In this document: positions 1-33,166 of the stretch, piece by piece
Layout of the letters: each line of letters opens with the position of its first letter
Numbering within the stretch: position 1 is the first letter of the stretch
Source: Clostridia bacterium
Lineage (GTDB): Bacteria; Bacillota; Clostridia; Christensenellales; SZUA-584
Length of the DNA stretch: 33,166 nt
Direction of reading: 5' to 3'
Assembly: GCA_018648645.1 (NCBI GenBank)
Contig: JABGQS010000025.1
Span: forward strand, 1-33,166
Translations under genes and position numbers: made by a program
Notes under the pieces: generated by a model
What the model saw: only the letters and a program-made list of their open reading frames with translations
Database searches by the model: none
Told to the model about the DNA's origin: nothing

Positions 1-470
1 TCGGCAACGCAACGTACACAGCGACGTTCACGCCGGTGCTTAGAAGCTACACGATCACGTGGAACAACTGGGACGCTTCGCAGCTAGAGCAGGACTTGAA
101 CGTTCTGTACGGCACCGCACCAAGCTATGACGGAGCGACACCGACCAAGCCTTCGACAGCGCAGTATGATTACACGTTCGCGGGCTGGACACCGACAGTA
201 GTGCCGGTAGTCGGCAACGCGACGTACACAGCGACGTTTACACCTGTGCTTAGAAACTACACGATTACGTGGAACAACTACGACGCTTCGCAGCTAGAGC
301 AAGACCTGAACGTAGATTACGGCACATCGCCGAGCTACGACGGAGCGACACCGACCAAACCATCAGCAGGCGGGTATGATTTCACATTCGCAGGCTGGAC
401 ACCGACAGTAGTGCCGGTAGTCGGCGACGCAACGTACACAGCGACGTTCACGCCGGTAGCGACAGAATAC
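1..470 (+). repeat. 210-bp tandem coding repeats
   Basis: The sequence starting TCGGC(A/G)ACGC recurs at bases 1, 211 and 421, and TACACGAT(C/T)ACGTGGAAC recurs at 48 and 258, giving a strict 210-bp (70-codon) period. The copies are nearly identical at DNA level. Diverged copies of the same unit follow at about 895-1090 and 1105-1300. The window opens inside a copy, so more units probably lie upstream. Confidence 0.9.
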
Positions 471-1742
471 ACGATTGCGTACATCATGGACGGCGGGACG
501 AACAATCCGACCAACCCTGATACGTACACGGTAGAGAGCGCATTGATTACGCTGCTTGACCCGGCGAGAGGTGGATTCACATTCGCTGGCTGGACGCCGA
601 CAGACAACATTCCGGCGGGCAGCACGGGCAACAGGACGTTTACCGCAACATGGTTGGCAATACCGCCTGCTGTAGATTACGACGTGTTCTATAACGAAAA
701 CGGCGGTTCTCCAGTTCCGAATGAATTCGGGCTAGACGCTGGCGATTTGGTAACAGAGCCGAGCGACCCAACAAGAACCGGACACGATTTTGATGGATGG
801 TTCACGGACAACGGCACGTTCAATAACGAGTGGGATTTCGATAACGACACGATGCCGGCCAGCGACATTACACTGCACGCTAAGTGGATACAGCTGATTA
901 CGATTACGTGGAACAATTGGGACGACTCGCTGCTTGAGCAGGATACGGACGTACCGTACGGCGCAATACCGACATATGACGGTGCAGTGCCAACGAAACC
1001 GTCCACGGCGTCATCCGACTTCACATTCGTTGGATGGAACCCGACAATAGCTCCGGCAACAGGCAATGCCACGTATACAGCGCAATACGCAACAAGCGGT
1101 GTAGCCTACATAATAAGGTGGGAGGACTGGGATGGAACACTGTTGGAAGAAGACTTAGTATTGTATGGCGTAATGCCGACATTCGATAGTGCGACACCGA
1201 CAAGACCTGACGAGGACGATACAGAGTTCACATTCTTCGAATGGTCACCGGAAGTGGTTCCTGTGGTGGGCCCTGCAACATACACGGCTCAGTATACAGA
1301 GAACATTCCACGCATCCCGACTCCTGAGGCAGACCCGGGTAACAATTGGCTCTGGTGGCTGATGCTGATACCTGGTGCATTGCTGATATGGTTGATACTG
1401 GCGTTCTGGCTCCGAGTAGTGCCAATAGTAGAGCTAATGACTAAGAATGCTGACGGCACATACACGATCACTTGGGGCTACGAGAACCGCAAGGGCAGAA
1501 AGGTTGAGTTCGATAAAGAAGATTCAGAGCTCAGCGCACTCGAAGGAAGTATAATGAGTAGTGTGCTTATCAATCCTGCAGCGGAGAACAAAGAAGTTCC
1601 ACCAATAGTGTTCGAAAAGGGCAGAGTTGAGAACGTATTCACAACAATCGCCGCAGCAGATTCGAAGATTGAGTGGAAGATCAAGAGCCGCAAGAGCGTT
1701 GCAGATCTAAAAAAGCAAGCAGAGAAAGAAGATAAAGAGTAG
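1..1742 (+). CDS. InlB/Flg_new-repeat surface protein, 5' truncated by the window edge
   Basis: The reading frame is open from the window start (first full codon at base 3), so the N-terminus and any signal peptide are missing. The visible 580 residues begin with tandem units of about 70 residues. Each has an ITWNN(W/Y)D start, a YDGATPTKP middle and an (F/Y)TFAGWTPT..GNATYTA(T/Q) end, the pattern of InlB B / Listeria-Bacteroides repeats. One copy around bases 680-890 is the classic Flg_new type (NENGG...GHDFDGWF...LHAKW). A membrane segment rich in Trp/Leu/Ile follows at about bases 1345-1420. After it comes a roughly 100-residue basic/acidic tail containing TYTITWGYEN and FEKGRVENVF. No LPXTG motif is visible, so anchoring is probably by the membrane segment. 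A role as an adhesin or surface stalk is inferred from the repeat family; the ligand is unknown. Confidence 0.85.
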   Translation, partial: GNATYTATFTPVLRSYTITWNNWDASQLEQDLNVLYGTAPSYDGATPTKPSTAQYDYTFAGWTPTVVPVVGNATYTATFTPVLRNYTITWNNYDASQLEQDLNVDYGTSPSYDGATPTKPSAGGYDFTFAGWTPTVVPVVGDATYTATFTPVATEYTIAYIMDGGTNNPTNPDTYTVESALITLLDPARGGFTFAGWTPTDNIPAGSTGNRTFTATWLAIPPAVDYDVFYNENGGSPVPNEFGLDAGDLVTEPSDPTRTGHDFDGWFTDNGTFNNEWDFDNDTMPASDITLHAKWIQLITITWNNWDDSLLEQDTDVPYGAIPTYDGAVPTKPSTASSDFTFVGWNPTIAPATGNATYTAQYATSGVAYIIRWEDWDGTLLEEDLVLYGVMPTFDSATPTRPDEDDTEFTFFEWSPEVVPVVGPATYTAQYTENIPRIPTPEADPGNNWLWWLMLIPGALLIWLILAFWLRVVPIVELMTKNADGTYTITWGYENRKGRKVEFDKEDSELSALEGSIMSSVLINPAAENKEVPPIVFEKGRVENVFTTIAAADSKIEWKIKSRKSVADLKKQAEKEDKE

Positions 1743-1770
1743 CAGAGCATAAAAACGACTAATGAACTCA

Positions 1771-1803
1771 GTAACGCCCGGAGAAATTCGGGCGTTACTC
1801 TTA
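1771..1803 (+). terminator. Hairpin terminator after the repeat protein
   Basis: A perfect 10-bp GC-rich stem (1771-1780 with 1789-1798) and an 8-base loop lie about 30 bases past the stop codon. The T run after it is short and broken (TCTTATG), so termination may be partial. Confidence 0.7.
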
Positions 1804-1825
1804 TGTAAGGAATCGCCGTACATGC

Positions 1826-1854
1826 TTGACCCAACCCGGCAGAACGCATATAAT
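1826..1854 (+). promoter_or_regulatory. Sigma-A-type promoter of lgt
   Basis: TTGACC at 1826-1831 and TATAAT at 1849-1854 are separated by exactly 17 bases. The leader to the ATG is about 30 bases and contains GGAGG at 1880-1884. Confidence 0.8.
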
Positions 1855-1890
1855 GAAAGCTAGCAAACGAATATTTCTTGGAGGTTTATT

Positions 1891-3261
1891 ATGGTAAGTA
1901 TTGACAAGGTAGCATTTTCAGCTTTTGGAGTTGATATACATTGGTACGGAATCATTATCGCATTTGCGCTGCTCGTGGGCGTGGTGCTCGGGGTAATAGA
2001 AGCAAAACGTCGCGGCTTCAGATCGGAAGTTGTGCTCGACCTTATGCTGATAGCAATTCCGATTTGCGTTATTCTAGCTAGAGTATTCTATGTGGTTTTC
2101 GCACAAGATGCCAGCGGAGAAAACCCATATTGGAAGAACCCCGGTCAGATCATCGCAATTTGGAATGGCGGGCTTGCAATATACGGCGCTGTCATCGGCG
2201 GCGTTGTAGCATCGTTTATATTCTTCAAATGGACGCGTGTCAAAGTTGGTACGATGATGGACATCGCCGCACCAAGCCTTGTGATTGCGCAGGCTATCGG
2301 CAGATGGGGCAACTTTGTCAATCAGGAAGCATATGGCTATGTAATCAACAACCCAAAACTTCAGTGGTTCCCAATGGCAGTATACATACAAGCAGACTCC
2401 ATGTGGCACTTTGCGACCTTCTTCTACGAATCCGTATGGAACGTCCTTGTGTTCATTGTACTTATGATTATGCGCAAAAGAGTAAAAATCAGAGGAGGAA
2501 TCTTCGCACTTTACCTGCTTTTCTACGGTATAGGCAGATTCATTATCGAACCGCTGAGAACAGACAGCCTCTGGTTGATTGGCGGACAATCTGCAGAGCA
2601 AGTTGCGAACATGAAGATTACATTTGGTCTTTGGTTCTTCAACGACGGAATAAGGATATCGCAAGTTCTCAGTCTCGTGATGATACTCGGCGCGATCTTG
2701 TATCTTGTTATCATGTCAGCTAAAAAGACAGACCTCGAAACGTACAGAGGCATCTACGACGCAAAGCTGACGCCAGAAGAAGTGAAGGAGCTGCGCGCAA
2801 ACGCGAAACAGCTTCGTGCGCAGGACAAGGCAGAAAAAGCCACAAAGAGAGCGCAGGCACTTGACGAGCGAAGCGACGCTGCTGACGAGAAAGTAGCGAA
2901 GGCTCAAGCGAAAGCAGAAAAAGCGCAGAAGAAGCTCGAAGAGTTTGAGAGCGAGATCAAGCTGTCCGAAATCAAGGCGCAGGTTGACGAAACCGCGACA
3001 GATAAAGAAAAGAAGAAAGCGCAGAAAGCTCAGGAGAAAATAAACAGGCTCGAAGACAAGACCGATTTGGCAAAAGAGAAAATCGAGAAGGTTGACGAGA
3101 AGCTTCAAAAAGCCGAGGACAAAGCCAAGCGCGCCGAGTTCAAAGCAAAAGAAGCCGAAGAGAAAGCACTAAGGAAACAGGCGAAAGCCAAGAAAGCCGA
3201 GAAAGCGGCGCTAAAAGCAGCAGAAAAAGCAGCCGAATCCAAGGAAGACGGCGAAGAATAA
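1891..3261 (+). CDS. lgt: Prolipoprotein diacylglyceryl transferase with long charged C-terminal extension
   Basis: Lgt transfers diacylglycerol from phosphatidylglycerol to the lipobox cysteine of prolipoproteins in the cytoplasmic membrane. Support includes the Lgt signature GRWGNFVNQEAYG at about residues 136-149, the upstream WNGGLAIYGAVIGG segment, a typical multi-pass hydrophobic core, and an internal GIGRFIIEPLRTD segment. The core ends near residue 285, the usual family length. The remaining 170 residues are almost entirely Lys, Ala, Glu and Asp in heptad-like order, predicted to form a long cytoplasmic coiled coil. This tail is not needed for the known reaction and its function is unknown. 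The start is fixed by GGAGG six bases upstream of the ATG. The gene is monocistronic between its own promoter and terminator. ApbE and the 28496-29275 protein in this window carry lipoboxes and are likely substrates. Confidence 0.95.
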   Translation: MVSIDKVAFSAFGVDIHWYGIIIAFALLVGVVLGVIEAKRRGFRSEVVLDLMLIAIPICVILARVFYVVFAQDASGENPYWKNPGQIIAIWNGGLAIYGAVIGGVVASFIFFKWTRVKVGTMMDIAAPSLVIAQAIGRWGNFVNQEAYGYVINNPKLQWFPMAVYIQADSMWHFATFFYESVWNVLVFIVLMIMRKRVKIRGGIFALYLLFYGIGRFIIEPLRTDSLWLIGGQSAEQVANMKITFGLWFFNDGIRISQVLSLVMILGAILYLVIMSAKKTDLETYRGIYDAKLTPEEVKELRANAKQLRAQDKAEKATKRAQALDERSDAADEKVAKAQAKAEKAQKKLEEFESEIKLSEIKAQVDETATDKEKKKAQKAQEKINRLEDKTDLAKEKIEKVDEKLQKAEDKAKRAEFKAKEAEEKALRKQAKAKKAEKAALKAAEKAAESKEDGEE

Positions 3262-3272
3262 GAAGCAACACA

Positions 3273-3305
3273 AAAGGCTCTGGCAGAGATGCTCAGAGCC
3301 TTTTT
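3273..3305 (+). terminator. Intrinsic terminator of lgt
   Basis: The 7-bp stem GGCTCTG (3276-3282) pairs with CAGAGCC (3294-3300) and is followed directly by TTTTT. An A-run on the 5' side extends the pairing. Confidence 0.88.
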
Positions 3306-3340
3306 CTATACACCATTCTTGTGAATTACAATAATATAAC

Positions 3341-3369
3341 TTTACACAAGTTTTGCGCTATGCTACAAT
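3341..3369 (+). promoter_or_regulatory. Promoter of tRNA-Arg
   Basis: TTTACA at 3341-3346 and TACAAT at 3364-3369 have a 17-base spacer. The inferred transcription start lies about 13 bases before the tRNA 5' end. Confidence 0.7.
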
Positions 3370-3388
3370 TAATAGCACCAAAAAACGT

Positions 3389-3465
3389 GCGCTCGTAGCT
3401 CAGCTGGATAGAGCGTTGGACTCCGACTCCAAAGGTCACAGGTTCGAATCCTGCCGGGCGTACCA
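3389..3465 (+). tRNA. tRNA-Arg (anticodon CCG), CCA encoded
   Basis: The cloverleaf can be folded by hand. The acceptor GCGCTCG (3389-3395) pairs with CGGGCGT (3455-3461), with G-U pairs. The D stem is GCTC/GAGC. The anticodon stem TTGGA/TCCAA encloses the loop CTCCGAC, giving anticodon CCG at 3423-3425, which reads CGG arginine codons. The T arm has loop TTCGAAT; the outermost T-stem pair is an A-C mismatch. The discriminator is A, and CCA is encoded at 3463-3465. It has its own promoter and terminator, so it is a single-gene unit. Confidence 0.95.
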
Positions 3466-3503
3466 AACAAAAAGACCTCCTTTTGTGAGGTCTTTTTGTT
3501 TGG
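3463..3503 (+). terminator. tRNA terminator, 17-bp perfect stem
   Basis: Bases 3463-3479 are exactly complementary to 3487-3503, with a 7-base loop (CTTTTGT) and a TTTTT tract inside the 3' arm. The stem begins within the tRNA CCA, so the end of the tRNA and the terminator share bases. The symmetric A/T tracts would let it act on both strands. Confidence 0.85.
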
Positions 3504-3620
3504 CATGTGTGGTGTGTTGAGAATCGATTGAAAGGGGCATGGACATAACACCTTAACGCACACGAAACGAACTGTAATATCGACAAGGTTCGAGATACCA
3601 AAAGGCTGACGCCTCCCGTC

Positions 3621-3645
3621 TTCGAATCCTGCCGGGCGTACCAAA
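3621..3645 (+). repeat. Direct repeat of the tRNA-Arg 3' end (tRNA remnant or att-like scar)
   Basis: These 25 bases are identical to 3443-3467, the T loop through CCA plus two bases of the tRNA-Arg, with a 178-base offset. The 5' two thirds of a tRNA are absent: no matching acceptor, D or anticodon arm lies upstream. A shorter piece, GGTTCGA at 3587-3593 followed by TACCAAAA at 3596-3603, looks like a second, internally deleted copy. Such 3'-end duplications are left by tRNA-targeting integrases or by loss of tandem tRNA copies. No integrase is present. Confidence 0.75.
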
Positions 3646-3649
3646 TGAA

Positions 3650-3680
3650 AAAAATCCCCTTTTCAGAGGATTTTTATTTA
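3650..3680. terminator. Bidirectional terminator between the tRNA region and the 3722-4312 gene
   Basis: AAAAATCC pairs with GGATTTTT around an imperfect ten-base centre. T tracts appear on both strands, so it can also end transcription of the minus-strand gene that stops at 3722. Confidence 0.6.
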
Positions 3681-3721
3681 TTAATACAAAGCGAAGTATT
3701 CGAGGTAGATGATTTGCGTTC

Positions 3722-4312
3722 CTACCCAGCAACCATCCCCTCAATCTTATCAACCAACTTCTCGCGCACACCCAGCAGCTCGTACATATCAATCCCAAGA
3801 TCCTCGAATATCATCTGTTCGGGCGACTTGCCGCCTTCGGTATCAAGCCCCTCAAGGTGCTCCCAAGCAGCAGACGTGTTGCCGTATATGCTGTGCCGCT
3901 GCGCCGTTCTGTGTGCCATGCGGATAATCCCTTCGCACTTATAAAGCTGGCGCAGCAGGTTTTCCTTGTCCTGTGAATCTAGATCGACACTCGTGCTGTC
4001 CACTTCAATCTCGAACTTTTTATCATCGCCGGCATAGCTTTCAATCTGCTCAAACGACATTTCTGAAACTTTCTCGATCGCCTCTTCCGCCTTATTCACC
4101 GCGTCAAACGTATCCATATCCGACTGCTCATCAAGCTGCTCTTGAACCTTGTCCAGCTTTAACTCAAGCGATTTGGCATAGAACAAACGCAGCAAAGCAT
4201 CCTCGATAAAACCCTGCCTGATTTCCTCGCTGCCTGCCTCAATAGCCGAGGTCTCCAGCATCTGCGCTACTTTCTTATACTCGTTTGCAGTATCAATAAT
4301 CGTATTACTCAT
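3722..4312 (-). CDS. Hypothetical acidic helical protein, 196 residues
   Basis: I do not recognise this family. The protein is soluble: there is no signal peptide or membrane segment. It is rich in Glu/Asp and apparently mostly alpha-helical. The N-terminal 60 residues (TANEYKKVAQMLE...) resemble a helical repeat scaffold. A central acidic stretch (about 62-110) leads to a C-terminal half with CEGIIRMAHRTAQRHSIYGN and a final helix. The ATG at 4312 is preceded on its strand by AAGGGGC. It is transcribed alone, divergently from the amidohydrolase gene and convergently towards the tRNA region. The ordinary codon pattern and good ribosome site support a real gene; function is unknown. Confidence 0.75.
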   Translation of the reverse strand: MSNTIIDTANEYKKVAQMLETSAIEAGSEEIRQGFIEDALLRLFYAKSLELKLDKVQEQLDEQSDMDTFDAVNKAEEAIEKVSEMSFEQIESYAGDDKKFEIEVDSTSVDLDSQDKENLLRQLYKCEGIIRMAHRTAQRHSIYGNTSAAWEHLEGLDTEGGKSPEQMIFEDLGIDMYELLGVREKLVDKIEGMVAG

Positions 4313-4475
4313 ATTTCTATGCCCCTTCGTTTTTTATATATTACCACACGCAAGGCGAGAAAGGCAATTGCACCGTGCTTTTTTAAAGAGAAGATTGAAG
4401 GCTATACGATGCTTGTGTACATTTGTGATTGTAAAATTTATGATATTGTAGTAAAATTGACAAACGGAGCGTAAC

Positions 4476-5261
4476 ATGGTTATTGATTTTCACACGCATT
4501 GCTTTGCTGACAATATTGCAGCAAACGCAATGAAACAACTAAAGGAAGAAGGCGACATCGAAGCGTTTGCGGACGGCACCGCCGGTGGTCTTTTGGCTAG
4601 CATGAAAACGGCCGGCATTGACAAAAGCGTCATAGTGCCTGTTGCAACCAAGCCTTCGCAGGTAGCTCCAATCAACAAATGGGCAAAGCAAACCACGAGC
4701 GAATCGCTGTGCTTTTTCGGCGCGCTTCATCCAAACGACGAGGATATTTTTGAGCAGGCGACATGGCTGAAAGACAACGGCTTTCTGGGCGTAAAGTTCC
4801 ACCCCGACTACCAGCGCTTTTTGGCGGACGAAGCACGTATGATGCCAATCTACGAAGCGCTTCGAGACCTTAATCTCATCGTGCTGCTGCACGCGGGCGT
4901 CGATATCGGGCTTATTGGAACAGTTCACTGCACACCGATGATGATAGACAAGGTGATACAGAACGTGCCGGGGCTAAAGCTGGTTGCCGCGCACATGGGC
5001 GGGCACGGGCTTTGGCAGGACGCGCAGGAACTACTCAGCGGCAAAGACCTTTTCTTTGACACATCGTACTCGTGGTACGAGCTTGAAAAAAAGGGCATGA
5101 CGCGCATGATAAACAAACACGGCGCAGACAAGATTCTGTTTGGCACAGATTCACCTTGGACAGACGCAAAGCTGGCGCTACAGCGCATCGTTTCGCTCGA
5201 CCTGCCGGGCGCCGACATGGACAAGATACTCTACCAAAACGCACAAAATCTTTTGAAATAG
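4476..5261 (+). CDS. Metal-dependent hydrolase, amidohydrolase_2 type (TIM barrel)
   Basis: At 261 residues this is a compact amidohydrolase-2-like enzyme. Candidate metal ligands are all present in order: DFHTH at residues 4-8, GVKFHPD near 108, LLHAG near 138, AAHMGGH near 170 and FGTDSPW near 224. These match the HxH...K/H...H...H...D layout of the superfamily, whose members hydrolyse or decarboxylate small organic substrates. The substrate cannot be read from sequence. The N-terminus starts immediately with the first beta strand, which supports the ATG at 4476. The gene appears monocistronic; no clear terminator follows before the 207-base gap. Confidence 0.88.
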   Translation: MVIDFHTHCFADNIAANAMKQLKEEGDIEAFADGTAGGLLASMKTAGIDKSVIVPVATKPSQVAPINKWAKQTTSESLCFFGALHPNDEDIFEQATWLKDNGFLGVKFHPDYQRFLADEARMMPIYEALRDLNLIVLLHAGVDIGLIGTVHCTPMMIDKVIQNVPGLKLVAAHMGGHGLWQDAQELLSGKDLFFDTSYSWYELEKKGMTRMINKHGADKILFGTDSPWTDAKLALQRIVSLDLPGADMDKILYQNAQNLLK

Positions 5262-5400
5262 CGCGCTGCGCGACAAGATCGTTTTCACCGCACACCGCCA
5301 GCGCATAATAATTTTTCATGCCAAATGTCGCCGCAACAACACAAAACCCAAAATAAATATAATAAAATGACGAGTTTACACAAATTTCATGCTAAATTGG

Positions 5401-5430
5401 TTGTATTCATACCACACAAAGTGGTATTAT
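5401..5430 (+). promoter_or_regulatory. Promoter with embedded inverted repeat before the DUF308 gene
   Basis: TTGTAT (5401-5406) and TATTAT (5425-5430) with an 18-base spacer form a plausible promoter. Within it, ATACCAC (5409-5415) and GTGGTAT (5421-5427) make a perfect 7-bp inverted repeat around five bases, the size of a dimeric repressor operator. The rest of the 5262-5468 gap shows nothing else I can name. Confidence 0.55.
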
Positions 5431-5468
5431 TTATATAAAGAACAACAGCGACTTTTAGGAGAAAATAT

Positions 5469-6011
5469 ATGGATATTCGAGAGAGGAAATTGCCTTGGTG
5501 GCTAATCATTGTAACCGGCGTGCTCATTATCGCGGCGAGCATTTTTGTGCTTGCAGACAGAGCTTCAGCGCTATTGGTGCTAACGGTAATAATCGCAATT
5601 GGCACGGCAGCGTTTGCAGTATTCAACTTTGTAATCGCGATTAAAAACAAGGACATCAGAAGCGTCTGGATTTCTCATCTGGTGCAGGGCATCATCAACA
5701 TCGTTCTGTTCCTGCTGGTGATTATTATTCCCGCTTCCCCAACGCTGCTCGGCATAATTATTGCGATTTGGCTGATGGTTTTCGGCGTTTTCGAGATTAT
5801 CGCGGCGCGTCACTACGATCAAGATAAGCGCAGCAAAATGGGCATACTGCTTGCTGTTATCGGACTCGTTGTGTTGATTATTCCGCTCGTTTTCTCCATC
5901 GACTATCTGATACTGATTGCAATTGTCGGTCTCGTGTTCGGCGTTTTCCGCGTCGTGCTCGGCATTCTCATTAAATCCAACGACACCGGTGCAACCACGA
6001 GCCTGCGGTAA
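5469..6011 (+). CDS. DUF308/HdeD-like membrane protein
   Basis: A 180-residue, very hydrophobic protein with about six membrane spans in paired order, separated by short basic or polar loops (KNKDIRS, RHYDQDKRSK). The arrangement of span pairs and the motif WLMVFGVFEIIAAR are typical of the HdeD/DUF308 family, which is known from acid stress in enterobacteria but has no general biochemical role. The start follows TTTTAGGAGAAAAT, a strong ribosome site. The gene precedes the thrS leader, which has its own promoter, so the two are probably separate units. The inverted repeat over its promoter suggests regulated expression. Confidence 0.85.
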   Translation: MDIRERKLPWWLIIVTGVLIIAASIFVLADRASALLVLTVIIAIGTAAFAVFNFVIAIKNKDIRSVWISHLVQGIINIVLFLLVIIIPASPTLLGIIIAIWLMVFGVFEIIAARHYDQDKRSKMGILLAVIGLVVLIIPLVFSIDYLILIAIVGLVFGVFRVVLGILIKSNDTGATTSLR

Positions 6012-6023
6012 ATTCCGCGACAA

Positions 6024-6052
6024 TTGACAACACACCGGCTATAACATATAAT
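6024..6052 (+). promoter_or_regulatory. Consensus promoter of the thrS T-box operon
   Basis: A perfect TTGACA (6024-6029) and a perfect TATAAT (6047-6052) are separated by 17 bases. The inferred start of RNA is near 6059. This is among the strongest promoters in the window. Confidence 0.9.
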
Positions 6053-6058
6053 ATTAGC

Positions 6059-6262
6059 GCAGAGGATAAGTAGCACTATGGCGACAGCGTTTTAAGAGAT
6101 GCGCACACCAACGGCTGAGAGTGTGCCAAGCGCCGCCAACATGCGAAACCACCTGTGTAAGTAAAATTAAATTTCAAAGAGTCACCGTATTCGGTGGAAT
6201 TTGGGTGGAACCGCGGTAGAGAATTATCGTCCCATGTGCAATAAAACGCGCATGGGATTTTT
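6059..6262 (+). promoter_or_regulatory. T-box riboswitch (threonine) upstream of thrS
   Basis: The invariant T-box sequence TGGGTGGAACCGCGG lies at 6202-6216, just before a terminator hairpin. A long structured 5' part corresponds to Stem I. A GAA at 6145-6147 followed by ACC ACC fits the S-turn and specifier position, and ACC is a threonine codon, as expected for a threonyl-tRNA synthetase gene. T-box RNAs bind the matching uncharged tRNA, which switches terminator to antiterminator. The specifier assignment is by eye and is less certain than the T-box itself. Confidence 0.92.
6231..6262 (+). terminator. T-box regulated terminator
   Basis: CCCATGTGC (6231-6239) pairs with GCGCATGGG (6248-6256), including one G-U pair, followed by ATTTTTTATT. 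It is the OFF-state hairpin, competing with an antiterminator formed by the T-box bases upstream. Confidence 0.88.
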
Positions 6263-6285
6263 TATTATATTTTAAAGGAGATACT

Positions 6286-8217
6286 ATGAACATTACACTT
6301 TTTGACGGCAGCGTCAAGGAATTTGAAAACGGCATGAACGCGCTGCAGATTGCCAAAGCACTGTCACAGGGGCTTGGTAAAAAGGCACTTGCCGCCAAGA
6401 TTAACGGCGAAGTTGTCGACCTTTCGACAATTATCGACAAAGACTGCAGCTTAGAGATATTGACTTTCGACGAACCGGAGGGTAAAAAAGCGCTTTGGCA
6501 CACAGCGTCGCACGTAATGGCACAGGCCGTGCAGCGTCTGTTTCCGGACGCCAAGCTCGCAATCGGTCCGGCAATCGACACAGGTTTCTACTACGACTTC
6601 GATGTAGCAAGACCGTTCGTCGCAGAAGACCTCGTCAAAATCGAAAAAGAGATGAAGCGCATCGTTGCGCAGAACATACCGCTCGAGCGTTTCGAGCTAA
6701 GCAGAGCGGACGCATTGGAGCTGGTGAAAGACGAGCCATACAAAGCAGAGCTTATATCCGAGCTGGGTGAGGGCGAAGCCATCAGCTTCTATAAACAGGG
6801 CGATTTCACCGATCTTTGCGCGGGGCCGCACCTGATGTCCACGGGTAAAGTGCGAGCGTTCAAGCTGCTAAGCATCGCGGGCGCATATTGGCGCGGCAGC
6901 GAAAAGAATAAAATGCTGACGCGAATTTACGGCACCGCGTTCGAGAAGCAGGAGGAGCTCGCCGCATACTTAAAGCATCTCAAAGAAGCCAAAGAGCGCG
7001 ACCACAACAAATTGGGTCGAGAGCTAAAGTTCTTTACCACCAACGACGCTGTTGGTCAAGGGCTGCCGCTTATGATGCCCAAAGGCGCAAAAACTTTGCA
7101 GATTCTCCAGCGCTTTGTCGAGGACGAAGAAGAAGCGAGGGGCTATCTGCCTACCAAAACGCCAATAATGGCAAAGAGCGACCTATACAAAATTTCCGGT
7201 CATTGGGATCATTACAGAGACGGCATGTTTGTAATCGGCGACGAGGAAAAGGGCGACGAGCTGCTTGCGCTGCGTCCGATGACGTGCCCGTTCCAGTTCA
7301 TGATATACAAGGCAGAGCACCACAGCTATCGCGATTTGCCGATCAGATACACCGAGACTTCACCGCTGTTCCGCAACGAAGCCTCGGGCGAAATGCACGG
7401 GTTGATACGCCTGCGACAATTCACGCTCGCAGACGCGCACATCATATGCACACCCGAGCAGGTTTCGCAAGAGTTCAAAGACGTAATGAAGCTTCTCGAT
7501 TACATAATGACAGCGCTCGGCATCAACGAAGACTTTACGTACCGTTTCAGCAAGTGGGATCCGGGAAATAAAGAAAAATACATCGACAACCCACAGGCTT
7601 GGGAAACTTCGCAAGCGATGATGAAAGAGATTCTCGATGAAATAGGGATTGAATACGTAGAAGCCGACGACGAAGCCGCGTTCTACGGACCAAAGCTCGA
7701 CCTGCAATTCAAGAACGTTTACGGCAAAGAGGACACACTCATCACAATTCAAATTGACTTTGCATTGGCAGACCGCTTTGAAATGGAGTATGTAGACAGC
7801 AACGGAGCAAAGAAGCGTCCATACGTTATCCACAGAAGCTCAATCGGCTGCTACGAGCGCACGCTGGCGATACTCATCGAGAAATACGCCGGCGCACTGC
7901 CGCTTTGGATGGCACCCGAGCAAGTGCGATTGCTGTCCATAACAGACAGGTCTATCCCGTATCTACAAGAGTGGCAGAGCAAGCTGAAAGCCGCAGGCGT
8001 TCGCGTTAAGCTCGATTCGAGAAGCGAGAAAATCGGCTACAAAATCCGCGAAGCTCGCACCGAGCGGGTTCCGTACATGGTAATCGCGGGCGACAAGGAA
8101 ACCGAAAACGGCACTGTCTCTTTGCGCAAACGCGGTGAGGGAGACCTTGGAGAAAGCAGCGCCGACGAGTTCTTCGCCACGCTGCTATCCGAGATAGCGG
8201 ACAAGAAAATATTCTAG
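6286..8217 (+). CDS. thrS: Threonyl-tRNA synthetase
   Basis: ThrRS charges tRNA-Thr in the cytoplasm. The 643-residue length is that of full bacterial enzymes. In order it shows an N-terminal TGS domain (about 1-60), an editing domain with HTASH near residue 73 and DLCAGPH near 182, and a class II catalytic core. The zinc-binding Cys is in MTCPFQ, with His in ADAHIIC and His in VIHRSSIGCYERTL. The C-terminal anticodon-binding domain begins near LPLWMAPEQVRLL. The start follows AAAGGAGATACT. The T-box leader makes expression respond to uncharged tRNA-Thr. The M24 peptidase gene follows 30 bases later without a terminator and is probably cotranscribed. Confidence 0.98.
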   Translation: MNITLFDGSVKEFENGMNALQIAKALSQGLGKKALAAKINGEVVDLSTIIDKDCSLEILTFDEPEGKKALWHTASHVMAQAVQRLFPDAKLAIGPAIDTGFYYDFDVARPFVAEDLVKIEKEMKRIVAQNIPLERFELSRADALELVKDEPYKAELISELGEGEAISFYKQGDFTDLCAGPHLMSTGKVRAFKLLSIAGAYWRGSEKNKMLTRIYGTAFEKQEELAAYLKHLKEAKERDHNKLGRELKFFTTNDAVGQGLPLMMPKGAKTLQILQRFVEDEEEARGYLPTKTPIMAKSDLYKISGHWDHYRDGMFVIGDEEKGDELLALRPMTCPFQFMIYKAEHHSYRDLPIRYTETSPLFRNEASGEMHGLIRLRQFTLADAHIICTPEQVSQEFKDVMKLLDYIMTALGINEDFTYRFSKWDPGNKEKYIDNPQAWETSQAMMKEILDEIGIEYVEADDEAAFYGPKLDLQFKNVYGKEDTLITIQIDFALADRFEMEYVDSNGAKKRPYVIHRSSIGCYERTLAILIEKYAGALPLWMAPEQVRLLSITDRSIPYLQEWQSKLKAAGVRVKLDSRSEKIGYKIREARTERVPYMVIAGDKETENGTVSLRKRGEGDLGESSADEFFATLLSEIADKKIF

Positions 8218-8247
8218 CGCAACAACCGTCTTTATTCGAGGTGAGCT

Positions 8248-9471
8248 ATGAAAACGCCGCAGTATAATGACTATTTCCCGCTCGCAGAGTACGAGCAGAG
8301 AATCGCGCGCATCAGAGAGCAAATCATATCTCACGGGCTGGATGCGGTGCTGCTGACCACACAGCCGAACGTCGATTACAGCTCCGGCTTTTTGCACGGC
8401 ACATGGTCACCCGCGTTTGGGCAGGGTACTGTGCAGGTCTTGATTACTGCCACCGACGAGCCGCCTGTGTTGTTTGCGCCGTCGGGGCTGCAAGCGCTGT
8501 TTGTCACATCGGCACTTAGCGACATCAGAGCGACAAGCGATGCAGATTACGGCACAAGTCCAAGCGATTTCTACGATGTGTTCAAAGCAAAGAATCTGCT
8601 TAACGGCAAAATTGGTATAGAGCAAAGTAAAGAGGATTTGATGGGTTTATCATATCCTCTTTTTTGCGCAATGAAAGAGAAAATGCCCAATGTTGTTTTT
8701 AAAGACTGCTCGGCCTTGATGTACGATGTGCGGAAAACAAAATCACCGCTGGAGGTCGAGAAAATTAGGCAAGCAGTTTCGATTACCTCAAGATCACTCG
8801 AAGTTGCACTGCCGCAAATACGCGAAGGGATGAGCGAAGTAGAGCTTGCCAATCTCGTCGCACAGGAGATGGCGAAGCACACCGATGAAGGCGCTGCCAG
8901 AAACCCTTGGTTCATCTTCGTTTACGCAGACGGCAAAAGCCCAACCGCGTGGGACGGAATTCCAAGCAGCTATCGTTTCGCTAAAGGCGACTGTATATAC
9001 GTAGACTGCGGCGCCGTCTATCACGGCTACCATTCCGATATCATCCGCATCGCTTCGATAGGGCAGGCGAGCGACGCAAAGCAGCGCATCTATTACGGCG
9101 CAAGAGACGCCAACATGGCGCTGATTAAACACATGAAACCGGGCATGAGAATCAGCCAGCTCTGCGATTTTCTCAGCGAAACGATGATTGACCTCGGGTT
9201 TGCCAGCGAAGTGCAGATGATGCGCAAATTCGGCGGTATGTACGAAGGTCACGGCATCGGGCTGTCCATACACGAGGCGCCGATGATTAAGCGAGACAAC
9301 AAAGACGTTCTGCAGGCAGGCATGACGCTCGCCATCGAAGGCAACATCTTCGACAATCTGCCGCTCAGCAAAACAACAATCGCGCTAAAAAACGAGGAGA
9401 ACGTGCTCATCACTTCTGGCGGATGCGAGCTTCTGTCCACCTTGCCCAATGACATTTGGGTGGCGAAATGA
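8248..9471 (+). CDS. M24-family metallopeptidase (Xaa-Pro aminopeptidase-like)
   Basis: A 407-residue protein with an N-terminal creatinase-like domain (about 1-160) and a C-terminal pita-bread catalytic domain. The five dinuclear metal ligands can be placed: Asp253 in YVDCG, Asp264 in HSDIIRI, His335 in GHGIGLSIHE, Glu364 in LAIEGN and Glu383/384 in KNEENVLIT. Enzymes of this type remove N-terminal residues ahead of proline in the cytoplasm; creatinase-type activity is an alternative but less likely. It begins after GAGGTGAGCT and lies 30 bases behind thrS, so it probably shares the T-box controlled transcript. Coupling peptide recycling to threonine supply would be unusual but is only an inference. 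Confidence 0.9.
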   Translation: MKTPQYNDYFPLAEYEQRIARIREQIISHGLDAVLLTTQPNVDYSSGFLHGTWSPAFGQGTVQVLITATDEPPVLFAPSGLQALFVTSALSDIRATSDADYGTSPSDFYDVFKAKNLLNGKIGIEQSKEDLMGLSYPLFCAMKEKMPNVVFKDCSALMYDVRKTKSPLEVEKIRQAVSITSRSLEVALPQIREGMSEVELANLVAQEMAKHTDEGAARNPWFIFVYADGKSPTAWDGIPSSYRFAKGDCIYVDCGAVYHGYHSDIIRIASIGQASDAKQRIYYGARDANMALIKHMKPGMRISQLCDFLSETMIDLGFASEVQMMRKFGGMYEGHGIGLSIHEAPMIKRDNKDVLQAGMTLAIEGNIFDNLPLSKTTIALKNEENVLITSGGCELLSTLPNDIWVAK

Positions 9472-9492
9472 AAGTACAGCATTGCAAAATTA

Positions 9493-9541
9493 GGCGCAAA
9501 GGAGCAAACGCTTTAAATTATCATTTGTTTGCGCTTTTTTT
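9493..9541 (+). terminator. Probable terminator of the thrS operon
   Basis: GCGCAAA (9494-9500) and GCAAAC (9504-9509) can each pair with the TTTGCGC/GTTTGC side near 9527-9534, immediately followed by seven T. The alternative pairings and long loop make the exact hairpin uncertain. Confidence 0.55.
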
Positions 9542-9542
9542 A

Positions 9543-9571
9543 TTGCTTAAAAAGCGCAACGTGTATATAAT
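9543..9571 (+). promoter_or_regulatory. Promoter of the first MFS transporter gene
   Basis: TTGCTT (9543-9548) and TATAAT (9566-9571) are 17 bases apart, about 30 bases ahead of the chosen start codon. Confidence 0.7.
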
Positions 9572-9604
9572 CGAGTAGACAAATTGAATGACAAAAGGGG
9601 TTAT

Positions 9605-10855
9605 ATGAAAGGCAACAAGAAGCATCTGGCTTTATTCTTTATCATAATTGCAACAATCAGCGTGGCTGTCGGATTCAGCGACGGTCTCTTTGGAAACTAC
9701 TTTAAAGAGGTCTATGGCGTTGACGGATACGGGCGCGGACTCATCGAGTTCCCAAGAGAGCTTCCCGGAATCATCACCCTGTTTCTGGTCGGTGCAATAG
9801 CGTTCCTCGGCAACATTCGAATCGCGATCCTTGCGCAGGCGTTTGCGGCAACCGGGCTTTTTGTGCTCGGCTTCTTCATTCCGTCCTACAACTACATGCT
9901 GGTTTTCCTGTTCATCACTTCGATGGGCTTCCATCTCTACATGCCGCTTCGGGACAGCATAGGCATGGCACTCGCCGAGGAGGACAAAGTCGGCAAACGA
10001 ATGGGTCAATACGCGGGTATGCGCTTCGGGTTTCTGACGGTAAGCAGCATCGTTGTGTATCTGTTATTCAAGTTCGACATTTTCAGCTTCGAGAGCAACG
10101 TTCGCTGGTCGTTTGTTATCGCAGGCATTTTCTATGTAGCAGCCATGCTGCTGTTCTATAAGCTGAGCCGCGACGTCGGCAAGGTAGAAATCAAACGCAA
10201 GAAATTCCGCGTGGTGTTCAAAAAGGAGTACAAGTTCTACTACCTGCTTGCCGTAGTGTTCGGTGTCCAAAAGCAGGTAATGATAGTGTTCGGTCCGTGG
10301 GTGTTAATCGAAACACTCAGCCAAGAGGTCGATACAATCATACTGCTCGGCATCATCGCATCGTTCATCGGCATGTTCTTCATGATACAGCTCGGCAAAT
10401 GGATTGACAGATTCGGGGTCAAGAAGCTGTTGTTCGTAGACGCGTTGTCATTCATTGGTGTGTATCTGTGCTACGGTCTGCTGTGCATGGCGTTCGCAAA
10501 CGGCAATCTTCTGACGTACGGATTCCCGGTAATAATCACAGCGGGGCTTTTCGTGCTCGACCGACTTTCTGCGCAAATGGGCGTTGTGCGTGTGGTATAT
10601 CTAAAATCCATCATACTCTCCGAAGAAGACCTTACCCCAACGCTGTCAACCGGCATGGGGTTAGACCACATCGTGTCAATTATAGTCGGCGTGTCGGGCG
10701 GTGTCATTTGGGTTACGCTCGGGTCGCAGTACATTTTCTTCATCGTGGCGGCACTCTCGCTAATCAACTTGTTCGTAGCCATAAAGGTGAAAGAGCCTAA
10801 CAAGGCGCTGGCAGCAAAGGCCGCGCAAAGTGTTAAGTCCGAGACGGAAGAATAA
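9605..10855 (+). CDS. Major facilitator superfamily transporter
   Basis: A 416-residue integral membrane protein with about twelve hydrophobic segments in two halves. It has a basic central loop (residues about 195-215, KVEIKRKKFRVVFKKEYKFYY) and a short charged C-terminal tail, the standard MFS layout. It begins with an ISVAVGFSDGLFGNYFKEVY-type first span and has a LGKWIDRFGVKKLL loop, the MFS-like cytoplasmic motif between spans. The substrate cannot be inferred. I use the ATG at 9605 because AAGGGG lies just before it; an in-frame ATG at 9584 lacks a ribosome site. The gene stands alone with its own promoter and terminator. Confidence 0.9.
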   Translation: MKGNKKHLALFFIIIATISVAVGFSDGLFGNYFKEVYGVDGYGRGLIEFPRELPGIITLFLVGAIAFLGNIRIAILAQAFAATGLFVLGFFIPSYNYMLVFLFITSMGFHLYMPLRDSIGMALAEEDKVGKRMGQYAGMRFGFLTVSSIVVYLLFKFDIFSFESNVRWSFVIAGIFYVAAMLLFYKLSRDVGKVEIKRKKFRVVFKKEYKFYYLLAVVFGVQKQVMIVFGPWVLIETLSQEVDTIILLGIIASFIGMFFMIQLGKWIDRFGVKKLLFVDALSFIGVYLCYGLLCMAFANGNLLTYGFPVIITAGLFVLDRLSAQMGVVRVVYLKSIILSEEDLTPTLSTGMGLDHIVSIIVGVSGGVIWVTLGSQYIFFIVAALSLINLFVAIKVKEPNKALAAKAAQSVKSETEE

Positions 10856-10920
10856 AATACATTATTGTAATACTGCCACTGCAACAGAAAACGTGGTTTA
10901 TCGCATAAAATAAGCAAACA

Positions 10921-10957
10921 AAAACGCGGGGATGCCAAAACATCTCTGCGTTTTATA
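10921..10957. terminator. Strong bidirectional terminator
   Basis: AAAACGCGGGGATG (10921-10934) pairs with CATCTCTGCGTTTT (10941-10954), 14 bp with two G-U pairs and a six-base loop. It serves the plus-strand MFS gene and probably the minus-strand microprotein that stops at 10974. Confidence 0.82.
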
Positions 10958-10973
10958 TCTATGCGATATTATT

Positions 10974-11069
10974 TTATAACACAATCACCAGAACTGCGAC
11001 AAGAATAAAAGCCGCCGCCATCAGTCCGAAAACGACTCTCTTTAGTATTGTTTTGCTTCTCTTTGTCAT
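10974..11069 (-). CDS. 31-residue single-pass membrane microprotein
   Basis: A minus-strand ATG at 11069 is preceded, with a 5-base gap, by AAGGAGAA (11075-11082), as strong a ribosome site as any in the window. It opens a 31-codon frame ending TAA. The product has a basic N-terminus (MTKRSKTILKR) followed by about 19 uninterrupted hydrophobic residues to the C-terminus, the plan of a small single-span membrane protein with N-terminus inside. It fills most of a 330-base gap and ends just before a strong terminator. I know no homologue. Small proteins of this design often bind and regulate larger membrane proteins; no partner is obvious here. Confidence 0.65.
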   Translation of the reverse strand: MTKRSKTILKRVVFGLMAAAFILVAVLVIVL

Positions 11070-11142
11070 AACACTTCTCCTTCATTGCTCAAAGGTATTA
11101 TAGCGCATTTTATTGTTTTTATCCAGATAGAATTTTCACCAT

Positions 11143-11174
11143 ATAAAAACAGGGCAACCACGAAGCCGCCCTGT
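11143..11174 (-). terminator. Terminator of the peptidoglycan-binding protein gene
   Basis: On the minus strand ACAGGGC (11168-11174) pairs with GCCCTGT (11149-11155) across a 12-base loop, followed by TTTTTAT. It lies 14 bases past the stop codon. Confidence 0.8.
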
Positions 11175-11188
11175 CGTATTCTCAGCTG

Positions 11189-12259
11189 CTAAAACTGCAA
11201 AGGCTCGCCAGCTGCTCGCAACACCATTTTCAAATGCTCTTTATCGATAAATCCAAACACATGCGAAAAGCTGCCCGAGAAATACAAACAAGTGTGTCCG
11301 GCCATCGTATTTTTAGAAATGGTGTCTTCGCCCTGCGCATTGCCAAACAACGAAGCCGCATAAGTAGTCCCGCCAATAGTGACAAGAACCGAGCGCTTCT
11401 CCCAGTTTGGTATTCCGCCGAAAGAATCGATATATGTGTTGTACTCATCAGCATCAGGCGACTCGACTTCTGCATGGTTTACGCCCCCCGTGCGTGTCAT
11501 CTGAAATGTTACGCCGGAGTTATAATCTGTAATCGTTACTGTATCGCCAATCGGGAACGCCGCATCAATAACGGTGAACCAGTCAGCAAGCTCGCCGTTT
11601 ACCGGATTGCCGTCAAGTCCGGGACCCGAGGTAATGCGAATCTCTGCGCTAAGCGGTTTTCGAAGAACGTTAGTAGAAAACAACTTTTCATATGTGAGCG
11701 CGCCCACACGTCCGTCGGCATCAAGCCCGTTCTGCTCTTGGAATCCCATAACACCTTTTTCGGTCATGCTCAAAAACCTGCCGGTTGCACGATACGAAAT
11801 GTATCCAAGATCCCGCAGGCGCATTTGAATGCGCACGACATCAATATTGTCCACACCAATCATCAACATCTCAAAAGCTTTCGCGATTGTAATGCTGTCT
11901 GTGGCAAGCTCAAGACCCGCGCCGTCAACGAGCACAAAATCGATTTGCTGCCCCAGCATTTCTTCGGTCATCTCGCAGCTAAAGGTAAGCGTTCCGCTGT
12001 CCCCGTCCGCAATAGCCTCAATCGACGGCGCGCTATCCGCAAACTCGCCGCACGTATAGTTTATCGTATAGGTCGAAATCTCACTGCCGCTGTTGTTTAC
12101 AATAGTTGCAGTAAACTCGACGGTGCCCGGCTCCGGCATTGTCGCCTTGTCAGAAGTCACGCTCATATCTACGTCAGCAGCAAGTGCTACGCTGCCCACT
12201 CCAAACACAGAAACGACCAACAATGTTGACACAATAATCAGTATTAATAGCTTTTTCAT
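11189..12259 (-). CDS. Secreted peptidoglycan-binding protein with conserved C-terminal domain
   Basis: The 356 residues start with a clear signal peptide (MKKLLILIIVSTLL... with probable cleavage after VALA, about residue 28). Residues 30-130 form a beta-rich CARDB/NEW3-like domain. Residues about 138-195 are a PG_binding_1 domain (RLRDLGY...MTEKGVMGFQEQNGLDADGRVG). The C-terminal 150 residues contain NGELADWFTVID, a TGGVNHAEVES motif and GHTCLYFSGSFSH. I recall this layout from many Bacillota PG-binding proteins, where the last motif reads GHFCIHF. The nearby His and Cys make an L,D-transpeptidase-like or metal site possible, but this is inference. A ribosome site GAGGTAG precedes the ATG. 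It is a separate unit from the YhhN operon upstream. Confidence 0.85.
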   Translation of the reverse strand: MKKLLILIIVSTLLVVSVFGVGSVALAADVDMSVTSDKATMPEPGTVEFTATIVNNSGSEISTYTINYTCGEFADSAPSIEAIADGDSGTLTFSCEMTEEMLGQQIDFVLVDGAGLELATDSITIAKAFEMLMIGVDNIDVVRIQMRLRDLGYISYRATGRFLSMTEKGVMGFQEQNGLDADGRVGALTYEKLFSTNVLRKPLSAEIRITSGPGLDGNPVNGELADWFTVIDAAFPIGDTVTITDYNSGVTFQMTRTGGVNHAEVESPDADEYNTYIDSFGGIPNWEKRSVLVTIGGTTYAASLFGNAQGEDTISKNTMAGHTCLYFSGSFSHVFGFIDKEHLKMVLRAAGEPLQF

Positions 12260-12334
12260 CTTCTACCTCATATGAATTTTATTCAAGCACATTTTATCAT
12301 ATTTCTACTAAAATGTACACCGCTTTCGCACAAC

Positions 12335-13009
12335 TTATCCGCCAATAGTCACAAGCGTCAGCGCAAGCACCATCTGTGCGCTGTAGTACAGCGATAGGTT
12401 AATCGCACGTAAAGCCCGGTGCGGTTTCGCATGGAACACAACGAACGCCAATACAACGTCGGACGCCAAAAACAGCACCGCGCCAACGGCAATCATCGCC
12501 GAGGTCAAGTTGTTAAACCCGCACTTGTACAAGCTCGAAATTGCCATGACAAACATGAACGCTATTATCAGCACATAAGCCAGCACTGGGATTTTCATCT
12601 TGCCGAGCTTCAAATTAACCTTGGTGTAGGCAAAGAGCGCGGCTGCGACCAGCACAACATATATCGCCACGTCAATCCACATAAACCCAACGAACCGCAA
12701 AAACGTGACGCCGTAAATAATCTGCCCTATAAGAAACGCCGCCAGTCCGAGAATGAAATACTTGAGGTTGCCGAAGAAAACGAGCAGCCCGTCACCAATC
12801 ATGCCAAGCGCCAGCGCAGCAATAATCCAAACCGCGTAATCTGAGCGTGGTTTTAGGATAAGGAATGCGGTCACCGCAATTGCTATAAACAACAACGACG
12901 CGACTATTTTTGTGAAGAGGAATCGACTCTTTTCCCACCGATATTCGGTATACACATAGAACGGGAACCAAAGCGCAAGTACTATTGCCAGTATAATAGG
13001 TGTCCACAT
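12335..13009 (-). CDS. YhhN/TMEM86 family membrane protein (lysoplasmalogenase-like)
   Basis: A 224-residue protein with about eight membrane spans. The family hallmarks are MIGDGLLVF in the third span region and LFLASDVVLAF near the C-terminus, each with the conserved Asp. Characterised members hydrolyse the vinyl-ether bond of lysoplasmalogens, and plasmalogens are common in anaerobic clostridia, so a lipid-remodelling role is reasonable but unproven. I chose the ATG at 13009, which has GGAG eight bases upstream; an in-frame ATG at 13030 lies before that ribosome site. It sits 40 bases behind apbE on the same strand, as the last gene of the NusG_II-Gx-apbE operon. Confidence 0.88.
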   Translation of the reverse strand: MWTPIILAIVLALWFPFYVYTEYRWEKSRFLFTKIVASLLFIAIAVTAFLILKPRSDYAVWIIAALALGMIGDGLLVFFGNLKYFILGLAAFLIGQIIYGVTFLRFVGFMWIDVAIYVVLVAAALFAYTKVNLKLGKMKIPVLAYVLIIAFMFVMAISSLYKCGFNNLTSAMIAVGAVLFLASDVVLAFVVFHAKPHRALRAINLSLYYSAQMVLALTLVTIGG

Positions 13010-13049
13010 AAAGTTTTCTCCAGTCTGCATTTACAACGTTGTCGATGTG

Positions 13050-14123
13050 TTACTTATTTGTTGCTCCGCCAAGGTCTCTCAGATACGGCGTCATCCCGCT
13101 CGAGAAAACAACCTCTCCTCCAAGCGTTACCCAAAGCGCTTCTGTATTACCGGCACTCTCCACAAACGCAAGTGCCTGCTCAATCGGCATTATAAACAGC
13201 GCTGTGCTAAGCACGTCCGCAGCGGTCGCGTCTTTAGTGACCACCGTCACGCTCTTGTAATGCGCGGCGGGGAACAGCGTATTTTCATCGATTATATGAT
13301 GATAAGTAAACTCGTTAACGATGTAATAACGTTCATAGCTGCCGCTGGTGACGACGCTGAGGTTTTCTACAAACGCGACATCCAGCAGGTTCTGCTCGCT
13401 CGTCGAATAATTCAGAGTGCTGTCCGGGTCCTTGATACCCACGCCCCACTTGCTGCGCTCATCAGCCGGCTGCCCAATCGCTTTCACATTGCCGCCCGCG
13501 CTGATCAATATATGTTCTACGCCACTTTCCTCCAGCAAATCGGCAGTAACCTGCGTCGCAAACCCTTTGGCGATGGCCCCAACATCAAGCCGCATGCCCT
13601 GCTCAATATAAACAGTGCTGCTCTGCTCATCCACGATCACCCTGTCGATATCGGTAAACTTTGCCGCCTCAATAAGCGCGTCCTTTTCCGGCAGCTGCGC
13701 AAACGCAGGGTTTTCTATACCTTCCGTGCGATAATCGTGCCATATTTTAAGCACAGGTCCGAGCGCAATGTTGACCGTGCCGTTTGCCTGCTCGTGCCAC
13801 GCCTTCGCCTGCATAATCAAATCAATAATCAGCTTGTCCACGACCACAGGCGCAACGCCCGCGTTGTCGTTAATCGTCTTAATATTGTTGACACCATCGT
13901 AATCGTTATAGATGTCAAACAGCTTGTTCATAAAAGTAAAATTCTCGTACACCATCTGCGCGGTTTTGGTAAACTCGTCCTGCGTGCGTGCGTACCCAAT
14001 CACGCTGACGACAGTATCAAACGTATCAATAAACTCCGTTTGATACTGCTGCATTACCGGTGCACAGCCAAACATGCTGGTGATTATAATAATAGCCAAT
14101 AAGAGTATTAATATTTTTTTCAT
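13050..14123 (-). CDS. apbE: FAD:protein FMN transferase, lipoprotein
   Basis: ApbE attaches FMN from FAD through a phosphoester bond to Thr/Ser of extracytoplasmic flavoproteins such as Rnf, Nqr and FMN_bind lipoproteins. The 357-residue protein has a lipoprotein signal with lipobox SMFGC (Cys20). The conserved core then includes FIDTFDTVVSVIGY, DVGAIAKGFATQ, ISAGGNVKAIG and a C-terminal ATAADVLSTALFIM that holds the Mg-binding Asp/Thr region. Its start overlaps the Gx gene stop by 4 bases (ATGA), showing translational coupling. It matures through the Lgt encoded at 1891. No FMN_bind-domain substrate is in the window. Confidence 0.95.
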   Translation of the reverse strand: MKKILILLLAIIIITSMFGCAPVMQQYQTEFIDTFDTVVSVIGYARTQDEFTKTAQMVYENFTFMNKLFDIYNDYDGVNNIKTINDNAGVAPVVVDKLIIDLIMQAKAWHEQANGTVNIALGPVLKIWHDYRTEGIENPAFAQLPEKDALIEAAKFTDIDRVIVDEQSSTVYIEQGMRLDVGAIAKGFATQVTADLLEESGVEHILISAGGNVKAIGQPADERSKWGVGIKDPDSTLNYSTSEQNLLDVAFVENLSVVTSGSYERYYIVNEFTYHHIIDENTLFPAAHYKSVTVVTKDATAADVLSTALFIMPIEQALAFVESAGNTEALWVTLGGEVVFSSGMTPYLRDLGGATNK

Positions 14124-14686
14124 ATCGTTTTTCCTTTGCTCATGCGCATTTTTGTGCCGCTGAAATATCGCGCTATCGTGCCGTTATTCTCAAGCTTCTT
14201 AAACAGCAGCCCCGAAATCGCTGCTGTCAAAATCCCCGTTACAATACCGGTAATCAGCAGCAACGGCAGATACGTATAAATCAGATTCTCACCGAGAAAC
14301 AATGACGCCGCCAAAATTTGCCCAACGTTGTGTGCCGCCGCGCCGGCTATGCTGATGCCAAATATCGAAAACGCACGTCCTTGCCACTGCATTACCAGCA
14401 GCATAACAAACAGCGCCAGTATTCCGCCGCTCAGCGAGAAAATCAGCGTTGTAATGCCGGAAAACAGCGCCCCCAGCAGACACCGCGAAACCAGTATCAG
14501 CAGCGCTCCCGGCGTGCCGATGTAAAAGAGGGCAAACATAGTCACGATGTTAGCAAGCCCAAGCTTAATACCCGGCACAGGAACAAGCGCACCGATTGGC
14601 AGCAGCCTTTCCGCAACAGACAGCGCCAGTGCCAATGCAATGAGCATCGCGCTTATGGTTATTTTTTTGATGTTTGCTCGTTTCAT
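14120..14686 (-). CDS. Gx transporter family / heptaprenyl diphosphate synthase component I-like membrane protein
   Basis: A 188-residue protein with five to six membrane spans. Conserved stretches are MLIALALALSVAERLLP, GIKLGLANIVTMFALFY, SRCLLGALFSG and GAAAHNVGQI, typical of the Gx transporter / HepS-I family, which resembles the substrate-binding components of ECF transporters. It is commonly encoded with NusG_II proteins and ApbE, as here. I use the ATG at 14686, preceded by AGGA and 7 bases after the NusG_II stop; a longer in-frame start overlaps the upstream gene. The name heptaprenyl synthase component is historical, and a flavin- or quinone-related role fits the neighbours better. 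Confidence 0.9.
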   Translation of the reverse strand: MKRANIKKITISAMLIALALALSVAERLLPIGALVPVPGIKLGLANIVTMFALFYIGTPGALLILVSRCLLGALFSGITTLIFSLSGGILALFVMLLVMQWQGRAFSIFGISIAGAAAHNVGQILAASLFLGENLIYTYLPLLLITGIVTGILTAAISGLLFKKLENNGTIARYFSGTKMRMSKGKTI

Positions 14687-14693
14687 ACGCGTC

Positions 14694-15065
14694 CTATTCC
14701 GCAACAACGTCAACGTCGCTGGTATTAGTTCCTTCAATCTTTACAATCACTCGGTTGGGCAGACACACCGCAATATCACCCGCGCGCGTCAACCGTCCCG
14801 TATTCACACAGGTTTGGTCCGCGCACGATGACGAAACAAACCAAATCTGCCCGTCCTGCGCTTTGATGACGACGCCCGGCTCGTGCAAGTCGAACTCGAG
14901 CTGCTCGTCCGTTGCCACAAGCTCAAATCGCTCATACTCCACATTATCCACGATAATAACCGCCGTCAACGTACCCGTCGCCCCGCGGCTCGGTAAAACA
15001 AGCAGCAGCACACTGACCGCCACAACCACCAAAACTATTAATATGTCGCCAATTCGTATTCTCAT
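14694..15065 (-). CDS. NusG domain II-containing membrane-anchored protein
   Basis: 123 residues: an N-terminal membrane anchor (about residues 6-24, IGDILIVLVVVAVSVLLLV) followed by an extracytoplasmic NusG_II beta domain. Its hallmark is the pattern SSSCADQTCVNTGRL...GDIAVCLPNRVIV, with three cysteines that could bind a metal or form a disulfide. Despite the name, the family is not a transcription factor. It is the first gene of the operon with the Gx transporter and apbE. Homologous gene sets are found in anaerobic Bacillota, including flavin-based extracellular electron transfer loci as I recall. The protein's exact function is not established. Confidence 0.9.
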   Translation of the reverse strand: MRIRIGDILIVLVVVAVSVLLLVLPSRGATGTLTAVIIVDNVEYERFELVATDEQLEFDLHEPGVVIKAQDGQIWFVSSSCADQTCVNTGRLTRAGDIAVCLPNRVIVKIEGTNTSDVDVVAE

Positions 15066-15087
15066 CGTTTGCCTTGCATTCTTGTCA

Positions 15088-15111
15088 TGTGGTTAAAACT
15101 ATTTTACCACA
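15088..15111 (-). promoter_or_regulatory. Imperfect inverted repeat over the flavin-operon promoter
   Basis: TGTGG (15088-15092) and CCACA (15107-15111), continued inwards by AAAA/TTTT, form a 24-base near-palindrome with one bulge. On the minus strand it covers TAAAAT, which has TTGGGT 17 bases upstream as a possible -35. It may be an operator or a short hairpin about 25 bases ahead of the NusG_II start. Confidence 0.45.
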
Positions 15112-15158
15112 AAGACGGGCAAAACCCAAAACTTGAGGCAAAACGGTTTCATATGCTG

Positions 15159-15187
15159 TTGAATTATGAATATAATTATTGTATGAT
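15159..15187 (+). promoter_or_regulatory. Promoter of the PHP gene
   Basis: TTGAAT (15159-15164) and TATGAT (15182-15187) have a 17-base spacer. The predicted leader is about 92 bases. It contains the hairpin GACAGG/CCTGTC (15235-15240 with 15254-15259) followed closely by a T-rich stretch, which could be an attenuator, but I recognise no riboswitch class. Confidence 0.6.
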
Positions 15188-15285
15188 ATGTTTTGGAGTG
15201 CTTGAACGAGTAGCGGAATTACCATGAATATTGTGACAGGTTACGTTTCGATGCCTGTCGGATAAATAGATTTTTTGGAGTATAT

Positions 15286-15996
15286 ATGAGATTTGAAGTA
15301 GACACACACACGCACACGGTGCTCTCCGGGCACGCCCAGTCAACTCTGCTCGAAAACGCGGCAGCGGCATCCGAAATCGGGCTCAAAGGCATTGTGCTCA
15401 GCGACCACGGTCCAAGCATACAATCCGCACCGCCCGACTTCAACATATCCACATTCGCTTATTTCCCGAAATATATACACGGTGTGAAAATTTACTACGG
15501 CTGCGAAGTCAACATCACCGACTACAGCGGAAGCCTTGACATACGCGACAAGTATCTGCAGATGCTTGATTACGCAATTGCGGGACTGCACAGTTTTGTA
15601 ATTACATCGGGCGGCAGAGCAAAAGACACCGACGCCGTAATGGGCGCAATCAACAATAAATACATTGACGTCATTGCGCACCCGGACAACCCTTCTTACG
15701 ATATCGACTACGAAGTCTTTGTCAAAGAAGTTGCGCGTCTTGGTAAGCTGATCGAGCTGAACGAGCACTCGCTGGATTACAGAGACGGTGCGGCAGAAAA
15801 CGCTGTGCTTTGTCTCGACTTGTGCAAAAAACACGACGTGCGAATTGCGGTTTCAAGCGACGCGCACATCTCGCTTAACGTGGGCGTGTGCAACTCGGCA
15901 ACAAAGATGCTGGAAGCAAACAATTTCCCGAGCGAACTGATTGTGAACTTAACGCAAGAGCGGTTTGACAGCTACATCGCTTCTCGCGCAAAATAG
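15286..15996 (+). CDS. PHP-domain phosphatase/phosphoesterase, YcdX-like
   Basis: A 236-residue PHP-domain protein of the YcdX-type length. The metal-binding set is complete: DTHTHT near residue 6, SDHGPS near 40, GCEVN near 73, GLHSF near 104, IAHPDNPS near 132 and a final SSDAHIS near 197. These build the trinuclear metal site of PHP phosphoesterases. YcdX-like members act as phosphatases on poorly defined small substrates in the cytoplasm. A ribosome site TTTGGAG lies before the ATG. The gene seems to be its own unit, with a promoter at 15159. Confidence 0.9.
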   Translation: MRFEVDTHTHTVLSGHAQSTLLENAAAASEIGLKGIVLSDHGPSIQSAPPDFNISTFAYFPKYIHGVKIYYGCEVNITDYSGSLDIRDKYLQMLDYAIAGLHSFVITSGGRAKDTDAVMGAINNKYIDVIAHPDNPSYDIDYEVFVKEVARLGKLIELNEHSLDYRDGAAENAVLCLDLCKKHDVRIAVSSDAHISLNVGVCNSATKMLEANNFPSELIVNLTQERFDSYIASRAK

Positions 15997-16127
15997 GACA
16001 AACCGCTTTTGCGCGCTTGTTGTAAATGCGCTGTGTACCATCGCTTTGTTTTATGATATTATTAATAAAATGTATTTTTTTTATGCAAATTTGTTTATTT
16101 CACATACTATAATTTGGAGGCAACAAG

Positions 16128-18134
16128 ATGACGGGCTTTGACAGAAAACTAGACGAGCTGAGAGCAAACCTCACACTAGGCAACCTCTTTTCAATACTAT
16201 GCAGCTACGGCGATACAGTAGCGGCAGAATACCAAACAGACGGGAAAATCGAAAAGCTGACGTACGCCGATTACAAGCGCATATCGGTTGCGGGCGCAGC
16301 AAATCTTTCAAAGATATTGAAGGACATAGAGCGTGGCACGTTTGTTGCGCTAAGGCTCGCAAACGATCCACTGTGGCCGGCAGTGTTTTGGTCGATTATA
16401 CTGGCGGGATACCGTCCGCTGCTCGTCGACGCAACCTGTGAAGACAAACAGATTATGCACATCCTAAAGCAGGCGGGCAGCGCTGCGATAGTTTCAGATA
16501 CTTTGGTCAGCGATGACGGCGTTACCTGTGTCTCGCCGCACGATTATCTGCGCATTGATATGCCCGCCGCAGATTTCTCGCCGGTGTTTGGCGATGCAAT
16601 AGGGCTGTGCACATCCGGCACGACAACCTCGCCAAAAGTTTATGTATACTCAGAAAAAGCGATATGCGAGCAGGTTTTGCTTGCAGAAGACATTTGCAAA
16701 CACAATAAAGAAATTCTGCACGACGGCGAGATCAAACAGCTCGCGTTCCTGCCGTTCCACCACATTTTTGGTTTGGTCGCGGTATACCTGTGGTACGCTT
16801 TTTTCGGCAAAACGATGGTCTTCATCAAAGCTCGAACCGGCAAGGTTATCATGTCCGCGTGCAAGCAGCACAAAGTGACGCATATCTACGCAGTTCCGCT
16901 GCTTTGGAACAACGTTGTAAAGGGGCTGCTTAGAAAAGCGAAGCTGCAAGGCGACAAGACATACAACAAGCTGATAAAAGCAACCAATATCAGCATTTCG
17001 CTGCGAAGGCGCCTGGGGAAGCTCGGCAAAATTATAGCGGCTAAGGTGCTCTTCAAAGACCTACAAAACAAATTGGTCGGCGACAGCATCCAGTTTATGA
17101 TAAGCGGCGGGGCGCATATCAAGCCCGAGACAATCAGAATCATCAACGCAATCGGATACCACCTCGTTTCCGGCTTTGGCATGACGGAAACAGGCATCAA
17201 CTCTGTCGAGCTTTCAAACAACATCGACAAGTGTATGCAAGCGGGCGTTGGCAAACCTTTTGCGCCAATGGAATATAGCCTGCGAAAAGCTAACGAGAGC
17301 GACAACACGGGCGAGCTTTTGCTTCGCGGAGAAGCGATACATTCTGGCAGAATGATTGACGGCGCATACGAACCGCGCGATCTAAGCGATGGAGGTTGGT
17401 TCGCTTCGGGAGACATCGCGCGAGAGGACAACGGACGCTACTTCATCGAAGGCAGAGTCAAAGACGTCATTATAAACGAGTCGGGCGAAAACATATACCC
17501 CGACGAGTTGGAGGACAGCTTTGCTGAGATGGGCGGCGCAGAGCAAATCTGCGTAGTAGGGCTAATAGCGCAAAACACATACGACGAAGCGGCACTTGTC
17601 GTATACATGGGAGAGAACGGGCAGGACGCAAAAAATGTAGACGCGCTGTTTGCCAAAGTTTCGAGCATCAACAAGACGCTCCCGCTGTTCAAGAAAATCA
17701 GCAAAGCGTATTTGTCGCTTGACCCCCTGCCGATGGCAAACGGTATCAAAGTTCGGCGTCAAAAGGTGAAACAGAGCATCGAGCAAAACAAAGACAAATT
17801 CGAGGAAATGGACATCACAAGCAGCGTTTTCACCGCTTACGACGATGATTTTGAAGCGACAACAGCGCCTGAGAGCGACAACGCACAAATGACATCCATC
17901 AAAGACGAAGTGCGCAGGATATTCGCCGAAGAGCTGCGAGTTGACCCAAGCAAAATCCGTGACACCGACCACTTCATTGACGACCTAGGCGGTGACAGCT
18001 TAAAGAGCCTTGGCGTTTTTGCAAAAGCAGAGGAAAGATACGACGTAATAATTCGCGACACCGAGTATTTCACATGCGCCGATGTCGAGGATTTGGCAAA
18101 GCTGTTGTATAAAAAAGTGAGCGAAAAGGGATAA
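16128..18134 (+). CDS. AMP-dependent acyl ligase fused to an acyl carrier domain
   Basis: 668 residues. Residues 1-540 form an ANL-superfamily adenylation domain, with the P-loop-like motif LCTSGTTTSPK at 160-170, SGFGMTETG near 350, ASGDIARED near 426, and GRVKDVIINESGENIYPDE near 440. A C-terminal MANGIKVRR places the catalytic lysine. After an acidic linker, residues about 590-668 are a phosphopantetheine carrier domain with DDLGGDSLKS; Ser624 is the attachment site. The enzyme probably activates a carboxylic acid and loads it onto its own carrier arm. No condensing, reductase or transferase domain or partner is adjacent, so the acceptor is unknown. GGAGGC precedes the ATG. The third position of the TSGTTG motif is Thr instead of Gly. 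Confidence 0.92.
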   Translation: MTGFDRKLDELRANLTLGNLFSILCSYGDTVAAEYQTDGKIEKLTYADYKRISVAGAANLSKILKDIERGTFVALRLANDPLWPAVFWSIILAGYRPLLVDATCEDKQIMHILKQAGSAAIVSDTLVSDDGVTCVSPHDYLRIDMPAADFSPVFGDAIGLCTSGTTTSPKVYVYSEKAICEQVLLAEDICKHNKEILHDGEIKQLAFLPFHHIFGLVAVYLWYAFFGKTMVFIKARTGKVIMSACKQHKVTHIYAVPLLWNNVVKGLLRKAKLQGDKTYNKLIKATNISISLRRRLGKLGKIIAAKVLFKDLQNKLVGDSIQFMISGGAHIKPETIRIINAIGYHLVSGFGMTETGINSVELSNNIDKCMQAGVGKPFAPMEYSLRKANESDNTGELLLRGEAIHSGRMIDGAYEPRDLSDGGWFASGDIAREDNGRYFIEGRVKDVIINESGENIYPDELEDSFAEMGGAEQICVVGLIAQNTYDEAALVVYMGENGQDAKNVDALFAKVSSINKTLPLFKKISKAYLSLDPLPMANGIKVRRQKVKQSIEQNKDKFEEMDITSSVFTAYDDDFEATTAPESDNAQMTSIKDEVRRIFAEELRVDPSKIRDTDHFIDDLGGDSLKSLGVFAKAEERYDVIIRDTEYFTCADVEDLAKLLYKKVSEKG

Positions 18135-18148
18135 CAGACACATAATAT

Positions 18149-18177
18149 AAAGGGCGTATGCATACGTCCTTTTTTTG
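18149..18177 (+). terminator. Terminator after the acyl ligase gene
   Basis: AAAGGGCGTATG pairs with CATACGTCCTTT as a nearly perfect palindrome (one G-U), so the real loop is the central four bases, and a T7 tract follows. It lies 15 bases past the stop. Confidence 0.88.
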
Positions 18178-18244
18178 TGCTTTTATTATGGAAAATATAG
18201 TGATATGATAATGGAGTGGATAAAAAGACATAAAGGAAACGGCT

Positions 18245-20584
18245 ATGAATACGAAGGTTTTTGTAAAATTAGAATTTGATAAAATACTAAAAATGCTTGC
18301 AAATAAAGCGCTGTCAGACTCGGGCAAGCGCGAAGCAGTATCGCTGAAACCGAGCAAGAGCATCAGCGCTGTTACTCGGCTGCAAAGCGAGACTCTCGAG
18401 GCAGAGAGCACTTTGATGCGCTCCGCGAAAACTCCGATGAGCGGATTCTCAGACATAAGCTCGGAGACATCGCGGCTAAAGGCGGGTGCCGACCTGTCGT
18501 GCAGAGAACTGCTCCGTATACTCGGCGTACTAAAATCCGCGCGCCGTGCAAAACGCGGGCTGGTCAAAGTTGAAGGCAGCACAAACCTGCTGCCCCATAT
18601 GGCAGAGCAGCTATACTACGACGACGGTATGATAACCGAGCTCGATGACGCTATAATGAGCGACAGCGAGCTTGCTGACACAGCCTCGCACGAGCTTTTT
18701 AATATTCGAAAGCGCATCATGCGCGAAAACGAAGGCATCAGAGAAAAGCTGAACGCAGTAATTCGCAGCTCGCACCACAAAGAGCATTTGCAGGATGCTA
18801 TCGTCACCATGCGAAGCGGTCGGTATGTCGTACCGGTAAAGCAGGAGTTCAAGCGCAATATCAAAGGGCTGGTGCACGACCAAAGCGCAAGCGGACAAAC
18901 GGTGTTTATCGAGCCGATGGAAGTCGTCGAAGCCAACAATAAACTGAGAGAACTCGAGCTTGCCGAGCGCGAAGAGGTAGAGCGCATTCTGCATGTTTTC
19001 AGCGAACGCCTGCGCGAGTTTTGGAGCGAGCTAAAGAACAATCTGAACATACTAACGCGGCTGGATGTAATATTCGCAAAAGCGGCGCTTGCGTCCACCA
19101 TGAAAGCGTCACCTGTAACCATAACGGACGAGAAAAAAATCATCATCAAAAACGGACGGCACCCGCTGATAGACGCTAAGGAAGTTGTGCCGGTGTCGCT
19201 GCACATCGACGAAGGTTACAGCGGTCTTATCATCACAGGGCCGAACACAGGCGGCAAAACCGTCACGCTTAAGCTGACCGGACTGCTTGCTTTGATGGCG
19301 CAAAGCGGTTTGTTTGTGCCCGCCGACAGCGGAACAACAATGCCGGTTTTTAAAGCGATTTTTGCCGACATCGGTGACGAGCAAAGCATAGAGCAAAGCC
19401 TAAGCACGTTCAGCTCGCACATGAACAACATCACGCGAATCACCAACATGGCTGACAGCAAATCATTGGTGCTTCTTGACGAGCTTGGCGCAGGCACAGA
19501 CCCTGCCGAGGGCGCGGCGCTTGCGATGTCCATTCTCGAAGAGCTCGCGTTTGCGAAAAGTTTCGTGATGGCGACCACGCACTACAGCGAAATAAAAGCG
19601 TTTGCGATGGCAAGCGACATATACCAAAACGCGTGCATGGAGTTCAGCGTGCGCACACTAAGCCCGACTTACCGCTTGATTATGGGCGTGCCGGGCGTCA
19701 GTAACGCGTTCGAAATCTCCAAGAAACTCGGGCTTAATGAGCAAATTATCGACCGTGCGCGCGAGCACATGTCAGAGGAAACGGTCAAGTTCGAGCAGCT
19801 GATCGGCGAGGCAGAGCGTCAGCGAGAGATGGCAGAGCGCAAGGAACAGCAGGCAGAGGGCTTTAGGCGAACGGCGCAGTCGATCAAAGACAAGTCGGAC
19901 AAAGAGCTGGTAAAAGCGCAGGAAAAGCGCAAGATAATTATCGAGAAGGCAAACGAGAAAGCACTTGATATATTAAAGGATGCAAAAGACGAAGCAGAGC
20001 GTATCATCGCAGAGCTAAAGCTAAGCAAATCGGCAAAGCAGGAAGAGATCAACGCCGCGCGCAAAGTGCTTAACGACAAAATCGACAAAACAGCGTCATC
20101 TCTGCACCAAAAGGAAAAGAAAAAAAGCAGCGTCACAGCCGACCAAATTGGTGTTGGTGACACGGTAACGCTCATCAATCACGGTGTTAAGGCGACAGTA
20201 CTCAAAGCGCCAAAGGACGGCAAAGTGTTTGTGCAAGCGGGCGTGGTAAAAATGTCGGTCGCGCTGAGTGAAGTAGAAGTGGCAGCAAAGGAAAAGCAAA
20301 TCAGCCGTCTCGGCGGTTTCAAGCGTGATATGTCGCAGCCGGTCAGCATGGAAGTTGACCTGCGGGGTCTCAGCCTCGACGAAGCCGTGATGCAAACAGA
20401 CAAGTTTCTTGACGAATCGTTTATCGCCGGGCGTGGCGAGATTTCGATTATTCACGGCAAAGGCACGGGTGTGCTGCGCGCCGGTATACGCGACTTTTTG
20501 CGTACGCACCCACACGCGGATAAATATCGCGAAGGCAAATACGGCGAGGGCGAAGCGGGCGTCACCATCGTTACGATAAAATAG
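18245..20584 (+). CDS. mutS2: MutS2 family ATPase/endonuclease (RqcU)
   Basis: 779 residues, the normal MutS2 length. It lacks the mismatch-recognition N-terminus of MutS and starts with the helical core. The Walker A motif GPNTGGKT lies near residues 331-338, Walker B LVLLDELGAGTDPAEG near 407, then the TTHYSEIK signature. A long charged coiled coil (about 520-620) leads to a C-terminal Smr nuclease domain with VDLRGLSLDEA and HGKGTGVLR. In Bacillus the homologue acts on stalled, collided ribosomes in quality control, while other work links it to suppression of recombination. The DUF523 gene starts 11 bases after its stop, indicating cotranscription. Confidence 0.97.
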   Translation: MNTKVFVKLEFDKILKMLANKALSDSGKREAVSLKPSKSISAVTRLQSETLEAESTLMRSAKTPMSGFSDISSETSRLKAGADLSCRELLRILGVLKSARRAKRGLVKVEGSTNLLPHMAEQLYYDDGMITELDDAIMSDSELADTASHELFNIRKRIMRENEGIREKLNAVIRSSHHKEHLQDAIVTMRSGRYVVPVKQEFKRNIKGLVHDQSASGQTVFIEPMEVVEANNKLRELELAEREEVERILHVFSERLREFWSELKNNLNILTRLDVIFAKAALASTMKASPVTITDEKKIIIKNGRHPLIDAKEVVPVSLHIDEGYSGLIITGPNTGGKTVTLKLTGLLALMAQSGLFVPADSGTTMPVFKAIFADIGDEQSIEQSLSTFSSHMNNITRITNMADSKSLVLLDELGAGTDPAEGAALAMSILEELAFAKSFVMATTHYSEIKAFAMASDIYQNACMEFSVRTLSPTYRLIMGVPGVSNAFEISKKLGLNEQIIDRAREHMSEETVKFEQLIGEAERQREMAERKEQQAEGFRRTAQSIKDKSDKELVKAQEKRKIIIEKANEKALDILKDAKDEAERIIAELKLSKSAKQEEINAARKVLNDKIDKTASSLHQKEKKKSSVTADQIGVGDTVTLINHGVKATVLKAPKDGKVFVQAGVVKMSVALSEVEVAAKEKQISRLGGFKRDMSQPVSMEVDLRGLSLDEAVMQTDKFLDESFIAGRGEISIIHGKGTGVLRAGIRDFLRTHPHADKYREGKYGEGEAGVTIVTIK

Positions 20585-20595
20585 CGGGAGAAATC

Positions 20596-21030
20596 ATGGA
20601 CATAGCAAGCGCATGCCTCATTGGGCAAAAATGTCGATACAACGGACAAGCGGCGACGGACGCGAAATTAAAACAGCTATATGAGCAGGGCAAGGTGATT
20701 CCTGTTTGCCCGGAGCTTCTCGCAGGTTACACTACGCCGCGAAACCCGTGCGAGATTACCCTGGGGCAGGGTAGCGACGTTCTTAGCGGCAAAGCAACGG
20801 TTGTGGATATTGACGGCATCGACCAAACCGCAGAGTTTATAAAGGGTGCGGAGCTGACACTTGAGCTCGCGCAATCGCACAATGCAAAGCGCGCATATCT
20901 AAAATCACAAAGCCCATCGTGCGGCTGCGGCGAAATCTACGACGGCAGTTTTTCGGGGGACCTTCGGCAAGGAGACGGGGTTACCACCGCGCTTTTAAAA
21001 CAAAACGGCATTAAAGTAGTCGAAGTATGA
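20596..21030 (+). CDS. DUF523 family protein
   Basis: A 144-residue cytoplasmic protein with the conserved DUF523 features: SACLIGQKCRYNG at the N-terminus, CPELLAG near residue 37, the PR.PCEI motif, and KSQSPSCGCGEIYDG near 96 followed by GDGVTTALLKQNGI. The paired cysteines could carry a sulfur or an iron-sulfur centre. Some relatives are described as thiouracil desulfurases, which is the best functional hint. It begins after GGGAGAAATC, 11 bases downstream of mutS2, and no terminator separates them. Confidence 0.9.
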   Translation: MDIASACLIGQKCRYNGQAATDAKLKQLYEQGKVIPVCPELLAGYTTPRNPCEITLGQGSDVLSGKATVVDIDGIDQTAEFIKGAELTLELAQSHNAKRAYLKSQSPSCGCGEIYDGSFSGDLRQGDGVTTALLKQNGIKVVEV

Positions 21031-21092
21031 AAGATTTATGAATAATTGGTAAAAAAACAAGTTTGGTTGTATGTTTATGACCCCGGCTGGTT

Positions 21093-21098
21093 TATAAT
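21093..21098 (+). promoter_or_regulatory. -10 element of the two-component/HtrA operon
   Basis: A perfect TATAAT lies 22 bases before the response-regulator ATG. The best -35 candidate is TTGTAT at 21067-21072 with a long 20-base spacer, so the promoter may need an activator, perhaps the response regulator itself. Confidence 0.5.
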
Positions 21099-21119
21099 AC
21101 TAATAATGAGGTGAAGAGA

Positions 21120-21800
21120 ATGTCAAAACATATTTTAGTAATAGACGATGATAAGAATATCTGCGAAGTAATCAAACTGTACCTTAAAAAGGAAGGCTTC
21201 GAAGTCGTCATAGCAAATGACGGGCAGGCGGGTATCGACGAGTTCGTGCGAGAAACTCCGGCGCTGATAGTGCTGGACATCATGATGCCGATAAAAGACG
21301 GATGGGAAGTGTTAAAGCACGTTCGCAAAACCAGCACCGTTCCTGTTATTATGCTGACGGCAAAGGGCGAAACCTTCGATAAGGTTTTAGGGCTCGAGCT
21401 TGGTGCAGACGACTATATCGTAAAGCCGTTTGACCCCAAAGAGTTTATCGCGCGTGTAAAGGCGGTAACGCGGCGGGCCAACCAAATGGAAGAAGAGAGC
21501 TCAAGCATCGAGTACACCGATCTTGACATTAACATATCAAATTACACGGTCACGTACAAAGACAGCATCGTGGAAATGCCGCCAAAAGAGATCGAGCTTC
21601 TGTTTTTCCTCGCATCGCATCCAAACAAAGTGTTCACAAGAGAACAGCTTTTGCAGCAGGTGTGGGATTTCGAATTCTTTGGCGATTCGCGAACAGTGGA
21701 CGTGCACATAAAACGACTACGAAAAAAACTATACGACCAAAACAGCGGATGGGAAATCAAAACCGTTTGGGGAGTTGGATACAAGTTCGAGGTTAGGTAA
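21120..21800 (+). CDS. OmpR/PhoB-family response regulator
   Basis: 226 residues. The receiver domain (1-120) has the acidic pocket DDD near 9-11, the phospho-acceptor Asp53 in LIVLDIMMP, the Thr in MLTAKGE and the Lys in VKPFDP. The C-terminal winged helix (about 130-226) ends in a TVDVHIKRLRKKL recognition helix and VWGVGYKFE wing. The start at 21120 follows GAGGTG with six bases; the in-frame GTG at 21111 lies inside that ribosome site. The stop overlaps the kinase start (TAATG). It resembles WalR/PhoP types, but the gene set differs from a classical wal operon. Confidence 0.93.
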   Translation: MSKHILVIDDDKNICEVIKLYLKKEGFEVVIANDGQAGIDEFVRETPALIVLDIMMPIKDGWEVLKHVRKTSTVPVIMLTAKGETFDKVLGLELGADDYIVKPFDPKEFIARVKAVTRRANQMEEESSSIEYTDLDINISNYTVTYKDSIVEMPPKEIELLFFLASHPNKVFTREQLLQQVWDFEFFGDSRTVDVHIKRLRKKLYDQNSGWEIKTVWGVGYKFEVR

Positions 21801-23287
21801 TGAGAAAATCGATTTTCGTTCGAATGCTATTCGTATATCTTTTGATTATACTCGTTTCGTTTGCACTGATGGGCGGAATTTTCTTTACGATTCTAAGAAA
21901 CAACTATTTAGAAGCCCAGATGGACATTATGGCCGAGAATCTGCACGAGATTAACGATTGGGTAGCTAGCGAAGGCTGCGAAGATATGAGCGACATTGAT
22001 TTCTACACACGTCTTATTGAGAAGGCCGATAAGGACGACACCATGCTTTGGTTTATCAGCAACGAAGCAATGGTTTACATGGTCGTAAACCCACACTCGG
22101 ATGTTCTGAATGAAGACATCTTTTCGTCGCAGAGGGTAGAGCGATATTTCGAAACGACTCAGCGCGGCGAATACATAAAGGAAGTCTCAAAGGTAGAGCG
22201 CACATTTGAAGGCTCGGTGATGTCTGTCGCAATTCCAATCGACGTTGAGGGCGAGATTATCGGCGCTGTTGTAGCTCATCGTGCAGTCAAAGACTTCGGA
22301 GGCGGAATCAGCACAATTGAGCGGCAGGTTTTCTCACCGCTCGTTATATCGATGCTGTTTGCGTTCTTCCTCGTGTTTGTGCTCAGCAGATACATCGTAA
22401 AGCCGATTCGCGACATATCCAACGCGGCGGGCGAGCTTTCACGCGGCAACCTCGACTACCGCGTAAAGCCGCGCAACAAAGACGAGCTTGGAGAGCTTGC
22501 CGTTTCGTTCAACAAAATGGCGGAAGAGCTAAAGCTGCAGGATGGTCTGCGAAACACATTTATCGCAAACGTCAGCCACGAGCTTAGAACACCGCTTGCT
22601 TCCATGCAAGGCTTTGTGCAAGGCATGCTCGATCGCGCGATAGAAGAGGAAGATAGAGACAAGTACCTCGAAATCGTGCTTAACGAAACGAAGCGTATGA
22701 ACGCGCTGATTTCAGACTTGCTCGATCTCGCCAAAGTAGAATCAGGCAAGTTCCCAATCGAGCTTAGCGAGTTTGACATCAACGAGCTGACTCGCCAATG
22801 CATCATCATGTTCGAGCAGCGAATTGAGGACAAAAACCTCGATGTGCGAATACTGCTGAGCGAAGAGAAAATGATAGTGTGGGCAGACAGAGACCGCATA
22901 TCTCAGGTTATTACAAACCTTGTGGACAACGCTGTCAAGTTTTCCGGCACCGGCGGCGAGCTAAAGATATGGACGAACAGCGATGCCGACAAAGTGTATG
23001 TGCACATCAGCGACAGTGGTGAAGGGATCCCGAAAGAGGACGAACCTTACATTTTCGAGCGTTTCTATAAGGCGGACAAATCGCACAGCCGGAACAAACC
23101 GGGTACAGGCATAGGACTCTCGATTGTAAAACGCATCATCACGCAGCACGGAGAAAAAATATCTCTTACCAACGATCCGGGACGCGGTGCAACGTTTACA
23201 TTCACGCTATCGCGCTCGGCAACGCAGGAAGAGAAAAGGATAAAGAGCGAATTTGAACGCGCAAGAGAAGAACAAGACGAAGAGTAA
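21800..23287 (+). CDS. Sensor histidine kinase with extracellular domain
   Basis: 495 residues. A membrane span (about 10-32), an extracellular sensor region of about 145 residues, and a second span (about 178-198) are followed by a HAMP domain. HisKA has the phosphorylated His260 in ANVSHELRTPL. HATPase_c has the N box NLVDNAVKF, the G1 box DSGEGIP and the G2 box GTGIGLSIVKRI. The tail is highly charged. The extracellular part lacks cysteines that would mark a redox sensor, apart from one in SEGCED. One-base overlap with the regulator gene and a 21-base gap to htrA make a three-gene operon, which suggests it monitors envelope stress or cell-wall state. Confidence 0.95.
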   Translation: MRKSIFVRMLFVYLLIILVSFALMGGIFFTILRNNYLEAQMDIMAENLHEINDWVASEGCEDMSDIDFYTRLIEKADKDDTMLWFISNEAMVYMVVNPHSDVLNEDIFSSQRVERYFETTQRGEYIKEVSKVERTFEGSVMSVAIPIDVEGEIIGAVVAHRAVKDFGGGISTIERQVFSPLVISMLFAFFLVFVLSRYIVKPIRDISNAAGELSRGNLDYRVKPRNKDELGELAVSFNKMAEELKLQDGLRNTFIANVSHELRTPLASMQGFVQGMLDRAIEEEDRDKYLEIVLNETKRMNALISDLLDLAKVESGKFPIELSEFDINELTRQCIIMFEQRIEDKNLDVRILLSEEKMIVWADRDRISQVITNLVDNAVKFSGTGGELKIWTNSDADKVYVHISDSGEGIPKEDEPYIFERFYKADKSHSRNKPGTGIGLSIVKRIITQHGEKISLTNDPGRGATFTFTLSRSATQEEKRIKSEFERAREEQDEE

Positions 23288-23308
23288 CCCGCGGCAAAGG
23301 AGAACGAA

Positions 23309-24757
23309 ATGAAAAAAAATAACGAACCGAACGAAATGGATAACAGCGCAAACTTGCCTGACGAGCTAAGCCAAGGCGAGCAAAATGCTCAGCCGATAGA
23401 TGAAGCTGCGCCTGTGCAGCAAAGTGCGCAGTACAGCGAACAAAACAACTATCCGCAATATCAGGCAGCTCCGGTGCAGTATTATCAGCAGACGAGCAAA
23501 AAGCCCGGGATAAGCACCGGGAAAAGGGTTTTAATAGCGCTCATGTTGGTGCTCGCTTTTATACTTGGCGGCGTCCTCACAGCTTTTGTGGTTATGCCTT
23601 TGATAGAGGCGGACTATTCCGATATCTTCTCAAATTGGCTGCCACAGGATAGGGCTGTCATCGAGGAAGCAGCGCCCGAAGATACAGAATCAGAAGACAC
23701 ATCGGGAGTCGCGATTACCTCGGATGAGGACGAGGCACAGCCTCCGCCGCAAACAACGAGCAGCGCAGACATCGGCGGAGAAAAACCAAACATCGACCAG
23801 GCAAGCAACCCGATTGTGCAGATTGCAGAGGAAGTCGGACCTGCAGTTGTTGGAGTCACGGTAAGCATAAACCAAGCAAACGGGGAGCAAAACGCAGTAA
23901 TAGACAGCGGATACGGCACAGGGTTCATCATCAGCGAAAACGGGTACATTGTGACGAACAACCACGTTGTGCAGGATAGCGATTCTGTACGTGTTACGCT
24001 CGTGGACGGAACAGAATATGAAGCGACGGTTGTCGGTACAGACGCGGCGAGCGACATTGCAGTAATCAAAATTGAAGCCACAGGGCTTACGGTTGCGGCG
24101 CTTGGTGACTCAGACGAATTAAGGGTGGGCGAAACTGTAGTTGCAATTGGCAACCCGCTTGGCACAAACCTCGCAGGCAGCGTTACATCCGGCATCGTCA
24201 GCGCGCTTAACCGCGTGATATCGACTGGCGGCTACAGCCAAAAATATGTACAGACAGATGCAGCTATCAACCCCGGCAACAGCGGAGGTCCGCTTCTCAA
24301 CATCGAGGGCGAAGTTATCGGCATCAACACGCTAAAGACGTATCTCGCGGGCTACGACGACTACGGCGTGCCCATCGGCACAGAAGGCATCGGCTTCGCA
24401 ATACCTGCAAGCACCGCTATTCCGATTATCGAGAAGCTGATGACGCAAGGATATGTAGAACGTCCGGGCATCGGTGTTTCGTGCCTTATTGATGTGACAA
24501 ACGCGTACAACGTGGAAGGCGCTCCCGACGGCGTTACTGTAGTCGAAGTTGTTAAAGGCGGACCGGCGGACGATGCCAACCTAATGGTAAACGATATCAT
24601 CATCGCTGTTGGCGGTGTAACCATCAACACGGTAGAGGAGCTGGTGGAGCAGATTCGAACTCACGCCATCGGCGAATTGGTAGAATTCACAATATGGCGA
24701 GACGGGGAAGAGCTTACACTGACAACAGTTATTGGCGATTTGAACAAAATGAACTAG
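23309..24757 (+). CDS. HtrA/DegP-like membrane-anchored serine protease
   Basis: 482 residues of the S1C family. It has a 70-residue cytoplasmic Gln/Pro/Glu-rich N-terminus, a membrane span at about 74-97, and an acidic extracellular linker. The trypsin-like domain carries the catalytic triad His219 (NNHVV), Asp249 (ASDIAVIKI) and Ser325 (NPGNSGGP). One PDZ domain (about 375-480, GVTVVEVVKGGPAD) follows. These proteases degrade or refold misfolded extracytoplasmic proteins and are often controlled by two-component systems. The ribosome site AAAGGAGAACGA fixes the start. It is the last gene of the operon, with a terminator directly after. Confidence 0.96.
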   Translation: MKKNNEPNEMDNSANLPDELSQGEQNAQPIDEAAPVQQSAQYSEQNNYPQYQAAPVQYYQQTSKKPGISTGKRVLIALMLVLAFILGGVLTAFVVMPLIEADYSDIFSNWLPQDRAVIEEAAPEDTESEDTSGVAITSDEDEAQPPPQTTSSADIGGEKPNIDQASNPIVQIAEEVGPAVVGVTVSINQANGEQNAVIDSGYGTGFIISENGYIVTNNHVVQDSDSVRVTLVDGTEYEATVVGTDAASDIAVIKIEATGLTVAALGDSDELRVGETVVAIGNPLGTNLAGSVTSGIVSALNRVISTGGYSQKYVQTDAAINPGNSGGPLLNIEGEVIGINTLKTYLAGYDDYGVPIGTEGIGFAIPASTAIPIIEKLMTQGYVERPGIGVSCLIDVTNAYNVEGAPDGVTVVEVVKGGPADDANLMVNDIIIAVGGVTINTVEELVEQIRTHAIGELVEFTIWRDGEELTLTTVIGDLNKMN

Positions 24758-24768
24758 CAGCAGCAAAG

Positions 24769-24797
24769 CCGGCATCTTCGATGGTGCCGGTTTTTTT
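24769..24797 (+). terminator. Terminator of the htrA operon
   Basis: CCGGCATC (24769-24776) pairs with GGTGCCGG (24783-24790) with one G-T wobble, followed by seven T. Confidence 0.9.
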
Positions 24798-24830
24798 GTG
24801 CCCAAACATACAGATATTAATAATTTGTGA

Positions 24831-24848
24831 ATGTGACATATCTCACAT
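24831..24848 (+). promoter_or_regulatory. Crp/Fnr-family binding site upstream of the RIC gene
   Basis: TGTGA-CATATC-TCACA (24832-24847) matches the full two-fold consensus of Crp/Fnr-type regulators and is extended by A/T on each side. A TACAAT at 24869-24874 would start RNA near 24881, which places the site centre at about -41.5, the class II activator position. Fnr, HcpR or DnrD-like regulators are candidates; none is encoded in the window. Confidence 0.75.
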
Positions 24849-24868
24849 CTTATCTTACAGCATTAATG

Positions 24869-24874
24869 TACAAT
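24869..24874 (+). promoter_or_regulatory. -10 element of the RIC gene
   Basis: TACAAT lies 21 bases after the Crp/Fnr-type site, with no recognisable -35 except the site itself, as expected for an activator-dependent promoter. The leader to the ATG is about 66 bases. Confidence 0.55.
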
Positions 24875-24946
24875 TAGGCTGTAATCAAGCGAAACAAAGC
24901 AAGTGATAAATAAAAACGACAATATAAATAAAGGACGAAAACAATT

Positions 24947-25633
24947 ATGAACATAGGAGTCAAAAGCACATTGGGTGATATTGTAACAGCATACCCGGGT
25001 ACAGTAAAAGTGATGAATAAGTATAAAATCGACTATTGCTGCGGGGGCAAGGACGTTCTTGAGGACGTGCTGGCAGACTTGCCGGGAGATTCTGATGCTG
25101 TAGTAAACGAGCTGGAGTCAACAACACAAGAGCAGGACAATCAAGTAGTTGTTGATTGGAGTCAGCAATCGCCCTCACAAATAGTAGACTATATACTGGA
25201 CAATCATCATACATTTATGAAGGAAACGCTGGAAGAGCTGAACATGCTCATGTTTAGAATTCTAAAGGTACATTACAAATCAGACGGCGAGAGCCTGTTG
25301 AAGATTCACAAACTGTTCGGAACGTTAAAAACAGAACTGGAAGAGCATTTAGTTAAAGAGGAAGAGAACCTGTTTCCTTTGATAGTCGAGTACGAAGCGA
25401 CAAAAAGCGACGTAACAAAGCAAGCGATACTGAAATTCATCGCAGACACCGAGGACGAGCACGATGCGGCGGGCGACTTGTTTAGAGCGCTGGAGGAAGC
25501 GACCGACGATTTCACAGCGCCGGAGTACGCGTGCTATTCGTACAAAAGAACCTTCGAGCTTCTTGACGCGCTCGAGAAAGACACATTCAACCACATACAC
25601 ATGGAGAACAGCATTCTGTTTCCAATGATATAG
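24947..25633 (+). CDS. RIC family iron-sulfur cluster repair di-iron protein (ScdA/YtfE)
   Basis: 228 residues. The N-terminal ScdA_N/DUF542 domain has the diagnostic DYCCGGKDVLEDV (Cys31, Cys32). The hemerythrin-like domain provides the di-iron ligands in DNHHTF, KVHYK, EEHLVKEEENLFP, DEHDAAGDLF and the final FNHIHMENSILFPM. RIC proteins repair iron-sulfur clusters damaged by nitric oxide or oxidants in the cytoplasm. AAAGGACGAAAACA precedes the ATG. It stands alone behind a Crp/Fnr-type site, which agrees with redox or nitrosative-stress control. Confidence 0.96.
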   Translation: MNIGVKSTLGDIVTAYPGTVKVMNKYKIDYCCGGKDVLEDVLADLPGDSDAVVNELESTTQEQDNQVVVDWSQQSPSQIVDYILDNHHTFMKETLEELNMLMFRILKVHYKSDGESLLKIHKLFGTLKTELEEHLVKEEENLFPLIVEYEATKSDVTKQAILKFIADTEDEHDAAGDLFRALEEATDDFTAPEYACYSYKRTFELLDALEKDTFNHIHMENSILFPMI

Positions 25634-25658
25634 TTAACACACATTTCATGCGCATAAC

Positions 25659-25692
25659 AAAGCCCGCCATAATCGAAACTATGACGGGCTTT
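25659..25692. terminator. Bidirectional terminator between RIC and MFS genes
   Basis: AAAGCCCG (25659-25666) pairs with CGGGCTTT (25685-25692), with an additional CAT/ATG pairing after one mismatch. It sits between two convergent genes and has T/A runs on both sides. Confidence 0.78.
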
Positions 25693-25712
25693 GCTGTCTT
25701 CGTATAAGTTAC

Positions 25713-26927
25713 TTATTCCAGCTTTTTCGTTTCCTTCAAGAAAACTTTAGACTCTCGCATTTTCAGCGCAACAGGGATTTGCAGCAGCGCGATAATCAGC
25801 AGGAACAGCATACTCCAAAGCACGCTGGATTCGCTGATAATCTCGAACGCGAGCACGAATATCAGTCCGGAAACCTGCCCCATCAGCATGACCATGCCAA
25901 ACGATGTGCCCTCTTTCGAAGGGTACGCAGCCTCGGCACCGTGCTGGAACAATATCGGCGCGAGTCCCATAACCAAGAACCCCATCAGTCCGTAAACAAT
26001 CATGATTAAGATGGGCAGTTTGAAGAAAGTCAGCGCTGCAAGCAGCAAGAGCAGCACGACCATTCCCGTTTTTAGCAGCACCATTCTCTTGCGTATCTTG
26101 TCCGAGAAAATAGGCACCACCACCGCACCGACAACGCCGGCGACAAGGAAAACGACTCCTGCAATACCGGCCTGGAGCATCATGCCTTTGGGTTCAAGTA
26201 TGCTTTCTATCATGCTAAGCAGTGTGTTAAGAAGTCCTATGGAAACAAATCCGATGACGAGCACAATCAAGTACTGTCTATTTTTAAACAGCGCTTTGAT
26301 AGATCTGAAGTTCATGTCCTCTTTAGGCTCGGGCGGACCGGGCATCACAGGCGGGTTCTCTCTGGTCAGTATCAAAGCCGCGGCACCCGCGATAACGGTA
26401 ATCAGCGCAAATATGCCCATCATGTTTTTCATGCCGAGACCAAACAGCGTTGCAGAAAACGCCATGGGGATTATGAACCCGAGATACTGCGCCATAACCA
26501 ACAGCCCCGAAGCGGTTGCGCGCTCTTTCACCGGGAACCAGTTTGACGGCACCTTGGTCGAAATGTTGATTATGAACGGCTGAGCCGCAGCCATAGCGAA
26601 CTGGCAGATAATCGCGACAGTAAAGTCCTCTGCAAACACATATCTTAGGACAGCCGGGATTACCATCAGCACCACGCCGATTGCCACGGATTTTTTGAAC
26701 CCGTATTTATCGACCACCCAAGACGCCGGCATAGCAAGCAGAATGTACATAAACATATAGCTCATTGCAAACAGCGTGATGCTTATCTCGCTAACGCCAA
26801 AAAAGCTCTCAACCTGGCTCGATATCGGGGCAAACGCCAGCCAATATATCTCTGTTGCGATGATAATCGGGACAAGCGCAGCCAAGACAAGCCACCTTTT
26901 CTTAAACGTTTTGTATTCCGTTTCCAT
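25713..26927 (-). CDS. Major facilitator superfamily transporter
   Basis: A 404-residue protein with twelve hydrophobic spans. The loop between spans 2 and 3, SWVVDKYGFKKSVAIG, is a clear MFS motif A, and FSDKIRKRMVLLKTG is its counterpart in the second half. The middle loop is acidic and proline-rich (PPVMPGPPEPKEDMNFRS), and the C-terminus is basic. Overall it resembles the nitrate/nitrite-porter-like and hexose-phosphate-like branches, but I cannot name the substrate. The ATG at 26927 is preceded by GGAGGTATTT; an in-frame ATG at 26948 would lie upstream of that site. The start region carries a 21-base inverted repeat that may be an operator. Confidence 0.9.
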   Translation of the reverse strand: METEYKTFKKRWLVLAALVPIIIATEIYWLAFAPISSQVESFFGVSEISITLFAMSYMFMYILLAMPASWVVDKYGFKKSVAIGVVLMVIPAVLRYVFAEDFTVAIICQFAMAAAQPFIINISTKVPSNWFPVKERATASGLLVMAQYLGFIIPMAFSATLFGLGMKNMMGIFALITVIAGAAALILTRENPPVMPGPPEPKEDMNFRSIKALFKNRQYLIVLVIGFVSIGLLNTLLSMIESILEPKGMMLQAGIAGVVFLVAGVVGAVVVPIFSDKIRKRMVLLKTGMVVLLLLLAALTFFKLPILIMIVYGLMGFLVMGLAPILFQHGAEAAYPSKEGTSFGMVMLMGQVSGLIFVLAFEIISESSVLWSMLFLLIIALLQIPVALKMRESKVFLKETKKLE

Positions 26928-26971
26928 AAATACCTCCGTTATTGCCATCGTTATAATTATTTTCTTTTGAA

Positions 26972-26992
26972 ATAGTATTTGATATATACTAT
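26972..26992 (-). promoter_or_regulatory. Inverted repeat in the MFS promoter region
   Basis: Perfect 7-base arms ATAGTAT (26972-26978) and ATACTAT (26986-26992) flank seven bases, 45-65 bases before the start codon. On the minus strand the repeat overlaps TATATA-like -10 sequences with TTGAAC 19 bases upstream. A dimeric repressor, for example of MarR, GntR or TetR type, is possible. Confidence 0.5.
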
Positions 26993-27161
26993 CATAAATC
27001 TTTTACCGTTCAACCAATGTCATTGTAACTTAACATAAATGGAACATATCTGCCCCCGAGAGTATTTTGTACAGGTAGAAGATGAGATTATTGAAAAATG
27101 GACTAACATATGATAGACTAAAAAGAACAAAAAATACAATGTTTGGAGATTCGTTAACAGC

Positions 27162-28499
27162 ATGGATACTATCGTATACTCTGCACCCAAGAAAAGATAT
27201 TTAGGGCTCATTATCCCCTTCGCTATAGTGTTTGCATTGTTGATTGCGGCGTGTGTCTATTTTTATATTAGCTATACTAACTATAACGAAGCGCTGGCTA
27301 GCCTGGACATAGAGAAATATGAAGCGGACATTGAGCCAAGCGATGTTTGGGAAAACGAAATAGAGCTTTCAGGTAAAAGTATTCTCGAGCTAAACTGCGA
27401 ATTTGTTGAAAAGGCACTATACATTACTCCAAACGGATTGACGATACAAAGCCTTGCCGGTGAGTGGCGGAGCAATGACTTAACAAGAATATATGAGGAG
27501 CTCTTGAAAAACGAACACGGTGTCGAGCTAGATTACTTGGCAGAAATCGTTTTGAAACCAGGCGACTCCGTATACGGCGATTTTGCCGGCGAGTATTATG
27601 AGGAGAGCAAGACTTTATCGGCCTCGGTTGTGTTCAGTCCATTCATTGACAGCGTCTATATAAACTTTGCGACTTTGGATTACGGATACATCTACCTATA
27701 CAATATGAATGACTATGATGAAGTGCGGCAAGTTGCAAGCACGCTCTCTCACGAGTACGGGCATCACTATACCTTCTTCCATTTCTTTTCGGACGACAAT
27801 GAAAGAAGAGAGAATACAGAGTACTATGAGCTTAGAGGACTTAGCGAGTTCCCCGACGCGATTGAATATACCAGCTATGACGAATACTTAAAAATGCATG
27901 CGTGGGATATAAGTGAAATTGCTGCAGAGGACTATGTTCAATTCTTGGGCTCACCAACGAGCAAAGAGATTGGCGAGTACATGGACATAAAAGAAGCGCT
28001 GTATACAGCGGATATGGAGTTCGTGGGCAGCACGCAAACCTATCATTACAACGCATTCGCACAGGAAAACCCGGTCATACCTTTGGCCGAGCAGGTAGAA
28101 GGTTTGGAGGACTACTTCTATTCCTTCATCGATGAAGACTATGTTGAGCAATATACTGAGTATCCGCCTATTGTTATCGAAGCACAGAGAAAAAGGTCTC
28201 GCGGCAAGACTCATTATATACTCACCTGGAACGAGCTTGAGCTGCAAAGCGGCAGCGAAGTTATTTACACGGTAGTTTGTTATGATGCAGATGATGGAGA
28301 GATATACAGCGTTATAAAAACAATCTCCGGAGAAGAAGATTTGTCTGCGATTATTGGCACACCCACTCGAAAAAGGGGCAGTTGGATTTATTGGTGGAAC
28401 GATGGAACAATGGACGAGGACAGAATATTCCGCGTGCTCGCATACATCGTTGACGAGGGTATTGTAGTTGGCTCAGAGCCATATTACGCAGACTTCTAA
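27162..28499 (+). CDS. Membrane-anchored putative zinc metallopeptidase (HEYGH)
   Basis: 445 residues; I do not recognise the family. A short cytoplasmic head (MDTIVYSAPKKR) precedes one membrane span (about 14-36), so the bulk faces outward. Residues about 150-260 contain the zinc-peptidase motif HEYGH at 197-201. Upstream lies a hydrophobic strand (YGYIYLYNMN); downstream is an acidic stretch and the helix SEIAAEDYVQFLG (251-263), where Glu252 or Glu256 could be the third zinc ligand, a gluzincin-like plan. Residues about 335-445 look like a beta-sandwich (fibronectin III-like: PPIVIEAQRKR...YILTWNELE...YTVVCYDADDG). The ribosome site TTGGAGA has a long gap to the ATG. The gene ends 4 bases inside the convergent lipoprotein gene. 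Confidence 0.75.
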   Translation: MDTIVYSAPKKRYLGLIIPFAIVFALLIAACVYFYISYTNYNEALASLDIEKYEADIEPSDVWENEIELSGKSILELNCEFVEKALYITPNGLTIQSLAGEWRSNDLTRIYEELLKNEHGVELDYLAEIVLKPGDSVYGDFAGEYYEESKTLSASVVFSPFIDSVYINFATLDYGYIYLYNMNDYDEVRQVASTLSHEYGHHYTFFHFFSDDNERRENTEYYELRGLSEFPDAIEYTSYDEYLKMHAWDISEIAAEDYVQFLGSPTSKEIGEYMDIKEALYTADMEFVGSTQTYHYNAFAQENPVIPLAEQVEGLEDYFYSFIDEDYVEQYTEYPPIVIEAQRKRSRGKTHYILTWNELELQSGSEVIYTVVCYDADDGEIYSVIKTISGEEDLSAIIGTPTRKRGSWIYWWNDGTMDEDRIFRVLAYIVDEGIVVGSEPYYADF

Positions 28500-29275
28500 C
28501 CTTTGCGCCTCAACACAAAGAATATAATCAGGAACACGACTAGAGCAAGCGCTGCACCGCCGCCGCAGTATAGCAGTATTCGCCATATTTTATTTGTCGA
28601 GCTGGTTAGATTCTCGTGATATTCAACGTTTTCTTGATTAACTATTATTGAGTTTAGAGATATATCTTTCTCATCGCCATATTTTAGATTCCAAGTGGTA
28701 GTTGTAACGTTGTCGCTATACTCCTGCGAATCTGCGTTGGTGTCAACCGTCTCTCCCGGAAGAGAAATTGTCAGCGATAGTTCCGACTCGTTTGCATACA
28801 TGGTCAGAACTTCTTGCATATCCGTTGGTATCACAACGGGATCGCTTCTCCTGATTAAATCAACAAGCATTATTTTAGCATCAAAGTTATACTCATCTTC
28901 AAAAAACGATGAGGAATATTCAAATCCTGCGCTGACAAAAGGAGAGTATTCGCTCTTTAATATTGCGTCCAAGCTTTCATACGCTTCTTTCCTTGTGTCG
29001 TGCTGCTTCTCAAGGGTACCGCTGATGACGAGCAGAGTGGCGTTCTCGTTTACCTCCACCTGCAGACCTTGCAGCTCCAACTGCGCTGTTATAGCGTTTT
29101 TCAAATCGTAATAACTTGCATCCTCAAATTCCTCTATAGTCTTATCAATTTCGAGAGTATAGTTAACCTCTAAAGTGTTGTTTAGATCAAGCTTATATTC
29201 CATTGAAACTTTTGTGCATCCAACGAGAAAAGCAGCAACAAGCAGCAAAGCAATAAGTATAAGTAGTTTCTTCAA
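28496..29275 (-). CDS. LppM-like (DUF3153-type) lipoprotein with C-terminal membrane span
   Basis: 259 residues. The lipobox LVGC (Cys20) follows a typical signal, so the N-terminus is lipid-modified by Lgt. The mature part starts with MEYKLDLNNTLEVNYTLEID, the beta-strand opening seen in LppM/DUF3153 proteins. It is beta-rich and ends in a membrane span (about 230-255) with RRKG as a positive stop, so the protein is anchored at both ends. The start codon is TTG at 29275, supported by AGGGGAG five bases upstream; no better ATG exists. It converges on and overlaps by four bases the HEXXH protein gene. Function is unknown. Confidence 0.82.
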   Translation of the reverse strand: MKKLLILIALLLVAAFLVGCTKVSMEYKLDLNNTLEVNYTLEIDKTIEEFEDASYYDLKNAITAQLELQGLQVEVNENATLLVISGTLEKQHDTRKEAYESLDAILKSEYSPFVSAGFEYSSSFFEDEYNFDAKIMLVDLIRRSDPVVIPTDMQEVLTMYANESELSLTISLPGETVDTNADSQEYSDNVTTTTWNLKYGDEKDISLNSIIVNQENVEYHENLTSSTNKIWRILLYCGGGAALALVVFLIIFFVLRRKG

Positions 29276-29511
29276 AGCGACTCCCCTTTTAAAAAGTATT
29301 AATGCTATTATATTTCATGTTGGAAAAAGTTGCAAATCAAATACGAATCTAATAGTAGTAACTTTAATTGACATCACAGACGAATTAGCCGATCAAGCTA
29401 TATCGGCAAAGAGCATACAAAGACTCTAGCGAAAAGTGTTTCATTTGGTTTGTCTATAGAGTATTTTACTTTTTTATGATATTATTCATACAGAAAAGGC
29501 GGTAGACATAC

Positions 29512-30351
29512 ATGGTAGATTACAAAACTTACGGGCTTCTCGGAGAAAAAATAAGCAAATCCATTTCCCCGCAAATATACAACGCATTGTTCCAAGAGCT
29601 TAAAATACCTGCGGTGTACATGCCGTTTGCGGTATCTCGAGAAAAGTTTATAACGGCGCTTCCGATACTTCGGGAGCACTTTGCAGGTTTCACAGTTGCG
29701 GCGCCATATCGGCTTGATATCGTTGCGCATCTCGATCAACTGGACGAGTCGGTAAGGCGGGTGGGCGCAGCCAACACTGTCAAGGTGAGCGGCGGCAAAA
29801 CCATCGGGTACAACACCGACATGGAGGCTTTCGGGCGTAGTCTTATCGGGTTCGCGGGCAACTTGTTTGACAAGGATGTGCTGCTAATCGGCGCAGGCGG
29901 CGCGGCATACGCAGCAGCAAACGTGCTTCTCGAGAAAGGCGCTTTTTTGACAATCGTGTCAAGAAACGCCGCTAACGCCATGACGCTTCAAAGCAGCTTG
30001 CAAAAGCGCTACAACAAGAATCGAATCAAAGTAATCAAAGGGCTCTCGCACAGCGATGAGTTTTTCGCAGTGTTCAACATGGCGGCGGTAGATATAGAAA
30101 GCAAGCAATCGGAAATCACAATTCATGCGCACACATACCGGAACATGAAATACGCGTATGAAGTATCTTGTTTTGACACAGTTTTTTTGAAAAAAGCAGA
30201 CGACTTTGGCGCAAAGACAAAGAACGGCTATGACATGCTGTTCTATCACGCAATCGGAGCGCTGAAAATTTGGCAGGGCGAAACAAAAGGGCTTGACGTA
30301 GCCGCCATCACCAAGCTCTATAACAACGTCAAGGAAGGAATCTCGTGGTAA
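29512..30351 (+). CDS. Shikimate dehydrogenase-like protein with altered catalytic residue
   Basis: 279 residues with AroE architecture. The substrate-binding N-terminal half has SKSISPQIYN (15-24) and GAANTV (85-90), GYNTD (99-103) carries the catalytic Asp103, and the Rossmann nucleotide motif LLIGAGGAAYAAANVLL is at 124-140. In typical AroE the motif NVTxPxK provides the catalytic lysine; here it reads FTVAAPYR, with Arg67 at that place. Other usual C-terminal AroE motifs are also weakened. It may be a divergent shikimate or quinate dehydrogenase or a paralogue with another substrate. No other shikimate-pathway gene is nearby. It is monocistronic, with a terminator after it. Confidence 0.85.
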   Translation: MVDYKTYGLLGEKISKSISPQIYNALFQELKIPAVYMPFAVSREKFITALPILREHFAGFTVAAPYRLDIVAHLDQLDESVRRVGAANTVKVSGGKTIGYNTDMEAFGRSLIGFAGNLFDKDVLLIGAGGAAYAAANVLLEKGAFLTIVSRNAANAMTLQSSLQKRYNKNRIKVIKGLSHSDEFFAVFNMAAVDIESKQSEITIHAHTYRNMKYAYEVSCFDTVFLKKADDFGAKTKNGYDMLFYHAIGALKIWQGETKGLDVAAITKLYNNVKEGISW

Positions 30352-30376
30352 TCCTTTCAGTTTAAACAGTCAAGCA

Positions 30377-30413
30377 AAAAGCGCCGGAGCATATTCGCTC
30401 GGACGCTTTTTTT
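30377..30413. terminator. Bidirectional terminator between aroE-like and C11 genes
   Basis: AAAAGCGCCGGAGC (30377-30390) pairs with GCTCGGACGCTTTT (30397-30410) with two internal mismatches, followed by TTT. The A tract on the 5' side gives a T tract for the minus-strand gene ending at 30443. Confidence 0.8.
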
Positions 30414-30442
30414 CTGCTTAATCTGCAATCTTGAAGGCTCGC

Positions 30443-32875
30443 TTACTCCTCGTAATCGAACGCCGGCGTCCAGTACGTGTTGTTGTATATATCCGTCAGC
30501 ATATAGGTGACCTTGCAGTCGCCGCTGCCAACGTCTACGTTGCTGATATAAAAGTCGCCGTTCACGATCATCCGCTCGCCGAGGAAGAAGCTGTCGGTAT
30601 ACTCCTCGTCATACGAATAATAGTCGCAGAGGAAATCAATCTCGTCGCCGTCCACAATCTCGATAAGTCCTTTGGCGATGCTCAGCGACTCCTCGCCATA
30701 AACGATGCTCGCTCCCAAAACCTTGCCGTACGGGTCCTGCTCGTCAAACACCAGTATAATGTCAACAAGCTGACCATTCAGCATTGCAGGCACCCTGCCG
30801 GTGATGGTGTCTCCGTCCTCGCTCATAAAGTAATAGCTTACCACCTGCCCGTTCAACGCGAGCCAAGTGCCGTCATAATCGGCAACAAGGTCGAAGTCCT
30901 CATCAAACGTATACGTATTGTCCATTCCAAGATCGATAAAGCCTTCGCCGTCATCAAGGAACACGTTCAGGCTGATATTCTGCACAATATCCCACTGCTC
31001 ATCAGTTAACGACAGCACCCGGTCGTTGCCCTTTTTGGTAAACACGAGGTCTGCGCTATCCAGATAGTTGTTTTCATAATACTCGGTAGACGCTCGTATC
31101 TTGTCCGGGTTAATCCAATCGGATGCACCCCCCGCGACATCGCCGAGTATGCTACTGAAATCTCCTTCCCCGAGGAACGATCCAAGCAGCCCGGAAATCA
31201 AATCGGCACCCGTGCTGCCGGTCTGTCCGCCCGTAAACTGCCCAAGCAAAGACTCAAGCGGGTTGCCAGTGCCGCTGCTTACAGCCTGCCCGCCAACCTC
31301 AAGGTTCGCAAAGCTCTTTAACGTATCGCTGTACTGCGCGTCCATCCCAATCTCATCGTACGTGTTCAGCATTGGTTGCAGTGTAGATAACTTACCGTAC
31401 GGGAAGTATATCGACAAACCGTTCGCGTTGCTTATGTTGTTAGAAGTTCTGTTATATTTTATACACCCTTCAAGCGCAGCTATGAACGCTCTTGCTTCGG
31501 GCGTGCCTATGCCTTGTGCCAGATGGATAAGGTCGACTTGATTGTCCACAGTCGGGACGCCAAATCCTCTTGCATCGCTCCTCGCGTTTGACACCACTTG
31601 GTATTGGTCGCTGTCAATCAGCGCCCCCGTCGAAACAGCGAAATCTCTAAACGCCTCCGGAACATTGCCCGAAAGCTCGGCGAGGTCTACAATGGAAAGA
31701 GTTGTTTTGTCCTTCGAAGAGTTCTGATAGCTGACCTCGATGAAGCTGTCAATTATGTTCTTGCCGATTTGCACCGTGCTCATCGACGTGTCGGCGCTGA
31801 TTGCGCTAATCCAGTCGGTATAGTACCAGCCTCTGCCCGGCTCAATCTCCTCTGACGCAATCATGTAGTCGGCATAGTTGTTAAGCATCACTGCCGTTTC
31901 AAACGTAGCCATCAAACAAGCGTCGAAGCCGATAAAATCGAACACAGTGTCAGCGTTTTTGAGCGCAGAGTTAATCTCGTCCAGCGTCATTGTCGTACCA
32001 GGCGCAAACTCATCATACCCAAATCCCGAAAGCGACCCTGCGCCGTGATCCCAAAAGATCAGCGAGTATCGGTTGGCCGGGAAGTTCTCTTTGCTGAAGC
32101 GTATGAAGTCGGTCAGTGTGTTAGGGTCGGTCATAGCTTTTCTGCCAAGGTTGTCTTGCAGAAGCTTCAGCCCGCTGTCTTCCAGCAAAAAGCGCTGGTT
32201 GGTGTCGCTGCTGACCGTGCTGTTATCCCACTTCTTTGCGCCGCCCGTCTCAATGATGACGTTGACATTGGCGCCGACATCCGCGGCAATCATCTCTTTG
32301 AGATCCGCAGTTGCCATGCCGTATTTGGACTCGAGGTCAGACCCGCACATATAAATCATGATAGTGTGCACATCCTGCCCGTTGCCGAGTATCTTCGTGC
32401 GCTTTGCCCGCGCATTGTTGCTCACTGTCGAGCTGAGCGAGTTCTCGTCGTCACTTGAAGACGATAAATCGTTCTCGTCAACTGTAGAGCTTATGCTGTT
32501 GTCATCAGCGGCATTGTTGCCCGCCGACAAATCCTCTGTCGGTGCATCGTTGCCGCTGCACGACTTGATAACAAAATAACCTACAACCACAATGATAATT
32601 ATAATGATAATCGTTTTGAGCATGGACGACTTTTTCTTGCCGCCGCCACCGCCAAACAGTCCCGACAATATAGAACGATTGCCGCCGCCTGATGACCCGC
32701 TGCTACCCGAGCTGCCCTGCGCGCCGCTGCTATAGCTACTGCCGCTTTTTCTGCGTCCCGAGTACTTATCTTTTCTGCCGACGGGACCGCTGCCCGTGCC
32801 GCTTCCTCTTCTCTTCGCGTTGCCGCCGCCCGATGTAACGCGCTTCTTCCTACCGCCCGAAGTTTTTCTATCCAT
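30443..32875 (-). CDS. Membrane-anchored clostripain-family (C11) cysteine peptidase
   Basis: 810 residues. The cytoplasmic head (about 1-80) is very basic and Gly/Ser-rich. A span with a run of seven Ile (about 88-104) follows, then an acidic Ser/Asp linker with repeated SSTV motifs. The C11 domain runs from about 168: HTIMIYMCGSDLESKYG, then the catalytic His277 in IFWDHGAG and Cys320 in GFDACLMA, followed by MIASEEIEPGRGWYY. The C-terminal 250 residues are beta-rich and acidic, with an internal Gly/Leu stretch (about 545-600). Clostripain relatives cleave after Arg or Lys and activate themselves. The ATG at 32875 follows GAGGAG by eight bases; an in-frame GTG at 32884 overlaps that site. 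Confidence 0.93.
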   Translation of the reverse strand: MDRKTSGGRKKRVTSGGGNAKRRGSGTGSGPVGRKDKYSGRRKSGSSYSSGAQGSSGSSGSSGGGNRSILSGLFGGGGGKKKSSMLKTIIIIIIIVVVGYFVIKSCSGNDAPTEDLSAGNNAADDNSISSTVDENDLSSSSDDENSLSSTVSNNARAKRTKILGNGQDVHTIMIYMCGSDLESKYGMATADLKEMIAADVGANVNVIIETGGAKKWDNSTVSSDTNQRFLLEDSGLKLLQDNLGRKAMTDPNTLTDFIRFSKENFPANRYSLIFWDHGAGSLSGFGYDEFAPGTTMTLDEINSALKNADTVFDFIGFDACLMATFETAVMLNNYADYMIASEEIEPGRGWYYTDWISAISADTSMSTVQIGKNIIDSFIEVSYQNSSKDKTTLSIVDLAELSGNVPEAFRDFAVSTGALIDSDQYQVVSNARSDARGFGVPTVDNQVDLIHLAQGIGTPEARAFIAALEGCIKYNRTSNNISNANGLSIYFPYGKLSTLQPMLNTYDEIGMDAQYSDTLKSFANLEVGGQAVSSGTGNPLESLLGQFTGGQTGSTGADLISGLLGSFLGEGDFSSILGDVAGGASDWINPDKIRASTEYYENNYLDSADLVFTKKGNDRVLSLTDEQWDIVQNISLNVFLDDGEGFIDLGMDNTYTFDEDFDLVADYDGTWLALNGQVVSYYFMSEDGDTITGRVPAMLNGQLVDIILVFDEQDPYGKVLGASIVYGEESLSIAKGLIEIVDGDEIDFLCDYYSYDEEYTDSFFLGERMIVNGDFYISNVDVGSGDCKVTYMLTDIYNNTYWTPAFDYEE

Positions 32876-32927
32876 TATGTACACTCCTCAATCTGATATT
32901 CGATATTTGCACAAATTGCTTTTTCTA

Positions 32928-32956
32928 ATTATATCATTATTGCGGTCTGTTATCAA
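32928..32956 (-). promoter_or_regulatory. Promoter of the C11 peptidase gene
   Basis: Read on the minus strand, TTGATA (32956-32951) and a perfect TATAAT (32933-32928) are 17 bases apart. The leader to the start at 32875 is about 46 bases. Confidence 0.82.
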
Positions 32957-33006
32957 TTTGGAAAAACGCTTTTGGAGTATTCCGTTGAGTTTAATCACAA
33001 AAGACG

Positions 33007-33036
33007 TTGACCTATTACACTTATTGTTGTTATAAT
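33007..33036 (+). promoter_or_regulatory. Promoter reading out of the window
   Basis: TTGACC (33007-33012) and TATAAT (33031-33036) have an 18-base spacer. The sequence after it to the window end holds GGGAGGGA at about 33084 but no convincing long reading frame, and a small hairpin AGCTG...CAGCT near 33140-33158. A leader RNA or a gene starting beyond the window is likely. Confidence 0.65.
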
Positions 33037-33166
33037 ACATATAACTTATGATATAAATCCTTATCAAGGAAAATAAATATCTCGGGAGGGAGTCAAGTCC
33101 ATATAAGTGTGTAAATTCCTCGGTTACATTTATCTAAGCAGCTGATTGGTTAGCAGCTATCTGTTG

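What the first reader, a model, noticed from the sequence alone, without database searches (positions are those of the whole stretch)
27162..29275. Convergent, overlapping pair: unknown outward-facing HEXXH protein and a doubly anchored LppM-like lipoprotein
The plus-strand protein has one N-terminal span, HEYGH at residues 197-201 and a downstream acidic helix suitable for a third zinc ligand, but no family I recognise. Its stop overlaps by four bases the stop of a lipoprotein gene that is also membrane-tied at the C-terminus. Two unfamiliar surface proteins in such close contact could be functional partners, for example protease and substrate or inhibitor, or the overlap could simply reflect compaction.
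Basis: partly seen in the sequence, partly recalled or inferred. Interest (0 to 1): 0.6.

Follow-up and report, generated by a model that had tools for sequence, protein, structure and literature searches.

The report
Unnamed surface metallopeptidase with dedicated lipoprotein
Two neighbouring genes encode a previously unnamed zinc-type peptidase anchored on the cell surface and a lipoprotein that travels with it in every close relative examined, so they very probably work as one unit, although what they cut or control is still unknown.

Summary
Window 27162-28499(+) encodes a 445-aa N-in/C-out membrane protein with HEYGH; 28496-29275(-) encodes a 259-aa lipoprotein with a C-terminal membrane span; the stops overlap by 4 nt. 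The doubt "partners or compaction" resolves towards partners. In 38 loci from diverse Clostridia and Erysipelotrichaceae the genes lie together (one with an inserted gene), codirectional or convergent. In 396 genomes of the order, the full-length lipoprotein occurs in exactly the 8 genomes with the full-length peptidase. Paired peptidases form one side of a branch (100/99), the lipoprotein tree largely mirrors it, and no other neighbour is in more than 7 of 38 loci. The peptidase domain (AlphaFold pLDDT 90.8) is unnamed in Pfam and NCBIfam but has a gluzincin-like fold, nearest the M34 lethal-factor domain (Z 10.2), then M30, M1, M9. Glu252 (82/83), not Glu256, is the likely third ligand. The C-terminal domain is FN3. 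The lipoprotein is a divergent LppM-type protein. Relatives outside the paired clade lack the lipoprotein and often carry SLH or Cu_amine_oxidN1 domains. Best reading: a two-part membrane-surface proteolytic unit. Whether the lipoprotein is regulator, adaptor or substrate is open.

The parts
27162..28499 (+). Membrane-anchored HEXXH peptidase, 445 aa (N-terminal span, stalk, gluzincin-like domain, C-terminal FN3 domain)
27204..27269 (+). N-terminal transmembrane anchor, about residues 15-36 (KKR on the cytoplasmic side)
   Evidence: sequence, hydropathy, helix 13-47
27411..28157 (+). Catalytic domain, residues 84-332, modelled alone at pLDDT 90.8 / pTM 0.88
27750..27764 (+). HEYGH zinc-binding motif, residues 197-201
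   Evidence: 81/83 relatives; lost only in two tandem copies in one genome
27915..27932 (+). EIAAED motif, residues 252-257: Glu252 the likely third zinc ligand, Asp257 invariant
   Evidence: E252 82/83, D257 83/83, E256 variable E/D/N/S
28152..28496 (+). C-terminal fibronectin type III-like domain, about residues 331-445
   Evidence: VIA-align Z about 9, 93 aligned, rmsd 2.4
28496..29275 (-). LppM-type lipoprotein, 259 aa, TTG start, Cys20 lipobox, C-terminal membrane span
28496..28499 (.). 4-nt overlap of the two stop codons

Best explanation
The two genes encode one membrane-surface unit. The plus-strand protein is an outward-facing zinc peptidase of a family unnamed in Pfam and NCBIfam with a gluzincin-like fold (His197, His201 and Glu252 as ligands, Glu198 as base: inferred), tethered by an N-terminal span and carrying an FN3 domain. 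The minus-strand protein is a doubly membrane-tethered LppM-type lipoprotein dedicated to it, most likely a non-catalytic subunit that binds the peptidase and controls its activity, substrate access or place at the membrane. Shown here: gene linkage, conserved motifs, predicted folds, topology. Inferred: zinc binding, catalysis, physical contact and the direction of control.
For: Side by side in 37 of 38 paired loci from many families, the 38th with one gene between. In 396 genomes of the order the full-length lipoprotein (E<1e-60) is in exactly the 8 genomes with the full-length peptidase. In 341 genomes of the class all 4 genomes with a strong lipoprotein match have the peptidase, and in the three newly found ones the genes are adjacent. 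The next commonest neighbour is in 7 of 38 loci. Paired peptidases are one side of a branch at 100/99 and the lipoprotein tree largely mirrors it; pairwise identities correlate at r=0.87. Adjacency survived one change of orientation, so it is not operon structure alone. Fold: pLDDT 90.8; nearest solved structures are zincins, led by gluzincins. Peptidases outside the clade have no lipoprotein and often SLH or Cu_amine_oxidN1 anchors, so membrane pairing may replace wall anchoring. One lipoprotein lies directly downstream of two active-site-dead copies, which fits a binding role.
Against: No physical contact tested (no complex prediction available). Trees that mirror each other also reflect shared species history. 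In six paired members the peptidase appears to have a cleavable signal peptide instead of an anchor, so co-tethering is not universal. The lipoprotein evolves much faster (mean identity 20% against 38%), which fits a substrate or a target under pressure as well as a subunit. Foldseek alone found no significant PDB match. The 80 loci kept are part of 149 found.
Confidence: 0.55

Rival explanations
1. Protease and substrate: the peptidase cleaves the neighbouring lipoprotein at the membrane surface, releasing or activating its LppM domain, as Pro-Pro endopeptidases cleave surface proteins encoded next to them.
For: [quoted passage not shown] PMC10413326). The M34 lethal-factor domain is the nearest solved fold. 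M. tuberculosis LppM is reported to have a dual localization (title of Barthe et al. 2016, cited in PMC6151718). The lipoprotein is fast-evolving.
Against: The juxtamembrane stalk (206-231) is the most variable part and holds no conserved motif. P0002 has no Pro-Pro site (sequence). One lipoprotein is adjacent to two dead peptidases.
Confidence: 0.25
2. Same pathway without contact: both act on the same envelope component (for example a lipid-linked or wall-associated protein), and the genes stay together through joint inheritance and joint transfer.
For: Scattered distribution (8 of 396 genomes of the order) suggests joint gain and loss; LppM of M. tuberculosis binds phosphatidyl-myo-inositol mannosides (PMC6151718), so an LppM domain can have a lipid ligand.
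Against: No third conserved neighbour that would mark a larger pathway.
Confidence: 0.15
3. Chance neighbours brought together by genome compaction.
For: The stops overlap by 4 nt in this window.
Against: Adjacency in 38 loci, two orientations, matched presence in 396 genomes.
Confidence: 0.02

Closest known systems
MEROPS M34 (anthrax lethal factor catalytic domain; Pro-Pro endopeptidases PPEP-1 to -4, placed in M34 from memory)
   Same: Zincin fold with HEXXH and a Glu third ligand on a downstream helix; VIA-align Z 10.2, rmsd 3.6, 154 of 249 residues. For PPEP-1/-2 the partner (substrate) is also encoded next door.
   Different: Only 16% identity; no member of the 83 matched the M34 Pfam profile at E<=0.1; membrane-tethered with an FN3 domain; partner is an LppM-type lipoprotein without a Pro-Pro site.
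MEROPS M30 (lugdulysin) and other gluzincins (M1 LTA4H, M9 collagenases)
   Same: Gluzincin fold, Z 8.0, 7.0 and 6.6.
   Different: Weaker match, no profile match, different domain architecture.
Pfam Peptidase_M43 (pappalysin, metzincin)
   Same: Sub-threshold profile match around HEXXH (E 0.002 for P0001; 16 of 83 members).
   Different: The metzincin motif HEXXHXXGXXH is in 0 of 83.
NCBIfam NF045830 MYPU_1760 HExxH metalloprotease (Mollicutes, from memory)
   Same: Weak profile match over the region up to HEXXH in several relatives, best E 1.1e-6.
   Different: 27.5 bits against a cut-off of 175; possible distant relative only; no match in the window's own genome.
LppM (Rv2171, PF21946) and DUF3153 (PF11353)
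   Same: Lipoprotein with an LppM domain; 13 of 38 paired lipoproteins match at E<=0.1 and three scanned individually pass the cut-off; P0002 20.4 bits, below the cut-off of 27.
   Different: Very divergent; dedicated to a peptidase gene. More distant LppM-type lipoproteins occur without the peptidase.

Membership tests
Gluzincin clan (HEXXH + Glu) | HEXXH helix | tested here: met
   HEYGH 81/83, in helix 188-207
Gluzincin clan (HEXXH + Glu) | Third ligand Glu on a downstream helix, close to the HEXXH histidines | tested here: inconclusive
   Conservation fits: Glu252 82/83, mostly 47-56 residues downstream, in helix 167-179 of the domain model; the one exception (Lys) has also lost HEXXH. The distance to the histidines could not be measured (coordinates not exposed)
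Gluzincin clan (HEXXH + Glu) | Zincin fold | tested here: met
   Best structural matches of the domain model are zincin peptidases led by gluzincins, Z up to 10.2
MEROPS M34 | Sequence-profile membership (Pfam ATLF) | tested here: not met
   No match in any of 83 members at E<=0.1
MEROPS M34 | Fold of the lethal-factor catalytic domain | tested here: met
   Z 10.2, rmsd 3.6, 154 aligned, 16% identity; also the fold of other gluzincins at lower Z
MEROPS M34 / PPEP | Pro-Pro cleavage | not testable with these tools
   Needs an enzyme assay
Peptidase_M43 (metzincin) | HEXXHXXGXXH | tested here: not met
   0 of 83
NF045830 MYPU_1760 metalloprotease | Score above the curated cut-off | tested here: not met
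   Best 27.5 bits against 175
LppM (PF21946) | Profile match above gathering score | tested here: inconclusive
   P0002 20.4 < 27 bits; homologues L025, L029 and L092 pass at 35.0, 45.6 and 31.1
LppM (PF21946) | Lipobox cysteine and C-terminal membrane span | tested here: met
   Cys in 37/37 with the region present, C-terminal span in all aligned rows. That this topology defines the family is from memory
LppM (PF21946) | Pseudo beta-barrel closed by a helix | not tested

The most novel reading that the evidence does not exclude
A two-component surface protease: a gluzincin family unnamed in Pfam and NCBIfam that swapped a cell-wall anchor for membrane tethering and an obligate LppM-type lipoprotein subunit that gates or targets it, with active-site-dead tandem copies retained as further subunits in at least one lineage.
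Probability: 0.35. Interest if true: 0.68.

Novelty: new variant of a known kind. Interest (0 to 1): 0.55.

Why it matters
The peptidase family is spread across Bacillota (149 relatives found in one scan) yet has no Pfam or NCBIfam name, and its relatives carry cell-wall anchors. The fixed partnership gives a concrete handle on function: a dedicated lipoprotein is either its regulator or its substrate, which a simple co-expression test can decide. It also suggests one possible role for LppM-type lipoproteins, which are poorly understood outside mycobacteria.

Tried and rejected
Single-sequence scan of genome contigs found nothing; the alignment-based scan worked. Foldseek with the full-length and domain models gave no significant PDB match; the full-length model only resolved the FN3 domain. 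Profile search of the PDB found no relative of the peptidase and only a weak LppM hit for the lipoprotein (2nc8, E 0.15). Metzincin (M43) reading rejected for lack of HEXXHXXGXXH. Glu256 as third ligand rejected because it varies (E/D/N/S). The idea that the FN3 domain is the interface specific to pairing was dropped because most unpaired relatives also match the FN3 profile. A larger gene cluster was looked for and not found. Phages: no match. Literature search found no paper naming HEYGH, MYPU_1760 or the LppM domain in this context; the library lacks most subscription papers. Promoter and terminator scans uninformative.

Full report
Observation. The peptidase starts at ATG 27162 and ends at 28499; the lipoprotein starts at TTG 29275 (AGGGGAG-like site upstream) and ends at 28496; the stops share four bases. 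Pfam and NCBIfam give only sub-threshold hits: M43 and metzin_BF0631 around HEXXH, LppM for the lipoprotein.

Relatives and linkage. The genome holds a second pair (G000:C6), convergent with the same 4-nt overlap, between miaB- and mutS-like genes (named from sequence, not scanned). Three genomes of the same family hold four more convergent pairs. G048, in another family of the order, holds codirectional pairs and a tandem array. An alignment-based scan found 149 relatives in Bacillota, of which 80 were kept. In the set of 83 loci examined for neighbours, 38 carry the lipoprotein: always on the peptidase's 3' side, codirectional or convergent; 37 directly adjacent, one (L035) with a 430-aa gene between. 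No other neighbour family is in more than 7 of these 38 loci. A few of these loci are the same genomic places fetched twice (for example L014 and L037), so the number of independent places is slightly lower.

Presence and absence. In 396 genomes of the order, full-length peptidase matches occur in 8 genomes (a ninth has a 53-residue partial match with a stop), and the lipoprotein at E<1e-60 occurs in exactly those 8; other lipoprotein hits are weak (E 8e-8 or worse) and mostly partial. In 341 genomes of the class, four have a strong lipoprotein match and all four have the peptidase; in the three new ones (G497, G586, G606) the genes are adjacent and convergent. The other six peptidase genomes of that sample lack a strong lipoprotein match.

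Trees. In a maximum-likelihood tree of the peptidase domain (83 rows), 39 paired and 44 unpaired members are the two sides of one branch, support 100/99. The lipoprotein tree puts P0002 next to the same five relatives as P0001, and one change of orientation suffices (92/93). Pairwise identities of the two proteins over 35 loci correlate at r=0.87; mean identity 38% against 20%. Part of this is shared species history.

Peptidase anatomy. N-terminal span, stalk, gluzincin-like domain, FN3 domain. The domain modelled with 83 sequences reached pLDDT 90.8 and pTM 0.88. Foldseek gave no significant match, but re-alignment of its candidates ranked the M34 lethal-factor catalytic domain first (Z 10.2, rmsd 3.6, 154 aligned, 16% identity), then M30 lugdulysin (8.0), M1 LTA4H (7.0) and M9 collagenase (6.6). 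His197, Glu198 and His201 are in 81 of 83, Glu252 in 82 of 83, Asp257 and Tyr258 in all; Glu256 varies. The deviants are two tandem copies in G048: one reads RAYGE, the other TAYGY with Glu252 changed to Lys. The metzincin motif is absent from all 83. The FN3 domain scores Z about 9.

Anchoring. Most paired members appear to have an uncleaved N-terminal span and HEXXH near residue 190; unpaired members appear to have cleavable signal peptides, with HEXXH near 130-150 in most. Of the unpaired representatives scanned, four carry SLH and two Cu_amine_oxidN1 domains. The six-member clade L023/L024/L025/L029/L035/L092 is paired but seems to have a cleavable signal peptide. These topology calls rest on hydropathy and reading by eye.

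Lipoprotein anatomy. Lipobox Cys in 37 of 37, C-terminal span with basic tail, most variable stretch in the stalk 206-231. Thirteen of 38 match LppM at E<=0.1 and L025, L029 and L092 pass the cut-off. More distant LppM-type lipoproteins occur elsewhere without this peptidase, two of them in genomes where none was found, so the paired ones are one branch of a wider group.

Mechanism. Adjacency kept through a change of orientation, matched presence, and mirrored trees argue for a functional unit. I favour a subunit role (regulator or adaptor) over substrate because no cleavage motif is conserved and one lipoprotein sits directly after two dead peptidases, but the PPEP precedent of protease next to substrate keeps the substrate reading alive at about one in four. 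Zinc binding, catalysis and contact are inferred, not shown.

Novelty. Fold and parts belong to known kinds; the peptidase family is unnamed in Pfam and NCBIfam, and I found no description of the obligate pairing in the papers that could be searched.

Noticed in passing
L013:7453-14548 (G048:C15; also L045): Tandem array peptidase-lipoprotein-peptidase-dead-dead-lipoprotein; the two dead copies read RAYGE and TAYGY in place of HEYGH, and the second also changed Glu252 to Lys.
   Followed up: partly
G001: Same genus as G003 and G004 (98% complete) but has neither gene, so the pair seems to be gained or lost as a unit.
   Followed up: no
L023, L024, L025, L029, L035, L092: Paired clade in which the peptidase appears to have a cleavable signal peptide instead of a membrane anchor.
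   Followed up: partly
L035:1790-3171: A 430-aa gene lies between peptidase and lipoprotein; its family also occurs as proteins of about 1170 aa upstream of the Bacillus-type relatives (L085, L086, L098).
   Followed up: no
window:30443-32884: Clostripain-family (Peptidase_C11) protein with a Gly/Ser-rich N-terminus and one membrane span, 1.2 kb from the lipoprotein start; with the trypsin-like PDZ protein at 23309-24757 this makes three surface-type peptidases within 10 kb.
   Followed up: partly
L013:17498-19147: Peptidase_M6-like HELGH protein close to the G048 array.
   Followed up: no
window:36-1742: Protein with Listeria-Bacteroides repeats (PF09479) and a membrane span near its C-terminus.
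   Followed up: no
L088:3114-6053: 979-aa relative with the HEXXH domain near residue 761 after a long N-terminal region without a Pfam match, and a Cu_amine_oxidN1 C-terminus.
   Followed up: no
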